From contig JASLYQ010000004.1 in NCBI GenBank assembly GCA_030739735.1, positions 1 through 64,000 of the forward strand: DNA of 64,000 nt, written 5' to 3'. The notes under the pieces are model-generated. The model saw nothing but the letters and a program-made list of their open reading frames with translations, had not been told where the DNA came from and did not search any database. This document shows positions 1 to 64,000 of this stretch, in pieces. Numbering within the stretch: the first letter of the stretch is position 1; the number at the start of each line of letters is the position of its first letter. The position numbers were made by a program, and so were the translations under genes. Origin of the DNA: Alphaproteobacteria bacterium. GTDB taxonomy: Bacteria; Pseudomonadota; Alphaproteobacteria; UBA7887.

Positions 1-444
1 GTTGGTAAGCAACGATCGCAACCGTCTCTGCTCAGAAATATTTGCTCCACCTCTTTTACCGTTCTCCCATATTCCTGATTCAACCATTCCATCGGCCCAG
101 GTATAGGTGCCCTGACCGTTGTAGTCGCCATCCCTGAATTTCCCTATGTATTCGGAACCGTCGGTAAAGGTAAGAGTGCCTTGGCCGTTACGGATGCCAC
201 CGCTGTATTCCCCTACGTATTTGTCCCCGTTGACATAGGTGTTGGTGCCTTGGCCGTGCGGCTTATCATCCCTCCATTCCCCTGCATATGTGTTCCCATT
301 GTCAAAGGTATAGGTGCCCTGACAGTCGGTCCAAGTTACCTGTGTGTCACTGGGACAGTTGGGTAAATCCGAATCAGCACTTGCTGGAAGCGAGATTACA
401 AGGGCGCATATAAACGCACACAATATTGCAGAAACTCTGCGCAC
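1..444 (-). CDS. Secreted MORN-repeat protein (3' end beyond window)
   Basis: Partial gene, 148 codons visible, running off the left edge. From a GTG at 444 the protein opens with a typical signal peptide (two Arg, hydrophobic core, SLPASA cleavage region near residue 23), so it should be exported. From about residue 42 at least four tandem MORN repeats of roughly 23 residues follow, with signatures such as NTYAGEWRDD, DKYVGEYSGG and SEYIGKFRDG and GQGT linkers; the last visible repeat is diverged. Two Cys (residues 30 and 41) precede the repeats. MORN repeats are beta-hairpin modules often found at membranes or in scaffolds; no specific role can be assigned. The reading frame stays open upstream of 444, but GTG is the first codon giving a good signal peptide. 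It is transcribed away from the AT-rich region to its right. Confidence 0.8.
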   Translation of the reverse strand, partial: MRRVSAILCAFICALVISLPASADSDLPNCPSDTQVTWTDCQGTYTFDNGNTYAGEWRDDKPHGQGTNTYVNGDKYVGEYSGGIRNGQGTLTFTDGSEYIGKFRDGDYNGQGTYTWADGMVESGIWENGKRGGANISEQRRLRSLLTN

Positions 445-862
445 AGCTTTTCCGGCGGCACACGTCAAACGTCCGTTTCTGGCCCCTTCTCTGTTTTCGC
501 CCACGCACCTTTCGTACTCCCAAAACCAGGTAGCACTAAAACGAGGCAGTGAAACGAGTACTGGCAGGCTGACTAAATAATGCTGTCTTGAATGCAGTTT
601 TCGGAGCATGTCTTTTGGGCCTCACGTTTCGTTGTGCTCAGCGTTAGCGCACTTAACAATACATCGAGAAAGTAAGGAGGTAAACACTCTCAAAAGTCTA
701 TATGTTTGGCAGGCTAGTTAAGCGATCAACGCTATTCTTCGTAGACAGTGATAAAGAAGAATATTACAAAATATAAAGCAAGTATCTACACTACCAACAA
801 AACGTAGAAAAAATAAACTATTCAATATGGAGGCTCCATAATTTTAGTATATTGGGATCACA
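445..862. other. AT-rich intergenic region between divergent genes
   Basis: About 420 bases between the MORN gene (minus) and the oxoprolinase gene (plus). No convincing coding frame on either strand. Bases about 620-860 are visibly AT-rich compared with the rest of the window. It must carry promoters for both divergent genes, but no unambiguous -35/-10 pair can be named. The only clear sequence structure is the short dyad at 826-840 listed separately. Confidence 0.6.
826..840. promoter_or_regulatory. Perfect 7-bp dyad upstream of the oxoprolinase gene
   Basis: The 15 bases form two perfect 7-base arms (TATGGAG / CTCCATA) around one central G. It lies 22 bases before the ATG at 863, between the AT-rich tract and the gene, so it could be an operator or a small RNA hairpin near the translation start. 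It also contains a four-codon ATG-TAA mini-frame, probably by chance. Function is inferred from position and symmetry only. Confidence 0.3.
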
Positions 863-3800
863 ATGACTTGTAAAAACGGTTGGCAATTTTGGATTGACCG
901 CGGCGGCACCTTTACTGATGTTGTTGCCAAGGCCCCAGACGGTACCTTGAAAAGCCACAAGCTGCTGTCGGAGAATCCGGGACGCTACGTTGATGCGGCG
1001 CTTCAGGGAATGCGCGACATTCTTGGTCTTCGCGTGGACGAGCGGCTGCCGGCGGATGTCATCGATGCTGTGAAGATGGGGACAACGGTCGCTACCAATG
1101 CCTTACTGGAGCGCCAGGGCGAGCCCTGTTTGCTAGTTACCACACGCGGTTTTGCCGATGCCCTGCGTATCGGCTATCAGAATCGCCCGCGGTTGTTCGA
1201 TCGCCATATCGTCTTGCCGGAGATGCTCTATCGACGGGTTCTTGAGGTAGACGAACGGGTTCAGGCTGAGGGTACTGTGCTCACGCCCCTTGACGAGGCC
1301 GGCGCGCGCTCAGCGCTGCAGAGTGCCTTTGACGAGGGCTTGCGCGTTTGCGCCATCGTCTTCATGCATGGCTATCGCCACGATACGCATGAGCGTCGCG
1401 TGGCGGAGATCGCGCGCGAGGTGGGTTTTACGCAAGTCTCGGTTTCGCACGAAGTTATTCCGCTAATGAAGTTTGTGAGCCGTGGCGATACCACCGTGGC
1501 GGATGCTTACCTCTCTCCCATTCTCGGGCGTTACGTGGCGCGCATCGCCGCAGAGTTGGAAGGTCGTAGACTGATGTTCATGCAATCGAATGGTGGACTC
1601 ACCGACGCGCACCGTTTTCGCGGTAAGGATGCGATCCTCTCGGGGCCCGCAGGCGGGGTAGTGGGCGCCGTGCGTACAGCGGGCATGGCGGGGTTCAAGA
1701 AGGTCATCGGCTTCGACATGGGTGGTACCTCGACCGACGTCTCCCACTACGATGGCACATATGAGCGTACCCAGGACAACATCGTCGCCGGGGTGCGCAT
1801 CCGCGCGCCGATGATGCGCATCCATACGGTGGCGGCCGGTGGTGGCTCGGTCCTGCATTTCGACGGCGCGCGCATGCGTGTCGGGCCGGACTCTGCGGGT
1901 GCTGATCCGGGTCCAGCCAGTTATCGCCGTGGTGGCCCGCTTACGGTGACCGACTGCAATGTCATGCTCGGGCGCATCCAGCCGGACGTGTTTCCGCATG
2001 TCTTTGGGCCGGGTGGCGATGCGCCGCTCGACGCCGGTGTGGTGCGCAAGCGTTTCGCGGACCTGGCTAAGAATATCGGTGACGGGTGCACGTCCGAGGC
2101 CGTGGCGGAAGGTTTCTTGCGTATTGCCGTCGACAACATGGCCAACGCCATCAAGGTTATCTCGACCCAGCGCGGCTACGACGTCACCGACTACACGCTG
2201 TGCGGCTTCGGTGCCGCGGCCGGCCAGCATGTCTGCGCCGTGGCCGACGCGCTCGGTATGGATAAGGTGCTGCTGCATCCCTTCGCCGGAGTCCTGTCGG
2301 CCTATGGCATGGGGCTGGCCGATATCCGGGTGATCCGCGAGCGTGGCGTCGAGGCTGAGCTCGAGCCGACAGCCATGCCGGCCTTGCACGAGACCCTGAT
2401 GGCCCTCGAAAGTGACGCGCGGGCCGAGATGACGACGCAAGGCGTGAGCGGGGTAGTACTGGAACGCCGCGCCCATATCCGTTACCTCGGCACCGATACG
2501 GCGCTTGTTGTGGCGTTCGATCCCGAAGTCAGTATAGCCGGGCGCTTTGCCGCCACGCATGAGCGCCAGTTCGGTTTTGTCTCGCCTGACAAGCCACTGG
2601 TGGTCGAAGCGTTGTCAGTGGAGCTGTCCGGCGGCGCCGAGCCACTCGACGAGCCCGAGGCGATGTTATCAGAGGGAAAGCCTGAGCCAGACAGTCATGG
2701 CCGTATGCTTTGCGACGGTGCCTGGCACGAGGTCTCTATTTTCGCCCGCGAAGTACTGCTGCCGGGCCATCGAATGACGGGCCCCGCAATCGTCATAGAG
2801 CCCACGGCGACCACAGTGATTGATTCTGGCTGGCAGGCAACTATGACGGCACGTGGACATCTTCTCCTCACCCGCGCAGTGCCTCGACCCTCGCGCGTGG
2901 CGATTGGTACCAACGTCGATCCGGTCATGCTGGAGATTTTCAACAATCTCTTCATGTCGATAGCCGAGCAAATGGGAAGCGTACTGGAGAACACGGCTCA
3001 TTCGGTAAATGTGAAGGAGCGGCTAGATTTTTCCTGTGCGGTGTTCGACCGCGATGGCAATCTCGTTGCCAACGCACCGCACATGCCGGTGCATCTGGGC
3101 TCGATGGGCGAGAGTGTGCGCACAGTCATTGGCGAGCGCGGTACGAGCCAGCGGCCTGGCGACGTAACCGTACTCAACGCGCCTTATGCCGGCGGCACCC
3201 ATTTGCCCGATATCACCGTCATCACGCCGGTTTTCGACGGGGCTGGCAGCGAGATCCTCTTCTACGTCGCTTCGCGCGGTCACCACGCAGATATCGGTGG
3301 CATCACGCCAGGCTCGATGCCGGCCGCGAGCCGCGTTATCGAGGAAGAAGGCGTGATGATCGAGAACTTTCGGCTGGTGCATAACGGCACGTTCCGCGAG
3401 CAGGCCTTCCGTGATCTGCTGGCATCGGGCAAGTGGCCCGCTCGCAACCCCGACCAGAACGTCGCCGACCTGCGTGCCCAGATTGCTGCCAACCATAAGG
3501 GCGTTTCCGAGATGCGCCGTATGATGGATCACTTCGGCCTCGATGTGGTTAACGCTTATATGGGCCATGTCCAGGACAACGCCGCCGAATGCGTGCGTCG
3601 CGAGCTCGACCGCATGGTCGGCGGCAGCTTTGCCTACCCGCTAGACGACGGCAGCGTAGTCAAGGTGACGATCGATGTGGACCACGCCAAACGTTGTGCG
3701 CGCATCGACTTCACGGGCACCTCGGCGCAGCTCGATACGAACTTCAATGCGCCGGTCGCCGTCTGCCGTGCGGCCGTACTTTATGTTTTTCGTACTCTGG

Positions 3801-4450
3801 TGGACGACGACATTCCCCTTAACGAGGGTTGTCTGGTGCCGTTGGAGCTGATTATCCCCGACGGTTGCATGCTGGCGCCGCACCGCCCCGCTGCGGTGGT
3901 TGCCGGCAATGTGGAGACCAGTCAGATCATCACTGACACGCTTTACGGCGCGCTCGGCGTTCTGGCGGCGAGCCAAGGGACGATGAACAATCTCACTTTT
4001 GGCAATGCACGCTATCAATACTACGAGACCATCTGTGGCGGCTCGGGTGCAGGGCCGGGTTTTGCCGGCACCTCGGCGGTGCACACCCACATGACCAATT
4101 CGCGCCTCACCGACCCGGAAGTGCTGGAATGGCGCTTTCCGGTGCTGCTCGAAAGCTTCACCGTGCGTCGCGGCTCGGGCGGCGCCGGGCGGCATAGGGG
4201 CGGCGACGGCACTATCCGGCGCCTGCGCTTCCTCGAGACCATGACGGCCTCGATCCTGTCGAGCCACCGCTGCGTCCCCCCCTTCGGTCTCGACGGCGGC
4301 AATTCTGGCGCCCCGGGCCGCAACATCGTCGAGCGCGCGGACGGCAGAACGGAACAGCTGCCCCATGCCGCCACGACGGAGCTCGGCCCGGGCGACGTCT
4401 TCGCAATCGAGACGCCGGCCGGTGGTGGGTTTGGTCAGGTATTGAAATAG
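863..4450 (+). CDS. 5-oxoprolinase / fused hydantoinase A-B family protein
   Basis: 1195 residues, the usual length of bacterial fused 5-oxoprolinases, which cleave 5-oxo-L-proline to glutamate using ATP. The N-terminal part (about 8-180) is the hydantoinase A N-terminal domain with the phosphate-binding motif [10 protein letters not shown]. The HyuA core (about 200-510) contains [16 protein letters not shown]. The HyuB half spans about 690-1190, with [12 protein letters not shown] and the glycine-rich [12 protein letters not shown] segment. In the family the A half carries the ATPase site and the B half the amide-opening site. Related proteins act on hydantoins or acetophenone, so the substrate is not certain. 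Start ATG 863 has a GGGA-like site 6-8 bases upstream. Its 3' end overlaps the convergent metH gene by 16 bases. Cytoplasmic. Confidence 0.85.
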
Positions 4451-7400
4451 CGCGCCTGGGGGTGGTGGAGCACCAGCGCGGAGGTTGATTGCTCGGGGTG
4501 GAGTTGGGCTTCCTCGCCGATGGTGACGCCGATGCGCACGGCGCCCAAGAGGTCGAGCAACTGGGCCTGGTCCTCCAGGTTGGGGCAGGCGGCGTAGCCG
4601 AAGGAATATCGGGCACCTCGATAGCCATGGCGAATCATTTTGTCCATGGCGCGGTCGTCCTGGTGGCTGAAGCCGAGCTCAGTGCGGATGCGCGCGTGCA
4701 CGTATTCGGCCATGGCCTCGGTCAGCTCGACGCCGAGACCGTGCAAGTAGAGATAGTCGCGATAGCGGTCGGTCAGGAACAGCTCGCGCTCGATCTCCGA
4801 CGTGCGATTGCCAACGGTCACCACCTGTAGGCCGATGATATCGCTCTGGTCGCTCGACGCGTCACACACGAAATCGGCAATGCACAGGCCACCCGCTTTC
4901 GCTTGTCGCGGCAAGGAAAAGCGCGCTATAGAATTAGCTCCAGACTCGTCCAAGAGAACCAGGTCGTCGCCTTCGGAAACGGCGCGCCAAAAGCCATAGG
5001 TTGCGCTCGGCCGCAAGGTCTCGTTGGCTTCGTACTTGGCAATTAGAGAATCAAGGAGCGGATTCAGCTCCTTGGTACACCAGGCCTGGAACTCGCGAAA
5101 GCTGCGCCCCTGTTTCTTGTAGCCCCAGTGCAGCTGATAGAGTGTGTTGGTGTTGAGGTATTGGCGTAGGTCCGTCGCCGCCATACGCCCGATTATGCGG
5201 GCACCAAGAAACGGTGGCTTGGGCACCGGGGCCTCGGCAATCCATTCGGCGCGGCGGACAGCGACTGTCGCCGCCTCTGGTGAGACGGCGGGTGGCGCCC
5301 GCTTACTTTTCTCCGGGACTGACTTTGTCGACTCCGTTTTTCTGAGCGCGTCGTCGAAGCGGCCCTCGGCCACAGCGCCCATCAGGCTGAGGCCATCGAA
5401 GGCATCGCGTGCATAGGCCACGCGGCCAGAACCGTAGGCTTGGCGGCAGTCGTCCTCCACGAAACGCCGCGTCAGTGCTGCACCGCCCAGGATGACGGGA
5501 AGGTCAATCTTGCGGCGCGCCATCTCTTCGAGGTTCTCTCGCATGATGGCGGTGGATTTTACCAGCAGCCCCGACATGCCGATGGCGTTGGCCTTATGCT
5601 CGTCTGCCGCGGTGATAATGTCGGCGATACGTTGCTTGATACCCAGATTGATGACCTTGTAGCCATTGTTGCTGAGGATGATATCAGTGAGGTTCTTGCC
5701 GATATCGTGCACGTCGCCCTTGACCGTAGCGAGCACGATGGTGCCGCGCTCCTGGCCCTCAGTCCGCTCCATGCGGGGTTCGAGTTGCGTCACTGCCGCC
5801 TTCATGGTCTCGGCCGACTGGAGGACGAAAGGAAGCTGCATCTGGCCCGAGCCGAACAGCTCAGCGACCATCTTCATTCCGTCTAGCAGCAGCGTGTTGA
5901 CGATATCGAGCGGCGCCCAGGTCTTGAGCGCGTTGTCGAGATCGTCTTCGAGACCCGTGCAGTCGCCATCGACGATGCGCTGCTTGAGGCGTTCTTCGAC
6001 GGTCGCGGCGCGTGGGCGCTCGCGCACCGCTTTGGCGTCTCGGTCTGCGAACAGCTCGATGAAGGCGTGCAGCGGGTCGTAGCCGTTGCGGCGGTGGTCG
6101 AAGATCAAGTCCTCGGCGACCGCCAACTCGTTCTCTGGGATCTGGTGGAAGGGTACGATCTTGCCGACATGGATGATTGCCGAGGTCATGCCGCGGCGGC
6201 GGGCATGCTCCAGAAATACAGAGTTGAGCACATGGCGGGCGGCCGGCTTGAGGCCGAAGGAAATGTTTGAGAGCCCGAGCAGGATCTGACATTCCGGCAG
6301 TGTCTCGGCGAGGCGCTCGACGGCGTCGAGCGTCTCGATGCCGAGGCGGCGGTCCGCGTCATTGCCGGTGCAAATGGTGAAGGTTAGCGGGTCGATCAGC
6401 AAGTCGCTGCGGGGTAGGTTGTGGCTGTCGCAGGCGAAGGTGACCAGGCGCTCGGCAATCGCCAGCTTGGCGTCCGCGTCCTTGGCCATGCCGTCCTCGT
6501 CGATGGTGAGTGCCACCACCGCGGCGCCGTAGCGCTTGGCCAGCGCCAGCCGTGCGGCGGCCGGCGCTTCGCCGTCCTCGAAGTTGATCGAGTTAAGAAT
6601 GGCCTTGCCCGGATAGAGTCGGAAAGCCGCCTCGAGCACCGGCAGCTCGGTCGAATCGAGCACCAGGGGGGCCGGCACGGCCTGGCCGATGCGCGAGACA
6701 AGCGTCATCATGTCGGAAACCTCGTCCCGGCCGACAAAGGCGGCGCAGAGGTCGAGGCAGTGGGAACCTTCGCCCACCTGATCGCGCGCTAGGGCGACAC
6801 AAGAGTCCCAGTTTTCCTCGGATTGGGCTTGGCGAAAGACTTTGCTGCCATTGGCATTGCAGCGCTCGCCAATCATGAGTAGGGCGGTCTCTTGGCGCAG
6901 GGGCACTTGGCCGTAAAGCGATGCCACGGAGGGCACCCAATGCAGGCTGCGTTCACGCACCGGCGGGCGCATGGCACCGTTGGACCGTTCGCGCAACATG
7001 GTGTCGAGGGCCGCGATATGCTCGGGCCGCGTGCCGCAACAGCCACCGATCAGGGCCACGCTGTCCTCATCGACGAAGCGCGCGAGCCACTTGGCCATTT
7101 CCTCAGGGCTGAGGGGATAGCGTGCCTCGTTGTCGACCAGTTCGGGCAGGCCGGCATTGGGCTTGACCGAGACCGGGCCCGGCCAATTCTTGGCCAGCCA
7201 GCGCACGTGCTCCGCCATCTCCTGTGGCCCGGTAGCGCAATTGATGCCAAGCACCGGCACATCGAGAGCATGGACGACCGTGGTCGCAGCGCCGATATCG
7301 GCGCCGACCAGCAGCGTGCCCGTGGTCTCGACGGTGATCTGCACCGCGATCGGCAGATCCCGCGCCGCCTCGACCAACGCCCGGCGTGTGCCGTTGACTG

Positions 7401-7905
7401 CAGCCTTGACCTGCAGCATGTCCTGCACGGTCTCGATGATGATGCCGTCGACACCGCCGTCGATAAGCCCGCGGGCCTGGATGGCAAGCGCCTCCTCAAG
7501 GCTGTCGTAATCGATCTGGCCGAGGGTTGCGAGGCGCGTGCCAGGGCCGATCGAGCCGAGCACGAAGTACTCGCGGCCGTCAAAGGCACAGTCGGCGATG
7601 GCCTCGCGAGCGATTTCCGCGGCGCGGCGGTTGAGCATCGGCGCCTCTTCGGCGAGATCAAACTCGGCGAGCGTCAGCGGCGAGCCGCCGAAACTGTTGG
7701 TCAGCAGGACATCGGAGCCTGCGAGCAGGTTATTGCGGTGGTGATCGCGGATGATCTCCGGGCGGGAGCGGTTGAGCACCTCGGGACAGTTCTCACAGCC
7801 GTCGTAATCGCGCACAATGTCCAGGTCGAGCGCCTGCACGTGGCTACCCATGCCGCAATCGAGCAGCAGCACACGCTCGGACAGGGCGTCGAGGAGTAGG
7901 CTCAT
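4435..7905 (-). CDS. metH: Cobalamin-dependent methionine synthase
   Basis: 1156 residues, full length for MetH, which moves a methyl group from 5-methyltetrahydrofolate via cobalamin to homocysteine. Domains in order: homocysteine-binding barrel (1-310) with zinc-ligand Cys in GINCATG and GGCCGTRPEHI; pterin-binding domain (about 335-600, GERCNANGSKVF); B12 cap and cobalamin-binding domain (about 640-880) with the His loop GDVHDIGKN; and the AdoMet reactivation domain (about 920-1156) with YRGARYSFGYAACP. All four are intact. The ATG shares an ATGA overlap with the metF remnant upstream, so it was translated as part of a regulator-metF-metH operon. B12 for it would come from the cob genes at 23-37 kb. 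No riboswitch is seen upstream; control is probably by the adjacent SahR-like protein. Confidence 0.96.
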   Translation of the reverse strand: MSLLLDALSERVLLLDCGMGSHVQALDLDIVRDYDGCENCPEVLNRSRPEIIRDHHRNNLLAGSDVLLTNSFGGSPLTLAEFDLAEEAPMLNRRAAEIAREAIADCAFDGREYFVLGSIGPGTRLATLGQIDYDSLEEALAIQARGLIDGGVDGIIIETVQDMLQVKAAVNGTRRALVEAARDLPIAVQITVETTGTLLVGADIGAATTVVHALDVPVLGINCATGPQEMAEHVRWLAKNWPGPVSVKPNAGLPELVDNEARYPLSPEEMAKWLARFVDEDSVALIGGCCGTRPEHIAALDTMLRERSNGAMRPPVRERSLHWVPSVASLYGQVPLRQETALLMIGERCNANGSKVFRQAQSEENWDSCVALARDQVGEGSHCLDLCAAFVGRDEVSDMMTLVSRIGQAVPAPLVLDSTELPVLEAAFRLYPGKAILNSINFEDGEAPAAARLALAKRYGAAVVALTIDEDGMAKDADAKLAIAERLVTFACDSHNLPRSDLLIDPLTFTICTGNDADRRLGIETLDAVERLAETLPECQILLGLSNISFGLKPAARHVLNSVFLEHARRRGMTSAIIHVGKIVPFHQIPENELAVAEDLIFDHRRNGYDPLHAFIELFADRDAKAVRERPRAATVEERLKQRIVDGDCTGLEDDLDNALKTWAPLDIVNTLLLDGMKMVAELFGSGQMQLPFVLQSAETMKAAVTQLEPRMERTEGQERGTIVLATVKGDVHDIGKNLTDIILSNNGYKVINLGIKQRIADIITAADEHKANAIGMSGLLVKSTAIMRENLEEMARRKIDLPVILGGAALTRRFVEDDCRQAYGSGRVAYARDAFDGLSLMGAVAEGRFDDALRKTESTKSVPEKSKRAPPAVSPEAATVAVRRAEWIAEAPVPKPPFLGARIIGRMAATDLRQYLNTNTLYQLHWGYKKQGRSFREFQAWCTKELNPLLDSLIAKYEANETLRPSATYGFWRAVSEGDDLVLLDESGANSIARFSLPRQAKAGGLCIADFVCDASSDQSDIIGLQVVTVGNRTSEIERELFLTDRYRDYLYLHGLGVELTEAMAEYVHARIRTELGFSHQDDRAMDKMIRHGYRGARYSFGYAACPNLEDQAQLLDLLGAVRIGVTIGEEAQLHPEQSTSALVLHHPQARYFNT

Positions 7906-8225
7906 GGGGTTACCGGTCGGGGTCTGAGCCCAAGCATGTGGCAGATAGCGAATACCGGATAGGCCCGATTGAGGGTGTAGAAGTGAAATTTTTCGATACC
8001 TACTGCGGCCAACTCCGGGATCGTTGCCGTGGGCACCAGATTGGGGGTGTCGGGCTCATGGTCGAGGTCTTCAAGGCGGCGCGCCAGCCACTTCGCGATG
8101 CGCCTCAGAGGTTTGACCTTTTGCGGGCTGCCCAGCGGGAAGGACTCGAAGCTTATACGAGGTGTGTCGTCGATCGGACTCGGGGAGCAGGTTATGAGGG
8201 CCGCTCCGCCGCATCGGCCGACCAT
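7902..8225 (-). pseudogene. metF: metF remnant with large internal deletion (methylenetetrahydrofolate reductase)
   Basis: An open frame of 107 codons that retains only the two ends of MetF (normally about 290-310 residues). After about 23 out-of-family codons it has the diverged strand-1 motif ISFESFP (normally SFEFFPPK). About ten residues later it passes into the C-terminal helix WLARRLEDLDHEP and the hallmark tail GIEKFHFYTLNRA...ICHMLGLRP. The FAD- and folate-binding middle, about two thirds of the protein, is gone, and a smaller gap of about 9 residues lies just before the tail. The in-frame ATG at 8225 lies inside the upstream regulator gene, so the original start may also be lost. The stop still overlaps the metH start (ATGA). 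It cannot encode a working reductase; an intact copy is expected elsewhere in the genome. Confidence 0.85.
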
Positions 8226-9139
8226 AGCAACACGGTCAGGGCCTCGCTGGAAAGGCGCAGCGGGGCGGCCGGGTCAAGACCGGCGGCGGCGCACCAGCTG
8301 GTCACGTCAGAGGGCGTAAAACCAAGACGGCGATGCGCGTGCTTATCGCGCAGGAACTCGAGATCATGAGGCGCGAAGTCGACTAGCACTAGGCGCCCGC
8401 CCGGCCGTAGCACCCGCGCCGCCTCGGCAAGCACGCCGCTTGGGTCGTCGGCGAAGTGCAACACCATGTGGAAGGCGATGCCGTCAAAGCTATCGTTGGC
8501 GAAAGACAGGTTGTACATGTCGCCCTGGCGGACTTGGCAGTGCTTGAGGTCCGCGGTTTCCAGACGCACTCGCGCCAGAGCCAGCATCTCGTGCGACATA
8601 TCTATACCAACACCGCTTTTGACATTTGGCGCCATTAGCTCAAGAACGCGCCCGGTGCCGGTGCCTATATCGAGAAAGTTCTCCATGTTGCGGCCGTCGA
8701 ACAGCTGGGCCAGGGCCGCTTCAACGTCACTCTCATCGACGTGCAGTGCGCGAATCTGGTCCCAGTCTGCGGCATTGTCGCGGAAGTAGCGTCCAGCACG
8801 CTCGGCACGGGCCTGCTTGATCACCGACAGACGCTCGCGGTCGAGCGTGAGTGTCGGATCGTCGTCCGGTAGTAGGGCGACGATGGCTTCGGCCAGAGTT
8901 GCTTCCCGGCCTGGGTCAGCAAGACGATAGAAGACCCAGGCTCGCTCCTGATGACGTTCCAGCAGTCCGCCTTCGCACAGCACCTTCAAATGCCGCGATA
9001 CGCGAGGTTGGCTTTGGCCGAGAATCTGAGTCAGCTCGGTCACTGTCAGCTCGCTCTCGGCACATAGCGCGAGGATGCGCAGTCGGGTTGATTCGGCCGC
9101 GGCACGGAATCCGCTGAGCAAGTAATCAAGAGGTGTCAT
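8192..9139 (-). CDS. ArsR-family regulator fused to SAM-dependent methyltransferase (SahR-like)
   Basis: 315 residues. The N-terminal ~95 residues form an ArsR winged helix (LTQILGQSQPRVSRHLKVL is the recognition region). Residues about 140-300 are a class I methyltransferase with motif I FLDIGTGTGRVLEL and GIDMSHEML. In many alphaproteobacteria this fusion precedes metF and metH, and ArsR-type SahR proteins are known to control SAM-cycle genes (ahcY, metE/H, metF, metK) in response to S-adenosylhomocysteine. Here the gene is first in the metF-metH unit and overlaps the metF remnant. An AT-rich dyad just upstream (9146-9185) is the obvious candidate operator. Whether the methyltransferase domain is catalytic or a ligand sensor cannot be told from the sequence. 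Confidence 0.87.
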   Translation of the reverse strand: MTPLDYLLSGFRAAAESTRLRILALCAESELTVTELTQILGQSQPRVSRHLKVLCEGGLLERHQERAWVFYRLADPGREATLAEAIVALLPDDDPTLTLDRERLSVIKQARAERAGRYFRDNAADWDQIRALHVDESDVEAALAQLFDGRNMENFLDIGTGTGRVLELMAPNVKSGVGIDMSHEMLALARVRLETADLKHCQVRQGDMYNLSFANDSFDGIAFHMVLHFADDPSGVLAEAARVLRPGGRLVLVDFAPHDLEFLRDKHAHRRLGFTPSDVTSWCAAAGLDPAAPLRLSSEALTVLLWSADAAERPS

Positions 9140-9145
9140 TCAAAC

Positions 9146-9185
9146 ACTTAAATCTAGTTATTTACATATAAGGATATATTTAAGT
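9146..9185. promoter_or_regulatory. AT-rich inverted repeat, candidate SahR-type operator/promoter
   Basis: Starts 7 bases upstream of the regulator start codon. Perfect 8-base arms ACTTAAAT (9146-9153) and ATTTAAGT (9178-9185) flank an AT-rich core containing ATATAAGGATATAT. It stands out from its GC-rich surroundings and lies where autoregulation by the ArsR-type protein is expected. The rest of the 296-base gap to mlaA holds a small hairpin (9373-9378 with 9385-9390) and no coding frame that I trust. Confidence 0.45.
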
Positions 9186-9435
9186 ATAAACTCTCGCAAC
9201 ACCTTTTATTTGGCGCCTCCGGAAACTAGTTACGGCGTGCAGGAATAAAACTGTGTCTGGGCATTGCTGTTCCATGGCTGAGATATATTTGCAACAGGTG
9301 TGGTCTGGCGTTGCGCGCGCTAGGCGCGAGACTGGTGTTGCGGGAGAGGCTTGTGCTACATGATTGGGGTAGCCTCGGTGTAGTCCGAGGGGAAGACAGC
9401 AGTAGTCGGTTGCACCTGTTTTGGGACGAGAGGTC

Positions 9436-10290
9436 ATGGTGGCGAGAGACTCGCACGTGAGTGATGCCACGGCGGTAAAGGCGCGGGAAAAGGCGTGGCC
9501 CAACCTTCGGCCGCTGGCTTTGGCAGCGGCCTTGCTTGGTGCAACGTTATGTGGCTGCGCGACGCCGCCTGAGGACCCCGGCGCGCGCGCTGACTACGAA
9601 GCGTTAAACGATCCGCTGGAGCCTTTCAACCGGGGTGTTTTCTCGTTCAATCAGGGCTTGGATGGCGCCGTCTTGAAACCGGCGGCACAGGCCTATGTCT
9701 GGGCCTTTCCCGTCGAGTTTCGCGAGGTGGTCCATCGTGTGCTGAGCAACGCACACGAGCCGGTGGTCTTCGCCAATTCCCTGTTGCAAGGGAATTTCGA
9801 TCACATGGGCACGACGCTTCTTCGGTTGTTGCTCAACACCACGTTTGGTGTCGGTGGCATGTTCGACGTGGCGTCCGAACTGGGACTGGAACCGGTCGAT
9901 GAGGATTTCGGACAAACCCTCGCGGTCTGGGGTATGGGCGAAGGTTTCTATCTGGTTTTGCCCGTGTTTGGACCGAGCAGCCTGCGCGACGGCATCGGCC
10001 GCGGTGTTGATATTTTCTTCGACCCGATGACCTATGTGACCATCAACTCAGACAAGGATTTCCTTGGTCCGTCGTTTATGGCGACTACGGCGCTGGATCT
10101 ACGCTCGCGCCACCTGGAGGCTCTCGACGAGATCGAACGCTCGTCGGTCGATTTCTATGCTGCCATGCGCAGTCTCTACCGCCAGCACAGAACCAATCTG
10201 ATCTTTAATGGCGAGACACCTGAGGGCGACCCGTTCATTGACGACCCCTTCGACTACGATGACGTCTTTTCACGCCTCGAGGCTGAGTAA
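9436..10290 (+). CDS. mlaA: MlaA/VacJ-family phospholipid transport lipoprotein
   Basis: 284 residues from ATG 9436; a TTG at 9421 in the same frame would add five residues. A signal peptide ends in the lipobox LCGC (Cys about residue 38 of this start), followed by the MlaA domain: YEALNDPLEPFNRGVFSFN, then LKPAAQAY and LLRLLLNTTFGVGGMFDVA, all typical of VacJ/MlaA. MlaA is an outer-membrane lipoprotein that removes misplaced phospholipids from the outer leaflet and passes them to MlaC. The gene is followed within 50 bases by mlaC on the same strand. The mlaFED inner-membrane ABC transporter is not in the window. Confidence 0.92.
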   Translation: MVARDSHVSDATAVKAREKAWPNLRPLALAAALLGATLCGCATPPEDPGARADYEALNDPLEPFNRGVFSFNQGLDGAVLKPAAQAYVWAFPVEFREVVHRVLSNAHEPVVFANSLLQGNFDHMGTTLLRLLLNTTFGVGGMFDVASELGLEPVDEDFGQTLAVWGMGEGFYLVLPVFGPSSLRDGIGRGVDIFFDPMTYVTINSDKDFLGPSFMATTALDLRSRHLEALDEIERSSVDFYAAMRSLYRQHRTNLIFNGETPEGDPFIDDPFDYDDVFSRLEAE

Positions 10291-10337
10291 GTCACGCAGC
10301 GGTGATGGTTGGTGTTTGATTGAAAATAGGCAAAGCG

Positions 10338-10961
10338 ATGATTAGCAGACGCTCGCTGACCAGGATTGCCACCCTTGTCCCCTTCGCGATTGCCCTTGGA
10401 GGCCGGCCGGGGCCAAGCTCGGCCTCGCCGGACGGCGCTGCACATTTCATCGAAGGCCTAATCGATGAAGCAATCGCGGTGTTGCGCATTCCAGTCGAGG
10501 AGCGGGTATCCCGCGAATCCCAGTTCCGGACGTTGCTGCGGGACAAATTCGATGTGCCGCTGATCACGCGGCTCGTGGTGGGGCGTCATTGGCGCCGTGC
10601 GACCGATGCACAGAAGCAGGCCTTCATGTTGGTGTTCGAAGAGCACATCGTAAAGATTTATACTTCCCAGCTCGGCGTATACAACGAGGAGATCGTGGCA
10701 ATCCGTAATGTCGCGTCGCGCACGGAGCGTGATACTATCGTCGGCACAGAGGTGATGCGGTCGTCGGACGCGCCGCTGCAGCTCGACTGGCTAGTGCGCG
10801 AGGAGGCCGGTGCATACCGTGTGATCGATATCGCGGCAGAAGGCGTCAGCTTGATGACCACCAAGCGTTCGGAGTTCTCCTCGGTGATCCAGCGCGATGG
10901 GCTCGATGGCCTGATCGAGAAGCTGCGGGTACTTAACGCCGATCAGTTGGAAAACTCGTAA
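10338..10961 (+). CDS. mlaC: MlaC/Ttg2D-family periplasmic phospholipid-binding protein
   Basis: 207 residues from ATG 10338; a TTG at 10320 would extend it by six. The N-terminus (ISRRSLTRI then a hydrophobic stretch) is a signal peptide with twin Arg, so Sec or Tat export is possible. The mature part matches the MlaC/toluene-tolerance fold: repeated short helices, TLLRDKFDVPLITRLVVGRHW near residue 75, then the beta-rich half ending LQLDWLVREEAGAYRVIDI and GVSLMTTKRSEFSSVI. MlaC ferries phospholipid between MlaA at the outer membrane and the MlaFEDB complex. It sits directly behind mlaA and ends 3 bases before the convergent ettA stop. Confidence 0.92.
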   Translation: MISRRSLTRIATLVPFAIALGGRPGPSSASPDGAAHFIEGLIDEAIAVLRIPVEERVSRESQFRTLLRDKFDVPLITRLVVGRHWRRATDAQKQAFMLVFEEHIVKIYTSQLGVYNEEIVAIRNVASRTERDTIVGTEVMRSSDAPLQLDWLVREEAGAYRVIDIAAEGVSLMTTKRSEFSSVIQRDGLDGLIEKLRVLNADQLENS

Positions 10962-10964
10962 CCG

Positions 10965-12653
<1,689 letters not shown>

Positions 12654-12809
12654 CGAGTCGTCCTAGTCCTGAATGGAGCACCACATCTCCACATCGTGCC
12701 TGCGCTGCGATGAGCCGGCCATGCGCCAGCCGCCACTATCGGTGAGATGCCGCATCAGGTTGTGGCAATGATGCCAATAGCGCCGACGACGACGGCTGTT
12801 CTTCCTCGC

Positions 12810-14339
12810 TCATTGCGTGCCGTTCGCCCAGTCGGGAACGACGCCGAACTCAATCCCAAAAACTAACTGCACCACCGTATAGGTGATCACCATGGTCACG
12901 CAGAGGCCGATGAGGTTTGCCAGCACACCGCCGCGGATGAGCTGGGCGATGCGGATATGGCCGGAGGCGAAGACCACAGCATTGGGCGGTGTCGCCACCG
13001 GCATCATGAAGGCGCAGCTCGCCGCCAGCACAGTCGGGAAGACCAGTAGCAGTGGGTTCTCGCCGATGCCGATGGCGATGGCGGCGACGATCGGTAGGAA
13101 AGTGGCAGTCGTCGCGGTATTGCTGGTTAGCTCCGTGAGCAGGATCATCAACACGACCACGGCGAAGATCACCAACAGTGTCGGCAGATCGGATAATCCA
13201 CCGGCCTCGCCCCCGATCCAGTCGGCAAGGCCACTGCCCTTGATGCCTGCCGCGAGCGACAGGCCGCCGCCGAATAGCACCACTACGCCCCACGGTAGCT
13301 TGGCCGCCCATTCGCCGCTCAGTACAAAGATGGCTTTGCGCGGTTCGACGGGCACCACGAACATCGCCAACGCGCCGAGGAAGGCAATGCTGGTGTCATT
13401 GAGGTCGATGCCGGTAGCGCGTTCGACGACCGGGCGGAAGACCCAGAGGAAGGCGGTGGCGGCGACGATGGCGGCGACAGTCCGCTCGCCCCGCGACATG
13501 GGTCCGAGCGCGGCAAGCTGGTCGGCGATCATCTGCGCCTGGCCGGGCACCGCCGGCATGCGCAAGGGAAAGGCGATGCGGGTCAGCACGAGCCAGGTTA
13601 GCGGCAGCATGATGGCCACGGTCGGCACGCCGACCAGCATCCACTCTCCGAAGCTCACCGTGATGCCGTAGGTCTCGGACATGAAGCCCGCCAGAACCGC
13701 ATTGGGCGCCGTACCGATCAGCGTGCCCATGCCGCCGATCGTCGCGGCATACGCGATGGCGATCATCAGTACCGTGGCGAAGCGCTCGCTCATGGCCCGG
13801 CGCTCGGGATTGTCACCGGCCCCCTGGGCCACGAATTCGATGACCGAGAGCGCGATGGGCACCATCATCACCGTGGTTGTGGTGTTGAACACCCACATGC
13901 TCACAAGTCCCGCCGCCAGCATGAAACCACCGACGACGTTGGCCGGCCTGGCGCCGACCAGCGCCACTAAGTTCAGCGCGATGCGGCGATGGAGGCCCCA
14001 GCGCTGCATGCCGAGTGCGATGATAAAGCCGCCGAGCATGAGAAAAATGATGGGGTTGGCATAGGGAAAGGCGGTCTCCTTGATCGGCATAACGTCGAGC
14101 AGGGGAAACAGCGCTAGGGGCAGCAGCGCCGTGGCCGAAAGGGGAATCGCTTCGGTCACCCACCAGACGGCGATGAGCGCCACGACGGCGGTGGTGCGCC
14201 AGCCCGCCGCTGACAGGCCCTCAGGCGCCGGCGCTAGCAACAGCGCAACGAAGGCGACCACGCCCAGCACCAATCCCACGCCCTGGGAGCGTGCGTAACC
14301 CTCTGTTGGCATCGGCTCGTCGCTCACGACTTCCCTCAT
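12810..14339 (-). CDS. DASS-family (SLC13-type) sodium/anion symporter
   Basis: 509 residues with about 11-12 hydrophobic segments. Family landmarks are WWVTEAIPLSATALLPLALFP near residue 60, FLMLGGFIIALGMQRWGLHRRIAL, the Ser-Asn-Thr hairpin region ELTSNTATTATFLPI near residue 400, and MMPVATPPNAVVFASGHI near the C-terminus. DASS carriers import di- and tricarboxylates (succinate, malate, citrate) or sulfate with sodium; the exact substrate cannot be read from these motifs. Start ATG 14339 is 5' of a short non-coding gap. A frameshifted and truncated relative of this gene lies at 22.9 kb. Confidence 0.9.
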   Translation of the reverse strand: MREVVSDEPMPTEGYARSQGVGLVLGVVAFVALLLAPAPEGLSAAGWRTTAVVALIAVWWVTEAIPLSATALLPLALFPLLDVMPIKETAFPYANPIIFLMLGGFIIALGMQRWGLHRRIALNLVALVGARPANVVGGFMLAAGLVSMWVFNTTTTVMMVPIALSVIEFVAQGAGDNPERRAMSERFATVLMIAIAYAATIGGMGTLIGTAPNAVLAGFMSETYGITVSFGEWMLVGVPTVAIMLPLTWLVLTRIAFPLRMPAVPGQAQMIADQLAALGPMSRGERTVAAIVAATAFLWVFRPVVERATGIDLNDTSIAFLGALAMFVVPVEPRKAIFVLSGEWAAKLPWGVVVLFGGGLSLAAGIKGSGLADWIGGEAGGLSDLPTLLVIFAVVVLMILLTELTSNTATTATFLPIVAAIAIGIGENPLLLVFPTVLAASCAFMMPVATPPNAVVFASGHIRIAQLIRGGVLANLIGLCVTMVITYTVVQLVFGIEFGVVPDWANGTQ

Positions 14340-14345
14340 ATTGTT

Positions 14346-14480
14346 TCAGGTGAGTGTACGGCCCCCGGTGGCGGGGTCAATCCCGTCGGCGCTTGCCGCC
14401 AGGGCCGGGGTGGCACTCGCCACAATTAGGCCAGTGGCAAGGACAACACCGGTGCCGATCGAAGCGCGCGCAAACGCCTT
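14346..14480 (-). pseudogene. Possible relic: signal-peptide-like segment with no start
   Basis: On the minus strand a 45-codon stretch reads as a basic start, a hydrophobic core (IGTGVVLATGLIVASA) and a clean cleavage site (TPALAASADG), then stops after about 15 residues. Immediately upstream in frame are stop codons and no usable ATG/GTG start. It looks like the exported N-terminus of a lost gene, squeezed between the DASS gene and the TolC-like gene. It may also be a chance frame in GC-rich DNA. Confidence 0.3.
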
Positions 14481-14544
14481 TCGACAAGGCTAATATATCA
14501 GGGCGGTTGCCTAGCATCGGCGCTGTGGGCATGATCCGCGCCGC

Positions 14545-15987
14545 ATGATGTGGCGCGGACTAGGATGGCGGGCGATAGGGTGCGGGGTGGCGATGGCGGC
14601 TCTGGCGCTGGCGGCAGGCTGTCTCGAGCGCAGCTATCAACCCGCGCCGCTCGACGTCGCGGCGACGGCAAAGCGGTTGCTGGCGCGGGACCTCGGTGAT
14701 CCCGAGCTGCAGGCGGCATTGGCTGCGAACGGTGAGAACTTAGCCGCCGGGTGGCGCCTGCGAGCCTTGACCATGGCCGCGATCCACTTCGATCCGACCC
14801 TGGCGGCGGCGCGGGCCGATTGGCGCCGCCATATGCTGGCGGAGGTGAGCGCGGCGCAACGGTCGAACCCCGTGGTCATGCCCGAGGTTGCCTATCACAC
14901 CGACCCAGAGGGCGATGACGGCCCCTGGAGCATCGGTGCGGCGATAGAGATCCCCTTTCTTCCCGAAGATAAGCGTGAGGCGCGCATTGCCCTGGCCCTG
15001 GCCGGCAGCGAGGCTGCCCGCTTGACAGCGGTGCAATTGGCCTGGTGGCGTCGCGCCGCGGTGCGCGATGCGCTGATGGCCTGCCATCGCGCCGACAGCC
15101 TGCTCGACTTCGCGCGCGCCGAGATCGCCTTGCACCAGGAGATGGTGCAGATCTTCGCGCGTCGCCGCGCCCTCGGAGAGGCCAATCTCACCGAGGTCAA
15201 TCTGGCGCGGCGCGGTCTCGATGCGAGCCGCGGCGCCGAGGCGAGATTGCGGGCGGCCGCCGAGGCCTGTCGCGGAAGCCTGGCAAGCGGTCTCGGTCTA
15301 CCGCTGGCCGACGTGGGCAACCTGGTGCTCGACTATGGCGGCATGATGCCGGTCGATGCGGTTGCGGTGCCGAGCGAGGGCATGCGTCGGGCCGCGCTTC
15401 TCGGCGGCCTCGCCATTCGCGAGGCGCTGACCGACTATGCGGCGGCCGAAGCGGGCCTGCGTCTAGCCGCGGCCAACAAATATCCGGACGTCGCCATCTC
15501 GCCGGGCCTGTTCTGGGACCAAGGGGGGCTGCTCTGGGCCATTGGCGGTGGCCTGACCGCGGCTTTGCTGCACAACAATGAAGGACCTATCGCCGAGGCC
15601 GAGGCTGCGCGCCACGCTGCTGCCCAGGACGTGCTTGCCGTGCAGGGTGGTATCGTTGCGGCCCTGGCCGATGCGGACGCGCGTCTGGCCGCTGCCCGTG
15701 TCGAGATCGTGGCCGCCGACGCCTTGCTCGAGCGCCGGCGCGAACGCTTGGATATCGCCGAGCGGCGTCTGCAAGGCGGCGATGTCGGGCGTCTGGAGGT
15801 GACCGAGGCGCGCCTCGCCGTGCGCGAGGCCGAGAGTGCCGTCCTGGCTGCCCGCCTAGCGCTGATCGGGGTTCAGGCGCGGTACGAGGACGCCATCGGT
15901 CTGCCGTTGATCGGACGCCGGGCGCCGCCACTTGATCTCGAAGCCCTGGCCCTGCGCGAGCCCGGCTGGAATGGGGGAACGCGGTGA
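14545..15987 (+). CDS. TolC-family outer-membrane efflux lipoprotein
   Basis: 480 residues. The signal peptide ends in lipobox LAAGC (Cys near residue 26), so it is an outer-membrane lipoprotein as in OprM/CusC-type channels. The body is rich in long amphipathic helices with two related halves: one around RRRALGEANLTEVNLARRGLDASR, the other around ERRLQGGDVGRLEVTEARLAVREAE. This duplicated helical pattern defines the TolC channel family. The gene overlaps the adaptor gene that follows by four bases, so the two are co-translated. With the RND pump at 19.8 kb it should form a tripartite exporter. The substrate is unknown; metal ions are suggested by the pump subtype. Confidence 0.87.
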   Translation: MMWRGLGWRAIGCGVAMAALALAAGCLERSYQPAPLDVAATAKRLLARDLGDPELQAALAANGENLAAGWRLRALTMAAIHFDPTLAAARADWRRHMLAEVSAAQRSNPVVMPEVAYHTDPEGDDGPWSIGAAIEIPFLPEDKREARIALALAGSEAARLTAVQLAWWRRAAVRDALMACHRADSLLDFARAEIALHQEMVQIFARRRALGEANLTEVNLARRGLDASRGAEARLRAAAEACRGSLASGLGLPLADVGNLVLDYGGMMPVDAVAVPSEGMRRAALLGGLAIREALTDYAAAEAGLRLAAANKYPDVAISPGLFWDQGGLLWAIGGGLTAALLHNNEGPIAEAEAARHAAAQDVLAVQGGIVAALADADARLAAARVEIVAADALLERRRERLDIAERRLQGGDVGRLEVTEARLAVREAESAVLAARLALIGVQARYEDAIGLPLIGRRAPPLDLEALALREPGWNGGTR

Positions 15988-17105
15988 GCTATCTCAGACT
16001 GCTGATGTGGGTAGCGATTGCGGCCGCAGTCGCTGCCGGGCTCATTCGCCCTGATATTTCCGGGCCGCTTCTGGCAAAGGCCCGTGTGCAGGCGGGTGTT
16101 GCCTGGGAGCAGGCGGTCGTCTGGCTCCAAGCGTACGGCGAGCCCGACTACGCGGTATACGAGGACGACGATGAAGCCGGGCCGGCCCTGATCATCGCCG
16201 GCGTGCTCGCGGTACGCCTCGACGAAGAGATCCAGGCACTCGGCGGCATCAAGACGGCCACCCTTGACGTTGTCAGCCTGATTCCCGAGGTCGCTCTGGT
16301 CGGAGAAGTGGTTGACATACAACCCTTGATTGACCAGCGCGCGGCCTATCGCGAAGCCTATTTCAAGGCCCAGGCCGCCGATATTCGTCTCGACGCGCTG
16401 CGTGCCGAGCATCGACGCCTGGTGGCACTTTACGACGATGATGCCAATGTGGCACAGAAAACGGTGCAGCAGGCTGAGGCCGCCTGGCGGGTCGAGCGCG
16501 CTGAGCGCAACCGGCTATGGGACAGCCTGGACACGCTGCGCCAACGTGCGACGCGGGATTGGGGTCCGGTGCTGGCGGGTTGGGCCTTCGAGCGAGAAAA
16601 CCCCGCGTTCGAAGCACTTTTCCACCGCCGCGACTCGCTCATCCTGGTGCACTTGCCGCCCGATCTGCCGTTGGTACCCGGCGTAACGCAGGCCTTCACC
16701 GCCAGCGATGGCGGGCGCCAGGGGGCAAGTGCTGCCAGCCACATTTCCGCTGCCCCGCGTAGCGGCCGCGCGACGCCGGGGGAGGCGCATTTCTTCCTCG
16801 CCGCCAATACCTCGCTGCCGGCCGCGGCACGGCTGCAGGTCTGGCTGCCGCAGCGTGCAAAGTCCCTGACGGGGCGCGCCCTGCCGGCCAGCGCCGTGGT
16901 TTATGCCCTAGGGCGCAGCTGGACGTACGTGCAGGTCGACGAGGAGTACTTTGTTCGTCGCGTCGTAGATCTCTCCCATCCCCTGCCCGATGGGCGCTAT
17001 CTGATCCAGGCTCTGGCGGCGGACGAGGCTGCGGTTGTCACCGGCGCTGTGGTGCTTTATGCCGAGGAATTTCGTTCGCAGGTTCGCAACGAAGATGACG
17101 ATTGA
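15984..17105 (+). CDS. Efflux RND periplasmic adaptor (membrane fusion protein)
   Basis: 373 residues, start overlapping the TolC-like gene. A single N-terminal membrane anchor (LLMWVAIAAAVAAGL, no lipobox) is followed by an acidic stretch. A beta-barrel/lipoyl-type region around residues 85-115 (VSLIPEVALVGEVVDIQPL) comes next, then a charged alpha-helical hairpin (about 115-195) and C-terminal beta domains ending in VVTGAVVLYAEEF. The order anchor, lipoyl, hairpin, beta-barrel and membrane-proximal domain fits the HlyD/CusB adaptor family, though similarity is weak. It should bridge the TolC-like channel and the CusA-like pump. No His- or Met-rich metal-binding tail is visible. The following gene begins 8 bases after its stop. 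Confidence 0.75.
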   Translation: MSYLRLLMWVAIAAAVAAGLIRPDISGPLLAKARVQAGVAWEQAVVWLQAYGEPDYAVYEDDDEAGPALIIAGVLAVRLDEEIQALGGIKTATLDVVSLIPEVALVGEVVDIQPLIDQRAAYREAYFKAQAADIRLDALRAEHRRLVALYDDDANVAQKTVQQAEAAWRVERAERNRLWDSLDTLRQRATRDWGPVLAGWAFERENPAFEALFHRRDSLILVHLPPDLPLVPGVTQAFTASDGGRQGASAASHISAAPRSGRATPGEAHFFLAANTSLPAAARLQVWLPQRAKSLTGRALPASAVVYALGRSWTYVQVDEEYFVRRVVDLSHPLPDGRYLIQALAADEAAVVTGAVVLYAEEFRSQVRNEDDD

Positions 17106-17113
17106 GAAACCCC

Positions 17114-17782
17114 ATGCCCGATAAGTTTGTCGACGTCTATTTCGACTATAAAAGCCCCTATGCCTATCTCATGGTCGCCCAGACCTGGGAGTTGGAGCGG
17201 GATTTCGCAGTGCAGCTCAATTGGCTGCCCTACACCCTCAATATTCCAGATTTTCTTGGCAGCGCCCGCGTCGGCACGGACGGTGAGGTACTGGAGGCCG
17301 ATCGTTCCGAGCATCAATGGCGCCGCGTGCACTATTCCTACATGGACGTGCGCCGTTACGCGAACCTCCGAGGTCTGACCGTACGCGGGCCCCAGAAGAT
17401 CTGGGATTCCTCACTGGCCGGTATCGGCATGCTCTATGCCAAGGCGCAAGGCGTCGTGCGTGCCTATACTGACATCACCTGTGACCGTTTCTGGAAGCGC
17501 GAGCTCGATATCGAGGACCGCGATGTGCTGCGCGCCGTGTTGGCGGAAGCCGGTGCTGATACGGCGGGCTGGGAAGCCTATCTTGACGGCGAGGGTCGGG
17601 CCAAGCACGATCGCACCCGTGCTGAGGCAGAAGAGCGGGGTGTGTTTGGGGTGCCAAGCTATGTCGTCGACGACGAACTGTTCTGGGGCCGGGAGCATCT
17701 GTCGCTGGTGCGCCTGCGCCTGGCTGAGCAGGGGCTGGCCAATCCCGGTGTCGAGGTCGACGTGCCCCACGCTTTACGCTGA
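17114..17782 (+). CDS. DsbA-like thioredoxin-fold oxidoreductase / HCCA isomerase family
   Basis: 222 residues from ATG 17114; a TTG at 17102 is an alternative. The N-terminal motif VYFDYKSPYAYL and the C-terminal GVFGVPSYVVDDELFWGREHL are hallmarks of the 2-hydroxychromene-2-carboxylate isomerase branch of the DsbA family. The DsbA CxxC is replaced by SPYA, so it is not a disulfide catalyst. Members are glutathione-dependent isomerases or transferases, usually cytoplasmic; there is no signal peptide here. It follows the adaptor gene closely but has no obvious link to efflux. Its last 9 bases overlap the convergent small membrane protein. Confidence 0.82.
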   Translation: MPDKFVDVYFDYKSPYAYLMVAQTWELERDFAVQLNWLPYTLNIPDFLGSARVGTDGEVLEADRSEHQWRRVHYSYMDVRRYANLRGLTVRGPQKIWDSSLAGIGMLYAKAQGVVRAYTDITCDRFWKRELDIEDRDVLRAVLAEAGADTAGWEAYLDGEGRAKHDRTRAEAEERGVFGVPSYVVDDELFWGREHLSLVRLRLAEQGLANPGVEVDVPHALR

Positions 17783-17968
17783 GCGCTTGTCCTGCTTGTC
17801 CTCGCGCCGGGCCTCGGGGAAGAGCCAGATGCCGAGGATCATCAGTGCGCCGAGTGCTATGGAAAGCCAACCTATGGCCGGCGCGCCGTGGCCGCGCTCG
17901 GCCCATAGCATGACACCGGCAACGACACAGACTGTCAGCGACAGCAAGGCCTTCAAATGTGGTGGCAT
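17774..17968 (-). CDS. Small two-helix membrane protein, unknown
   Basis: 64 residues with two hydrophobic segments (about 5-23 and 30-49) and a charged, Lys/Arg/Asp-rich tail (EARREDKQDKRSA). A good ribosome site (GGGGGAGA) lies 5-11 bases before the ATG, which supports it as a real gene rather than a shadow. No family recognised. Confidence 0.6.
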   Translation of the reverse strand: MPPHLKALLSLTVCVVAGVMLWAERGHGAPAIGWLSIALGALMILGIWLFPEARREDKQDKRSA

Positions 17969-18047
17969 GGTGTTCTCCCCCGTACGCGTTTCGACTACAG
18001 TTAACCGAGATATGCTCTAGTCTAGCCAATTAAAGGGGGGGGTGGCG

Positions 18048-18350
18048 ATGAAACGCTATGTTGGCGAGCGCACCATGGACGGCATCCAGGTCACAGTCGA
18101 CGGCGCGCCATTGCGCGAGCGCACCGATATTGTTGCCCTGACCGATACCGGTTTCGAATGGACCTACGAGGGCTCCTCGCCGACACAGTTGGCGCTGGCA
18201 CTGCTCGCTGACCATCTCGGCGATGACACCAAAGCGCTGGCGCTGCACGAGGTTTTCATGCGCGTCGTGGTCGCCAATTTTGGCAATGAATGGGAGATGA
18301 CCGGCGACGATATCGACGCGGCACTGGCGGCGATCTCATCAGAAGGCTAA
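18048..18350 (+). CDS. DUF6166-family small protein
   Basis: 100 residues from ATG 18048, with a run of G residues as ribosome site just upstream; GTG 18042 is an alternative. It has the pattern KRYVGERTMDG at the start, GFEWTYEGSSPTQLALALLA in the middle and DHLGDDTKAL...F, as seen in DUF6166 proteins. It is soluble and acidic with no signal peptide. Function is unknown across the family. It precedes the hydroxylase gene by about 30 bases on the same strand. Confidence 0.7.
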   Translation: MKRYVGERTMDGIQVTVDGAPLRERTDIVALTDTGFEWTYEGSSPTQLALALLADHLGDDTKALALHEVFMRVVVANFGNEWEMTGDDIDAALAAISSEG

Positions 18351-18380
18351 GCTTTGGCTGTGGGAACGGTGGAGGAAGAT

Positions 18381-19163
18381 ATGGAACTCGTCAACAGCAA
18401 TATAAGCGAGCGCCAATTGGCCTATCGTGCTGAATACCGTCGCCGGATCGACGGCTGGTACAACGGCTTTTTACATGTCGCGGTGATCTACACTATTGGC
18501 ATCATGGCCAATATCATCTTCATCACGCACATCTCGGCCGTGACCTGGTGGGAATGGTTGACCATCCCCGTGGTATTTCTGATCTGCAACGTCTTCGAGT
18601 GGTTCCTGCACGTCCAGGTTATGCACCGGCCACAGAAGAACCGGGCGTTGCGCGCCATCTACACCCGCCATACCTTGATGCATCACCAGTTTTTCACCGA
18701 TAGTGAAATGCGCTTTGCTGGGCAGCAGGACTGGCGCGTGACCTTCTTTCCCCCCTATGCGCTGGTAGTTTTTACGCTTATGTCCATTCCGGGGGCTTTG
18801 TTTTTCAGTTGGCTGATCTCACCGAATGTTGGCTGGCTTTTGATGTGCACCACGACAGGAATGTACCTGGTCTACGAGTTCATGCACTTCTGCTGCCATG
18901 TCGAAGAGAACTGGTTCGTGCGCAACTGCCCTTTCATCGACACCATTCGTCGTCATCACACTGCCCATCACGATCAGTCGATTATGATGGAGCGCAATAT
19001 GAACCTTACTTTTCCGATTGCGGATTGGATGTTTGGCACCTCGGACCTTGATCGCGGGCTGCTCGGACACCTCTTCAACGGCTATAGTGCTAAGTATCTG
19101 CGCAGTGATCTGCGGCACGCCTCGCGCACCCCGGACGGGTGCGCGGCGGCGCAGGCGACGTAA
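18381..19163 (+). CDS. Fatty acid hydroxylase/sterol desaturase superfamily membrane protein
   Basis: 260 residues. The ATG at 18381 is chosen over the in-frame TTG at 18354 because GGAGGA lies 4-9 bases before it. Four to five hydrophobic segments alternate with His clusters that would bind a di-iron centre: HVQVMHRPQ, RHTLMHHQFF, HFCCHVEE and RRHHTAHHD. The arrangement fits the superfamily of oxygen-dependent hydroxylases and desaturases acting on lipids at the inner membrane. The particular lipid substrate cannot be inferred. Confidence 0.8.
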   Translation: MELVNSNISERQLAYRAEYRRRIDGWYNGFLHVAVIYTIGIMANIIFITHISAVTWWEWLTIPVVFLICNVFEWFLHVQVMHRPQKNRALRAIYTRHTLMHHQFFTDSEMRFAGQQDWRVTFFPPYALVVFTLMSIPGALFFSWLISPNVGWLLMCTTTGMYLVYEFMHFCCHVEENWFVRNCPFIDTIRRHHTAHHDQSIMMERNMNLTFPIADWMFGTSDLDRGLLGHLFNGYSAKYLRSDLRHASRTPDGCAAAQAT

Positions 19164-19403
19164 GCGGTCAGCAGTCGAGGATGGCAGTCGCGGCAAGGAC
19201 GGCCAGGGCAAAGCTGGAGCCGGTCACTTATCCGGTGCACACGGTTGCCCCTGTGTTTTATACCCCAAACCGCTCGTATCTCTCTGACAACATACATGCC
19301 CATCATTGCGGACGATCGGCGTTGTCTGGTGGATCAGATCGTCATTGAAACATGTTTCATTGCTGATAACATCATAAGTGGTACATATATTAGAAATAGA
19401 TTG

Positions 19404-19651
19404 TCACCTGATCGGCAGATCGCGCGCGAGGGTGGCGCCGATCGTGAATAGATCGTTAAGGAGATAGACGTGATGGCCAAACGCGTCGAAATGCACATAG
19501 TCGAAAAGTCGGCCGCCCACCTGGGGATACTGTTGTCGGTATAGGCAACAAGCGGCGTAGTTGTCGGGTTCAGGCCTTGGCCAAAGGCGCTCGTGCCCAG
19601 GCCGAGATGTAGCACGACGACAATAACAGGTAATCAGATGCGCAGGCTCAT
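19404..19651 (-). pseudogene. Relic of a secreted hydrolase-like protein
   Basis: On the minus strand, AGGAGAG stands 5 bases before an ATG (19651) that begins a signal peptide, but its sixth codon is TGA. Past the stop the same frame resumes with a hydrophobic core and ...GTSAFGQG cleavage site. After that the plausible coding frame switches: the end reads GGRLFDYVHFDAFGHHVY followed by LLNDLFTIGATLARDLPIR and a stop. The His-containing D-x-V-H...G-H pattern resembles the C-terminal catalytic end of GDSL/SGNH esterases. So the start and end of an exported enzyme survive, with a nonsense codon, a frameshift and most of the body missing. The 240 bases between this relic and the hydroxylase gene hold nothing recognisable. 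Confidence 0.5.
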
Positions 19652-19777
19652 GTTTCTCTCCTATTTCGCACTGCGCTGAAGGGCTATCAGACTCGGCAGC
19701 ATTCGAAGTAGCCCGAACACCGGTTTAGCGGCTAAACTCCAGCGCGCCCCAGACCATAGGACGGTCCCCACTCCGCT

Positions 19778-22700
19778 ATGCTTTCCAACATCGTAAATAC
19801 GTCCGTGCGCCAGGCTGGCGTGGTGACAGTGTTGGCCTTTCTGCTCCTGGCCTATGGCGCTTGGCAGCTGTTGTTCGTCAGCCTCGATATCTTTCCGGAG
19901 TTCTCGCCCAAGCTGGTGATCGTGCAGACCGAAGCGCCGGGCTATGCTGCCGAGCAGGTCGAGTTGCTGGTGACGCGGCCGATCGAGACGGCGCTCGGTG
20001 GCCTCATCGGTATCGAGGCGGTGCGCTCGCAGTCGATCCAGGGCCTGTCGGTGGTTAATCTCTTCTTTGCGGAATCGACGGACCGCCTGCGCATACGACA
20101 GATGGTGGCGGAACGCCTCGCTCATCTCGACACCGAGATGCCGCCCAGTATCGCCGCCCCGACCATGGTGCCCTTTACCTCATCCTCGGCGACAGTGATG
20201 ACCATCGGTTTGACGGCGGAAGAACGCTCTTTGGCCGACCTGCGCAGCCTGGCTGACTGGACCATAAAGCCACGTCTGCTGCGGGTCGAGGGTGTGGCCG
20301 ACGTGAACGTTTTCGGTGGTGATGTACGCGAGGTACAGGTACAGGCGGCCCCGCTGGCGCTGGCCCGCCACGGCCTCAGCCTCGCTGATGTGGTGGCGGC
20401 GGCCGACGGCGCGCTTGACCGGCGCGGCAGCGGCTTCGTGCAGACCGGCACCCAGCAGCTCGCCTTGAGCACCGAAGGCCAGGCCCTAACGCGCCAGGCG
20501 CTTGCAGACCTCGTCGTGCAAGGGGCAGACGGCGAGGCGGTGCCCCTTGGCATGGTCGCCGAGGTCGCCGACGGCGCCGCGCCGCCTTTCAGCAAGGCCA
20601 CCGTCGCCGCCACGCCGGGCGTGGTGGTGATGATTATCGGCCAGTTCGGCGCCAACACCCTTGCCGTAAGCCGCAGCATCGATGCCGCCCTGACCGAGCT
20701 CAAGCCCGTCTTCGCCGCCCAAGGCGTCGTGCTGCACGACGACCTGTTCCGCCCCGCCGGCTATATCGAACGCTCGCTGGAAGGCATATCGGAGCACCTG
20801 ATGGTGGGGGCGGCGTTGGTGCTCGTGGTGCTTCTGCTGTTCCTCTTCAACATGCGCGCGGCGTTCATCTCGGCTATGGCCATCCCGATGTCGCTGGTGG
20901 CCGCCGTGCTGGTGCTGCTGCAGACCGGGGTTAACCTCAACATCATGGTGCTCGGCGGACTTGCCATCGCGCTTGGCGAGGTGGTGGACGACGCTATCAT
21001 CGATACCGAGAACATCTTCCGACGCTTGCGCGAGAACCGCCGCAGCGCGGTGCCTTTGCCGACACGCCGCGTGGTCTTCAACGCCTCGATGGAGGTGCGC
21101 GGCTCAGTCGTCTATGCCTCATTCATTGTGGCGCTCGCCTTCGTTCCCCTGCTGTCGCTGTCGGGGGTCGCCGGGCGCATGTTCGAGCCCGTCGGCGTCA
21201 CCTATATCCTTGCCATCATGGCTTCCCTGGTGGTGGCGCTGACGTTGACGCCGGCGCTTTGTGTGCTCTTGCTCGGCGAGCACAAGCGGGACCTAGCCGA
21301 GCCACCGTTGATGCGGCTGTTGCGGCCGGTCTACGGTGCCGCCCTGCGCCTTATCGCGCGCCACGATAAGCTAGTGATCGTCTCAGTCGCGATCATGCTG
21401 GTCGCAGGCATCGCCCTACTACCCTACCTCTCGAGCCGCTTCCTACCTGAGCTGCGCGAGGGCCACTACATGATCCATACCTCGGGCGTCCCTGGCACTT
21501 CGCTGGAGGAGAACATCCGACTTGGCAGCCAACTCACGCAGGCGGTGATAGCCATTCCCGGCGTGCGCGCCATGTCGCAATGGGCCGGGCGTGCCGAGCG
21601 CGGTGCCGATACTTTTGGCAGTCACTATTCGGAATACGAGGTCGATCTCGAGCGCCTCTCGGGTCGTGGTCAGCAGAAGGTGCTCGACTCAATCCGCAAT
21701 GTTCTCGACCGCATACCTGGCATGGCAACGGAAGTGAACACCTTCCTCATCGAGCGTGTCGACGAGACCATCTCCGGCTATTCGGCGGCGGTAGTGGTAA
21801 ATATCTTTGGCGCCGGGCTCGACCTGCTCGATCGCAAGGGCCAGGAGGTTGCGGCGTTGTTACGCGATGTGCCCGGCGCGGTCGATGTGCAGGTGCGCGC
21901 GCTGCACGGCGTACCGGTGCTCGCGGTTTCGCCGCTGTCCGACCGCCTGGCACTCTATGGCGCCCGTGCCGGGGACATCTATGATGTCCTGCATCTTGCC
22001 TATGAGGGTCGCCAGGTCGGCGTCATCCACGAGGGCGATCGCACAGTGCCTCTGGTGATCACGCTGCCACCCGCAGCGCGCGGACGTCCCGAGAGGCTGC
22101 CCGCGCTGCCGGTGCCGGGGCGCGACGGTCCGGTGGCGCTCGGTGCCGTCGCCGATATCGTCCAGGACAGTGGCCGCTACGCGATCCTGCACGAGGGTGG
22201 GCGGCGATTGCAGACCGTGACAGCCAATGTGCAGGGCGATGTCGACGGCTTCATGGCTGAGCTGCGCCAGCGCCTGCAAGGCGTGGCGCTACCGCTTGAC
22301 AGCTATATCGAGATTGCCGGTTCTGCGGTGGCGCTCGCAGAATCGCGCCGCGAGCTGGTTCTGCACTCCGCGCTTGCCGGTTTTGGCGTGTTGCTGCTAC
22401 TTTATCTCGCCCTCGGCCGCATCTGGAACGTCACGCTGGTCGTCAGCAATCTGCCGTTCTCGCTTGTTGGCGGTGTAGTCGCGGTGCTGGTCACCGGTGG
22501 CTCGCTATCACTTGGCTCCTTCGTCGGCTTCATTACGCTGTTCGGCATCACGCTGCGCAACTCCATCATGCTGGTTTCCCACTACCGACATCTGGTCGAG
22601 GAGGAGGGCTGTGACTGGTCGATGGATACTGCCATTCGCGGCGCCCAGGAGCGTCTGCCGTCGATTGTCATGACGGCGCTGGTGACCGCGCTTGCCATGC

Positions 22701-22852
22701 TGCCTATCGCCATCGGCAGCGACAATCCCGGGCGCGAGATCATGGGTCCAATGGCCAGTGTCATCATCGGTGGCATGGCCTCGTCGACGTTGTTGAACTT
22801 GCTGGTGCTGCCGGCGCTGATGGCGCGCTACGGCCGCTTCGAAAGGGCGTGA
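19778..22852 (+). CDS. HME-type RND efflux pump (CusA/CzcA-like)
   Basis: 1024 residues, normal for RND pumps, with the first membrane helix at about 13-31, a large periplasmic loop, helices 2-6 (about 340-540), a second loop and helices 8-12 (about 850-1015). The HME-RND signature appears as GEVVDDAIIDTENIFRRLRE in helix 4, with the proton-relay Asp pair, and GSFVGFITLFGITLRNSIML marks the second half. Such pumps use the proton gradient to expel heavy-metal ions or other toxic compounds through an adaptor and a TolC channel; those two genes are at 14.5-17.1 kb. No obvious methionine ladder proves copper or silver as substrate. No strong ribosome site is visible before the ATG. Confidence 0.9.
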   Translation: MLSNIVNTSVRQAGVVTVLAFLLLAYGAWQLLFVSLDIFPEFSPKLVIVQTEAPGYAAEQVELLVTRPIETALGGLIGIEAVRSQSIQGLSVVNLFFAESTDRLRIRQMVAERLAHLDTEMPPSIAAPTMVPFTSSSATVMTIGLTAEERSLADLRSLADWTIKPRLLRVEGVADVNVFGGDVREVQVQAAPLALARHGLSLADVVAAADGALDRRGSGFVQTGTQQLALSTEGQALTRQALADLVVQGADGEAVPLGMVAEVADGAAPPFSKATVAATPGVVVMIIGQFGANTLAVSRSIDAALTELKPVFAAQGVVLHDDLFRPAGYIERSLEGISEHLMVGAALVLVVLLLFLFNMRAAFISAMAIPMSLVAAVLVLLQTGVNLNIMVLGGLAIALGEVVDDAIIDTENIFRRLRENRRSAVPLPTRRVVFNASMEVRGSVVYASFIVALAFVPLLSLSGVAGRMFEPVGVTYILAIMASLVVALTLTPALCVLLLGEHKRDLAEPPLMRLLRPVYGAALRLIARHDKLVIVSVAIMLVAGIALLPYLSSRFLPELREGHYMIHTSGVPGTSLEENIRLGSQLTQAVIAIPGVRAMSQWAGRAERGADTFGSHYSEYEVDLERLSGRGQQKVLDSIRNVLDRIPGMATEVNTFLIERVDETISGYSAAVVVNIFGAGLDLLDRKGQEVAALLRDVPGAVDVQVRALHGVPVLAVSPLSDRLALYGARAGDIYDVLHLAYEGRQVGVIHEGDRTVPLVITLPPAARGRPERLPALPVPGRDGPVALGAVADIVQDSGRYAILHEGGRRLQTVTANVQGDVDGFMAELRQRLQGVALPLDSYIEIAGSAVALAESRRELVLHSALAGFGVLLLLYLALGRIWNVTLVVSNLPFSLVGGVVAVLVTGGSLSLGSFVGFITLFGITLRNSIMLVSHYRHLVEEEGCDWSMDTAIRGAQERLPSIVMTALVTALAMLPIAIGSDNPGREIMGPMASVIIGGMASSTLLNLLVLPALMARYGRFERA

Positions 22853-22888
22853 GATGAACCTTGTTTTCGCCTCCGCTATCGTACTCGC

Positions 22889-23190
22889 GAGTTGCTCATC
22901 GGTCTGCCAGAGAGCCTCGAGCCCGTAGCCTGGTGCACCGTGACGGTGGCGGTGCTGATGGGCATCTGGTGGGTGACCGAGGCACTTGTCGATCCTGGCT
23001 ACAGCGCTCTTGCCGTCGGCGCAATTCTCGCTGCTCAGCATCGCCAATGCCAAGGCCGCTGCGGCAGCCTACGCGCATTCTTTGGTGTTCCTCTTCATGG
23101 GCAGCTTTCTAATTGCGTCGGCGATGCCGAAGTGGAACCTGCACCGGCGCATCGCGCTCTCGCTTGTCGGACTGTTCGCCAACCGGTTGC
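22889..23190 (+). pseudogene. Frameshifted, truncated DASS-family transporter relic
   Basis: Immediately after the RND gene, one frame encodes LPESLEPVAWCTVTVAVLMG and IWWVTEAL, the start of the DASS N-terminal domain. Near base 22980 the match jumps to another frame: TALLPSAQFSLLSIANAKAA, FLFMGSFLIASAMPKW, NLHRRIALSLVGLF. The same blocks are intact in the transporter at 12.8-14.3 kb (TEAIPLSATALLPLALFP, MLGGFIIALGMQRWGLHRRIAL). Homology stops at about 23190, where the cobM stop begins, so some 400 residues are missing. It is a decayed paralogue cut off at the border of the cob cluster. Confidence 0.82.
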
Positions 23191-23195
23191 GCCGG

Positions 23196-23963
23196 TCAAT
23201 CCGGCTTGCGTCTTGGTCGCAAAATATGCGCGTGGCTGGCAGCATACAGTGCGCTCTCGGCGTGGGTGGTGTCGGCGAGTGCGGGGCCTACCAATATGAG
23301 CGCGGTTCGGGTGATCTTGGCGGTGCGGACCTGGGCGTGGATATTAGCCAATGTGCCACGGATAACCTGCTCGTCGGGCCAACTTGCGCGGTAGACCACG
23401 GCGACAGGGCAGGCTTCGCCGTAGTGGGGCGCGAGCGCCCGCACGACGGCGCGCAGGTTGCGGATCGAAAGGTGAATGGCGAGAGTCGCGGCGGATTGCC
23501 CGAGCGTTTCGAGCTCTTCGCCCTTGGGCATTACCGAGGCTTTGCCGGCGGTGCGGGTGAGGATCACGGTCTGGCTCACGCCGGGCTTGGTTAACTCGCA
23601 GCCCAAGGTCGCGGCGGCGGCGGCGAAGGCGGGCACGCCGGGGGTGATGTCATAAGGAATGCTGAGGGCATCGAGGCGGCGCATTTGTTCGGCGATGGCG
23701 CCATAGAGCGAAGGGTCGCCAGAATGCACCCGCGCGACGTCAAGACCGGCTTCGTGCGCGGCCTGCATTTCCGCGACAATCTCGTCGAGGGTGAGTGGCG
23801 CGGTGTCCACCACGCGCGCGCTATCGGGAGCCACGGCCACCAAGTCAGTTGGCACAAGTGAGCCGGCATAGAGACAAACCGAGCAGGTAGCGATCAGATC
23901 GTGCCCGCGCACGGTGATAAGATCAGTAGCGCCGGGGCCGGCGCCGATAAAATGCACCGTCAT
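23196..23963 (-). CDS. cobM: Precorrin-4 C11-methyltransferase
   Basis: 255 residues of the SAM-dependent tetrapyrrole methylase (TP_methylase) fold. It starts [18 protein letters not shown], has the substrate loop [15 protein letters not shown] near residue 80 and [16 protein letters not shown] at about 107. These match CobM/CbiF, which methylates precorrin-4 at C11 in the corrin pathway. Last gene of the minus-strand block cbiX-cobH-cobL-cobI-cbiG/cobJ-cobM, overlapping the previous gene by four bases (ATGA). The C-terminus is slightly extended and basic ([10 protein letters not shown]). Confidence 0.94.
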
Positions 23964-25726
23964 GCGCGATCCCCATAGCCGCGCGGCGTATAAATCCAGG
24001 GCGCGGCAAAATCGCGGTCGAGTGTGCGCGTGCTCTGGGAGCCGACCATCACCAGAGTCATCATATCGACATCGTCGACCGAGAGTGCGGCAAGCGTCGT
24101 TGCTGTCACGGTTTCATCATCGCGGCCAAGACTGCGTGCCAGCAGCACCGGTGTATCAGGCGCGCGATGCTTGAGCAAAATTCCGCGCGCCTCGGCCAGA
24201 CCCTGGCGCCGACGCTTGGAGACAGGATTGTAAAAGGCGACCACGAACCCCCCCCTTGCCGCCGCCTTGACGCGGCGTGCGATCACCTCCCATGGCGTCA
24301 TCAAATCTGAAAGCGAGATGGCACAGAAGTCATGACCTAGCGGTGCGCCGGCACGGGCGGCGGCGGCTTGCAGAGCGGAGATACCTGGCGCCACTACGAC
24401 CTCGACGGGTCGCCATTCCGGCTTGGCGCAACGCTCCAGGCGCTCGAAGACCAGCGACGCCATAGCGTAAATCCCGGCATCGCCCGAGCAGACCAGCGCC
24501 ACGCGCTTCCCCGTAGCGGCAAGATCGAGCGCGGCATCGACGCGTGTCTCCTCCTCGCCCAGCGCATAGGCATGGCGCTCGCCCGCGGCCTGGCCGAGCA
24601 GGTCGAGATAGAGGCCATAACCCACCAGGTCCGTTGACTGGGCAATCAGCCGGCTCGCTTCGGGTGTGCGCCAGTCGGCCGTGCCGGGACCGATTCCGAC
24701 CACAGCCAGGCGTCCGCGTGCGGCGCCGATGGCCGCGGCATCCAGTAGCCCGCTGGCACGCGCCAAGGCGCAAGTCACGCCGTCGCGCTTGCGCTTGGTA
24801 ACGATGAGTGCGCCATCTCCTCCGACGCAGGCCAGCGCCGCGCCTTCGGCTACACCGTGGCAACCGACCTCGCGGAACACCGTCTCGGACGGTGCGCTTA
24901 GGCGCGGTGTCTCCTGCTCCAGGCGCGCCGCGGGGAAGACGCGCAACGGCACGTCGAGTTCCGCCGCGAGAGCGGTCAGGGTCGGCTCGTCAGCCTTGAT
25001 GTCTAGAGTGGCCACACAGGCGACGGCGCCCGGCGCGATTCGGGCCTCGGTCAGAACCTCCACAGCCAAGGTGGTGGCGCTCTTGGCGCCGCGTTCGCAG
25101 CCGATACCGAGGGCGTAGGTTTGCGGGTGATAGACAAGCGTTGCGGCATCGCCCGCTGCCGCCTGAGCCGATATCAGGATATGCAAGTCTTCGCCGCTCG
25201 GCAGGTCTGGCAACCACGGCGCCTCGCCATCGACCGTCACCCCGGCACCAGCCAGCAGCGCCGCGGCAAAAGGCTTGACATGTTCGGGATTGGCGAGGCG
25301 CCAGCCAGGCGGCGGGTCGTCGAAGGCAGTGCCGAAGCGCGCCTCGCTCGCCGTGGTGATGGCGGCGTGCGCGCCGAGTGCTGCGGCGATCGTCTCGGCT
25401 AGGGTATTGGCACCACGGTGACCGCCAAGGAGTGGCACTACGGTACTTCCATCATCGGCGACAGCGAGCACTGGGGGCTCGGATGTCTTGTCGGTAAGCA
25501 CGGGGGCGAGACAGCGGATCAGTACTCCTGCTGCGCAGATACCAATAATCGGTATACCTGCATCGAATACGGCGCGCAGGTGCTCACCGACATCAGAGAA
25601 AGTTGCCTCGGCATCGGTTCGTCTCTTAAATCCGTACAGAGTGGCACCGGGCAGTGCCGTAGAAACGCGTTCCGCGGTCGCCATTCCTGAGGCGCCTAGC
25701 ACCACGATCGCAGGGTTCACCGCCAA
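23960..25726 (-). CDS. cobJ: CbiG-CobJ fusion: cobalamin biosynthesis protein / precorrin-3B C17-methyltransferase
   Basis: 588 residues in two parts. Residues 1-330 are a full CbiG: N-terminal domain, [16 protein letters not shown] and [17 protein letters not shown], then the C-terminal CbiG/CobE-like domain with [12 protein letters not shown] and [15 protein letters not shown]. Residues about 345-588 are a CobJ/CbiH tetrapyrrole methylase: [56 protein letters not shown]. CobJ methylates C17 during ring contraction; CbiG opens the lactone in the early-cobalt route, while CobE, its relative, occurs in aerobic producers. Fusion of the two activities is known in some bacteria. It overlaps the preceding cobI (minus order) by 10 bases. 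Confidence 0.92.
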
Positions 25727-26421
25727 GCCTCCCCACGCCGGTGCACCAGGATCATCGAGAAATAGGGCACTTTGTCGGGGTCGACGTTGGTCAATAGCAG
25801 GGCGCGCTCGTCGGCCATGGTCGCGCGCTCGATGTAGCGCGCCTGTGCCGTCAAGCCGAGATGGTCGAGCACTTGGCGTACTTTGGTGAAATGCCTGCTC
25901 AGCTTGACGATCGCAGCTGCCTCGACCACTGCCAGCCGTGCGGCTAGCGCGTCAGCCTTCAGCGGTGCCGGAATGACCGCAAGCACGTCGTTACGCGAGG
26001 TCAGCGGCACGCCGAGACGGCAGGCCGCGGCGGTCAGAGAGGAGACACCTGGCACCACCTCGACCGGGCAGTGGTCAGCCAGGCGGGCGAAGAGATACAT
26101 GAACGAGCCGTAGAGAAATGGATCGCCTTCGCAGAGCACGGCGACATCCTTACCGCCGGCAACGATGTCCGCGATCTCCTCCGCCGCCTGATCATAGACC
26201 TCGTGCGCGGGAAAGCGCGAGGCCACCATGGGCACGCGGATGGCGATCTCGCGCTGGCCGGCGGGCAGGTGTGTGGCAACGATGGCGCGGGTCAGACTCT
26301 CGCCCGTCTCCGGCGCTGGAAAGGCGAGTACCGGTGAGGCCTGCAAGATGCGCAAGGCCTTCAAGGTCAGAAGCTCGGGATCGCCTGGCCCGACGCCTAG
26401 CCCGTAGACGGTTCCACTCAT
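25717..26421 (-). CDS. cobI: Precorrin-2 C20-methyltransferase
   Basis: 234 residues from the ATG at 26421, chosen because it overlaps the cobL stop as ATGA and begins the family-typical TVYGLGVGPGDPELLTLKA; longer frames upstream are just cobL in another frame. Motifs: LCEGDPFLYGSFMYLFARL near residue 95, VVPGVSSLTAAACRLGVPL near 120, and VKLSRHFTKVRQVL in the C-terminal half. CobI transfers a methyl group from SAM to C20 of precorrin-2. Part of the overlapping cbiX-to-cobM operon. Confidence 0.95.
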   Translation of the reverse strand: MSGTVYGLGVGPGDPELLTLKALRILQASPVLAFPAPETGESLTRAIVATHLPAGQREIAIRVPMVASRFPAHEVYDQAAEEIADIVAGGKDVAVLCEGDPFLYGSFMYLFARLADHCPVEVVPGVSSLTAAACRLGVPLTSRNDVLAVIPAPLKADALAARLAVVEAAAIVKLSRHFTKVRQVLDHLGLTAQARYIERATMADERALLLTNVDPDKVPYFSMILVHRRGEAWR

Positions 26422-27611
26422 GGTTTCTCCGCAATCAACTGGGTGACGGGTCTGAGCGCGCGCCAGGCGACGCTGTCGCCCATGGGCTCGGCGCGGGAGA
26501 CGACAAGGCGTACTAGACGTCCGCCCGTGCGCGTTTGCCATTCGAGGATACGGCTCTCGCCTGTCACGGTGACGGCGTTAGCGACCAGCCGTCCGCCGCT
26601 GCCCAAGGCCTGCCAGCAGACCCGCCAAGTCTCTTCGTTCGCTACGCCGCCGCCAAGGAAGATGGTATCGGGCTGCGTCAGCCCGGCTAGCGCCTCGGGC
26701 GCTGCCCCCTCCACGATGTCCAGTCCAGGAACGCCGAGAGCTTCGGCATTGGTAATGATGCGGGCGCAACGTGCCGCCTCGCGCTCGATGGCGATGGCTC
26801 TGCAGCGACGGTCGCTGCGTAGCCATTCTATGGCTATCGATCCTGCACCGGCGCCAACGTCCCACAATAGTTGTCCGGGCAAGGGAGCTAGCGCCGATAG
26901 TGTCACGGCGCGAACCTCGCGCTTGGTGAGCTGACCATCGCTCTCGAAGGTGTTATCTTCCAGGCCGGGTACGCGAGCGTGGGCGGGTCCTCCCAGGCAA
27001 TCGACGGCAATGGTATTGAGATCGGCCGTCTCGTCCTGCCAAGTGGCGGCGGTTGCTTCGATGCGTTGCTCCTCTGGACCGCCCATGCGTTCGAGCACCA
27101 TGATTCGACTTTCGCCATAGCCGCAGGCCACCAGATGTGCCGCGAGTTTAGCCGGCGTTGCGCCGTCATTGCTCAGGGCGAGCAGCTTCGCACTAGGATA
27201 GAGGCAGGCGTTGACCAGCGCCAAAGACCGCCCATGCAGACTGAGGCATTCGACGTCAGGTAGTGGCCAGCCAAGGCGGGCGCAGGCCAGCGAGAACGCG
27301 GAAGGCGCCGGGAATATGCGCATCTCGGCGATGGGGATGCGCGCCGCCAGTGTGGTGCCGATACCCCAGCACAGGGGATCGCCGCTTGCCAGTACGCAGA
27401 TCGCCTCGCCGCGGCGGGTGACGATCTCGTTGACCCGATGGCCGAGCGGGCTCGACCAGGCTAGGCGCTCGCGACCATCGTCTGGTAGCATGGCCAGGTG
27501 ACGTCCACCGCCAACTAAAACCGCCGCATTGTTAAGCGCCGCGCGTGCGGCCGGGCCAAGCCCTTCGGGACCATCCTCGCCAATGCCGACGACGCTGAGC
27601 CAGGGTGTCAT
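26418..27611 (-). CDS. cobL: Precorrin-6Y C5,15-methyltransferase (decarboxylating)
   Basis: 397 residues: an N-terminal tetrapyrrole methylase domain (CbiE-like; LSVVGIGEDGPEGLGPAARA at the start, VLASGDPLCWGIGTTLAARI near 95) fused to a C-terminal class I methyltransferase (CbiT-like; LLWDVGAGAGSIAIEWLR near 250). This two-domain CobL methylates C5 and C15 and removes the acetate side-chain carboxyl. It starts inside the end of cobH (ATGA overlap) and its stop overlaps the cobI start. Confidence 0.95.
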   Translation of the reverse strand: MTPWLSVVGIGEDGPEGLGPAARAALNNAAVLVGGGRHLAMLPDDGRERLAWSSPLGHRVNEIVTRRGEAICVLASGDPLCWGIGTTLAARIPIAEMRIFPAPSAFSLACARLGWPLPDVECLSLHGRSLALVNACLYPSAKLLALSNDGATPAKLAAHLVACGYGESRIMVLERMGGPEEQRIEATAATWQDETADLNTIAVDCLGGPAHARVPGLEDNTFESDGQLTKREVRAVTLSALAPLPGQLLWDVGAGAGSIAIEWLRSDRRCRAIAIEREAARCARIITNAEALGVPGLDIVEGAAPEALAGLTQPDTIFLGGGVANEETWRVCWQALGSGGRLVANAVTVTGESRILEWQTRTGGRLVRLVVSRAEPMGDSVAWRALRPVTQLIAEKP

Positions 27612-28219
27612 GGGAGTCCAGCCACGGCGTTGACCGCCGCCGCCGCCATAGCGCTACCACCGCGTCGCCCGCGCAGCGTGAGATAAGGCACGTCGGTATG
27701 GGCGATCAACGCTTCTTTCGATTCCACGGCGCCGACGAAACCCACGGGAAAGGCGAGGATTGTTGCTGGGCGGGGTGCGCCGTCGGCCAATAGCTCGAGC
27801 AGGCGGAACAGGGCCGTCGGCGCATTGCCGATGGCGACCACGGCGTTGTCTAAGCGTGTGCCCCAGAGGTCGACGGCGGCAGCTGAACGTGTGGTGCCTT
27901 GCGCCTCGGCCTCGTCCAGGGTGCAGATGACCGCGTTCTCACCTGACAGGCGGCTGCGGATGATTCCGTCAGCGGTCATGCGACTGTCTGTCAAGATCGG
28001 GGCACCCTTCGCAAGCGCACGGCAGGCCGCTACGGCGGGGTCGCCCGCATGGGCGAGATCGGTCACGACATCGGTCATGCCGCAGGCGTGTACGATGCGC
28101 ACCGCTACTTCGGCCAAGGCGGGTGGCAGACCGTCGAGCGGCGTCTCGGCGTGGATAATTGCGAAGGATCGGCGATAGATCTCCTCCGGGTCGCGCAGCC
28201 ATGCGCCGAGCGCGCTCAT
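27608..28219 (-). CDS. cobH: Precorrin-8X methylmutase
   Basis: 203 residues, full length. It has the catalytic-His region VRIVHACGMTDVV, then GAPILTDSRMTADGI and the C-terminal FPVGFVGAVESKEAL, all diagnostic of CobH/CbiC, which moves a methyl group from C11 to C12 to form hydrogenobyrinate. The start codon overlaps the cbiX stop. It is the second gene of the cbiX-to-cobM unit. Confidence 0.96.
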   Translation of the reverse strand: MSALGAWLRDPEEIYRRSFAIIHAETPLDGLPPALAEVAVRIVHACGMTDVVTDLAHAGDPAVAACRALAKGAPILTDSRMTADGIIRSRLSGENAVICTLDEAEAQGTTRSAAAVDLWGTRLDNAVVAIGNAPTALFRLLELLADGAPRPATILAFPVGFVGAVESKEALIAHTDVPYLTLRGRRGGSAMAAAAVNAVAGLP

Positions 28220-29181
28220 TTCATGCTCTTCGGCCCCAGCGGATGTGCCGCATGGGGATACGGGTGATGGTGGTGAAACCCGTGATCGTGATCGTGACCT
28301 TGGGACTCCCCGGTACCGATGCCTTCCACATGATGGTGGTGGCTTTCCTGGCGTAGCCCCACCTCGTCCTCGAAGCCCAACATCTGCTCACGATACTTGC
28401 AGAGCTTACAGTTCATGACATTAGTTTCGTTGAGGATCTCGCGCACGCGCTCGGCGAAAGTGTCTAGCACCAGCGGGTGGTCGTTGAGATAGGGAGCCTT
28501 GAGGAACTCGATATCGGGATGTCGCTCCGCAACAACGCCGGTGTAGTGGTAGATGCGCTTCACTAAGATGCCGGTAAAGAGGAAATAGGGGAAGACGACG
28601 ATACGTCGATAGCCGAGCCTGGCGACATGCTCCAGCCCCGGCTCAACGAGCGGAAAGGTAACGCCGGAATAGGCGGTCTCGCCCCAGCCCAAACCGAGGC
28701 CTTCCCAGATCAAGCGCATGACCTTGGCGATGTTGCTGTTGGCGTCCGGGTCCGAGGTGCCGCGCCCGACCACGACTAGTGCCGTGTCCTCGCGCGCGAT
28801 ATGATCACCGGCGGCGGCGAGAGCCTCCTCGACGCAGACCCCGGCGGCGCGAATTAGCTTCAGATTGATGCCGAGCTCGCGGCTATAATCGATGGTCAGC
28901 TCCGGGTGCTCGGCACCGTAGGCGCCCAGAACCGAGGGAATGTCGTTCTTTGCGTGGCCGGCGGCGAACAGCATGCCGGGCACGGCCAGAATGCGGGTAT
29001 TGCCGCGTTCACGCAAAGCATCGAGGCCTTCCCGAATGATCGGTGTGGCGAACTCGAGAAAGCCCGAATCGACATCGTACTCCGGCAGGCGCTCGGCGAT
29101 GCCGCGGGCGACGGCCGCGAACTCTTTTACCGCTTCATCGTCGCGGCTACCATGGCCACAGACCATGACGCCCGTGCTCAT
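28216..29181 (-). CDS. cbiX: Sirohydrochlorin cobaltochelatase CbiX (long form, Cys- and His-rich tail)
   Basis: 321 residues. Two tandem chelatase-fold repeats (about 1-125 and 130-250) carry GVMVCGHGSRDDEAVKEFAA with the metal-binding His, and LVVVGRGTSDPDANSNIAKV in the second. The C-terminal 70 residues contain MNCKLCKYR, the MxCxxC motif that binds an Fe-S cluster in long CbiX proteins. They also hold a strongly His-rich tail (HHHH, HDHDHG, HHHHPYPHAAH) likely to store or hand over cobalt. CbiX inserts cobalt early, into sirohydrochlorin; its presence beside the late chelatase gene cobN is discussed under findings. First gene of its block; only 50 bases separate it from divergent cbiB. 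Confidence 0.93.
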   Translation of the reverse strand: MSTGVMVCGHGSRDDEAVKEFAAVARGIAERLPEYDVDSGFLEFATPIIREGLDALRERGNTRILAVPGMLFAAGHAKNDIPSVLGAYGAEHPELTIDYSRELGINLKLIRAAGVCVEEALAAAGDHIAREDTALVVVGRGTSDPDANSNIAKVMRLIWEGLGLGWGETAYSGVTFPLVEPGLEHVARLGYRRIVVFPYFLFTGILVKRIYHYTGVVAERHPDIEFLKAPYLNDHPLVLDTFAERVREILNETNVMNCKLCKYREQMLGFEDEVGLRQESHHHHVEGIGTGESQGHDHDHGFHHHHPYPHAAHPLGPKSMK

Positions 29182-29231
29182 GACCAGACCCCGGCGTTGA
29201 CCACGCCCGCAGCCCTCTTCATGCTCGCGCT

Positions 29232-30176
29232 ATGTGGGCGCCGGGTCTTTCTGAATTCTCTCATGCGGCTCCTCCGCTGGTGCTGCTGCTGGCGCTGGCG
29301 CTGGATTGGCTGATTGGCGATCCGGCGCCAGTCTATTGCCGGATTCCGCATCCGGTGGTGATGATTGGGCATCTTATCACCGCCCTCGATATGCGTTTTA
29401 ACCGTGGCTCGGCCTGGGTTGGTGCCGGTATGGCGGTCTTTGTCGTGGCGCTGTGTGCAGGCATCGGCTGGGCACTCGCCTGGGGCATGCGCACCTTCCC
29501 CGGCGGCTGGGCCGTGGAAGCGCTCGTCGCCAGCGCTCTGTTGGGCTATCGCGGCCTGCACGATGCCGCGCGGGCCGTGGCGCTTGGCCTGGAGGAAGAC
29601 AACCTCGAGGCGGGGCGCGCGGCGGCAACCCATATTGTCGGGCGCGACCCGGACAGTCTCGACGAGGCGGGTGTGGCGCGTGCGGCGATCGAGTCTGTCG
29701 CCGAGAACCTGAGCGATGGCGTTGTAGCGCCGCTCTTCTGGTATGTGCTGCTCGGCCTGCCTGGCATGCTGGCCTATAAGGCTGTCAACACCCTCGACAG
29801 CATGATCGGCCATCGCACACCGCGCCACAAGGCCTTCGGGAGGTTTGCTGCGCGTCTTGACGATGCCGCGAACTGGCCGGCAGCGCGGATCACCGGCATC
29901 GTGCTCTGCCTGGTCGGCGGCGGTTGGCGCGTGATGTGGCGCGATGCTCGCAAAACAATCTCGCCCAATGCCGGCTGGCCAGAGGCTGCCATGGCAGGCG
30001 CACTCGGTGTGGCTCTGGCTGGTCCACGGACCTACGCTGGCAAGGGGGTAGACGCGCCCTGGCTCGGCGATGGTCGGCGCGAAGCAACCCCCGCTGATAT
30101 TTATGGGGCGCTCAGGATCTACCGCCTGGTCGGCTTCGCGCTTGCCATTCTTCTCGGCTTGCTTGCTTTGCTGTGA
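29232..30176 (+). CDS. cbiB: Adenosylcobinamide-phosphate synthase (CbiB/CobD)
   Basis: 314 residues, integral membrane protein with about 4-5 helices. Family motifs: ALDWLIGDP near the N-terminus, RIPHPVVMIGHLI, the catalytic block ESVAENLSDGVVAPLFWYVL near 155 and NTLDSMIGHRTPRHKAFGRFAARLDD near 185. It attaches aminopropanol (phosphate) to cobyric acid to make cobinamide. The gene is inverted relative to the cob genes on either side: divergent from cbiX and convergent with cobQ (stops one base apart). A 31-base stretch of its 5' end (29298-29328) is duplicated exactly inside ccmI. The ATG at 29232 has no strong ribosome site. Confidence 0.93.
   Translation: MWAPGLSEFSHAAPPLVLLLALALDWLIGDPAPVYCRIPHPVVMIGHLITALDMRFNRGSAWVGAGMAVFVVALCAGIGWALAWGMRTFPGGWAVEALVASALLGYRGLHDAARAVALGLEEDNLEAGRAAATHIVGRDPDSLDEAGVARAAIESVAENLSDGVVAPLFWYVLLGLPGMLAYKAVNTLDSMIGHRTPRHKAFGRFAARLDDAANWPAARITGIVLCLVGGGWRVMWRDARKTISPNAGWPEAAMAGALGVALAGPRTYAGKGVDAPWLGDGRREATPADIYGALRIYRLVGFALAILLGLLALL
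29298..29328 (+). repeat. 31-base segment shared with ccmI (copy in cbiB)
   Basis: Exact match to 56039-56069, in the same reading frame, encoding the end of the CbiB-family motif ALDWLIGDP. Further, gapped similarity extends upstream to about 29267. Because the motif is a normal part of CbiB, this copy is taken as the source. Confidence 0.9.
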
Positions 30177-30177
30177 G

Positions 30178-31629
30178 TCAGGTGGCACAGGCGACCTCCA
30201 ATAGCCGATCCACCGCCAAATGGCCTTCCATGTGTGCCGCAAGAGCATCGAGGGTTTCGTCGATGACGGCCTCGTAGGCTACGCTGCTTGCCTCGCGGCG
30301 TTTGAGGGAATCGAGGAAGGCATGGCGAAAGCCATCATCGGCGAAGAGGCCATGCAAGTAGCAGCCGCGCACGCACCCGTCGGCTGAGACCGCGCCGTCA
30401 GGCCCGGCGTCGAGTTGCAGCATCGGCGCCGCGTCTACACTGCTGACTCCGACATGCATATGATAGCCTCGCACCGCCTCGCCGCTCGCCAGATCGGTTC
30501 CTTGAGTTTGGATGAGGGTTTTGGCGCCGGCCAGCGTGGTCTCGATCGCTAGCAGGCCGAGCCCTGCCGTCTCTCCCGGCTCACCTTCGATGCCGTTAGG
30601 ATCGGCAAGTCGTTTGCCGAGCATCTGATAGCCACCACAAATTCCGAGCACGGCGCCGCCGCGCCGGTGGTGGGCGAGGATATCAATATCCCAGCCCTCG
30701 CGTCGCAGCGTCGCAAGATCGGAAAGTACCGCTTTCGAACCCGGCAGTAGGATCAAGTCGGCGGCGCCCGGAAGTGGTGTGCCGGTGTGAACCAGTTCGA
30801 GCGTGACATCGGGTTCGGCACGCAAGGGATCGAGGTCGTCGAAATTAGCTATATGCGGCAGCACCGGTGCGGCGATGCGTATGCCGCAGCCAGTGGTGCT
30901 GGGGCCGAGCGCTACGGCATCCTCCGCCGGCAGGCGCGCGGCATGGGCGAAGTGCGGTAGTACGCCGAAGCTCTCCAGCCCGGTACGCTCGGCGATCATC
31001 GCCAGGCCGCCGTCGAACAGCCGGATATCGCCACGAAATCGGTTGACGATGGTGCCGGCGAGACAGGCGCGGTCGGTGGCGTCGAGCAATTCCCAGGTGC
31101 CGACGAGCTGGGCGATGACGCCGCCGCGGTCGATATCGCCGATCAGCACCACGGGTACGCCGGCGGTCGTGGCAAAGCCCATATTGGCAATGTCGTTCGC
31201 GCGCAGGTTGACCTCGGCGGGACTGCCGGCACCTTCGACAACGATCAGCTCCGCTTCGTCACCGAGTCGCGCAAAGCTCTCCAGCACCGCGTCCAGCAAG
31301 CTCGGCTTGAGCGCCTGGTAGTCGGCGGCGCCGGCATTGCCGCGCACCTCGCCGCAGACGACGAGCTGGGCGCCGATATCTGACTGAGGCTTGAGTAGCA
31401 CTGGGTTCATATACCGGCTCGGCACCACGCCGCAGGCACGCGCCTGCAAGGCCTGGGCGCGGCCGATCTCGCCGCCGTCAGCCGTGACTGCGGCATTGTT
31501 CGACATGTTCTGGGGCTTAAAGGGGCGCACGGCGATGCCTCGGCGCTGGGCGGCGCGGCATAGCCCCGCGGCCAGCAGCGATTTGCCGACATTCGAGCCT
31601 GTGCCCTGAAGCATGATCGTTGCTGTCAA
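30178..31629 (-). CDS. cobQ: Cobyric acid synthase
   Basis: 483 residues. The N-terminal ATP-binding half opens [20 protein letters not shown] (P-loop-like) and contains [20 protein letters not shown]. The C-terminal glutamine amidotransferase half has the nucleophile elbow [18 protein letters not shown] and the His segment GCYLHGLF. CobQ amidates four side chains of adenosylcobyrinate a,c-diamide. The start overlaps the cobO stop; last gene of the riboswitch-led cobW-N-O-Q transcript, convergent with cbiB. Confidence 0.96.
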
Positions 31630-32231
31630 AACTCGATGCCTTTCTGCGCCTTCACTCCGGCGCGGAAAGGATGCTTGATCTGGGTCATCTCAGTGACCAG
31701 ATCGGCAGCTTCGATCAACTCGTCCTTGGCGTTGCGGCCGGTGACGACAACATGCAGCATCTCGGGTCTGTTGGAAAGGAATGCCACTACATCGTCGAGC
31801 GGGAGAGACTCGTAGCGCAGCACGATATTGAGCTCATCGAGCAGCACGAGATCGTAATTACCGCTCGAGATCATCTCTTTCGACGCCTCCCAGGCCTTCT
31901 TTGCGGCTGCAATATCGCGCTCGCGATCCTGAGTCTCCCAGGTGAAGCCTTCACCCATGGCGCGGATGGTCACGAGATCGGGGAAACGCTCAAGCACGCT
32001 GCGCTCGCCCGTCTCCCATTTACCCTTGACGAACTGCACGATGCCGACGTGCATGCCGTGGCCGAGCGCACGCATGACCAGGCCGAAGGCGGCGGTGGAT
32101 TTTCCCTTGCCCTTCCCGGTATGGACGATCAGTAGGCCCTTCTCGATGGTCTTCGTGGCAAGCATCTTGTCGCGGGCGATCTTCTTCTTGTGCGCCTTAT
32201 CGTTGGCGCGAGCAAAATCATTGTCAGTCAT
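31626..32231 (-). CDS. cobO: Cob(I)yrinic acid a,c-diamide adenosyltransferase
   Basis: 201 residues from ATG 32231, chosen because it overlaps the cobN stop and gives the usual CobO/BtuR length; the frame extends upstream only as a shadow of cobN. P-loop [18 protein letters not shown] near residue 35, then [16 protein letters not shown], and the Walker B-like [14 protein letters not shown] near 130. It adds the adenosyl group to the corrinoid from ATP. A Lys-rich N-terminal arm precedes the P-loop, as in the family. Confidence 0.95.
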
Positions 32232-35200
32232 CTCGCAAGCTCCTCCAGGCGGCGACCCGTATCGTTGGCGCGCGGCTGCCACAGGCCACGCGATTGGGCT
32301 TCTAAAAGACGCTCTGCCATCTCGCGCGCGGCGGCGGGATTGGCATCAAGCAAAAAGTTGCGCACGTCGTCGTTCTCGAGATAGGCCTCGTAGACGGCAT
32401 CAAAATGGTGGTCAGCCACGCTATGCGTTGTCGCCGCGAAGGCGAAAAGGTAATCGACCGTTGCAGCCATCTCGAAAGCACCCTTATAGCCATGGCGCAT
32501 GACGCCAGCGATCCATTTCGGGTTGACCACGCGGGCGCGTACGACGCGTGCGATCTCCTCTTCGAGAGTACGGATACGTGGCGACTCGGGGCGTGAATGG
32601 TCGTTGTGGTAGACCGTAGGTGCCTGTCCGCTGAGGTGGTGTACGGCCGCGGCCAAGCCGCCCTCGAACTGATAGTAGTCGTCGGAATCGAGCAGGTCGT
32701 GCTCGCGGTTGTCCTGGTTCTGCACCACGCCCTCGACATTGCGCAATCGCGCCTCGAATAGGCCATGGCGCGCTTCCCCTTTGGCGCCGGCACCATAGGC
32801 GTAGCCACCCCAGGCAAGATAGGCGCGGGCGAGATCGGCGTCCGACTCCCAGCCCTTCTCGTCGATCAATGCCTGCAGGCCGGCGCCGTAGGCGCCAGGC
32901 TTGGACCCGAAGACGCGGTGGCCCGCACGCGCCTCCGCCTCCGCCTCGTCCAGTCCCTTGGCACGCAGATGGTCGCGCTCAGCGCGCGCGCGTGCAGCGA
33001 GCGGATTGTCACACTCCGGCTCATCGAGCGCTGCCACCGCCCGTACGGCGGAATCGAGCAGGTCGATCTGGGCAGGGAAGGCGTCGCGGAAGAAGCCTGA
33101 GATGCGAAATACCACATCGACCCGCGGGCGATCGAGAACACTCACGGGCAGGATCTCGAAGCCCGTGACACGTCGCGAGGCCGTGTCCCAGTTCGGTTGC
33201 ACGCCGAGTAAGGCTAATGCCTGGGCGATATCGTCGCCACCAGTGCGCATGTTGGCGGTGCCCCAGGCGCTGATGGCGAGGCTTGTGGGCCAGGCGCCGT
33301 GGTCTTGGCGGAAGCGATCGAGCAACAGGCCGGCAGATTTCCAGCCCAACCGCCAGGCTGTCGGCGTCGGCACCATGCGGGTGTCGACGGAATAGAAGTT
33401 ACGTCCCGTCGGCAAGACGTCGAGCCGTCCGCGCGTCGGTGCGCCTGAGGGGCCGGGGTTGACGAAACGCCCATCGAGCCCCGCGAGCAGAGCCGTGGTC
33501 TCGGCTTCACCGCTGGCCAGCACGGCTGGACGGATATCCCGCTCGAGGGACTCGAGCACCGCGCGGGTCTTGTGCCAACTTGTTTCAGGTGATCTCTCAC
33601 CAGCGACTAGCGCCCGTGCTAGAGCTTCGAGACGCTCGACGGTGTCACCTTGGCTCCGCCATCGTCCATTGCCGAGCAGAGTAGGTTTCGGACCTGTCCA
33701 AGGCTCGGCCATGGCGCAATCTAGCGGATCGAAGTTGAAGTCAAGATCGGCGGCAAGCGCTCGGGTCAGCGAGGCCTCGCCCGGCGTTTCGCCGCGCGGC
33801 AGCCGCGTCAGCGCCACTAACAGGTCGGTGAGCTGGTCGCCCTCGGGGGTCCGGCCAAAGATGTGCAAACCGTCGCGGATCTGCATCTCCTTGAGCTCGC
33901 ATAAATGGTTGTCGAGCTTGTTCAGTGCGGTCTCATCATCGTCGCCCACAAAGCCGCAGTCCTTATCGAGACCAAGCTGGCGGCTGAGATCGAGTATGTC
34001 GTCGCGCAGCAGCTCCAGGCGCCGCGGATCGATACCGGCGGCCTCGTAATACTCGTCCACCAAGCTTTCGAGGTCGGCAAGCGGGCCGTAGCTCTCGGCG
34101 CGGGTCAGCGGTGGCGTTAGATGATCGACGATAACGGCTTGCGCGCGGCGCTTGGCCTGAGTGCCTTCCCCGGGATCATTGACGATGAATGGATAGAGAT
34201 GGGGCACAGGACCGAACGCCACTTCCGGAAAACATGCCTCGGACAGCGCCAAGGCCTTGCCCGGCAGCCATTCGAGATTACCGTGTTTGCCCAAGTCGAT
34301 CACCGCATGGGCGGCGAAGTCCTTTCGCAACCAGGCATAGAAGGCGAGATAGCCGTGAGGCGGCACCAGCTCTGGGTCGTGATAGCTCGCCGCCGGATCG
34401 ATGTTGTAGCCGCGCGCCGGTTGCAGGCACAGCGCCACGTTGCCGAGACGATGGGCGGGCAGAAGAAAAGCATCGCCGTTCATGAAGGGATCCGATTCCG
34501 CGTCACCCCAGCGTTTTGTCACTGCCGCTTGCACACTGTTCGGCAGGGTACTGAAGAATAACAAATAGTCAGACAAAGGATAGCTCACACCACCTATCTT
34601 GGTGGCCCGGTTAGCCGGGGCGTTGGTCGGGCCTTGTGCTAGACGGTTGATTAGGGCTCGCCCATCATCCGGTATGTTCTCAATGCGATAACCGGCTGCC
34701 GCCATCGCTTCCAACAGACCTTGTGCGCTGGGTGGCGTATCCAGTCCGACACCATTACCGAGGCGGCCGTCACGGGTAGGATAGTTGGCCAGAACCATGG
34801 CGACTCGACGCTCTGCCGCCGGTGTCCTTGCCAGGTTGCTCCAGGCCAATGCGAGGTCGGCGACGAATGCAATCCGGTCGCGTATAGGCGCGTGGGCACG
34901 CAGTGAGATCTCCGCCTCCTCGTCGTAGCGCGCTTCCGACTTAAACGAGATGGCGCGCGTGATGATGCGCCCGTCTACCTCCGGCAAAGCCACGTTCATG
35001 GCGATATCGCGCGCGGTAAGCCCGCTCGTTCCATCGTCCCACGCAGCCTTCGACCCGCCCGAGAGAATCGCTTGGAGCACTGGGACATCGCAACCGTCGA
35101 GCGGGCTCGTTGCCGGTGCGCCGGGTCGCGAGACGGCGAAGCCGGTGGCGTTGACGATCACGCGCGGCGGCGCCTCGCGGAGCAGCGCTTCGAGCGTTGC

Positions 35201-35932
35201 CGCTGACACAGGGTCTTTGAGGCTGGTGACGAAGACTGGCAGGGGATTGAGGCCGCGCTGGCCGAGTGCCGTGATCAGGGCATCGACGGGCGCCAGGTCG
35301 TCGGCCTGGGTCAGTGCGCGGTAGAAGATCAGTACCGCCTTCGGTGCCCCGCTGCGCCAATGGGGACGCAAGTCGTCCACGGTCGCGATGTTCTCGTCAG
35401 GCCAGTAGAGCCCGACGCGGGGCAGCGGCAAAGGCTCTATCCATGGGGTTGGCTGACCGATTAGCGTGGTGGCGTAGGCTAGGAGATTGCGGAAGTTCTC
35501 GGCTCCGCCGTGGACGAAATACTGCCACAGGCGATGCCATCTCGCTTCCGGCAAGGTGCAGAGCGCGGCAAGCTCCGCATCGGGCTGATCATCGCCCGGA
35601 AGCATGGCGAGCGGAATGCGGTGCTCGCGGCACGTGGCTGCGACTTGTTCCACTCCGTAGGCCCAGTAGCCGCTGCCCCCAAGCAGTCGCACAACCACGA
35701 GTTTGGCGCGGGCAATGATGTCCTCGACATAGATATCTACCGACATATTATGGCCGAGGCTCATGACGTTAGCGAGGCGCAGGCTGGGGCCTTCCGCGTC
35801 ACGAGCACGCGCCAGGCCGGCCAGCTCATTGTCGGCCGCCGACAAGATGACAATGTCGCCCGCCGTCTGGCCGAGATCGACCGCCTCCTCGCCATCGAGG
35901 ATGGTACCCGGTGTGGCCGCCAGAAGGTGCAT
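32228..35932 (-). CDS. cobN: Cobaltochelatase subunit CobN
   Basis: 1234 residues from ATG 35932, placed one base after the cobW stop; the frame is open for 58 more codons upstream but that part is cobW read in another frame. It begins HLLAATPGTILDGEEAVDLG and carries CobN/Mg-chelatase H landmarks: NVMSLGHNMSVDIYVEDII, VLANYPTRDGRLGNGVGLDTP, IDLGKHGNLEWLPGKALALS, AYGAGLQALI and the C-terminal NPKWIAGVMRHGYKGAFEMA. CobN is the large corrin-binding subunit of the ATP-dependent late cobaltochelatase CobNST; cobS and cobT are not in the window. Confidence 0.96.
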   Translation of the reverse strand: MHLLAATPGTILDGEEAVDLGQTAGDIVILSAADNELAGLARARDAEGPSLRLANVMSLGHNMSVDIYVEDIIARAKLVVVRLLGGSGYWAYGVEQVAATCREHRIPLAMLPGDDQPDAELAALCTLPEARWHRLWQYFVHGGAENFRNLLAYATTLIGQPTPWIEPLPLPRVGLYWPDENIATVDDLRPHWRSGAPKAVLIFYRALTQADDLAPVDALITALGQRGLNPLPVFVTSLKDPVSAATLEALLREAPPRVIVNATGFAVSRPGAPATSPLDGCDVPVLQAILSGGSKAAWDDGTSGLTARDIAMNVALPEVDGRIITRAISFKSEARYDEEAEISLRAHAPIRDRIAFVADLALAWSNLARTPAAERRVAMVLANYPTRDGRLGNGVGLDTPPSAQGLLEAMAAAGYRIENIPDDGRALINRLAQGPTNAPANRATKIGGVSYPLSDYLLFFSTLPNSVQAAVTKRWGDAESDPFMNGDAFLLPAHRLGNVALCLQPARGYNIDPAASYHDPELVPPHGYLAFYAWLRKDFAAHAVIDLGKHGNLEWLPGKALALSEACFPEVAFGPVPHLYPFIVNDPGEGTQAKRRAQAVIVDHLTPPLTRAESYGPLADLESLVDEYYEAAGIDPRRLELLRDDILDLSRQLGLDKDCGFVGDDDETALNKLDNHLCELKEMQIRDGLHIFGRTPEGDQLTDLLVALTRLPRGETPGEASLTRALAADLDFNFDPLDCAMAEPWTGPKPTLLGNGRWRSQGDTVERLEALARALVAGERSPETSWHKTRAVLESLERDIRPAVLASGEAETTALLAGLDGRFVNPGPSGAPTRGRLDVLPTGRNFYSVDTRMVPTPTAWRLGWKSAGLLLDRFRQDHGAWPTSLAISAWGTANMRTGGDDIAQALALLGVQPNWDTASRRVTGFEILPVSVLDRPRVDVVFRISGFFRDAFPAQIDLLDSAVRAVAALDEPECDNPLAARARAERDHLRAKGLDEAEAEARAGHRVFGSKPGAYGAGLQALIDEKGWESDADLARAYLAWGGYAYGAGAKGEARHGLFEARLRNVEGVVQNQDNREHDLLDSDDYYQFEGGLAAAVHHLSGQAPTVYHNDHSRPESPRIRTLEEEIARVVRARVVNPKWIAGVMRHGYKGAFEMAATVDYLFAFAATTHSVADHHFDAVYEAYLENDDVRNFLLDANPAAAREMAERLLEAQSRGLWQPRANDTGRRLEELAR

Positions 35933-35933
35933 G

Positions 35934-36947
35934 TCAGGCTCGAATCGCGGCGCTAATGGCGTCGCGGTCCATGCCTTGGGCGCCGATGACGACGAACTGG
36001 CCCTGGCGCACCTCGTCCGGCGTCCAGTCGCGGTCGTAATAATGCTGGAAGCGGTCGCCGACGCCCTGCACAACAAGGCGCATGTCGCGCCCGTCAACGG
36101 CGACAAAGCCCTTGATGCGATAAATGTCGTGCGCGGCGGCGATGATTCGCAGCCGGTCGGTCAGCGCTTGTGGCGAGATAACGGGGCCGAGCGCCACATG
36201 AAAGCTGTTGAAATCGTCGTGGTCGTGCTCGCCTTCGTCGTCGTGGTGGGAAGGGCGCGCATCAAGATCGTTCTCGGCCGCGGCGCCGATCCCGAACACC
36301 ACCTGTGCTGGCACTATGGCACTGACGGCCGGTACGACCTTAACCGCACCGCCGCGCACGCCCGCCTCGACCTCGCCGCGCACCGCATGCAGGGTGGCAT
36401 GGGCGACCAGATCGGTTTTGTTGAGGATCACCATATCGGCGCATGCGAGTTGGTCGGCGAACAGCTCGGCTAGCGGCGCGTCGTGGTCCAGCGTATCCAC
36501 GTCGTCGGCGAAGCGCCCTTCCGCGACGGCGTGGCAATCGACCACCGCGACGACGCCGTCGACAGTGACGCGCGTGCGTACCTCGGGCCAGCCGAAGGCG
36601 CGTACCAGAGGCTTGGGCAAAGCGAGGCCGGAGGTCTCTATGATGATGTGCTCGGGCGGTTGGTCGCGCTCAAGCAGTGCGGTCATTGCCGGCAGGAAGT
36701 CGTCCACCACCGTGCAGCAAATGCAGCCGTTGGCGAGTTCGACTATATCATCCTCGCCGCAGGCCTCGCTGCCGCACTCGGCCAGCAACTCGCCGTCGAC
36801 GCCAATGTCGCCGAATTCGTTGACGATAATCGCCAGGCGCTGGCCATTGGCGCTTTCCAGGAGATTGCGGATCAGGCTTGTCTTGCCGGCTCCGAGAAAG
36901 CCGGTGACGATCGTGGCGGGTATCTTAGCGTGGCGGCTCTGAGTCAC
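35934..36947 (-). CDS. cobW: CobW-family metal-binding GTPase
   Basis: 337 residues from a GTG start preceded by GGAGGG. G1 motif TGFLGAGKTSLIRNLL, zinc/cobalt site ELANGCICCTVVDDF (CxCC), guanine-specificity motif NKTDLV near residue 180. An acidic His-rich insertion (HHDDEGEHDHDD) at about 230-245 precedes the CobW C-terminal domain (IKGFVAVDGRDMRLVVQGVG). CobW proteins are metal chaperones, here probably supplying cobalt to CobNST or CbiX. First gene of the operon cobW-cobN-cobO-cobQ, directly downstream of a cobalamin riboswitch. Confidence 0.94.
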   Translation of the reverse strand: MTQSRHAKIPATIVTGFLGAGKTSLIRNLLESANGQRLAIIVNEFGDIGVDGELLAECGSEACGEDDIVELANGCICCTVVDDFLPAMTALLERDQPPEHIIIETSGLALPKPLVRAFGWPEVRTRVTVDGVVAVVDCHAVAEGRFADDVDTLDHDAPLAELFADQLACADMVILNKTDLVAHATLHAVRGEVEAGVRGGAVKVVPAVSAIVPAQVVFGIGAAAENDLDARPSHHDDEGEHDHDDFNSFHVALGPVISPQALTDRLRIIAAAHDIYRIKGFVAVDGRDMRLVVQGVGDRFQHYYDRDWTPDEVRQGQFVVIGAQGMDRDAISAAIRA

Positions 36948-36969
36948 ACCTTCCCTCCGAAGATGACGG

Positions 36970-37145
36970 AATACGACGGGCCTGAGGAGGTTTCCTGGCT
37001 TCGGCTCAGCGGCTCGCGACGCCTTCCCGACACCGTCGTGCCAGTGGCCTGTCGCCGCAAGCCTAACCGTTTACAGTTGCGGGGGCAGCGCCGGACTGGT
37101 ATCGCGGCAGCGACACGTTACCGGCTTCCCTCTTCTCAGAGCTCC
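36970..37145 (-). promoter_or_regulatory. Cobalamin (B12) riboswitch upstream of cobW
   Basis: Read on the minus strand, conserved aptamer elements appear in the right order: AGAGGGAAGCCGGT near 37135-37120, GCTGCCCCCGCAACTGTAA (the core region, near 37090-37070), GCCACTGGCACGACGG, GTCGGGAAGGCG, and GCCGAAGCCAGGAAACC near 37005-36985 (B12 box region). It ends about 25-45 bases before the GTG of cobW, whose GGAGGG ribosome site lies in the expression platform. High B12 would therefore be expected to shut off translation or transcription of cobWNOQ. Confidence 0.92.
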
Positions 37146-37162
37146 GACCCTAACACGGCCGC

Positions 37163-37390
37163 TCAGGCCACGCCAAGCTCATCCCTGATGAGCGCGGCAT
37201 CGGTGGCCAGCGCCTGCATCTTGGGGGCGGTAAGATCGCGCGACACCAGTACCATGCCGCAATCGGTGCAAGGCACGATCAACTCGGCCGGCACGCTCCT
37301 GACCGGCGGCGATGGCAAGACGTACCGCGTCGGGCTTGGCTCTGGTCAGCTCGTCCGAATCCTTGAGGCGCCACGGCGCCCAAAGTGACT
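37163..37390 (-). pseudogene. 3' fragment of an unidentified gene (frameshifted)
   Basis: On the minus strand a 40-codon tail reads like real protein: AELIVPCTDCGMVLVSRDL then TAPKMQALATDAALIRDELG and a stop at 37163. It contains a CxxC pair. Upstream the protein-like reading (ELTRAKPDAVRLAIAAGQER) continues in a different frame, implying a frameshift near 37290, and no start is present. It ends just before the riboswitch. I do not recognise the family with confidence. Confidence 0.4.
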
Positions 37391-37566
37391 GATAATGGGT
37401 CAGTCAAGAGGGTTTGGACCGGCTACCGCTTGGTGGCTGGCAATTGCATCGTCGCATAATGTCCGCCATGGCGACGGAGCACGAGGGCTTTCACGCATTG
37501 ACTCTTCGGCCAAAGATAGGGAACACAGGCGCTTGTCCGCGCAGAACGAGAAGGTTGGAGAAAAAA

Positions 37567-39744
37567 ATGAGCGAACGCATCCAGGCCCACGGCCTCGCTA
37601 TAGACAAAGTGCTGTACGATTTCATCAATGACGAGGCCGTGCCTGGAACCGGGCTGGACGCGGATGCCGTGTGGGCCGGACTTGCGGCGATTCTGAGCGA
37701 ATTCGGGCCGCGCAATCGCGAACTGCTGGCACGCCGTGACGAACTGCAGGCGCTGATAGACGCTTGGCACCGGGAGCGTCGCGAGCAGGGATTCGATACC
37801 GAAGAGTACAAGACCTTCCTTAGTAAAATCGGCTACTTGCTGCCCGAGGGCGAGCCTTTTGCCGCGACTACGGCCAATGTGGACGAGGAGATCGCTACGC
37901 TGGCCGGCCCGCAGTTGGTCGTGCCGGTGACCAATGCGCGCTATGCGCTCAATGCCGCCAATGCCCGCTGGGGCAGCCTTTACGATGCGCTTTACGGCAC
38001 CGACGTGATCCCTGAGGGCGATGGCGCGACACGCGGCGGTGCCTACAACCCGGTGCGCGGCGAAAAGGTTATCGCCTATGCCCGTGCTTTTCTCGACCAG
38101 GTGGCGCCGCTGGAGCGCATCACTCATGCCGAGGCCACCGGCTATGAGGTCTTTGATGGACGGGTCTCGGTCAGCTTCGGCAGTGGTCGGGCCGCGGGCC
38201 TGATCGATCCAGGCCAGTTACTCGGCTATCAGGGCGACGAGGAAGCACCAAGCGTGCTTTTGTTCGAGAACAACGGCCTGCATGTGGAGGTGCATATCGA
38301 CCGCGAGCATCCCGTCGGCAAGAACGACCTCGCCGGCATTTGTGATGTGGTCGTCGAATCGGCTATCACGACCATTGTCGATTGCGAGGATTCCGTCGCT
38401 GCGGTAGACGCGGAAGACAAGGTGCTAGTCTATCGTAACTGGCTCGGACTGATGAAGGGCGACCTTTCCGCGAGCTTTGACAAGGGCGGGCAAACGGTAG
38501 AGCGCAGCCTCGCCCCTGACCGACGATATCTCACGCCAGACTTCCAGGAGATGACACTGTCGGGCCGTAGTCTGCTGTTGGTGCGTAATGTCGGTCACCT
38601 GATGACAAATGGCGCGGTGCTCGATGGCGACGGCAACGAGGTGCCGGAAGGCATTCTCGATGCGCTATTCACCAGCCTTATCGCCATGCACGACCTCAAG
38701 AGTGAGGGCAAGTTCCGGAATAGCCGTGCGGGCTCGGTCTATATCGTCAAACCGAAGCAGCACGGCCCGGAAGAGGTTTCGTTTTCAAGCGAGCTGTTCG
38801 CCCGTGTGGAGGACGTGCTCGGCCTTGATCGCTGTACTCTCAAGATGGGCATCATGGACGAGGAGCGGCGCACCACGGTCAACCTCAAGGAATGCATCCG
38901 CGCCGCCCAGGACCGGGTCTGCTTCATCAACACGGGCTTTCTCGATCGCACGGGCGATGAAATCCACACTTCCATGGAAGCCGGCGCCATGATCCGCAAG
39001 GGCGACATGAAGGCCGCCGCCTGGATCCAGGCCTATGAGGACTGGAACGTCAATGCCGGACTCGAATGCGGGCTGCAGGGCAAGGCCCAAATCGGCAAGG
39101 GCATGTGGGCCATGCCCGACATGATGGCGGCTATGTTGGAGGCGAAGGTCGGCCACCCTCAGGCCGGTGCCTCGACCGCTTGGGTGCCCTCGCCGACGGC
39201 GGCGACTTTGCACGCCATCCACTACCACCAGGTCGACGTTGCCCTGCGCCAGGACGAACTCAAAGGCCGTGCGCGCGCTAGCCTCGACGATATTCTCTCG
39301 GTGCCGCTTGCCGAAGGCCTCAACTGGTCCGAGGAAGAGGTACGTGAGGAGCTTGATAATAATGCGCAAGGCATCCTCGGCTATATGGTGCGTTGGGTCG
39401 ACCAGGGTATAGGCTGTTCTAAGGTACCGGACATCAACGGCATCGGGCTAATGGAGGATCGCGCCACCCTGCGCATCTCGAGTCAGCACATCGCCAACTG
39501 GCTGCGCCATGGCGTCTGCACTGAGAAACAAGTGGACGAGACGCTTCAGCGTATGGCGGCCGTGGTCGATGGGCAGAACGCGGGCGATCCCCTTTACCAA
39601 CCGATGGCGCCCGACTTCGCTGCCAGCGTCGCTTTTCAGGCTGCCCGCGACCTCGTCTTTGAGGGCGTTGCTCAGCCGAGTGGTTATACCGAGCCAATCC
39701 TGCACGCGCGCCGCGTCGAGGCTAAAGCCAAGCTCGTCTCATAA
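37567..39744 (+). CDS. glcB: Malate synthase G
   Basis: 725 residues, the exact size class of malate synthase G, which condenses glyoxylate with acetyl-CoA to malate in the glyoxylate/glycolate route. Start ATG 37567 with GGAG 10-13 bases before it. Landmarks: [57 protein letters not shown] with the catalytic Arg, [20 protein letters not shown] (Mg-binding region) and [12 protein letters not shown] with the catalytic Asp. Cytoplasmic. No isocitrate lyase gene is in the window. With PEP carboxykinase at 59-61 kb it supports gluconeogenic growth on two-carbon units. Confidence 0.97.
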
Positions 39745-39758
39745 CGGGAGATCCCGCC

Positions 39759-40313
39759 ATGCCACGCCTGCCGACGCTCAGCCTGGACGGGATGACCGAC
39801 GCCCAGCGCGCAGTGTACGACACTATCAGCACTGGGCCGCGGGGCTCGGGTGCGCGTGGGCCCTTCAATGCCTGGTTGCAAAGCCCTGATTTTGCGAATC
39901 GCGCCCAGCATCTCGGCGTCTTTTTACGCTTTGGTGCCTCGTTCTCTGCGCGCCTGAAAGAGCTCGCTATCCTCACCGTGGCACGCCATTGGACGGCTCA
40001 ATTCGAATGGTACGCTCATAAGAAGCTTGCGATCGATAACGGCTTGACAATCGATGTTATCAATGCCGTGGAAACGCGCAACCGCCCTGACTTTGTCAAT
40101 GACGACGAGGCCGCAGTCTATGACTTCTCCGTCGAGCTGCACGCGACCCACGGGATTAGCGATGACACCTATGCAAATGCCGAGAAGCACCTGGGCGCGG
40201 CTGGTGTAGTCGAGCTCGTGGGCTTGCTCGGCTACTACACACTCGTCTCGATGACGCTCAACGTCTTCGAGGTGCCTCTGCCCGAGGGCGAGCCTCTGCC
40301 CCTTAATCCTTAA
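39759..40313 (+). CDS. Carboxymuconolactone decarboxylase (AhpD-like) family protein
   Basis: 184 residues, all-helical, with the family core FSARLKELAILTVARHWTAQ and EWYAHKKLAIDNGL. The peroxidatic CxxC of AhpD is absent, so peroxidase activity is unlikely; it belongs to the Cys-free decarboxylase-like branch, often linked to aromatic degradation. It has a good ribosome site (GGGAGA) and lies 14 bases after glcB on the same strand, so the two may be co-transcribed. Exact substrate unknown. Confidence 0.85.
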   Translation: MPRLPTLSLDGMTDAQRAVYDTISTGPRGSGARGPFNAWLQSPDFANRAQHLGVFLRFGASFSARLKELAILTVARHWTAQFEWYAHKKLAIDNGLTIDVINAVETRNRPDFVNDDEAAVYDFSVELHATHGISDDTYANAEKHLGAAGVVELVGLLGYYTLVSMTLNVFEVPLPEGEPLPLNP

Positions 40314-40417
40314 CAAGGAGCAGGACATGCTGCCGACGGGAATGTGTTTCACAACAGCGTGTGCGAGTTCGCTGACCGTGGGCTGCCACGCCATGTACCG
40401 CTGCTGCGATTCCGCTG

Positions 40418-40618
40418 TTGGTCGGGCGCGGCCGGGCCAATCTCGATGTCTTCTTCGACAAGTTTTGTGCCAGACGCGCCGACCGCCAGTTTAACGTCGG
40501 CCCGCACTATACGGTGGCAGATATTTTCGCCCTTTGCGTGGTCGACTTCGCTGCCTTTGTGGACATTTTTATCCCGGAGCGCTGCACCAACCTCAAGCGC
40601 CGGCAGGCGGATATCTAG
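40418..40618 (+). pseudogene. C-terminal fragment of a glutathione S-transferase
   Basis: About 66 codons match the helical C-terminal domain of GSTs: GRGRANLDVFFDKFCARRAD, a YTVADIFALCVVDFA segment corresponding to the conserved helix-6 N-capping box (S/T-x-x-D), and PERCTNLKRRQADI for the usual NLKRWYDRV. The thioredoxin-like N-terminal domain with the glutathione site is missing, and the end is also short. Upstream (40321) an ATG with a ribosome site opens a different, unrelated frame. Together with the rest of the 350-base gap to the carbonic anhydrase gene, this is a decayed GST. Confidence 0.65.
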
Positions 40619-40666
40619 ACTCAGCCCAGGACAGCAGCATTGTTGCTGCGGAGCGAAGCTTAGCGC

Positions 40667-41260
40667 CTAAGGCCGACTGGCCGTCACGTTGAGGTCGGTG
40701 ACCAGGCCGTTGGCGAGGGAATAGACCCAGCCGTGCACATGCAGGTCTTGGCTTCGCGCCCAAGCCTCCTGCACGAAGATGTCGGAAGCAACGTTTCTGA
40801 CCTGGCACATAACGTTGAGTTCGCACAATCGATTCAGGCGAGCATGTAGGTTGGCGATGGCATCGAGCTCGTCGCGGTGTGCCTCGTTGATCTCGCGGAT
40901 CGGATGCAGCCAGTGGTCCACTAAGCCGCGCCGCTTGCCGTCGACTGCCGCAGCCACGCCCCCACAGCCGTAATGACCGACGACCATAATGTGTTTGACC
41001 TTTAGCACTTCAACAGCGAACTGCAGCACGGAGAGATAGTTGGCGTCCTGCGGCGGGGCTAGATTTGCGACATTGCGGTGCACGAACAGCTCGCCCGGAT
41101 CGAGGCCGACGATCTCGTTCGCCGGCACGCGGCTGTCGGCACAGCCGATCCAGAGGTATTCCGGCGCCTGCTGACGCTCGAGCCTTTTGAAGACGTTGGC
41201 ATCGGCCGAGACCATGCGCTCGGCCCAGGCGCGATTGTTGGCCTTCAACTGGGTCAACAT
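40667..41260 (-). CDS. Beta-class carbonic anhydrase
   Basis: 197 residues from ATG 41260; the longer frame upstream is a shadow of the CmcJ-like gene. Zinc ligands and catalytic dyad are present: CADSRVPANEI (Cys, Asp-Arg) and HYGCGGV (His, Cys). IGCADSR, GELFVHRNVANL and QDLHVHGWVYSLANG place it near the Can/CynT type. It interconverts CO2 and bicarbonate in the cytoplasm. It lies 25 bases downstream of the CmcJ-like gene on the same strand. Confidence 0.94.
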   Translation of the reverse strand: MLTQLKANNRAWAERMVSADANVFKRLERQQAPEYLWIGCADSRVPANEIVGLDPGELFVHRNVANLAPPQDANYLSVLQFAVEVLKVKHIMVVGHYGCGGVAAAVDGKRRGLVDHWLHPIREINEAHRDELDAIANLHARLNRLCELNVMCQVRNVASDIFVQEAWARSQDLHVHGWVYSLANGLVTDLNVTASRP

Positions 41261-41285
41261 AGGTCTTTGTCGCTGGGCCACGAGA

Positions 41286-42269
41286 TCAATCGTAGAGCAC
41301 TGCGCAACGCACCTCGAGGCTCCAGCGGTCCGGCGCGTCGGGCGCTGTGGCCGGATCCTCAAAGGCGCTGTGAAAGCTGAAGGTGCAAGGCGCGTCAGGG
41401 TCGATCTCATCCGCTGTGGCGCCGTTCGAGCGGGCCAGTGCGCCACGCGAATCCCACTGCTTGATGAGCAGCGCCTCGTTGCGAGTTAGGCCGGGATAGG
41501 TGTACCAGCGGTGCTCGTCCGCATGCTTGGCGAAGTAGTTCTCACCGATACGGTCGCTGTAGTGGATCTCGAAGACCACCAACTCCTCGGGGCGCACGGT
41601 CGCCGCGTCGCACAGCGCCATGGGGTCGGTGGCGACGGGCTCGTGGGCGATGTTGCGCCAGAGGTTTATGATGGCGAAGCGCCCGCGTTCTAGTGCGCGC
41701 TCGACCGCTGCTGCTTCGAGCAGGGTCTCTCCGTCGGCCAAATACTTCCGCAGCGTGTCGTTGGCGCTCGGCGGGCGCGTCAAGTCGCGCAGGCGCTGCG
41801 GCGCGCTGGTCAGCGTATAGTCGCCGTGCACCACATGGGCCGGGCCCTGCACCTGCTGGCCATCCTTGATGCGGCGCTTGCTCTGTTTGCCAACGGCCGA
41901 GCGCACATTGTGGTCAAAGGCCACTGCGTGGCTCGCGCCGCTCGCCTCGCGCACGATCTCGGCGCAATGGGGGTAATAGGCGCGCACCACCTGGTCTTGG
42001 TCGAAGAAGTCGATGTCCGGGTCGGGCAGAGGGCATGTCAGGGCCTCGTAGCCGTTGTGATCCAGCGTGCACCGCTCCGCGCCCTCCAGCTGCAGAGCGT
42101 CGTGCACCGGCATCTGCCGCGTCTCCAGATCAACTCCTTCCCAGCCCCCATCGCTGCCGTCCCGGTCGCGGTGTGTCAGCACCTTGCCGTTGCGATGGAG
42201 CGAGGGCTCCACGAAGGTGTCCATGTAGCGGAACGAGCCGATGCGGACGTGCTTTGCTGCCGAGCCCAT
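41286..42269 (-). CDS. CmcJ/NvfI-like oxidoreductase family protein
   Basis: 327 residues with the pattern of this 2-oxoglutarate-oxygenase-related family: AHVVHGDYTLTSAPQRLRDL, FAIINLWRNIAHEPVATDPM, EIHYSDRIGENYFAKHADEH then RWYTYPGLTRNEALLIKQWD, and the C-terminal CTFSFHSAFEDP. Fungal and actinobacterial relatives take part in natural-product tailoring (cephamycin CmcJ, meroterpenoid NvfI); bacterial stand-alone members have no assigned substrate. There is no biosynthetic cluster here, only a carbonic anhydrase downstream, so the role is unknown. Confidence 0.8.
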   Translation of the reverse strand: MGSAAKHVRIGSFRYMDTFVEPSLHRNGKVLTHRDRDGSDGGWEGVDLETRQMPVHDALQLEGAERCTLDHNGYEALTCPLPDPDIDFFDQDQVVRAYYPHCAEIVREASGASHAVAFDHNVRSAVGKQSKRRIKDGQQVQGPAHVVHGDYTLTSAPQRLRDLTRPPSANDTLRKYLADGETLLEAAAVERALERGRFAIINLWRNIAHEPVATDPMALCDAATVRPEELVVFEIHYSDRIGENYFAKHADEHRWYTYPGLTRNEALLIKQWDSRGALARSNGATADEIDPDAPCTFSFHSAFEDPATAPDAPDRWSLEVRCAVLYD

Positions 42270-42449
42270 GGGCTACCTCCTCTCACTCAGACGTGGCGCC
42301 AACACTAGTGCGCTTCCGCGCAGGCGTACAGAGCGCTAAGCACCCGCCGTCTTCAGTGTCGGCCTTGGTTGATTGGTGGGGACGGGACGATTGTGCCATG
42401 GATGCGGCAGCATGGCCGGATCGGGCAGCATCCCCACCTAGTCGGCGTG

Positions 42450-42685
42450 GTCCTAGTAAAAGGCGAGGATAACGCCGATCCAGCCATGATGCCAGATCAG
42501 CACAGCGCCGGCAGCACCAACAGGCATGCCGATGGTGGTGATCCCCCGGCGCCCGCGAGCGCGCCTTGCTCGGGCTCTTCTCGAAGTCGTCCAGCTGCCA
42601 GGATATCTCGGGGCCGTAACAGGTGTTGAGCCCTTTGATGCGCGGATTGCTCTCGCCGAAGAAGGTTTGCTTGGTCCCGGCCTCT
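42450..42685 (-). pseudogene. Decayed gene fragment, unknown family
   Basis: On the minus strand a protein-like stretch TKQTFFGESNPRIKGLNTC, YGPEISWQLDDFEKSPSKA is followed in a different frame by ITTIGMPVGAAGAVLIWHHG WIGVILAFY and a stop. The second part looks like a C-terminal membrane helix. Stop codons precede the first part, so there is no start. It fills the gap between the CmcJ-like and alpha/beta hydrolase genes, together with about 180 bases (42270-42449) in which I see nothing. Family not recognised. Confidence 0.35.
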
Positions 42686-42706
42686 CAAGCACTCTAGACT
42701 TCCCTC

Positions 42707-43534
42707 ATGGATGAGGGGGCTAGCACAAGCGTCACGCACGGTCTGCCATCGCGCCAGCTCGGCATTGAGGCGGGTGGCAGACGGTTGAACGCCGTTTGGC
42801 TCGGGCCCGGGCCTGATGAGGCACCGACCCTGGTCTTTCTACACGAAGGCCTGGGCAGCATCGGTCAGTGGCAGGACTTTCCGGCGGCGCTGGCCGCCGC
42901 CAGCGGCTGTGGCGCGTTGGTCTACGACCGCTATGGCTATGGCGGCTCAGAACCGCTGCCGCCGCCCTATCGTCGTGAGCTAGATTTTATGCACAAAGAG
43001 GGTCGCTGCGCGCTGCCCGAGGTGCTCGACCGTACCGACGTGAAAGAGGCGGTTCTCATTGGCCATTCGGACGGCGCGTCGATCGCGCTGCTCGCGGCAT
43101 CGACGCCGGATTTGCGCATCCGCGGCGTGGTCAGCGAGGCGGCGCATGTCTTTGTCGAGGCGGCTTCCATCGAGAGCATCGAAGCGGCCGTCGCGGCATA
43201 TCGTACGGGCGACCTGCGCGAGCATCTGGCGCGCTACCACGGCAATACAGTGGACAGCGCCTTTCGCGGCTGGGCCAATGCCTGGCTCGATCCGGATTTC
43301 GAGGCCTTCCATATCGAGGGCTATCTGCGCGCCGTGACCTGTCCCGTGCTGGCGCTGCAGGGTAGCGAGGACGCCTACGGCACGCCGGCTCAGCTTGAGG
43401 CCATCGCAGCGGCGGTTAGCGGGCCGGTCAGGACCATGCTTCTCCCCGATTGTGGCCATTCGCTCCACAAGGACGCCCGCGAGGCCGTGATGTTGGCGGC
43501 CGGAGACCTGATCCGCGTGGCCCTGGAGCGATAA
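42707..43534 (+). CDS. Alpha/beta-fold hydrolase
   Basis: 275 residues. Oxyanion loop FLHEGLGSIGQWQDF, nucleophile elbow GHSDGASIALL (Ser about residue 125), acid SEDAYGTP and catalytic His in LPDCGHSLHKD give a complete triad. The motif YDRYGYGGSEPL is common to small esterases, haloperoxidase-like and meta-cleavage hydrolases. No signal peptide, so cytoplasmic. Single gene between convergent and divergent neighbours; substrate unknown. Confidence 0.88.
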   Translation: MDEGASTSVTHGLPSRQLGIEAGGRRLNAVWLGPGPDEAPTLVFLHEGLGSIGQWQDFPAALAAASGCGALVYDRYGYGGSEPLPPPYRRELDFMHKEGRCALPEVLDRTDVKEAVLIGHSDGASIALLAASTPDLRIRGVVSEAAHVFVEAASIESIEAAVAAYRTGDLREHLARYHGNTVDSAFRGWANAWLDPDFEAFHIEGYLRAVTCPVLALQGSEDAYGTPAQLEAIAAAVSGPVRTMLLPDCGHSLHKDAREAVMLAAGDLIRVALER

Positions 43535-43559
43535 AGAAAGCTGCTACCGACGGTTCGGC

Positions 43560-43922
43560 TCAGTTGCCTTGTAGGCGCTCTAAGGCACGGCGGTCGGCCT
43601 TGCTCGGGCGGCCGCTGCCACGTGAGCGTGTCGGCGCTGTCGTCGGTTGCTCGACGATAGAATTGGAGAGGTCTTTGTACAGGGTCTGCGCTTCCGCCGC
43701 CGGACCGCGGCGGCTACCGAGCGTTGTGATACGCACGACGCGGATCCTTCGGCCCAGCGGAAAGGTCAGCACGTCGCCGACGCGTACTTGCGCGCTCGCC
43801 TTGTTCACTGGGCGGCGGTTGACGCGCACGCGCCCACCGGCGCAGAGCTTGCTCGCTAGACTGCGCGATTTGAGAAAGCGCGCATACCAAAACCACTTGT
43901 CGAGGCGCAGGCTGTCGCTCAT
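43560..43922 (-). CDS. S4-domain RNA-binding protein (HslR/Hsp15-like)
   Basis: 120 residues from ATG 43922, which overlaps the helicase stop (ATGA); longer frames upstream are shadows of the helicase gene. S4 domain at the N-terminus: LRLDKWFWYARFLKSRSLAS, LCAGGRVRVNRRPVNKASAQ, VRVGDVLTF. The C-terminus is basic (RSRGSGRPSKADRRALERLQ). Hsp15 binds stalled 50S subunits carrying peptidyl-tRNA. Pairing of this gene with a Suv3-type helicase is common in alphaproteobacteria. Confidence 0.9.
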   Translation of the reverse strand: MSDSLRLDKWFWYARFLKSRSLASKLCAGGRVRVNRRPVNKASAQVRVGDVLTFPLGRRIRVVRITTLGSRRGPAAEAQTLYKDLSNSIVEQPTTAPTRSRGSGRPSKADRRALERLQGN

Positions 43923-46435
43923 CGGCCGCTCCGCTTGAGCGTGTCGAGCACGGCAAAAGGCGAGGCGGTTGACGTGCGGGTCTGGCGCCGTGGCTTGCGC
44001 CGCCGCGCCGCACGCCGCGGCTGCGGCGTTACATACACGATGCCGTCTTCCGTCTCCTCGCGGCGATAGCCGAGCGCCTGCGCCACGCCTTCGAAATTCG
44101 TAGCGGTGCAGCCGGCGATGTTGAGCAGCGCGGCGTCGGGTGCGACCGGCCCCCGGCGGGCGCGGCGGCGCAGTTCGGCCGCGAAGCGCTCGAACATGTC
44201 GACACGGATCAGCAGCGGGCCAACCTGGCGGTAGCCCGTGGCCGCGACGAAGCCCTCGGACAGGGCCGGGTCGACGGCGAGCGAGACGCGGCCGTCCGGT
44301 GCCTTCGGCGGCAACGCGCCGTTGGCGACACACCACAGCAGCCCGCGCAGGGCTATCGGCTTGGGCTTGAGCAGGGCCGCCAGAAACACCGTATCGCGTC
44401 CGAGGCGAATGCCGAGTGCCGCCAGTGACTTGCGGTCTGAGCTTTCAAGCGCGTCGATCTGCTGGCTCACCGCTTGGCGGACGACGCAGCCTAAGCCCTC
44501 GGCCAGCTGAAAGACGAGACCGCGCGCAGCGCCGACAAGGTCGGCCTCGCGGGCTCGCCATAACGGTGCCAACCCCTCGGCGATATGGCCCGCCAGCCAG
44601 GTTGAAAGTCTTTGCTCCACACGCCGCCGCGAGGCATCTTCTACGAGATCACCGACCAGCAACTTCAGACCAGGGGATAAGCTTTGCGCGCCACGTGCGA
44701 GTCGCGCCACGGGCGAGTCGCGCCAGCTCACGGTGCCGTCGGTGGCAAGCGTGAACGCCTCGTCCTCGTCCGAGACCAGGCTGCCGGCGCGCTTGCGGAT
44801 CTCCGGTGCCAGTGCGCTGCGCACGGCAGCGCGCAGGGCGCGACCCTCGCGCCATGTCTCGGCATCGTCGGGCACCAGATCGAAGCCTAACAATCGGCCG
44901 ACATACTCACCTTCCACCACCACCTCGCCGCTACGCGTGATGGCCGCGATAAGACTCCCGCTCTCGCGCATGCGCCGCGTCAGTCGGGTCGTCTTCCGAT
45001 CCACGAAACGCTGGGTCAGACGCTCGTGTAGGGCGTCGCTGAGTTTGTCCTCGATGGCGCGGGCGCGCTCGCGTAAGGCGCGCGGATCGGCCACCCAGCG
45101 TGGACGCTGGGCGATGTAGTTCCAAGTGCGCACATGGGCGATGCGCGTCGCTAGGCCGTCGATATCGCCTTCGCTGCGGTCAAGCTGGTCGACCATGCGC
45201 TCGACCCAGGCTTTCGGTAGCAGACCCTCACCACTCATTAGGTGGCGGAATATTGTCGCCAGCAGCTGGAAATGCGCGTCCGCCATGGTCTTGCGGAAGT
45301 CGGGAATGCGGCAGACATCCCAGAGCAGCGACACGGCATCATGGCCACTGGCCATGGCGGCGATATCAGGCAAGGCCGCGAGCGCGCGCAGCGAAGCCAC
45401 ATCTTCGGTCTCGCGTGGGCGCATCAGCTCGCGCACAGGCGGCGGCGCCTCGAGGCTGCGAAGGAGTGCGGGAAGCGAGGAAAGGTCAAGGTCAGCATTG
45501 CGCCAGAACAAAGTGCGCACAGGCTTGAATAGATGGTCCTCGACGGCGCTCACCACTTCCGGCTCGAAGGCCGGCGCGTTCAGCGTGGTGCCGAAAGTGC
45601 CGTGGCGGGTATGGCGGCCGGCGCGCCCAGCAATTTGCGCCACTTCTGCGGGGCTGAGCTCGCGTGCCTCGCGGCCGTCGTACTTGCTTGCGCCGGCGAA
45701 GGCGACGTGATCGAGCGCTAGGTTGAGCCCCATGCCAATGGCATCGGTGGCGACCAGATAATCGACTTCGCCGGCTTGGTAGAGCGCCACCTGAGCGTTG
45801 CGCGTGCGTGGGCTGAGGGCCCCCATGACGACGGCAGCGCCGCCGCGGAAGCGGCGCAGCAACTCGGCGATGCGATAGACCTCGGAGACCGAGAAGGCGA
45901 CCACGGCGCTGCGCCGGGGGAGGCGCATGATCTTGTGCGCGCCGGTGTGGCTCAGCGTCGAGAAGCGTGGTCGGTTGATGAACTCGAGGCCCGACACTAG
46001 GCGCGAGAGCAGCGGTGCCATAGTGCCGGCACCGAGGAACATGGTCTCCGAGAGCCCGCGTGCGCGCAGTATGCGGTCGGTGAAGACGTGACCGCGCTCA
46101 GGGTCGGCGGCGAGTTGGATCTCGTCGACGGCGAGGAACTCAACGCGCTGATCGAGCGGCATCGATTCGACAGTGCAGACCCAATAGTGCGGGCGCTCGG
46201 GCACGACCCGCTCCTCACCCGTGATCAGCGCCACCTGACCGCTGCCCCGTACCGCCACCGTGCGGTCGTAGATCTCTCGCGCCAAGAGGCGCAGCGGACA
46301 GCCGATCATGCCTGTACGGTGGCCGAGCATGCGCTCGACCGCGAGATGGGTCTTGCCGGTATTGGTGGGGCCTAGGACGGCCGTCAGCCGGCCGCTCGCG
46401 TTGTCCCCGTAAGGTCCGCCATGGGCGCGTCGCAT
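43919..46435 (-). CDS. Suv3-like DExH RNA helicase
   Basis: 838 residues. Superfamily II helicase core at the N-terminus: Walker A LGPTNTGKTHLAVERM, DEIQ-type Walker B LAVDEIQLAADPERG, then motif V ATDAIGMGLNL and motif VI QIAGRAGRHTRHGTFG. A Suv3 C-terminal helical region follows, and the protein ends in a strongly basic tail (RRAARRRKPRRQTRT). It is homologous to mitochondrial SUV3, an RNA helicase of the degradosome. Co-translated with the S4 protein, so RNA or ribosome metabolism is likely. Confidence 0.92.
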   Translation of the reverse strand: MRRAHGGPYGDNASGRLTAVLGPTNTGKTHLAVERMLGHRTGMIGCPLRLLAREIYDRTVAVRGSGQVALITGEERVVPERPHYWVCTVESMPLDQRVEFLAVDEIQLAADPERGHVFTDRILRARGLSETMFLGAGTMAPLLSRLVSGLEFINRPRFSTLSHTGAHKIMRLPRRSAVVAFSVSEVYRIAELLRRFRGGAAVVMGALSPRTRNAQVALYQAGEVDYLVATDAIGMGLNLALDHVAFAGASKYDGREARELSPAEVAQIAGRAGRHTRHGTFGTTLNAPAFEPEVVSAVEDHLFKPVRTLFWRNADLDLSSLPALLRSLEAPPPVRELMRPRETEDVASLRALAALPDIAAMASGHDAVSLLWDVCRIPDFRKTMADAHFQLLATIFRHLMSGEGLLPKAWVERMVDQLDRSEGDIDGLATRIAHVRTWNYIAQRPRWVADPRALRERARAIEDKLSDALHERLTQRFVDRKTTRLTRRMRESGSLIAAITRSGEVVVEGEYVGRLLGFDLVPDDAETWREGRALRAAVRSALAPEIRKRAGSLVSDEDEAFTLATDGTVSWRDSPVARLARGAQSLSPGLKLLVGDLVEDASRRRVEQRLSTWLAGHIAEGLAPLWRAREADLVGAARGLVFQLAEGLGCVVRQAVSQQIDALESSDRKSLAALGIRLGRDTVFLAALLKPKPIALRGLLWCVANGALPPKAPDGRVSLAVDPALSEGFVAATGYRQVGPLLIRVDMFERFAAELRRRARRGPVAPDAALLNIAGCTATNFEGVAQALGYRREETEDGIVYVTPQPRRAARRRKPRRQTRTSTASPFAVLDTLKRSGR

Positions 46436-46477
46436 CGTGCGCCTAGGGTTCCCGATGCGCCGGCCCGAATCAAGAGC

Positions 46478-47029
46478 TTAAATACGCTCGGAAAGCCAGA
46501 TGGCGAGGCGCGTGCCGGCGCGCACGCTGCGGTCGAGTAGGGCGTGCCCGGGCGCCTCTTCGGCGCCGTGCGCGAGGCCCGTGTCGCGATGCTCGAGCTC
46601 ATCGTCGCGGAACTTTGTCACCTTTTCGCGCAAGTCCGCCTCGTCGTCGCCCAGGGCATTGATCTGGTTCTGGTAATGCGCCTCGATGGTGTCCTCCACC
46701 GCCACCGTGCAGGCCATAGCTGCGCGGGTACCGAGTAATGCGCTAGCCGCGCCAAGGGCGAATCCTGCGACATGCCAGACCGGCGACAACACCGTGGGCC
46801 GAACTTGGCGCTCGGCCAGCAATTGGTCCATGGCCGCCAGATGCTCGTGCTCCTGCTCGGCCATGCGCCTTATGATGGGGCCGGCGATGGTGTGACCGAG
46901 CACCGCGAGCTGGCCGTCATAGATGCGCTTGGCGCCCTGCTCACCGGCATGGTCGACGCGCAGCATGCGCGCCACCAGTGCCGCGCGGTCCAGATCGCCC
47001 GGCAGGCGCTTCTCCGCCGTCTCGCTCAT
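46478..47029 (-). CDS. coq7: Demethoxyubiquinone hydroxylase Coq7
   Basis: 183 residues from the ATG at 47029, which overlaps the dsbB stop as ATGA; an ATG at 47041 would add four residues. Di-iron ligands lie in two ExxH-type repeats: LRVDHAGEQGAKRIYDGQ, EQEHEHLAAMDQLL, VEDTIEAHYQNQ and DDELEHRDTGLAHGAEEAPG. Coq7 carries out the last ring hydroxylation of ubiquinone synthesis at the inner membrane. Co-transcribed downstream of dsbB. Confidence 0.95.
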   Translation of the reverse strand: MSETAEKRLPGDLDRAALVARMLRVDHAGEQGAKRIYDGQLAVLGHTIAGPIIRRMAEQEHEHLAAMDQLLAERQVRPTVLSPVWHVAGFALGAASALLGTRAAMACTVAVEDTIEAHYQNQINALGDDEADLREKVTKFRDDELEHRDTGLAHGAEEAPGHALLDRSVRAGTRLAIWLSERI

Positions 47030-47559
47030 GCCCGTCGCCACGATAGCAGTGTGGCTATGCCGGCCAGCGCCAGGCCGGTCGCCACGAGGAAGTTCCAGCC
47101 TGCCATCGATATGCCAAGCAGCGACCAGGTAACATCGTCGCAGCGCACGGCGGGCGCCGTCAGGACAGCTTCGCGCAGGGCATCGATATCGTCGATGTCA
47201 ACATCGCCGCCGACGCAGGATTCAGTTCCCATCCACCAGCCCTCCTCGACGCCTACATGAAAGGCCGCGATGCTGGCGTCGACGGCGAAGAGCAGCGCGC
47301 AGGCCGCAGCTAGCAGCATGGCCTGCGCGCTGGGGGCGCCGGCCCGGCGCAGCAACAGCGCGCCGAGAATGCCGACAACGACCACGATGGCATAGGGATA
47401 GCGCTGATAGAGACAGAGCCGGCAGGGAAACAGGTCGAGGACGAACTGGAAAAAGAAGGCAACGAGCAGCATCATTGCACTGGCCGCGGCGGCGGCCGCG
47501 AGCGCCAGCCACGGGGTTGCCGCCACAGTCGTCACGGACCGGATCGAAAGCTGTACCAC
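47026..47559 (-). CDS. dsbB: Disulfide bond formation protein DsbB
   Basis: 177 residues from a GTG start, with four hydrophobic helices. The first periplasmic loop has the redox pair in DLFPCRLCLYQRYPY; the second loop has Cys in TESCVGG and PAVRCDDVTW. DsbB reoxidises DsbA and passes electrons to ubiquinone, which makes its coupling to coq7 sensible. No DsbA proper is in the window; the thioredoxin-fold protein at 17 kb lacks the CxxC. Confidence 0.92.
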   Translation of the reverse strand: MVQLSIRSVTTVAATPWLALAAAAAASAMMLLVAFFFQFVLDLFPCRLCLYQRYPYAIVVVVGILGALLLRRAGAPSAQAMLLAAACALLFAVDASIAAFHVGVEEGWWMGTESCVGGDVDIDDIDALREAVLTAPAVRCDDVTWSLLGISMAGWNFLVATGLALAGIATLLSWRRA

Positions 47560-47615
47560 AGCCGCCCTTTATCATGCCCCGGACCGCGGCGCACTAATTG
47601 CGGACACAGTAGGAT

Positions 47616-48206
47616 TCAGAACCATAGCTTGATGGCTAGGAAGCCGCCGAACAGACCAACCACGAAAACGATCGTCAGCAGGCCGAGATTGCGCTCGATG
47701 AAGCCGCGGATGGGCTCACCGAACCAATAGAGCAGCCCGGCGACCGCATAGAACCGCAAGCCCCGTGCCAGCAACGATGCAATCGTGAAGGTCAGCAGGT
47801 TGAGCTCGGTGAAGCCGCTGGCAATGGTGATCACCTTGTAGGGGAAGATAGGTAAGGGGGTAATGCCAAAGGTGAAGACAAGCCAGGCGCCCCACTCGTT
47901 ATAGGCCTCGGCGAAGCGCGCCATCTTGTGTTCGTAGCCGTAGAAGTTGACCAGTGGTGCGCCGAGCGCTTCCCAGAGCAGTGCGCCGATGGCATAACCG
48001 GCAAGCCCGCCCAGCACCGAGGCGATGGTGCAGACGCCGGCAATGACAAAGGCACGGCGGCGGTCGGCCAGGATCATTGGAATTAGCATCACGTCCGGCG
48101 GGATCGGGAAGATCGAGCTTTCAATGAAGGAGATCCCGGCCAGCCACCGCATTGCACCGCGCCGGCCGGCAAGGTCCATGACGGAAGTATAAAGGCGGGT
48201 CAGCAC
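47616..48206 (-). CDS. YqaA-family (SNARE-associated/DedA-like) inner-membrane protein
   Basis: 196 residues with about five hydrophobic segments. Family block FIESSIFPIPPDVMLIPMIL near residue 30, GYAIGALLWEALG, then FTFGITPLPIFPYKVITIASG near 115. It belongs to the YqaA branch of the DedA/VTT superfamily, linked to membrane homeostasis and lipid scrambling. The GTG at 48206 overlaps the end of the LOG gene; an in-frame ATG at 48179 is the alternative start. Confidence 0.87.
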   Translation of the reverse strand: MLTRLYTSVMDLAGRRGAMRWLAGISFIESSIFPIPPDVMLIPMILADRRRAFVIAGVCTIASVLGGLAGYAIGALLWEALGAPLVNFYGYEHKMARFAEAYNEWGAWLVFTFGITPLPIFPYKVITIASGFTELNLLTFTIASLLARGLRFYAVAGLLYWFGEPIRGFIERNLGLLTIVFVVGLFGGFLAIKLWF

Positions 48207-48748
48207 AGGGCGGTCTCGATAAAGGCGCGAACATCGTCGAGGTGTGGCGCGACAGGAACTGCGTCCGGCAACCCGGGCAACTCGGCAGCGTTGGTCATAT
48301 GGGCCACGATTGGCCGGCCGTAGGCAAGCGCCAATTTCACCTCGCTGAGGGTGCCGGCACCGCCCGGCAGGGCCACCACGGCTTCGGCACTGAGGATGTT
48401 GATGTGGCTGCGCGACAGCGCCTCCTCGCCGTCGTCACCCCGCGCCGGCAGGTGGGTGTGGATGGCGATCTCGATCCAGGGGTTGGGATAGCCTGTCGGG
48501 GCGTCTTGTGGCGGGTCCGCTGCGGCTGGTAGGACGCCGATGACCGATCCGGCGCGGCCCTCGGTTTCGGCGAAGGCGCGTGAGACGCTTGCCATCACAC
48601 CACCACCGCCGCCCGTCAACAGGTGGTAGCCCGCCGTGGCCAGCCAGGCGCCTAGTGCCTGGGCGCGTGCCGCATGGGGCTCGCTGCCTGAGCCCATCAC
48701 ACCGACCACCTTATGACGCTCGATGTCAGCGATCGAGCTAGCCGCCAA
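48200..48748 (-). CDS. LOG/SLOG-family nucleotide-binding protein (lysine decarboxylase-like)
   Basis: 182 residues with a Rossmann-like fold. HKVVGVMGSGSEPH at the start, LTGGGGGVMASVSRAFAE near residue 44 and ALPGGAGTLSEVKLALAYG near 125 fit the TIGR00725/SLOG group. It lacks the exact PGGxGTxxE plus catalytic-Arg pattern of proven cytokinin-activating LOG enzymes (here PGGAGTLSE, Arg not clear), so phosphoribohydrolase activity is only possible. Upstream of YqaA in the same transcript. Confidence 0.78.
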   Translation of the reverse strand: MAASSIADIERHKVVGVMGSGSEPHAARAQALGAWLATAGYHLLTGGGGGVMASVSRAFAETEGRAGSVIGVLPAAADPPQDAPTGYPNPWIEIAIHTHLPARGDDGEEALSRSHINILSAEAVVALPGGAGTLSEVKLALAYGRPIVAHMTNAAELPGLPDAVPVAPHLDDVRAFIETALC

Positions 48749-48781
48749 GGCTCGGCAACGAGATAGTGCGCATGGGTCTCT

Positions 48782-48880
48782 CCCTAGTGGTCCAAACTTG
48801 ACATATGGTACCCATAGGATCGCGTCTGGCGCCGCCCCGCCATCCTATGGGTACCATATGTCAAGTTCGAGCCACTAGGG
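48782..48880. repeat. 99-bp MITE-like inverted repeat
   Basis: Two 39-base arms (48782-48820 and 48842-48880) around a 21-base GC-rich loop. The inner 26 bases pair perfectly (48795-48820 with 48842-48867) and the outer 9 (CCCTAGTGG / CCACTAGGG) also pair perfectly, with a small bulge between. A 3-base direct repeat TCT flanks it on both sides, as expected of a target-site duplication. No T-run follows, so it is not a standard terminator. It sits 33 bases upstream of the LOG gene start and could also affect that promoter. No second copy was noticed in the window. Confidence 0.75.
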
Positions 48881-49097
48881 TCTGTCCGATGGCCTTTGGT
48901 CTTATGCTGCGGGGCAATCAGGTTATTGGTGACCATAGCTACGATAGGCTATTCGGCCTCGCGAGCTAGGCCCGCGGTGTCGATCCTTAGGGCTACCGCG
49001 CCTAGTTCACGTCCCTGTTGCAGTTGGCGAGTTCGCTCAAGCGGTCATAGCGCTCTACGGGCCGTACCATGGTTGCAATGGCACGGCCCACTCAGTG
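48881..49097. other. Intergenic remainder with short protein-like fragments
   Basis: Between the inverted repeat and the aldolase stop there is no intact gene. The minus strand has two short protein-like pieces in different frames (MVRPVERYDRLSELANCNRD, stop; and RTRQLQQGRELGAVALRIDT, stop). The plus strand has FGLMLRGNQVIGDHSYDRLF, then a stop. These may be remains of a mobile element or of a lost gene, but none can be assigned. Confidence 0.3.
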
Positions 49098-49865
49098 TTA
49101 CGCATTATCGCCCCGCGCGAGCTTGATCTCGGTCATCGAGGCTTGTGCCAACAGGCGTGCATCGTTGGCGATGGTGACAAAATTAAAGCCCTTCTCGATC
49201 TTGTCACGGGCCGAGGCGCCCGAGGGGCAATGGATGCCGGCGCCGAGGCCTCGATCGCGTGCCACCTTGACGATGGTTTCGACCGCCTTCACCACATTTG
49301 GCGCTGTCGGCTCCGGGTTGGGCGGGTTGCCGAGGCTGATGGCGAGATCGTTGGGTCCGACATAGATGCCGTCGAGGCCGTCGACGGCCAGAATCTCGTC
49401 GAGATTGGCGACTGCTTGCTCGGTTTCTATCATGGCCATGGTGGTGATGGTGGAGTTGGCCTCGGCCGCGTAGTCCGAGCCGCCGTAGAGTAGGCCACGA
49501 GCGGGACCGAAGCTGCGATAGCCGGTCGGCGCATAGCGGCAGGCGCCGACGAAACGCTTGCATTCCTCGACGGTGTTAATCATTGGGCAGATGATACCGT
49601 AGGCGCCGGCATCGAGCAGCTTCATAATCGCCGCCGGGTCGTTCCACGGCACGCGCGCGAACGGTGTCGGCGCATAGGCCGACATGGCGCCGAACATGGC
49701 CACTGCGTCGGGAAAGTCGACCATGCCGTGCTGGGTATCCACGGTCACGCTGTCATAGGGCGTGTTGGCCATGGTCTCCGCGCTGAAGGTGTTGGGGATC
49801 GCCAGCCAGCCGTTGACCACGGCACCGCCACCGGCCCAGATCGACTGAACCCGGTTTTCGCGCAT
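49098..49865 (-). CDS. HpcH/HpaI-family aldolase
   Basis: 255 residues, a (beta/alpha)8 class II aldolase. Family motifs: SVTVDTQHGMVDF (catalytic His), PFARVPWNDPAAIMKLLDAG, GIICPMINTVEECKRFVGAC, MAMIETEQAVANLDEI (metal-ligand Glu), DGIYVGPNDLAISLGNPP (metal-ligand Asp). Such enzymes reversibly cleave 2-keto-4-hydroxy acids to pyruvate and an aldehyde; the exact substrate is open. It lies just downstream of the DUF6494 gene on the same strand. Confidence 0.9.
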   Translation of the reverse strand: MRENRVQSIWAGGGAVVNGWLAIPNTFSAETMANTPYDSVTVDTQHGMVDFPDAVAMFGAMSAYAPTPFARVPWNDPAAIMKLLDAGAYGIICPMINTVEECKRFVGACRYAPTGYRSFGPARGLLYGGSDYAAEANSTITTMAMIETEQAVANLDEILAVDGLDGIYVGPNDLAISLGNPPNPEPTAPNVVKAVETIVKVARDRGLGAGIHCPSGASARDKIEKGFNFVTIANDARLLAQASMTEIKLARGDNA

Positions 49866-49879
49866 ATCACGTCCGCTCC

Positions 49880-50086
49880 CTAATCCAGCGAGATCTTGCC
49901 GGGAATCTCGGTTTCTAGCGCTACGTCGCCGATGCTAACGCGCGCCGTGATCGCCAATGTCTCGTTGCCCTGCAAACGCCCGTCTGCAATCGCCTGGCGC
50001 ACCGTCTGCTCGATCTCCCGCTGGCTGGTGACACCGACGGTCTTGAGAAACTTGCGGATGCTCATGTTGAAAGTGTCTTCGTTCAT
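49880..50086 (-). CDS. DUF6494-family small protein
   Basis: 68 residues with a perfect AAGGAGG ribosome site 6-12 bases before the ATG at 50086. It starts NEDTFNMSIRKFLKTVGVTS, then REIEQTVRQAIADGRL and ARVSIGDVALETEIPGKISL. Small soluble protein conserved next to metabolic genes in proteobacteria; function unknown. Longer frames reaching to 50755 are antisense to ccmA. Confidence 0.8.
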   Translation of the reverse strand: MNEDTFNMSIRKFLKTVGVTSQREIEQTVRQAIADGRLQGNETLAITARVSIGDVALETEIPGKISLD

Positions 50087-50159
50087 CTCCGCCTCCTTAT
50101 CTGGCTTGGAGGGAAATGTCCAAGGTGATAAGTCCCCACGCAAGGGAGAATTGCTTATC

Positions 50160-50771
50160 GTGACGAACCGACTCAGCGCAAAGGATCTCGCCTGCTGGCG
50201 GGGAGAGAGGCTGGTGTTCGCCGGCCTTGGCTTCTCGCTCGGGTCGGGTGAGGCGCTGGTGCTGCGCGGGCCGAACGGCAGTGGCAAGTCGAGTCTGCTG
50301 CGCCTTCTCGCGGGCTTGCTGCGGCGCGAGGCGGGAACGCTGACATGGAACGGCGAGGATGTGGACGACGATCGCGAGGCTTGGCGCGTCGTCTTCGCCT
50401 TCGCCGGCCATGCGGACGCCGTAAAGCCGCTGCTCACGGTGCGCGAGAACATCTCCTTCTGGGCCGAGATAGCGGGCGCTGGTACGGCGCGTGTGTCGGA
50501 TGCGTTGGCGCGCTTCGCCATCGCCCCGCTGGCGGAGGTGCCGGCACGCTTTCTCTCTGCCGGACAAAGGCGGCGTACCGGACTTGCGCGCCTGGTCGCC
50601 GCGCCGCGCACGCTGTGGCTGCTTGACGAACCGAGCGTTGGACTTGATGCTGACGCCACCGAGAGCTTTGCTGCGCTGATGGCCGAGCACCGCGCCGGCG
50701 GCGGTATGATCATCGCTGCCACCCATATCGAGCTCGGTCTCGATGACGCGACCAACTTGGTGCTGGGATGA
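50160..50771 (+). CDS. ccmA: Heme exporter ATP-binding protein CcmA
   Basis: 203 residues from GTG 50160 with GGGAGA upstream; TTG 50151 is an alternative. ABC ATPase with Walker A LRGPNGSGKSSLLRLLAG, signature FLSAGQRRRTGLARLV (the CcmA form), Walker B LWLLDEPSVGLDADAT and the His switch AATHIELG. Its ATPase activity drives release of holo-CcmE from the CcmABCD complex. First gene of an uninterrupted ccmA-I cluster (system I cytochrome c maturation), divergent from the DUF6494 gene. Confidence 0.95.
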   Translation: MTNRLSAKDLACWRGERLVFAGLGFSLGSGEALVLRGPNGSGKSSLLRLLAGLLRREAGTLTWNGEDVDDDREAWRVVFAFAGHADAVKPLLTVRENISFWAEIAGAGTARVSDALARFAIAPLAEVPARFLSAGQRRRTGLARLVAAPRTLWLLDEPSVGLDADATESFAALMAEHRAGGGMIIAATHIELGLDDATNLVLG

Positions 50772-51433
50772 GCGCTATATTCTCCCTCATCCGCCGCGAC
50801 CTGGCGCTTGCCTGGCGGCGTGCCAGCGAGATAGTCGCAGTACTGATCTTTTTTGTGCTGGCCATCGTGCTATTCCCCCTCGGCGTCGGTCCCGATCTCG
50901 CCGTGCTCTCTCGCATCGCCGCCGGCACTATCTGGGTCGCTGCCCTGCTCGCCGCCATGCTCTCGCTCGACCGGCTTTTTCTGCCCGATCACGACGACGG
51001 CAGTCTCGACCTGCTGATGGCCTCACCCCTGTCGCTGGAAGCCATAGTGCTGGCCAAATGCTGTGCTCACTGGCTCGTCACCGGCCTACCACTGATCGTT
51101 TGCGCGCCCGTTCTCGCAATTTTGATGAACTTGCCCTGGGAGGGCTTCGCGACGCTCGTACTCGCCATGGCGCTTGGCACGCCGACACTGAGCCTGGTGG
51201 GGGCCATCGGCGCAGCACTCACAGTCGGCGTGCGCCGCGGCGGCACATTGGTACCGCTGCTGGTCTTACCGTTGGTCATCCCCGTGCTGATATTCGGGGT
51301 GGGCGCGGTCGACGGCGCCGTCGCCGGTGCTTCGGTCTCGGGTCAGCTCATGATTCTCGCCGCGGCGCTGCTGGTTGCCTTGGTGCTGGCGCCCTTTGCC
51401 GCTGCCGCCGGCTTGCGGTTGGCAGCGGAATAG
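50768..51433 (+). CDS. ccmB: Heme exporter permease CcmB
   Basis: 221 residues with six hydrophobic segments. The start overlaps the ccmA stop (ATGA). Family features are SAIFSLIRRDLALAWRRASE at the start, FLPDHDDGSLDLLMASPLSL in the middle and PLVIPVLIFGVGAVDGA. Inner-membrane partner of CcmA and CcmC. Confidence 0.95.
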   Translation: MSAIFSLIRRDLALAWRRASEIVAVLIFFVLAIVLFPLGVGPDLAVLSRIAAGTIWVAALLAAMLSLDRLFLPDHDDGSLDLLMASPLSLEAIVLAKCCAHWLVTGLPLIVCAPVLAILMNLPWEGFATLVLAMALGTPTLSLVGAIGAALTVGVRRGGTLVPLLVLPLVIPVLIFGVGAVDGAVAGASVSGQLMILAAALLVALVLAPFAAAAGLRLAAE

Positions 51434-51447
51434 CGATAGGAAAGCGC

Positions 51448-52200
51448 ATGGCCTCGATCCTCCACAGGTTCGCCAATCCCGCACGTTTTATGAGGTTATC
51501 AGCAATTCTCCTACCCTGGGCCGTGGGCATTACGCTGCTGACCCTGGTGGCGGGGATCTATCTCGCCCTGTTTGCCTCGCCCGCTGACTACCAGCAGGGC
51601 GAGACGGTACGCATCATGTATGTGCATGTGCCTGCGGCTTGGATGGCGCTGTTCGTCTATGGGGTGATGGCGGCGGCGAGCGCTGTCGGGTTGATCTGGC
51701 GCCACCCGCTGGCCGATATGGCGGCCCGCGTCGCCTCACCGATCGGAGCCGGCTTCACCTTCGTCGCGCTGGTCACGGGCTCGCTTTGGGGCCAACCCAT
51801 GTGGGGCACCTGGTGGGTCTGGGACGCGCGCCTGACATCGGTCTTGATCCTCTTCTTCCTCTATCTCGGTCATATGGCCCTGGCGGATGCGTTCGACGAC
51901 GCCACCAAGGGCGCGCGGGCGGCAGCCATCCTGGCACTGGTCGGGGTCATCAACCTGCCGATCATCCATTTCTCGGTCGATTGGTGGAACACGCTGCACC
52001 AGCCGGCCAGTGTTGTGCGCGGCGGCGGTCCCTCAATCGCCGCCGAGATGATGTGGCCACTGATGACTATGGCCTTGGCCTTCAAGACCTATTTTGTCAC
52101 GGTGCTGCTGCTCGGCATGCGCGCCGAGGTGACAGCGGCTAAATTACGTGCCCTGCGCCGCACCCAAGTGGCCGCGGCAACCACGGTGGCGGCAGTGTAA
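51448..52200 (+). CDS. ccmC: Heme exporter/handling protein CcmC
   Basis: 250 residues from ATG 51448; a longer frame upstream is ccmB in another frame. Six membrane helices and the tryptophan-rich heme-handling motif WGTWWVWDARLTSVLILFFL in a periplasmic loop, with conserved His in MYVHVPAAWMAL and IIHFSVDWWNTLHQP. It loads heme onto CcmE. Its stop overlaps the ccmD start. Confidence 0.96.
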   Translation: MASILHRFANPARFMRLSAILLPWAVGITLLTLVAGIYLALFASPADYQQGETVRIMYVHVPAAWMALFVYGVMAAASAVGLIWRHPLADMAARVASPIGAGFTFVALVTGSLWGQPMWGTWWVWDARLTSVLILFFLYLGHMALADAFDDATKGARAAAILALVGVINLPIIHFSVDWWNTLHQPASVVRGGGPSIAAEMMWPLMTMALAFKTYFVTVLLLGMRAEVTAAKLRALRRTQVAAATTVAAV

Positions 52201-52370
52201 TGAGCGAGTTTTTCGACATGGGCGGTTTTGCCCGTTTCGTCTGGCCCGCCTATGGCGTCGCGTCGATGGTGCTTGGCGCGCTGGCCTGGCGCGCTATTGC
52301 TCGGGCCAAGCGTACGAAAACCGAGCTGGCGGCCTTGCGGGCTGAGTTGGGCAAAGAAGATGACGCGTAA
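52200..52370 (+). CDS. ccmD: Heme exporter accessory protein CcmD
   Basis: 56 residues, starting on the last base of the ccmC stop (TAATG). One membrane helix (FVWPAYGVASMVLGALAW) preceded by FFDMGGF and followed by a charged cytoplasmic tail (RAIARAKRTKTELAALRAEL). This matches small CcmD proteins that stabilise the CcmABC-CcmE complex. The last 11 bases overlap ccmE. Confidence 0.92.
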   Translation: MSEFFDMGGFARFVWPAYGVASMVLGALAWRAIARAKRTKTELAALRAELGKEDDA

Positions 52371-52806
52371 GCGCCGCCGCTTGATGGTGGTGCTGGTTGG
52401 ATTGCTGGCGCTCGGTGCCGCGGTGGCGCTGGTGCTGAGCGCCTTCGAGGACAATATCGTCTTTTTCTTCAGCCCCTCCGAGCTTGCTGGGAAGACCTTG
52501 GTACCGGGGCGGTCGATCCGAGTCGGTGGCCTGGTCGAGGAGGGCAGCATCACGAAGCTGGAGGACGGTCTGACGACCACCTTCGTCATCACCGACATGG
52601 CGACCACTCTGGCGGTGCGATACATCGGCGTACTGCCGGATCTCTTCCGTGAAGGCCAGGGTGTCGTTGCCGAAGGCAGTCTCGGGCCCGACGGCATTTT
52701 TGTTGCCCTCCAGGTCCTAGCCCGCCACGACGAGACCTACATGCCGCCGGAGGTGGCCCAGGCGCTGAAGGACTCGGGACATTGGCAGGAGGAGGAAGTC
52801 CCGTGA
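52360..52806 (+). CDS. ccmE: Periplasmic heme chaperone CcmE
   Basis: 148 residues from ATG 52360, inside the end of ccmD. It has an N-terminal membrane anchor (RKRRLMVVLVGLLALGAAVA), an OB-fold domain (IRVGGLVEEGSI, VRYIGVLPDLFREGQGVVAE) and the C-terminal heme-attachment motif LARHDETYMPPEV, with the covalent heme His. It carries heme to CcmF. Its stop overlaps the GTG of ccmF. Confidence 0.96.
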   Translation: MTRKRRRLMVVLVGLLALGAAVALVLSAFEDNIVFFFSPSELAGKTLVPGRSIRVGGLVEEGSITKLEDGLTTTFVITDMATTLAVRYIGVLPDLFREGQGVVAEGSLGPDGIFVALQVLARHDETYMPPEVAQALKDSGHWQEEEVP

Positions 52807-54764
52807 TCGTCGAGACCGGCCATTTTGCGCTGGTACTCGCCTTCGTGGTGGCGGCTGTGCAGGGTGCCGTGCCGCTGGTCGGGGCGTCGCGCGGCGACTT
52901 GCGCCTGATGGCGCTGGCACGTCCCGCTGCCGCCGTGCAGTTCGTCGCCATCGCCTGCGCTTTTGCTGCGCTGACCCAGGCCTATGTGACCTCAGACTTC
53001 TCGGTCATGGCGGTGGCTAGCAACTCGCACTCGGAAAAGCCGCTGCTCTACAAGATCACCGGGGTCTGGGGCAATCACGAGGGCTCACTACTGCTCTGGG
53101 CGCTGATCCTGGCGTTGTTCGGCGCCGCGGTGGCGGCCTTTGCCGGCAATCTGCCGGCCTCCTTGCGTGCCCGCGTGCTGGCCGTGCAAGGGTTGATCGC
53201 CTTCGGCTTCCTTGCCTTCATGTTGTTCACCTCCAATCCCTTCGAGCGGATCTTCCCGCCGCCGCTCGACGGCAACGGCCTCAATCCGCTGCTACAGGAC
53301 CCGGGCTTGGCCTTCCACCCACCTTTCCTCTATCTTGGCTATGTCGGGTTCTCGATCACTTTCGCCTTCGCCATCGCGGCCCTGATCGAAGGCCGCGTGG
53401 ACGCCACTTGGGCGCGCTGGGTGCGGCCCTGGGCGCTGGCCGCCTGGAGCTTCCTCACGGTCGGTATCGGGCTTGGCAGCTGGTGGGCCTATTACGAACT
53501 TGGCTGGGGCGGCTGGTGGTTCTGGGACCCGGTCGAGAACGCCTCCTTCATGCCATGGCTGGTGGGCACGGCACTGCTGCATTCCTCTCTGGTCTGCGAA
53601 AAGCGCGACGCGCTCAAGTCGTGGACTGTGCTGCTCGCCATCGTTGCCTTCTCATTCAGCTTGCTAGGCACCTTTTTGGTACGATCGGGCGTGCTGACCT
53701 CGGTACACGCTTTTGCTACGGACCCGACGCGGGGCATCTTCATCCTCGCCTTTCTGGTCGTGGTGGTCGGCGGCTCGCTGATTCTCTACGGCTTGCGGGC
53801 GCCGAAACTCGCACCGGGTGGGTTGTTCGCGCCGGTCAGCCGAGAGGGCAGCCTAGTGCTCAACAATCTTCTTTTCACGACCGCTGCGGCGACGGTGCTG
53901 CTGGGCACGCTCTATCCGCTCGTGATCGATGCCCTCGATGCCGGTAAGGTCTCGGTCGGTGCGCCTTATTTTGATGCCGTGTTTATCCCGTTGATGACGC
54001 CGACGCTGGTGCTTGCCGGTCTCGCGCCACTGCTGGCTTGGAAGCGGGCGGATCTTGCTGGAGCGTTGGCCAGACTCTGGTTCGCGTTTGCCGCCGCTGC
54101 CGTTGCGGCACTGATCCTGGCGGGTGATGGCCCGCCGCTGGCGATCCTCGGCGCCGGCATGGCCGCTTGGCTCGCCGCGGCGGTGCTCGTCGAATGGGGC
54201 GAGCGGGTGCGCCTGTTTCGCGTGTCCATTGGCGAAACGCTGCGTCGTGCCGTCAATCTTCCGCGCTCGGCCTATGGCACGAGCCTGGCGCATTTCGGCG
54301 TCGCCATGGTGGTCGCTGGCATTACCGCATCGAGCGCATGGAAAACGGAAAGCTTCCAGATCATGCGCCCGGGCGAAACCGTCACCGTAGCCGGTGATGA
54401 CTACCGCTTCGACGGCGTCGAGATCATTGAGGGGCCGAACTACGCCGCCGAGCGCGGGCAATTCACAGTGTTTGATGGCGAGCGCGTGATTGCTGTGCTG
54501 CAGCCCGAGAAGCGGGTCTATCCTGTCTCGCAGATGCCGACCACGGAAGCGGCGATCCTCACCACCTGGCTCGGCGACCACTACGTCGTGGTGGGTGATG
54601 CCGACGGCAAGGGCGGTTGGGCCACACGCATTTACTACAATCCGCTGGTTGCCTGGCTATGGATCGGTACCATAGTCATGGCCGTAGGTGGAATGGTGTC
54701 ACTGTCCGACCGGCGTCATCGCATCGGTGCGCCGCGCCGGACCCGCGCTGCCGTCGCGGCGTAA
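52803..54764 (+). CDS. ccmF: Cytochrome c heme lyase subunit CcmF
   Basis: 653 residues from GTG 52803, preceded by AGGAGG; about 15 membrane helices. The heme-handling region contains the CcmF WWD motif GWGGWWFWDPVENASFMPWL. Other landmarks are GVWGNHEGSLLLWALIL near residue 80, DPGLAFHPPFLYLGYVGFSI near 165 and LLGTFLVRSGVLTSVHAFAT. CcmF attaches heme to apocytochrome c together with CcmH and CcmI. Confidence 0.96.
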   Translation: MIVETGHFALVLAFVVAAVQGAVPLVGASRGDLRLMALARPAAAVQFVAIACAFAALTQAYVTSDFSVMAVASNSHSEKPLLYKITGVWGNHEGSLLLWALILALFGAAVAAFAGNLPASLRARVLAVQGLIAFGFLAFMLFTSNPFERIFPPPLDGNGLNPLLQDPGLAFHPPFLYLGYVGFSITFAFAIAALIEGRVDATWARWVRPWALAAWSFLTVGIGLGSWWAYYELGWGGWWFWDPVENASFMPWLVGTALLHSSLVCEKRDALKSWTVLLAIVAFSFSLLGTFLVRSGVLTSVHAFATDPTRGIFILAFLVVVVGGSLILYGLRAPKLAPGGLFAPVSREGSLVLNNLLFTTAAATVLLGTLYPLVIDALDAGKVSVGAPYFDAVFIPLMTPTLVLAGLAPLLAWKRADLAGALARLWFAFAAAAVAALILAGDGPPLAILGAGMAAWLAAAVLVEWGERVRLFRVSIGETLRRAVNLPRSAYGTSLAHFGVAMVVAGITASSAWKTESFQIMRPGETVTVAGDDYRFDGVEIIEGPNYAAERGQFTVFDGERVIAVLQPEKRVYPVSQMPTTEAAILTTWLGDHYVVVGDADGKGGWATRIYYNPLVAWLWIGTIVMAVGGMVSLSDRRHRIGAPRRTRAAVAA

Positions 54765-54768
54765 TACC

Positions 54769-55302
54769 ATGCCGTCCCCGATATACATCGTGCCCGCGGC
54801 AATCTTCGCTGTCATGGCCGCCCTGCTCGGCTGGGGCCTGACTAGCGATCCTTCGAAGGTGCCGAGTGCGCTGATAGGCAAGCCGCTGCCGAGTTTCGAC
54901 CTGCCGGCGCTCGATGGGGCGGCACAAAGCTTGGCGACTGGCGACGTGGCACCCGAGGGCGTCACCGTGATCAACGTCTTTGCCTCCTGGTGCGTCCCCT
55001 GCCGGGCCGAGCATCCGATCCTCACCGAGATTGCCCGCTGGGACGGCGTCAAGCTTTACGGCATCGCCTACAAGAACACACCCGAGGATGCGCGCGCTTG
55101 GCTCAACGAGCTCGGCGATCCTTATACGCGCATCGGCGCCGATCTCGATGGTCGCGTTGGTATCGATCTCGGCGTCTATGGCGTACCCGAGACTTTCTTC
55201 GTTGGCGCCGACGGTAATATCCACTACAAGCATATCGGCCCCATCATGGAGCAGGATGTAGAAGAACGCATCCGACCGCTGATCATAGGGCTGACGCAAT
55301 GA
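54769..55302 (+). CDS. ccmG: Thiol:disulfide interchange protein CcmG/DsbE
   Basis: 177 residues from ATG 54769. One N-terminal membrane anchor and a periplasmic thioredoxin fold with the active site FASWCVPCRAEHP and cis-Pro region GVYGVPETFFVG. It keeps the CxxCH cysteines of apocytochromes reduced for heme attachment. Four-base overlap with ccmH. Confidence 0.95.
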   Translation: MPSPIYIVPAAIFAVMAALLGWGLTSDPSKVPSALIGKPLPSFDLPALDGAAQSLATGDVAPEGVTVINVFASWCVPCRAEHPILTEIARWDGVKLYGIAYKNTPEDARAWLNELGDPYTRIGADLDGRVGIDLGVYGVPETFFVGADGNIHYKHIGPIMEQDVEERIRPLIIGLTQ

Positions 55303-55760
55303 TAAGATGGGTTCTTGCCATCGCACTCGTTGCCTTGACGGCGCCGACTCTGGCTTTCGAGAATGACAAACCTTTGCCCGATTCGGCGCTGGAAGCGCGC
55401 GCGGTAGCGCTGGCAAAGGAGCTGCGCTGCCTGGTTTGCCAAAACCAGTCGATCATGGAGTCCGACGCCAACTTGGCCAAGGACCTGCGTCTGGTTGTAC
55501 GCGACCAAGTGGCGGCCGGCGCTAGCGACGATGAAGTACGCGATTATGTGGTTGCGCGGTATGGCGACTTCGTGCTGCTGCGCCCACCCTTCAAGCCCAA
55601 GACCTGGCTGCTCTGGCTGGGCCCCGTGCTCATCGTGGCCATCGGCATCTTTGGGTTGGTGCGCAGCCTGCGCCGGAGGACGGCATCGGTCGCGCCCGCG
55701 GCGCTCAGCGATGACGAGCGCGCTCGCGTGCAGCGCTTGCTGGACGACAATCCGCAATGA
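55299..55760 (+). CDS. ccmH: Cytochrome c-type biogenesis protein CcmH
   Basis: 153 residues: a signal peptide (VLAIALVALTAPTLAF), a periplasmic three-helix domain with the redox motif ELRCLVCQNQSIMESDA, and one C-terminal membrane helix (WLLWLGPVLIVAIGIFGLV). This is the short CcmH (CycL) form; the TPR part is the separate CcmI. Overlaps ccmI by four bases. Confidence 0.95.
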   Translation: MIRWVLAIALVALTAPTLAFENDKPLPDSALEARAVALAKELRCLVCQNQSIMESDANLAKDLRLVVRDQVAAGASDDEVRDYVVARYGDFVLLRPPFKPKTWLLWLGPVLIVAIGIFGLVRSLRRRTASVAPAALSDDERARVQRLLDDNPQ

Positions 55761-57154
55761 TCGTCTGGCTTGTCTTTGCCGGCTTGGCGCTGGTCGTCTC
55801 CGCGGCTCTTGCCCTGCCCATGTTGTGCCGAAGCAAGGCAGCCTCGACTCGAGCCGATTTCGACCTCGAGGTTTTCCGCGCCCAGCTTGCTGAGCTGGAA
55901 TCCGATCACGTCCGCGGTCTGCTCGGCAAAGCCGAGTTGGCGGCGGCGCGTAGGGAGATTGAGCGTCGTATGCTGGGGGCGGCACCCGATGCCGAGGCGG
56001 CACGAACCCCCGAGTGGGCTCCTCCGCTGCTGCTGCTAGCGCTGGATTGGCTGATTGGCGATCCGGCGCGGCGGGCCATCAGGCCGGCTCTGGCCGTGGC
56101 CGTGCTGGTGCCGTTGGCGAGCGTCTGGCTTTATGCCGTCATCGGCTTTCCCGAGGCACCTGATGTGCCGTTTGCCGAACGCGAAGGACCAGCGGGAATG
56201 CCGGCCGAGATGGATGCGGCGGTTGCCGGGCTTGCTGCGCGGCTCGAAGAGAATCCCAATGACTTCGAGGGCTGGTTCATGCTGGGGCGCTCCTATGGGG
56301 TCATGGAGCGCTATGACGATGCGGCGGCGGCGATGGCCCAGGCGGCCGCCCTAGAGCCCGAAAACATTGACGCGCTTGTCGCCTACGGCGAGGCCTTGGT
56401 CTTCGCCGCCGACGGTCTCGTCACGCCGCTCGCTGCGCTTCAGTTCGAGATCATCCTGGCGCTCGATCCCGGCAACGTGGCGGGCCAGTTATATCACGGC
56501 ACCGCACAGCTTCAGGCCGGTGACGGGACAGGGGCCTTTGCTACCTGGAGCGTGCTGGCGGTGAATTCACCGCCGGACGCGCCCTGGTTACCGTCGGTGA
56601 TGCAGCGTCTCGAGGTGCTCGCCGACAAACTCGACCTCGCCTTGCCCGAGGTGGAGATCGTTACGGCGCCGCCTGACCCGAGCGTCGAAGGCATGGCGGC
56701 AGCGGCGGAGATGCCCCCGGATGAGCAGGCGGTGCAAATCGAGACCATGGTTGCGCGCCTCGAGTCCCGTCTGGCCGAAGAGCCGGGTGATGCCGAGGGC
56801 TGGAAGCGCCTTGGTCGCGTCAAGCAAGTACTCGGCAATCTCGCGGCCTCGCGGGCGGCTTACGAGAAGGCGGTCGAGTTGTTGCCCGAGGACCTCGAGG
56901 CCCTGAAGAATTTGGCTGGGGTGATCGACGAGGCAGCCGGCGACGAGGTGCTGCCGGACGACGCGGTGGCGCTGTACGCGCGGGTTCTGGAGATTGATCC
57001 GAATGCCGCGGAAGCGCTTTGGTTCCTGGGTCTTGATGCTGCCCAGAATGATCGCAAGGAAGAAGCGAAAGCCTATTGGCGCCGCCTCCTCGCGCGCATG
57101 CCGTTCGGCAGCGAAGGCTACGACATGCTCTCGGAGCAGATCGACGCACTCTAA
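55757..57154 (+). CDS. ccmI: Cytochrome c-type biogenesis protein CcmI (CycH), with unusual insertion
   Basis: 465 residues. The N-terminal membrane helix (VFAGLALVVSAALALPML) and cytoplasmic loop with DLEVFRAQLAELESDHVRGL are as in CcmI. Then comes a second helix, IRPALAVAVLVPLASVWLYA, and a long periplasmic TPR region (about 150-465; NPNDFEGWFMLGRSYGVMER, EPGDAEGWKRLGRVKQVLGN, DPNAAEALWFLGLDAAQNDR) that holds apocytochrome c for CcmF/H. Between the loop and helix 2, at about residues 86-104, is an extra hydrophobic stretch WAPPLLLLALDWLIGDP. It matches the CbiB N-terminus and is not expected in CcmI; its DNA is identical to cbiB over 31 bases. The frame is intact, so the protein is probably made; the topology effect is unknown. 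Last gene of the ccm cluster. Confidence 0.93.
   Translation: MIVWLVFAGLALVVSAALALPMLCRSKAASTRADFDLEVFRAQLAELESDHVRGLLGKAELAAARREIERRMLGAAPDAEAARTPEWAPPLLLLALDWLIGDPARRAIRPALAVAVLVPLASVWLYAVIGFPEAPDVPFAEREGPAGMPAEMDAAVAGLAARLEENPNDFEGWFMLGRSYGVMERYDDAAAAMAQAAALEPENIDALVAYGEALVFAADGLVTPLAALQFEIILALDPGNVAGQLYHGTAQLQAGDGTGAFATWSVLAVNSPPDAPWLPSVMQRLEVLADKLDLALPEVEIVTAPPDPSVEGMAAAAEMPPDEQAVQIETMVARLESRLAEEPGDAEGWKRLGRVKQVLGNLAASRAAYEKAVELLPEDLEALKNLAGVIDEAAGDEVLPDDAVALYARVLEIDPNAAEALWFLGLDAAQNDRKEEAKAYWRRLLARMPFGSEGYDMLSEQIDAL
56039..56069 (+). repeat. 31-base segment shared with cbiB (copy in ccmI)
   Basis: Exact match to 29298-29328 in the same frame. A further 12-base block (GGCTCCTCCGCT) starting at 56017 matches cbiB from 29267, with two small in-frame gaps (3 and 3-6 bases) in the Leu-rich part between. 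As the encoded motif belongs to CbiB, ccmI is inferred to be the recipient. Confidence 0.9.
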
Positions 57155-57319
57155 CGTCAAGTGGTGAGCCTTCACTCTCACGGTTATCGCCCAGGTGCTA
57201 GCCTTGGCGTCGTGGTTTTCCGCCACCGCTATCGTACCAGCCTTGCGCACGGAGTGCGGCTTGGGTGCAAGGCTCGTCCTTGCCGATCGCTTCGCCCCGT
57301 GGCACCTGGATGCTTAGAT

Positions 57320-58621
57320 TTAGCTATGACAAAGTGCGCTGCGCAGATGTGAGGCGACAGCGTCGAGCGCGACCTGCTGCTGGTCGCCGCTGTTGAGATC
57401 CTTGACCGTAACCAGGTCTGCTTCGCACTCTTCCGGGCCGCGCACGAGCGCGAAGCGACAGCCGCGGTCGTCGGCGGTGCGAAATTGGCGGCCGAGTTTG
57501 GCACCCGTAAGATCGGTCTCGGCGGCCAAACCTGCCTTGCGCAGGCGTGCCGCTAACGCCAGTGAGTCCGCGGCCGAGTCCGCGTCCCAGACGGTGACGT
57601 AGGCGAGCGTCGGTGTGGGCGCCGCCATGCGCTCCTCGACCAGCATGAGAATGCGTTCGATGCCGAGCGAGCCGCCACAGATCGGTACCGAGTCCTTGAG
57701 GAACATGCCAGCGAGATCGTCGTACCGGCCACCGCCGGCAATCGAGCTGCCGATGCCGTCTGAGATAAATTCGTAAATGGCGCCGGTGTAGTAATCGAGT
57801 CCGCGTGCGAGCAGCGGGTCGAAGCGAATCGTTCCCGCCGGTAGCCCGGCCGCGACGCCGTCCCGAATGCTATCGATCTCGGCCAGACCGTCGCGCCCGG
57901 CTTCGTTGTCGAGTTTGTTGCGCAGTAGGTCGTCGAAATTGTCCCGCGCAATATCTTCGCACAGGGCCTCGGCTGCAATGCCTCGCTCCGAAAGCTCGGC
58001 ACGCACGCCGTCAATACTGATCTTGTCGAGCTTGTCGAGAGCGACGAGCGCGCCGCCGTGATCCGCCTCAGCAACACCGTAAGCGGTCATCATGGCATGC
58101 AGCACGCGGCGCGAATTGAGCCGGATGGTGAAATCAGGTAGGCCGACCTCGGTGAGCGCTGCGGCAAGCGCCAGCAGACACTCAATATCGGCCAGCGGTG
58201 AGGCGCTGCCGAATATGTCGACGTCGCATTGCAGAAACTCGCGGAAGCGGCCGTGACCGGGGCGGTCGGCGCGCCATACGGGGCCCATCTGATAGCGCTT
58301 GAAGATGCGCGGCAGCTCGTTACGGCGATGGGCGTAGAAACGCACTGCCGGCACCGTGAGATCGTAGCGCAACGCCATGTCGGCTTCGCCGCTCGCCGCT
58401 TTTTCACCGCGCTTGAGGATCTTGAAGATCAGCTTGTCGCCTTCGGCGCCGTATTTTCCCGCCAGCACCTCGAGGCGCTCGAAGGCCGGGGTCTCCATCG
58501 GCGCGAAACCGTGACGCTCGAATACATCGCGAATGCGCGCCAGCAGCGCAAGGCGGTGGCGCATGTTATCGGGCAAGAAATCACGGCTGCCAGAAGGCGG
58601 TGCAAGGGGTGTCTGGGTCAC
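57320..58621 (-). CDS. hisS: Histidyl-tRNA synthetase (alphaproteobacterial, eukaryote/archaeon-like type)
   Basis: 433 residues from GTG 58621, chosen because GGGAG lies 8 bases upstream; a TTG at 58639 would add six. Class II motifs: motif 2 IFKRYQMGPVWRADRPGHGR followed by FREFLQCDVDIFG, HisA motif LLARGLDYYTGAIYEF, motif 3 CGGSLGIERIL, and a C-terminal anticodon domain (about 345-433). The motif-2 wording WRADRP...EFLQCDVD is nearer the eukaryotic/archaeal type than classical bacterial HisRS (usually FRYERPQ...QFHQ). Some alphaproteobacteria carry such an enzyme together with tRNA-His lacking the usual G-1. Convergent with ccmI. Confidence 0.93.
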   Translation of the reverse strand: MTQTPLAPPSGSRDFLPDNMRHRLALLARIRDVFERHGFAPMETPAFERLEVLAGKYGAEGDKLIFKILKRGEKAASGEADMALRYDLTVPAVRFYAHRRNELPRIFKRYQMGPVWRADRPGHGRFREFLQCDVDIFGSASPLADIECLLALAAALTEVGLPDFTIRLNSRRVLHAMMTAYGVAEADHGGALVALDKLDKISIDGVRAELSERGIAAEALCEDIARDNFDDLLRNKLDNEAGRDGLAEIDSIRDGVAAGLPAGTIRFDPLLARGLDYYTGAIYEFISDGIGSSIAGGGRYDDLAGMFLKDSVPICGGSLGIERILMLVEERMAAPTPTLAYVTVWDADSAADSLALAARLRKAGLAAETDLTGAKLGRQFRTADDRGCRFALVRGPEECEADLVTVKDLNSGDQQQVALDAVASHLRSALCHS

Positions 58622-58883
58622 GGGTGGCTCCCGGAACAAGGGCGCGCGCGGACCCTACACCGCTGCAAGGCCCATGAAAAGACTCCCGAAGGTCTGATTC
58701 GAGCTGAATTTCTGCTTGTCCTTGAGCCTGCTGGAGTCAGGCCATGCGCAATATCGCTTTCGCCCTGCCACTGCTTCTCATGTTCGATCGCACCAAGCGA
58801 GCACCCGAGAGTGCACTACATTCTGGCACAGATATCTGGCTGGGCGGGACCGAGGACTTCAAAATGGTAGATATTGCTTGGTG

Positions 58884-59010
58884 CTACTGCCTGGCTCGGC
58901 TCTCCGAGGGTGGTGCCGCCGCCAGATGATGCCGACGCAGAGCGTCTCTGCGGCTTTCGACGATGTCATAGACCACCGGTAGCGTTATGATACCGATGCC
59001 CTGCCTTTGG
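58884..59010 (-). pseudogene. Possible C-terminal tail of a lost membrane transporter
   Basis: Directly after the pckG stop, the minus strand encodes about 40 codons reading QGIGIITLPVVYDIVESRRD ALRRHHLAAAPPSESRARQ, then a stop. A last hydrophobic strand ending in LPVVY and followed by a basic helix is how RND-type transporters usually end, but the match is short. The rest of the 397-base gap to hisS (58622-58883) has only a weak plus-strand frame (58744-58929) with a signal-peptide-like start that I do not trust. Confidence 0.3.
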
Positions 59011-59018
59011 TGACGGTC

Positions 59019-60890
59019 TCAATCCGCGATGCGCCAGATCTTCTCACCCTCGGAGAGCCTGGTGGCTAGGGCCCGACGCTCGTCTTCCAGCGGGCCCGGG
59101 AGTCTGCCCTTAAAGCGTTGGAACAGGTCGGATTGCGCCTCTGTCTCCGCCAGCGCGACGTCGCAATCGATGTCCATAATGTCGCTGAAATGGGATTCGC
59201 TAAAATCCAGTCCGCGCCAATTTAGATCGCGGTGTCTGGGCATGCTGCCGAACGGACTAGACGTGGCGTCGGCGCGCCCCTTGACGCGAGCGACAATCCA
59301 TTCGAGTACGCGCATGTTCTCGCCGAAACCGGGCCAGATGAAACGCCCTTTATCATCCTTGCGAAACCAGTTGACGCGGAAAATCTTCGGTGGATTTTCG
59401 AGTTTAGGTCCAAACGTTAGCCAATGATACCAATAGTCTGCCATGTTATAACCACAGAACGGCAACATGGCCATTGGATCGTACCTTATGGCGGCCTGAC
59501 CCGCCGCCGCAGCTGTTGCCTCAGAGCCCATGGTCGCGGCGAGGTAAACGCCATGCGCCCAATCGCGCGATTCATAAACTAGCGGGAAGGTATGGCTGAG
59601 CCGACCGCCAAAGATAAAGGCGTCGATCGGCACGCCGTCGGGGTCGTCCCATGCCGCATCGATACTCGGGCAGCGGCTGGTCGCGCATGTGAAGCGCGCA
59701 TTCTGGTGTGCTGCTTTGCGCCCGCAATCTGGCGTCCAATCCTTGCCCTGCCAATCGATGAGATGACCTGGTGGTTTACTGTCGATTCCCTCCCACCAGA
59801 CATCACCGTCATCGGTGAGTGCGACATTGGTAAAGATGGTATCGCGCTCGAGCATCGCCATCGCGTTCGGGTTGGTCTCACTCGATGTTCCGGGTACTAC
59901 GCCGAAACAACCCGCTTCCGGATTGATTGCATAGAGACGACCGTCCTCGCCCGGCTTGATCCAGGCGATATCGTCCCCGACGGTATGGACCTTCCAACCC
60001 TCGTAGCTTGCAGGCGGAATCAACATGGCGAGGTTCGTCTTGCCGCAGGCGCTCGGGAACGCCGCTGCTACGTAGGTCTTCTCGCCGCCGGGCGACTCCA
60101 GTCCGAGGATCAGCATGTGCTCCGCGAGCCAGCCTTCGTCACGCCCCATCACCGAGGCGATGCGCAGTGCGAAGCATTTCTTGCCGAGCAAGGCGTTGCC
60201 GCCATAGCCGCTGCCGAACGACCAGATCGCGCGCTCTTCCGGGAAATGAACGATGTATTTCTGCTCGTTGCACGGCCATGGCACGTCGGTCTGCCCCGGC
60301 GCCAGCGGCGCGCCGAGTGAATGCATGCAGGGAACGAAGTCCCCGTCGCCCAAGACGTCGAGGGCCTGTCGCCCCATCCGCGTCATGGTGCGCATGCTCG
60401 CCGCGACATAGGGGGCGTCGGTAAGCTGGACGCCGATATGCGCGATTCGCGATCCCAGCGGACCCATGGAGAAAGGGATGGCATACATCGTCCGACCCGT
60501 CATCGCGCCATCGAACAAGCTGCGTAGGGTTGCCTTTATCTCGATGGGATCGACCCAATTGTTGTTCGGGCCGGCATCGGCTTCTGTCGCAGAACACACG
60601 TAGGTCCTGTTTTCGACCCGTGCGACGTCCGCGGGATCGGAGCGCGCTAGGAAGCATCCGGGTCTCTTTTCCGGATTGAGCGGCGTCAACGTACCGGTCG
60701 CCACCATGCGGGCACACAGCCCATCATATTCTTCCTGCGACCCATTGCACCAATGGATCGAGTCGGGCTTGGCGAGCGCCGCCATTTCCTCTGCCCACGC
60801 AAGCAGTTTCTCATTACGTGCCACCACGGTCTCCGGAATTTGCGCCGTCCTTAGTCTCTCTCGGTTAGCCAATTCATGGCGTCCCCGCAA
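59019..60890 (-). CDS. pckG: Phosphoenolpyruvate carboxykinase (GTP)
   Basis: About 620 residues, the size of GTP-dependent PEPCK. Kinase-1 loop [18 protein letters not shown] with the reactive Cys, [16 protein letters not shown] (kinase-2 metal site), [14 protein letters not shown], and guanine-side motif [17 protein letters not shown]-terminal [18 protein letters not shown] is typical of the family. It converts oxaloacetate to PEP, the first step of gluconeogenesis. There is no in-frame ATG near the start: TTG at 60890 or TTG at 60872 (GGGGA about 10 bases upstream) are the candidates, so the start is uncertain by a few residues. Confidence 0.93.
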
Positions 60891-61057
60891 CCGGCAAAAT
60901 CTTGAGTTTTATCTCACAAATCCAGCCAAAATGTCTCCCACCGGAAATATTTGGCGCTACCGCCCCATAACACGGCATTCGCTCGGCGAACTAGCACTCG
61001 TTTGCACCTCCTAGAAGCGACGTCAGCGGTGTGTCGAGCCGTATTCTGCCGATCGGT

Positions 61058-61117
61058 TCACAGGAATTGTTGTGCGTCTGGATGTGTTGCAACAGGGGCA
61101 TAGACGTACATTGCCAT
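61058..61117 (-). CDS. Micro-ORF with strong ribosome site upstream of pckG
   Basis: A 19-codon frame (MAMYVYAPVATHPDAQQFL) starts at ATG 61117, 5 bases after GGGAGGGGAGA, the strongest ribosome site in this region. It lies between boxB (same strand, upstream) and pckG, about 170 bases before the latter. It could be a leader peptide or the start of a lost gene. No family is recognisable. The remainder of the 292-base gap shows nothing else. Confidence 0.35.
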   Translation of the reverse strand: MAMYVYAPVATHPDAQQFL

Positions 61118-61182
61118 GATGTCTCCCCTCCCTATCGCGGGATATTAGAGCCCTTCTCGGGCCGGCATCAACGGTGGTCGGT

Positions 61183-62607
61183 TCAGGCGAACCTCACATA
61201 CTCGTATTCGACCGGCATACCGTTGATGCCGCGCGATGGCGGAACCAGCCAGCCGGCCATCTGGTTGGGCTCGTTGACCGGGTGCATGAGCGAACCGACA
61301 TAGGCGTGGTCGACTTCGCTCGGCAACCACTCGTTTTGGCGTGCCTGCCAGGTGGCTTTGTCCACGGGCTCGCCGACCGGGGAGAAGTGCGCGCCGGCAA
61401 AGATGCCGATGGCGCGGTGGAAGGCGGTATCGGGCAGGATCAGTGTGATGTCGATCTCGTGCTCGGCGATGATCTTGTTCCAGCGGTCGAGGCCCCGCTG
61501 GCAGTCCTGCCGGTAGTCGTCGCGCAGGCGCTCGTTGAGCACGGTGAGTGCCGGTGCATTCATGTGGTGGCGCTTGCCGTCATCCCACGTAGGAACTGAA
61601 TAGCTCGCATCGGCGAGGCAGTGGTCGTCGTCGATTTTGGTCTCTTGGAAGCGCCCCTTGAGGCCCGTTGTGTAGAAGGTCGCCGCGTTAGTCGACTGCT
61701 CCGAGCCGAACAGATCGGCCGAGACGCTGTAGTGGAAGTTGATGTAGCGCTGGATGGTCAGGAGGTCGATCCCGCCGTAATCGCGCACGCGCTCGGGATC
61801 GTCGAGGCCGTGCTCGCGCATGATTTCACAGGCGCGCTTGACCACGCGCCCAACGCCAGTCTCGCCCACAAACATATGGTGCGCTTCCTCGGTCAGCATG
61901 AAGCGACAGGAGCGTGACAGTGGGTCGAAGGCGGATTCGGCGAGGCTCGCGAGCTGGTACTTACCGTCGCGATCGGTGAAATAGGTGAACATGAAAAAGG
62001 ACAACCAATCCGGCGTCTTCTCGTTGAAGGCGCCGAGGATGCGGGGCTTGTCGGGGTCGCCCGAGTGACGCTCTAGCATCTCTTCTGCCTCCTCGCGGCC
62101 ATCGCGACCGAAATAGGCGTCAAGCAGATAGACCATGGCCCAGAGATGTCGCCCTTCCTCTACGTTCACCTGAAATAGGTTGCGCAGGTCGTAGAGCGAG
62201 GGGCAGGTTTTGCCGAGCAGGCGCTGCTGCTCGACCGAGGCGGGCTCTGTATCGCCCTGAGTAACGATAAGCCGGCGAAGGGTGCTGCGATACTCACCTG
62301 GTACTTCCTGCCAGGCCTCATCGTTCCTGTGGTCGCCGAAGGCGATGCGACGGTTCTTTTCCGGCGGGGCAAGGAAAATGCCCCAGCGGTAATCAGGCAT
62401 CGTGACATGGTCGAAATGGGCCCAGCCGCCAGATTCGACACTGATCGCGGTACGTAAATAGACCTCGGCCTCCTGGTAGCCGTCCGGCCCGAGCTCGCGC
62501 CACCAGTCGATATAGCGTGGTTGCCAGCTCTCCAGCGCTCGCTGGAGACGGCGATTGTCCGACAGATTGACGTTGTTGGGAATGCGCTCGTTGTAGTCGA
62601 TGCTCAT
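61183..62607 (-). CDS. boxB: Benzoyl-CoA 2,3-epoxidase subunit BoxB
   Basis: 474 residues, full length. It starts SIDYNERIPNNVNLSDNRRL, then DWWRELGPDGYQEAEVYLRT, and has the di-iron ligand regions NVEEGRHLWAMVYLLDAYFG and FMLTEEAHHMFVGETGV. BoxB with the reductase BoxA turns benzoyl-CoA into its 2,3-epoxide using O2; BoxC then opens the ring. boxC lies 3 bases upstream on the same strand, so the two form an operon; boxA is not in the window. Indicates aerobic degradation of benzoate-type aromatics via CoA esters. Confidence 0.95.
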   Translation of the reverse strand: MSIDYNERIPNNVNLSDNRRLQRALESWQPRYIDWWRELGPDGYQEAEVYLRTAISVESGGWAHFDHVTMPDYRWGIFLAPPEKNRRIAFGDHRNDEAWQEVPGEYRSTLRRLIVTQGDTEPASVEQQRLLGKTCPSLYDLRNLFQVNVEEGRHLWAMVYLLDAYFGRDGREEAEEMLERHSGDPDKPRILGAFNEKTPDWLSFFMFTYFTDRDGKYQLASLAESAFDPLSRSCRFMLTEEAHHMFVGETGVGRVVKRACEIMREHGLDDPERVRDYGGIDLLTIQRYINFHYSVSADLFGSEQSTNAATFYTTGLKGRFQETKIDDDHCLADASYSVPTWDDGKRHHMNAPALTVLNERLRDDYRQDCQRGLDRWNKIIAEHEIDITLILPDTAFHRAIGIFAGAHFSPVGEPVDKATWQARQNEWLPSEVDHAYVGSLMHPVNEPNQMAGWLVPPSRGINGMPVEYEYVRFA

Positions 62608-62610
62608 GAT

Positions 62611-64000
62611 CTACACCCGTTTGATATCGAAGTCGCTGCGCTCGCCGCTGCCGAATAGGGTTAGCGCCCCCCGCTCGCCGACAGCGTTGGGGCGCTGGAA
62701 GATCCAGTTCTGCCAAGCCGTGAGGCGGCCAAAAATCTTGGTCTCCATGGTCTCCGGCCCGGCAAAGCGCAGGTTCGCTTCCATGCCCGTGAGCGCGTCG
62801 GGGGAGAAGCTAGTGCGCTCCTCGATGGCCAGCCGCACCTCATCCTCCCAGTCAATATCGTCCGGAATAAATGTCACCAGGCCAAGCTCTTCCGCAGCGA
62901 TGGCGTAGAGGTCCTCGCCGATCACCTCGCGCGCTGTCACCACGGCGTCCGGGTCGCCGAGAAAGCGCGTCTCCAGCCGGCTCAGGCCGTTGCTCATGGG
63001 CAGGGCCCCGAAGTTCGCCTCGCTAAGGCGTAGGCTAGCGCTGCCGTCGCTGTCGAGCATGTAGGAGCGGTCGGCGGCGAGCACAATCTCGGCCAGGGTG
63101 CCAGCGAAACAGCTATCCGGCTCGACCACAGCGATGAGGCTGCGCGAAGACAAATCGAGACGCTTGAGCACACGCTTCCAGTACAGTCGAATCTCGCGCG
63201 CCAGCCAGTCGTCACCAAGATCGTCAAAGCTCTCGACCAAGGCGCCGTCGCCGCGCGATTGCAGCACCCAGGTGCCGATCTCTGGCCGGTTGGTGCGTAA
63301 ATGCAGAATGGCGTCGTCGAGCGCGCGCGCCAGAGCTAGGGGCCAGAAGTTCGCGCCTTGTTCGTGCATCGCCCCCACATCTGCAGCTCTGTCCGGGCCG
63401 AGCAAGGTGAAGCGCGCCGTGCGCGCCTCGCCATCAATGGTAATGTTGAGATGGGGATAGCCTATGGCCTCGGGCGTCAGCAAGCGCTCCACGCGAGGAA
63501 GCGCGATGCCTTGCGCCAGCGTCACGTCGCCGGCCAGCTCTTTGGCTCGTGCCAGAGCCGCTTCCAGCAGTTGAGTTGGTTTGACCAGCTCGTCGACCAA
63601 GCCCCAGTCGCGGGCGCGTTTGCCACGGATACCTTCCGCCGTGGTGCAGAGGAAATCGGCGCGGTCGCGGCGCACTTTGCGCTTATCCACCAGCCGCGTC
63701 AGCCCGCCGGTGCCGGGCAGCACAGCGAGCAACGGCAGCTCGGGCAGCGAGACCGCGCTGGCGCCATCATCCGCCAGCATGATGTGATCGCAGGCTAAGG
63801 CCAGCTCGTAGCCGCCACCGGATGCGGGCCCGTTGAGGGCGGCAATATAGACCTGGTGCGAGTTTTCGGTGGCATCCTCGATGGTGCAGCGCGTCTCGTT
63901 GGTGAACTTGCAAAAGTTCACTTTTGCGGCGTGACTCGACTGGCCGAGCATGCGGATATTAGCGCCGGCACAGAACACTTTGTCCTTGGCCGAGGTCAGC
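62611..64000 (-). CDS. boxC: Benzoyl-CoA-dihydrodiol lyase BoxC (5' end beyond window)
   Basis: Partial: about 463 codons visible, running off the right edge; BoxC is normally about 550 residues. Enoyl-CoA hydratase (crotonase) fold: LTSAKDKVFCAGANIRML, oxyanion-hole region ALNGPASGGGYELALACDHI, ELPLLAVLPGTGGLTRLVDK, and a second crotonase-like half around EPDSCFAGTLAEIVLAADRS. It hydrolytically opens the benzoyl-CoA epoxide ring to 3,4-dehydroadipyl-CoA semialdehyde and formate. Four bases (62607-62611) separate it from boxB. Confidence 0.94.
   Translation of the reverse strand, partial: LTSAKDKVFCAGANIRMLGQSSHAAKVNFCKFTNETRCTIEDATENSHQVYIAALNGPASGGGYELALACDHIMLADDGASAVSLPELPLLAVLPGTGGLTRLVDKRKVRRDRADFLCTTAEGIRGKRARDWGLVDELVKPTQLLEAALARAKELAGDVTLAQGIALPRVERLLTPEAIGYPHLNITIDGEARTARFTLLGPDRAADVGAMHEQGANFWPLALARALDDAILHLRTNRPEIGTWVLQSRGDGALVESFDDLGDDWLAREIRLYWKRVLKRLDLSSRSLIAVVEPDSCFAGTLAEIVLAADRSYMLDSDGSASLRLSEANFGALPMSNGLSRLETRFLGDPDAVVTAREVIGEDLYAIAAEELGLVTFIPDDIDWEDEVRLAIEERTSFSPDALTGMEANLRFAGPETMETKIFGRLTAWQNWIFQRPNAVGERGALTLFGSGERSDFDIKRV

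Follow-up and report, generated by a model that had tools for sequence, protein, structure and literature searches.

Small templated insertions usually come from laboratory screens or are inferred from clusters of changes; to our knowledge, few natural cases exist in which the donor and the direction are known and the reading frame is intact in both genes. One kind of event, short-patch double illegitimate recombination (SPDIR), is independent of RecA and is restrained by RecJ and other nucleases, and microhomology at the junctions is its usual mark. SPDIR was reported by Harms et al. (2016, PNAS 113:15066, cited in PMC7192050) under a title that names intragenomic segments as able to act as donors. 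Microhomology-mediated break-induced replication, i.e., template switching, is the subject of a separate model paper (PMC2621351). Here we compare with these events a tract common to two otherwise unrelated genes, ccmI and cbiB, in the genome of an uncultured alphaproteobacterium. Both genes lie in the stretch of 64,000 nt that was analysed (hereafter the window), and coordinates refer to it unless a contig is named.

The tract common to cbiB and ccmI

The gene ccmI follows ccmF, ccmG/dsbE and ccmH in a ccmFGHI cluster (neighbouring Pfam matches CcmH, PF03918, and CcmF_C, PF16327). Apart from this location, its product has the N-terminal part with two membrane helices and the C-terminal TPR domain (PF23914) of CcmI/CycH proteins. 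The cbiB product possesses PF03186 at residues 18-297 and an N-terminal D..(L/I)GDP motif that aligns in relatives, as in CbiB/CobD proteins. The window also contains a Cobalamin riboswitch (RF00174, 94 bits) at 36968-37181 on the - strand. The features concerned are the following.

29232-30176, + strand: cbiB (adenosylcobinamide-phosphate synthase), the donor; intact ORF, 314 aa, Pfam PF03186 with E 9.7e-99
29267-29328, + strand: donor tract in cbiB, 62 nt; N-terminal membrane segment PPLVLLLALALDWLIGDPA, with position and motif as in CbiB relatives
55757-57154, + strand: ccmI (cycH-type cytochrome c biogenesis protein), the recipient; intact ORF, 465 aa, Pfam PF23914 (TPR_CcmH_CycH) with E 1.8e-37
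56017-56069, + strand: shared tract on the recipient side, 53 nt; encodes the inserted peptide APPLLLLALDWLIGDPA (17 codons from 56018), which has no counterpart in 114 other CcmI
56039-56069, + strand: exact 31-nt match to 29298-29328, found by sequence comparison

The preliminary description of this DNA had reported the 31-nt identity, and on re-check it proved exact (GCGCTGGATTGGCTGATTGGCGATCCGGCGC, + strand in both genes). The similarity extends upstream with in-frame gaps, again as reported. Indeed, a 13-mer, GGCTCCTCCGCTG, is also common to both genes (56017-56029 and 29267-29279), and between it and the 31-mer ccmI is 9 nt shorter than cbiB, which the best global alignment resolves into in-frame gaps of 6 nt and 3 nt; other gap placements are possible because the intervening stretch consists of CTG/GCG repeats. 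The sole substitution outside the gaps in this alignment is a synonymous G>A (CTG>CTA in ccmI). Both copies are read in the same frame, as had been claimed, and both genes are intact; the tract is translated as APPLLLLALDWLIGDPA in ccmI and as APPLVLLLALALDWLIGDPA in cbiB, with 10 consecutive codons identical and one wobble difference in the remainder. The tracts are 26.7 kb apart on the same strand, and the whole-genome search for further copies of the 31-mer proposed in the preliminary description returned the cbiB and ccmI sites only (copy number 2). Outside the 31-mer, the gapless identity of the flanks is 0.42 and 0.31 over 90 nt.

The match is not due to chance, in agreement with the earlier claim: three order-5 Markov versions of 464 kb of the genome contained no exact repeat longer than 20 nt, against the 31 nt observed. 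Repeats in the real sequence were surveyed in 60 sampled stretches (1.264 Mb, under half of the genome), their causes being judged by eye on sequence and flank identity rather than by annotating every pair. In this sample, no exact match longer than the cbiB-ccmI 31-mer remains once those with an evident other cause (contig overlap, upstream repeat, tRNA or recognisable homology) are set aside. Repeats of greater or equal length were 77-nt overlaps of contig ends (the ends of C5 and C6; the end of C8 with window 568-644) and matches of 40 nt and 31 nt inside an upstream element. Somewhat shorter repeats (at least 25 nt) comprised local duplications with well alike flanks, the Walker-A motif of ABC transporters, tRNA and two 27-nt pairs. 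One of these pairs is GC-rich and is, at a guess, a VLRPGGR-like motif; the other (C7/C4) lies within a AGAGAGGAG start region resembling that of the upstream element.

The upstream element is present in six copies in this genome (G000), none of them in the window. Its core is CTTTGTGACAGNCGTCACTNCTCCATCACGC with the palindrome GTGAC-GTCAC, and similarity continues for ~60 nt further upstream and, in most copies, for ~90 nt downstream to the start AGAGAGGAG..ATG. The element resembles a promoter or 5' leader common to genes for exported proteins, secretion-type proteins and FecR-like proteins.

C2:56856-56886, C7:896-926, C7:10215-10245, C10:3288-3318, C23:41881-41911 and C4:98092-98122: copies of the upstream element (L226-L231)

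Furthermore, window 568-673 and C8:1-106 are 96% identical over ~106 nt (77 nt exactly), a two-copy repeat at an assembly break. A large inverted repeat is found at window 48771-48891 (54-nt arms, 83% complementary, 13-nt loop), and a 31-nt match occurs in four copies with 69-nt spacing at 89-326, probably as part of a repeat-protein gene. The cbiB-ccmI 31-mer is absent from the viral contigs searched, and phage records gave weak, chance-level matches only. A match of 87% over 31 nt in another genome (G009, contig C8) belongs to an ArsR-like regulator (sequence SLIGDPARANML) and was discarded as a chance or motif match.

Relatives of the two proteins and the direction of copying

In CbiB relatives, the motif is found at the homologous position, adjoining the start of the PF03186 domain, and is encoded by DNA different from that of the window (e.g., LIIDWLIGDPQWLYRRLPHP from a different bacterial family and LAIDAWLGDPAPLYRRVPHP from a fellow member of the same family). 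Relatives of CcmI were sought in genome contigs, where a search with a single sequence gave none and a search with the family alignment gave 80; the window protein was aligned with 38 and then with 114 other sequences, including family members and named records. DWLIGDP occurs in none of the 114 (a set of CcmI from outside the genus), and the whole segment is absent from each of them, which bears out the preliminary description in regarding the motif as proper to CbiB and foreign to CcmI. The loop between the conserved Arg71 and Tyr126 has 54 residues in the window protein versus 35-42 in most others, and the family alignment shows a 12-residue gap exactly at PLLLLALDWLIG, the family loop being at least 12 residues shorter. 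Loop length alone proves nothing, since one CcmI orthologue (L155) has a longer loop of unrelated sequence.

As the motif is ancestral in CbiB and absent from other CcmI, the comparison of relatives points clearly to cbiB as the donor and ccmI as the recipient. The cbiB genes of relatives differ at many positions and the genome holds two copies only, so the donor was the cbiB of this very lineage. The nearest ccmI orthologues compared are ~40% identical, none of them from the same genus, and the empty site is not visible in them. By its ten identical codons and the one wobble difference in the remainder, the copy is young relative to the split from the other family members, a bound that allows no finer dating. 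Of the "recent templated insertion" proposed earlier, the insertion from cbiB is therefore strongly supported, whereas "recent" holds loosely, by the ten identical codons.

The inserted segment in CcmI

An AlphaFold2 model of CcmI (23 sequences; mean pLDDT 85.5, pTM 0.44) has predicted helices at residues 2-23 and 103-128. The residues bearing the insert (84-106) have pLDDT below 50 and include a short helix of 9 residues at 91-99. No 19-residue hydropathy window above 1.0 arises from the insert and no new peak appears, the hydropathy score of helix 2 is equal with and without it, and Arg-Arg precedes helix 2 in either case. The insert is thus predicted to be a low-confidence linker, too short and too polar for a membrane helix. 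The missing hydropathy peak, the low pLDDT of the linker and the retained Arg-Arg make a third membrane crossing unlikely (such a crossing, if real, would place the TPR domain on the wrong side) and lend no support to the change in topology or function that had been suggested for the altered CcmI. The insert is probably near-neutral, with little effect on the protein, and the simplest view is that a linker whose length varies can accommodate it. It is quite improbable that the segment was kept because it is useful, i.e., as an amphipathic or membrane-touching piece from CbiB that alters the contacts of CcmI with CcmF/CcmH. If true, this would mean that a membrane protein acquired a ready-made segment from an unrelated protein in one copying event.

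Origin of the insertion and comparison with known events

The genome itself shows how closely the two tracts agree, which gene supplied the sequence, that the copy fits the reading frame and that no third copy exists. The event behind these features was very probably a single non-reciprocal templated insertion, in which ~53-62 bases from the 5' part of the genome's own cbiB were copied into ccmI. While ccmI was being replicated or a gap in it repaired, either the growing strand may have switched to cbiB or a short single strand of cbiB may have annealed across a gap via a few matching bases, after which synthesis went back to ccmI. The 9-nt difference is best attributed to slippage in the CTG/GCG repeats, either during copying or later in either of the genes. 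The insert would have survived, and been tolerated, because it consists of whole codons without a stop and falls in a cytoplasmic linker before membrane helix 2 whose length varies between orthologues.

Genes for DNA uptake and end joining bear on the source of the copied strand. In the 98.8%-complete genome, there was no match to ComEC (PF03772; positive in 10 of 14 control genomes), to DprA (PF02481; positive in 11 of 14) or to Ku (PF02735; control positive in one genome only, fitting its patchy spread), and RecJ is present. These results favour an internal event over DNA uptake and Ku-dependent joining. The 1.2% of the genome that is missing could still contain competence genes. Searches of eight family members, incomplete genomes among them, likewise gave no ComEC in seven, whereas it is present in all four searched class members outside the family; loss of DNA uptake across much of the family is possible. 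An origin from outside, through natural transformation with a short cbiB fragment released by a dead sibling and its incorporation by illegitimate recombination, is improbable given the missing ComEC and DprA matches and the lack of ComEC in most of the family, even though short-patch events during transformation are known, as cited in PMC7192050. An assembly or library chimera, with cbiB sequence spliced into ccmI in the computer or the test tube, might be considered for a draft of 69 contigs; it is very unlikely, as a chimera would not be expected to have two breakpoints 53 nt apart and then resume the original gene in frame. Moreover, the 77 nt that sampled contig ends have exactly in common suggest a de Bruijn assembler with k=77, and a tract of 53 nt, shorter than k, could then hardly have served as a branch point in the final graph, judging from the sequence alone.

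Two further explanations are both extremely unlikely. Leu-rich hydrophobic peptides recur in membrane proteins, and CcmI might have evolved the peptide independently or always had it; against this stand its absence from all other CcmI compared, the 5' 13-mer that matches as well, and the codons, since convergence on these ten residues would yield identical codons for all ten with a probability of ~10^-3.6. Small palindromic elements are located in frame inside genes of Rickettsia, a precedent for the idea that both genes took up a small mobile element or a member of a repeat family. Such an element is at odds with the two genomic copies, with the absence of terminal repeats and with the cbiB copy, which is ancestral family sequence rather than an insert.

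Among described events, SPDIR is the nearest to an intragenomic templated insertion in ccmI. As far as the citation in PMC7192050 conveys, in both a short patch of the same genome ends up in a locus unrelated to its source, and extended homology is lacking at either flank; in ccmI, the patch has an identifiable ectopic template (53 nt, cbiB, one substitution besides the gaps), and the flanks show no extended donor-recipient homology. By its title, however, the SPDIR report concerns substituted bases of the recipient, whereas ccmI looks like a net insertion, and the host, an uncultured alphaproteobacterium, gave no match to ComEC or DprA. The template-switching model (PMC2621351) resembles the present case in that a polymerase switches template at little or no homology, copies and returns, which leaves a templated insertion, but it was proposed for human rearrangements that are mostly far larger. 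Non-allelic gene conversion likewise copies non-reciprocally from locus to locus; it requires extended homology, which ccmI and cbiB lack outside the tract, and ordinary gene conversion is therefore unlikely. The "unusual route" of the preliminary description is apt in that such events are rare, but this type of event had already been described as SPDIR (cited in PMC7192050). Both the donor and the direction are clear, as is the reading frame, and the genome is a wild one without detectable uptake genes; this is what sets the case apart. It shows that a conserved gene for a membrane protein can accommodate such a copy even where DNA-uptake and Ku genes are not detectable, so proteins may acquire short peptide segments through internal template switching alone. 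The ccmI insertion is a new, clean natural example of a known but rarely documented copying accident.
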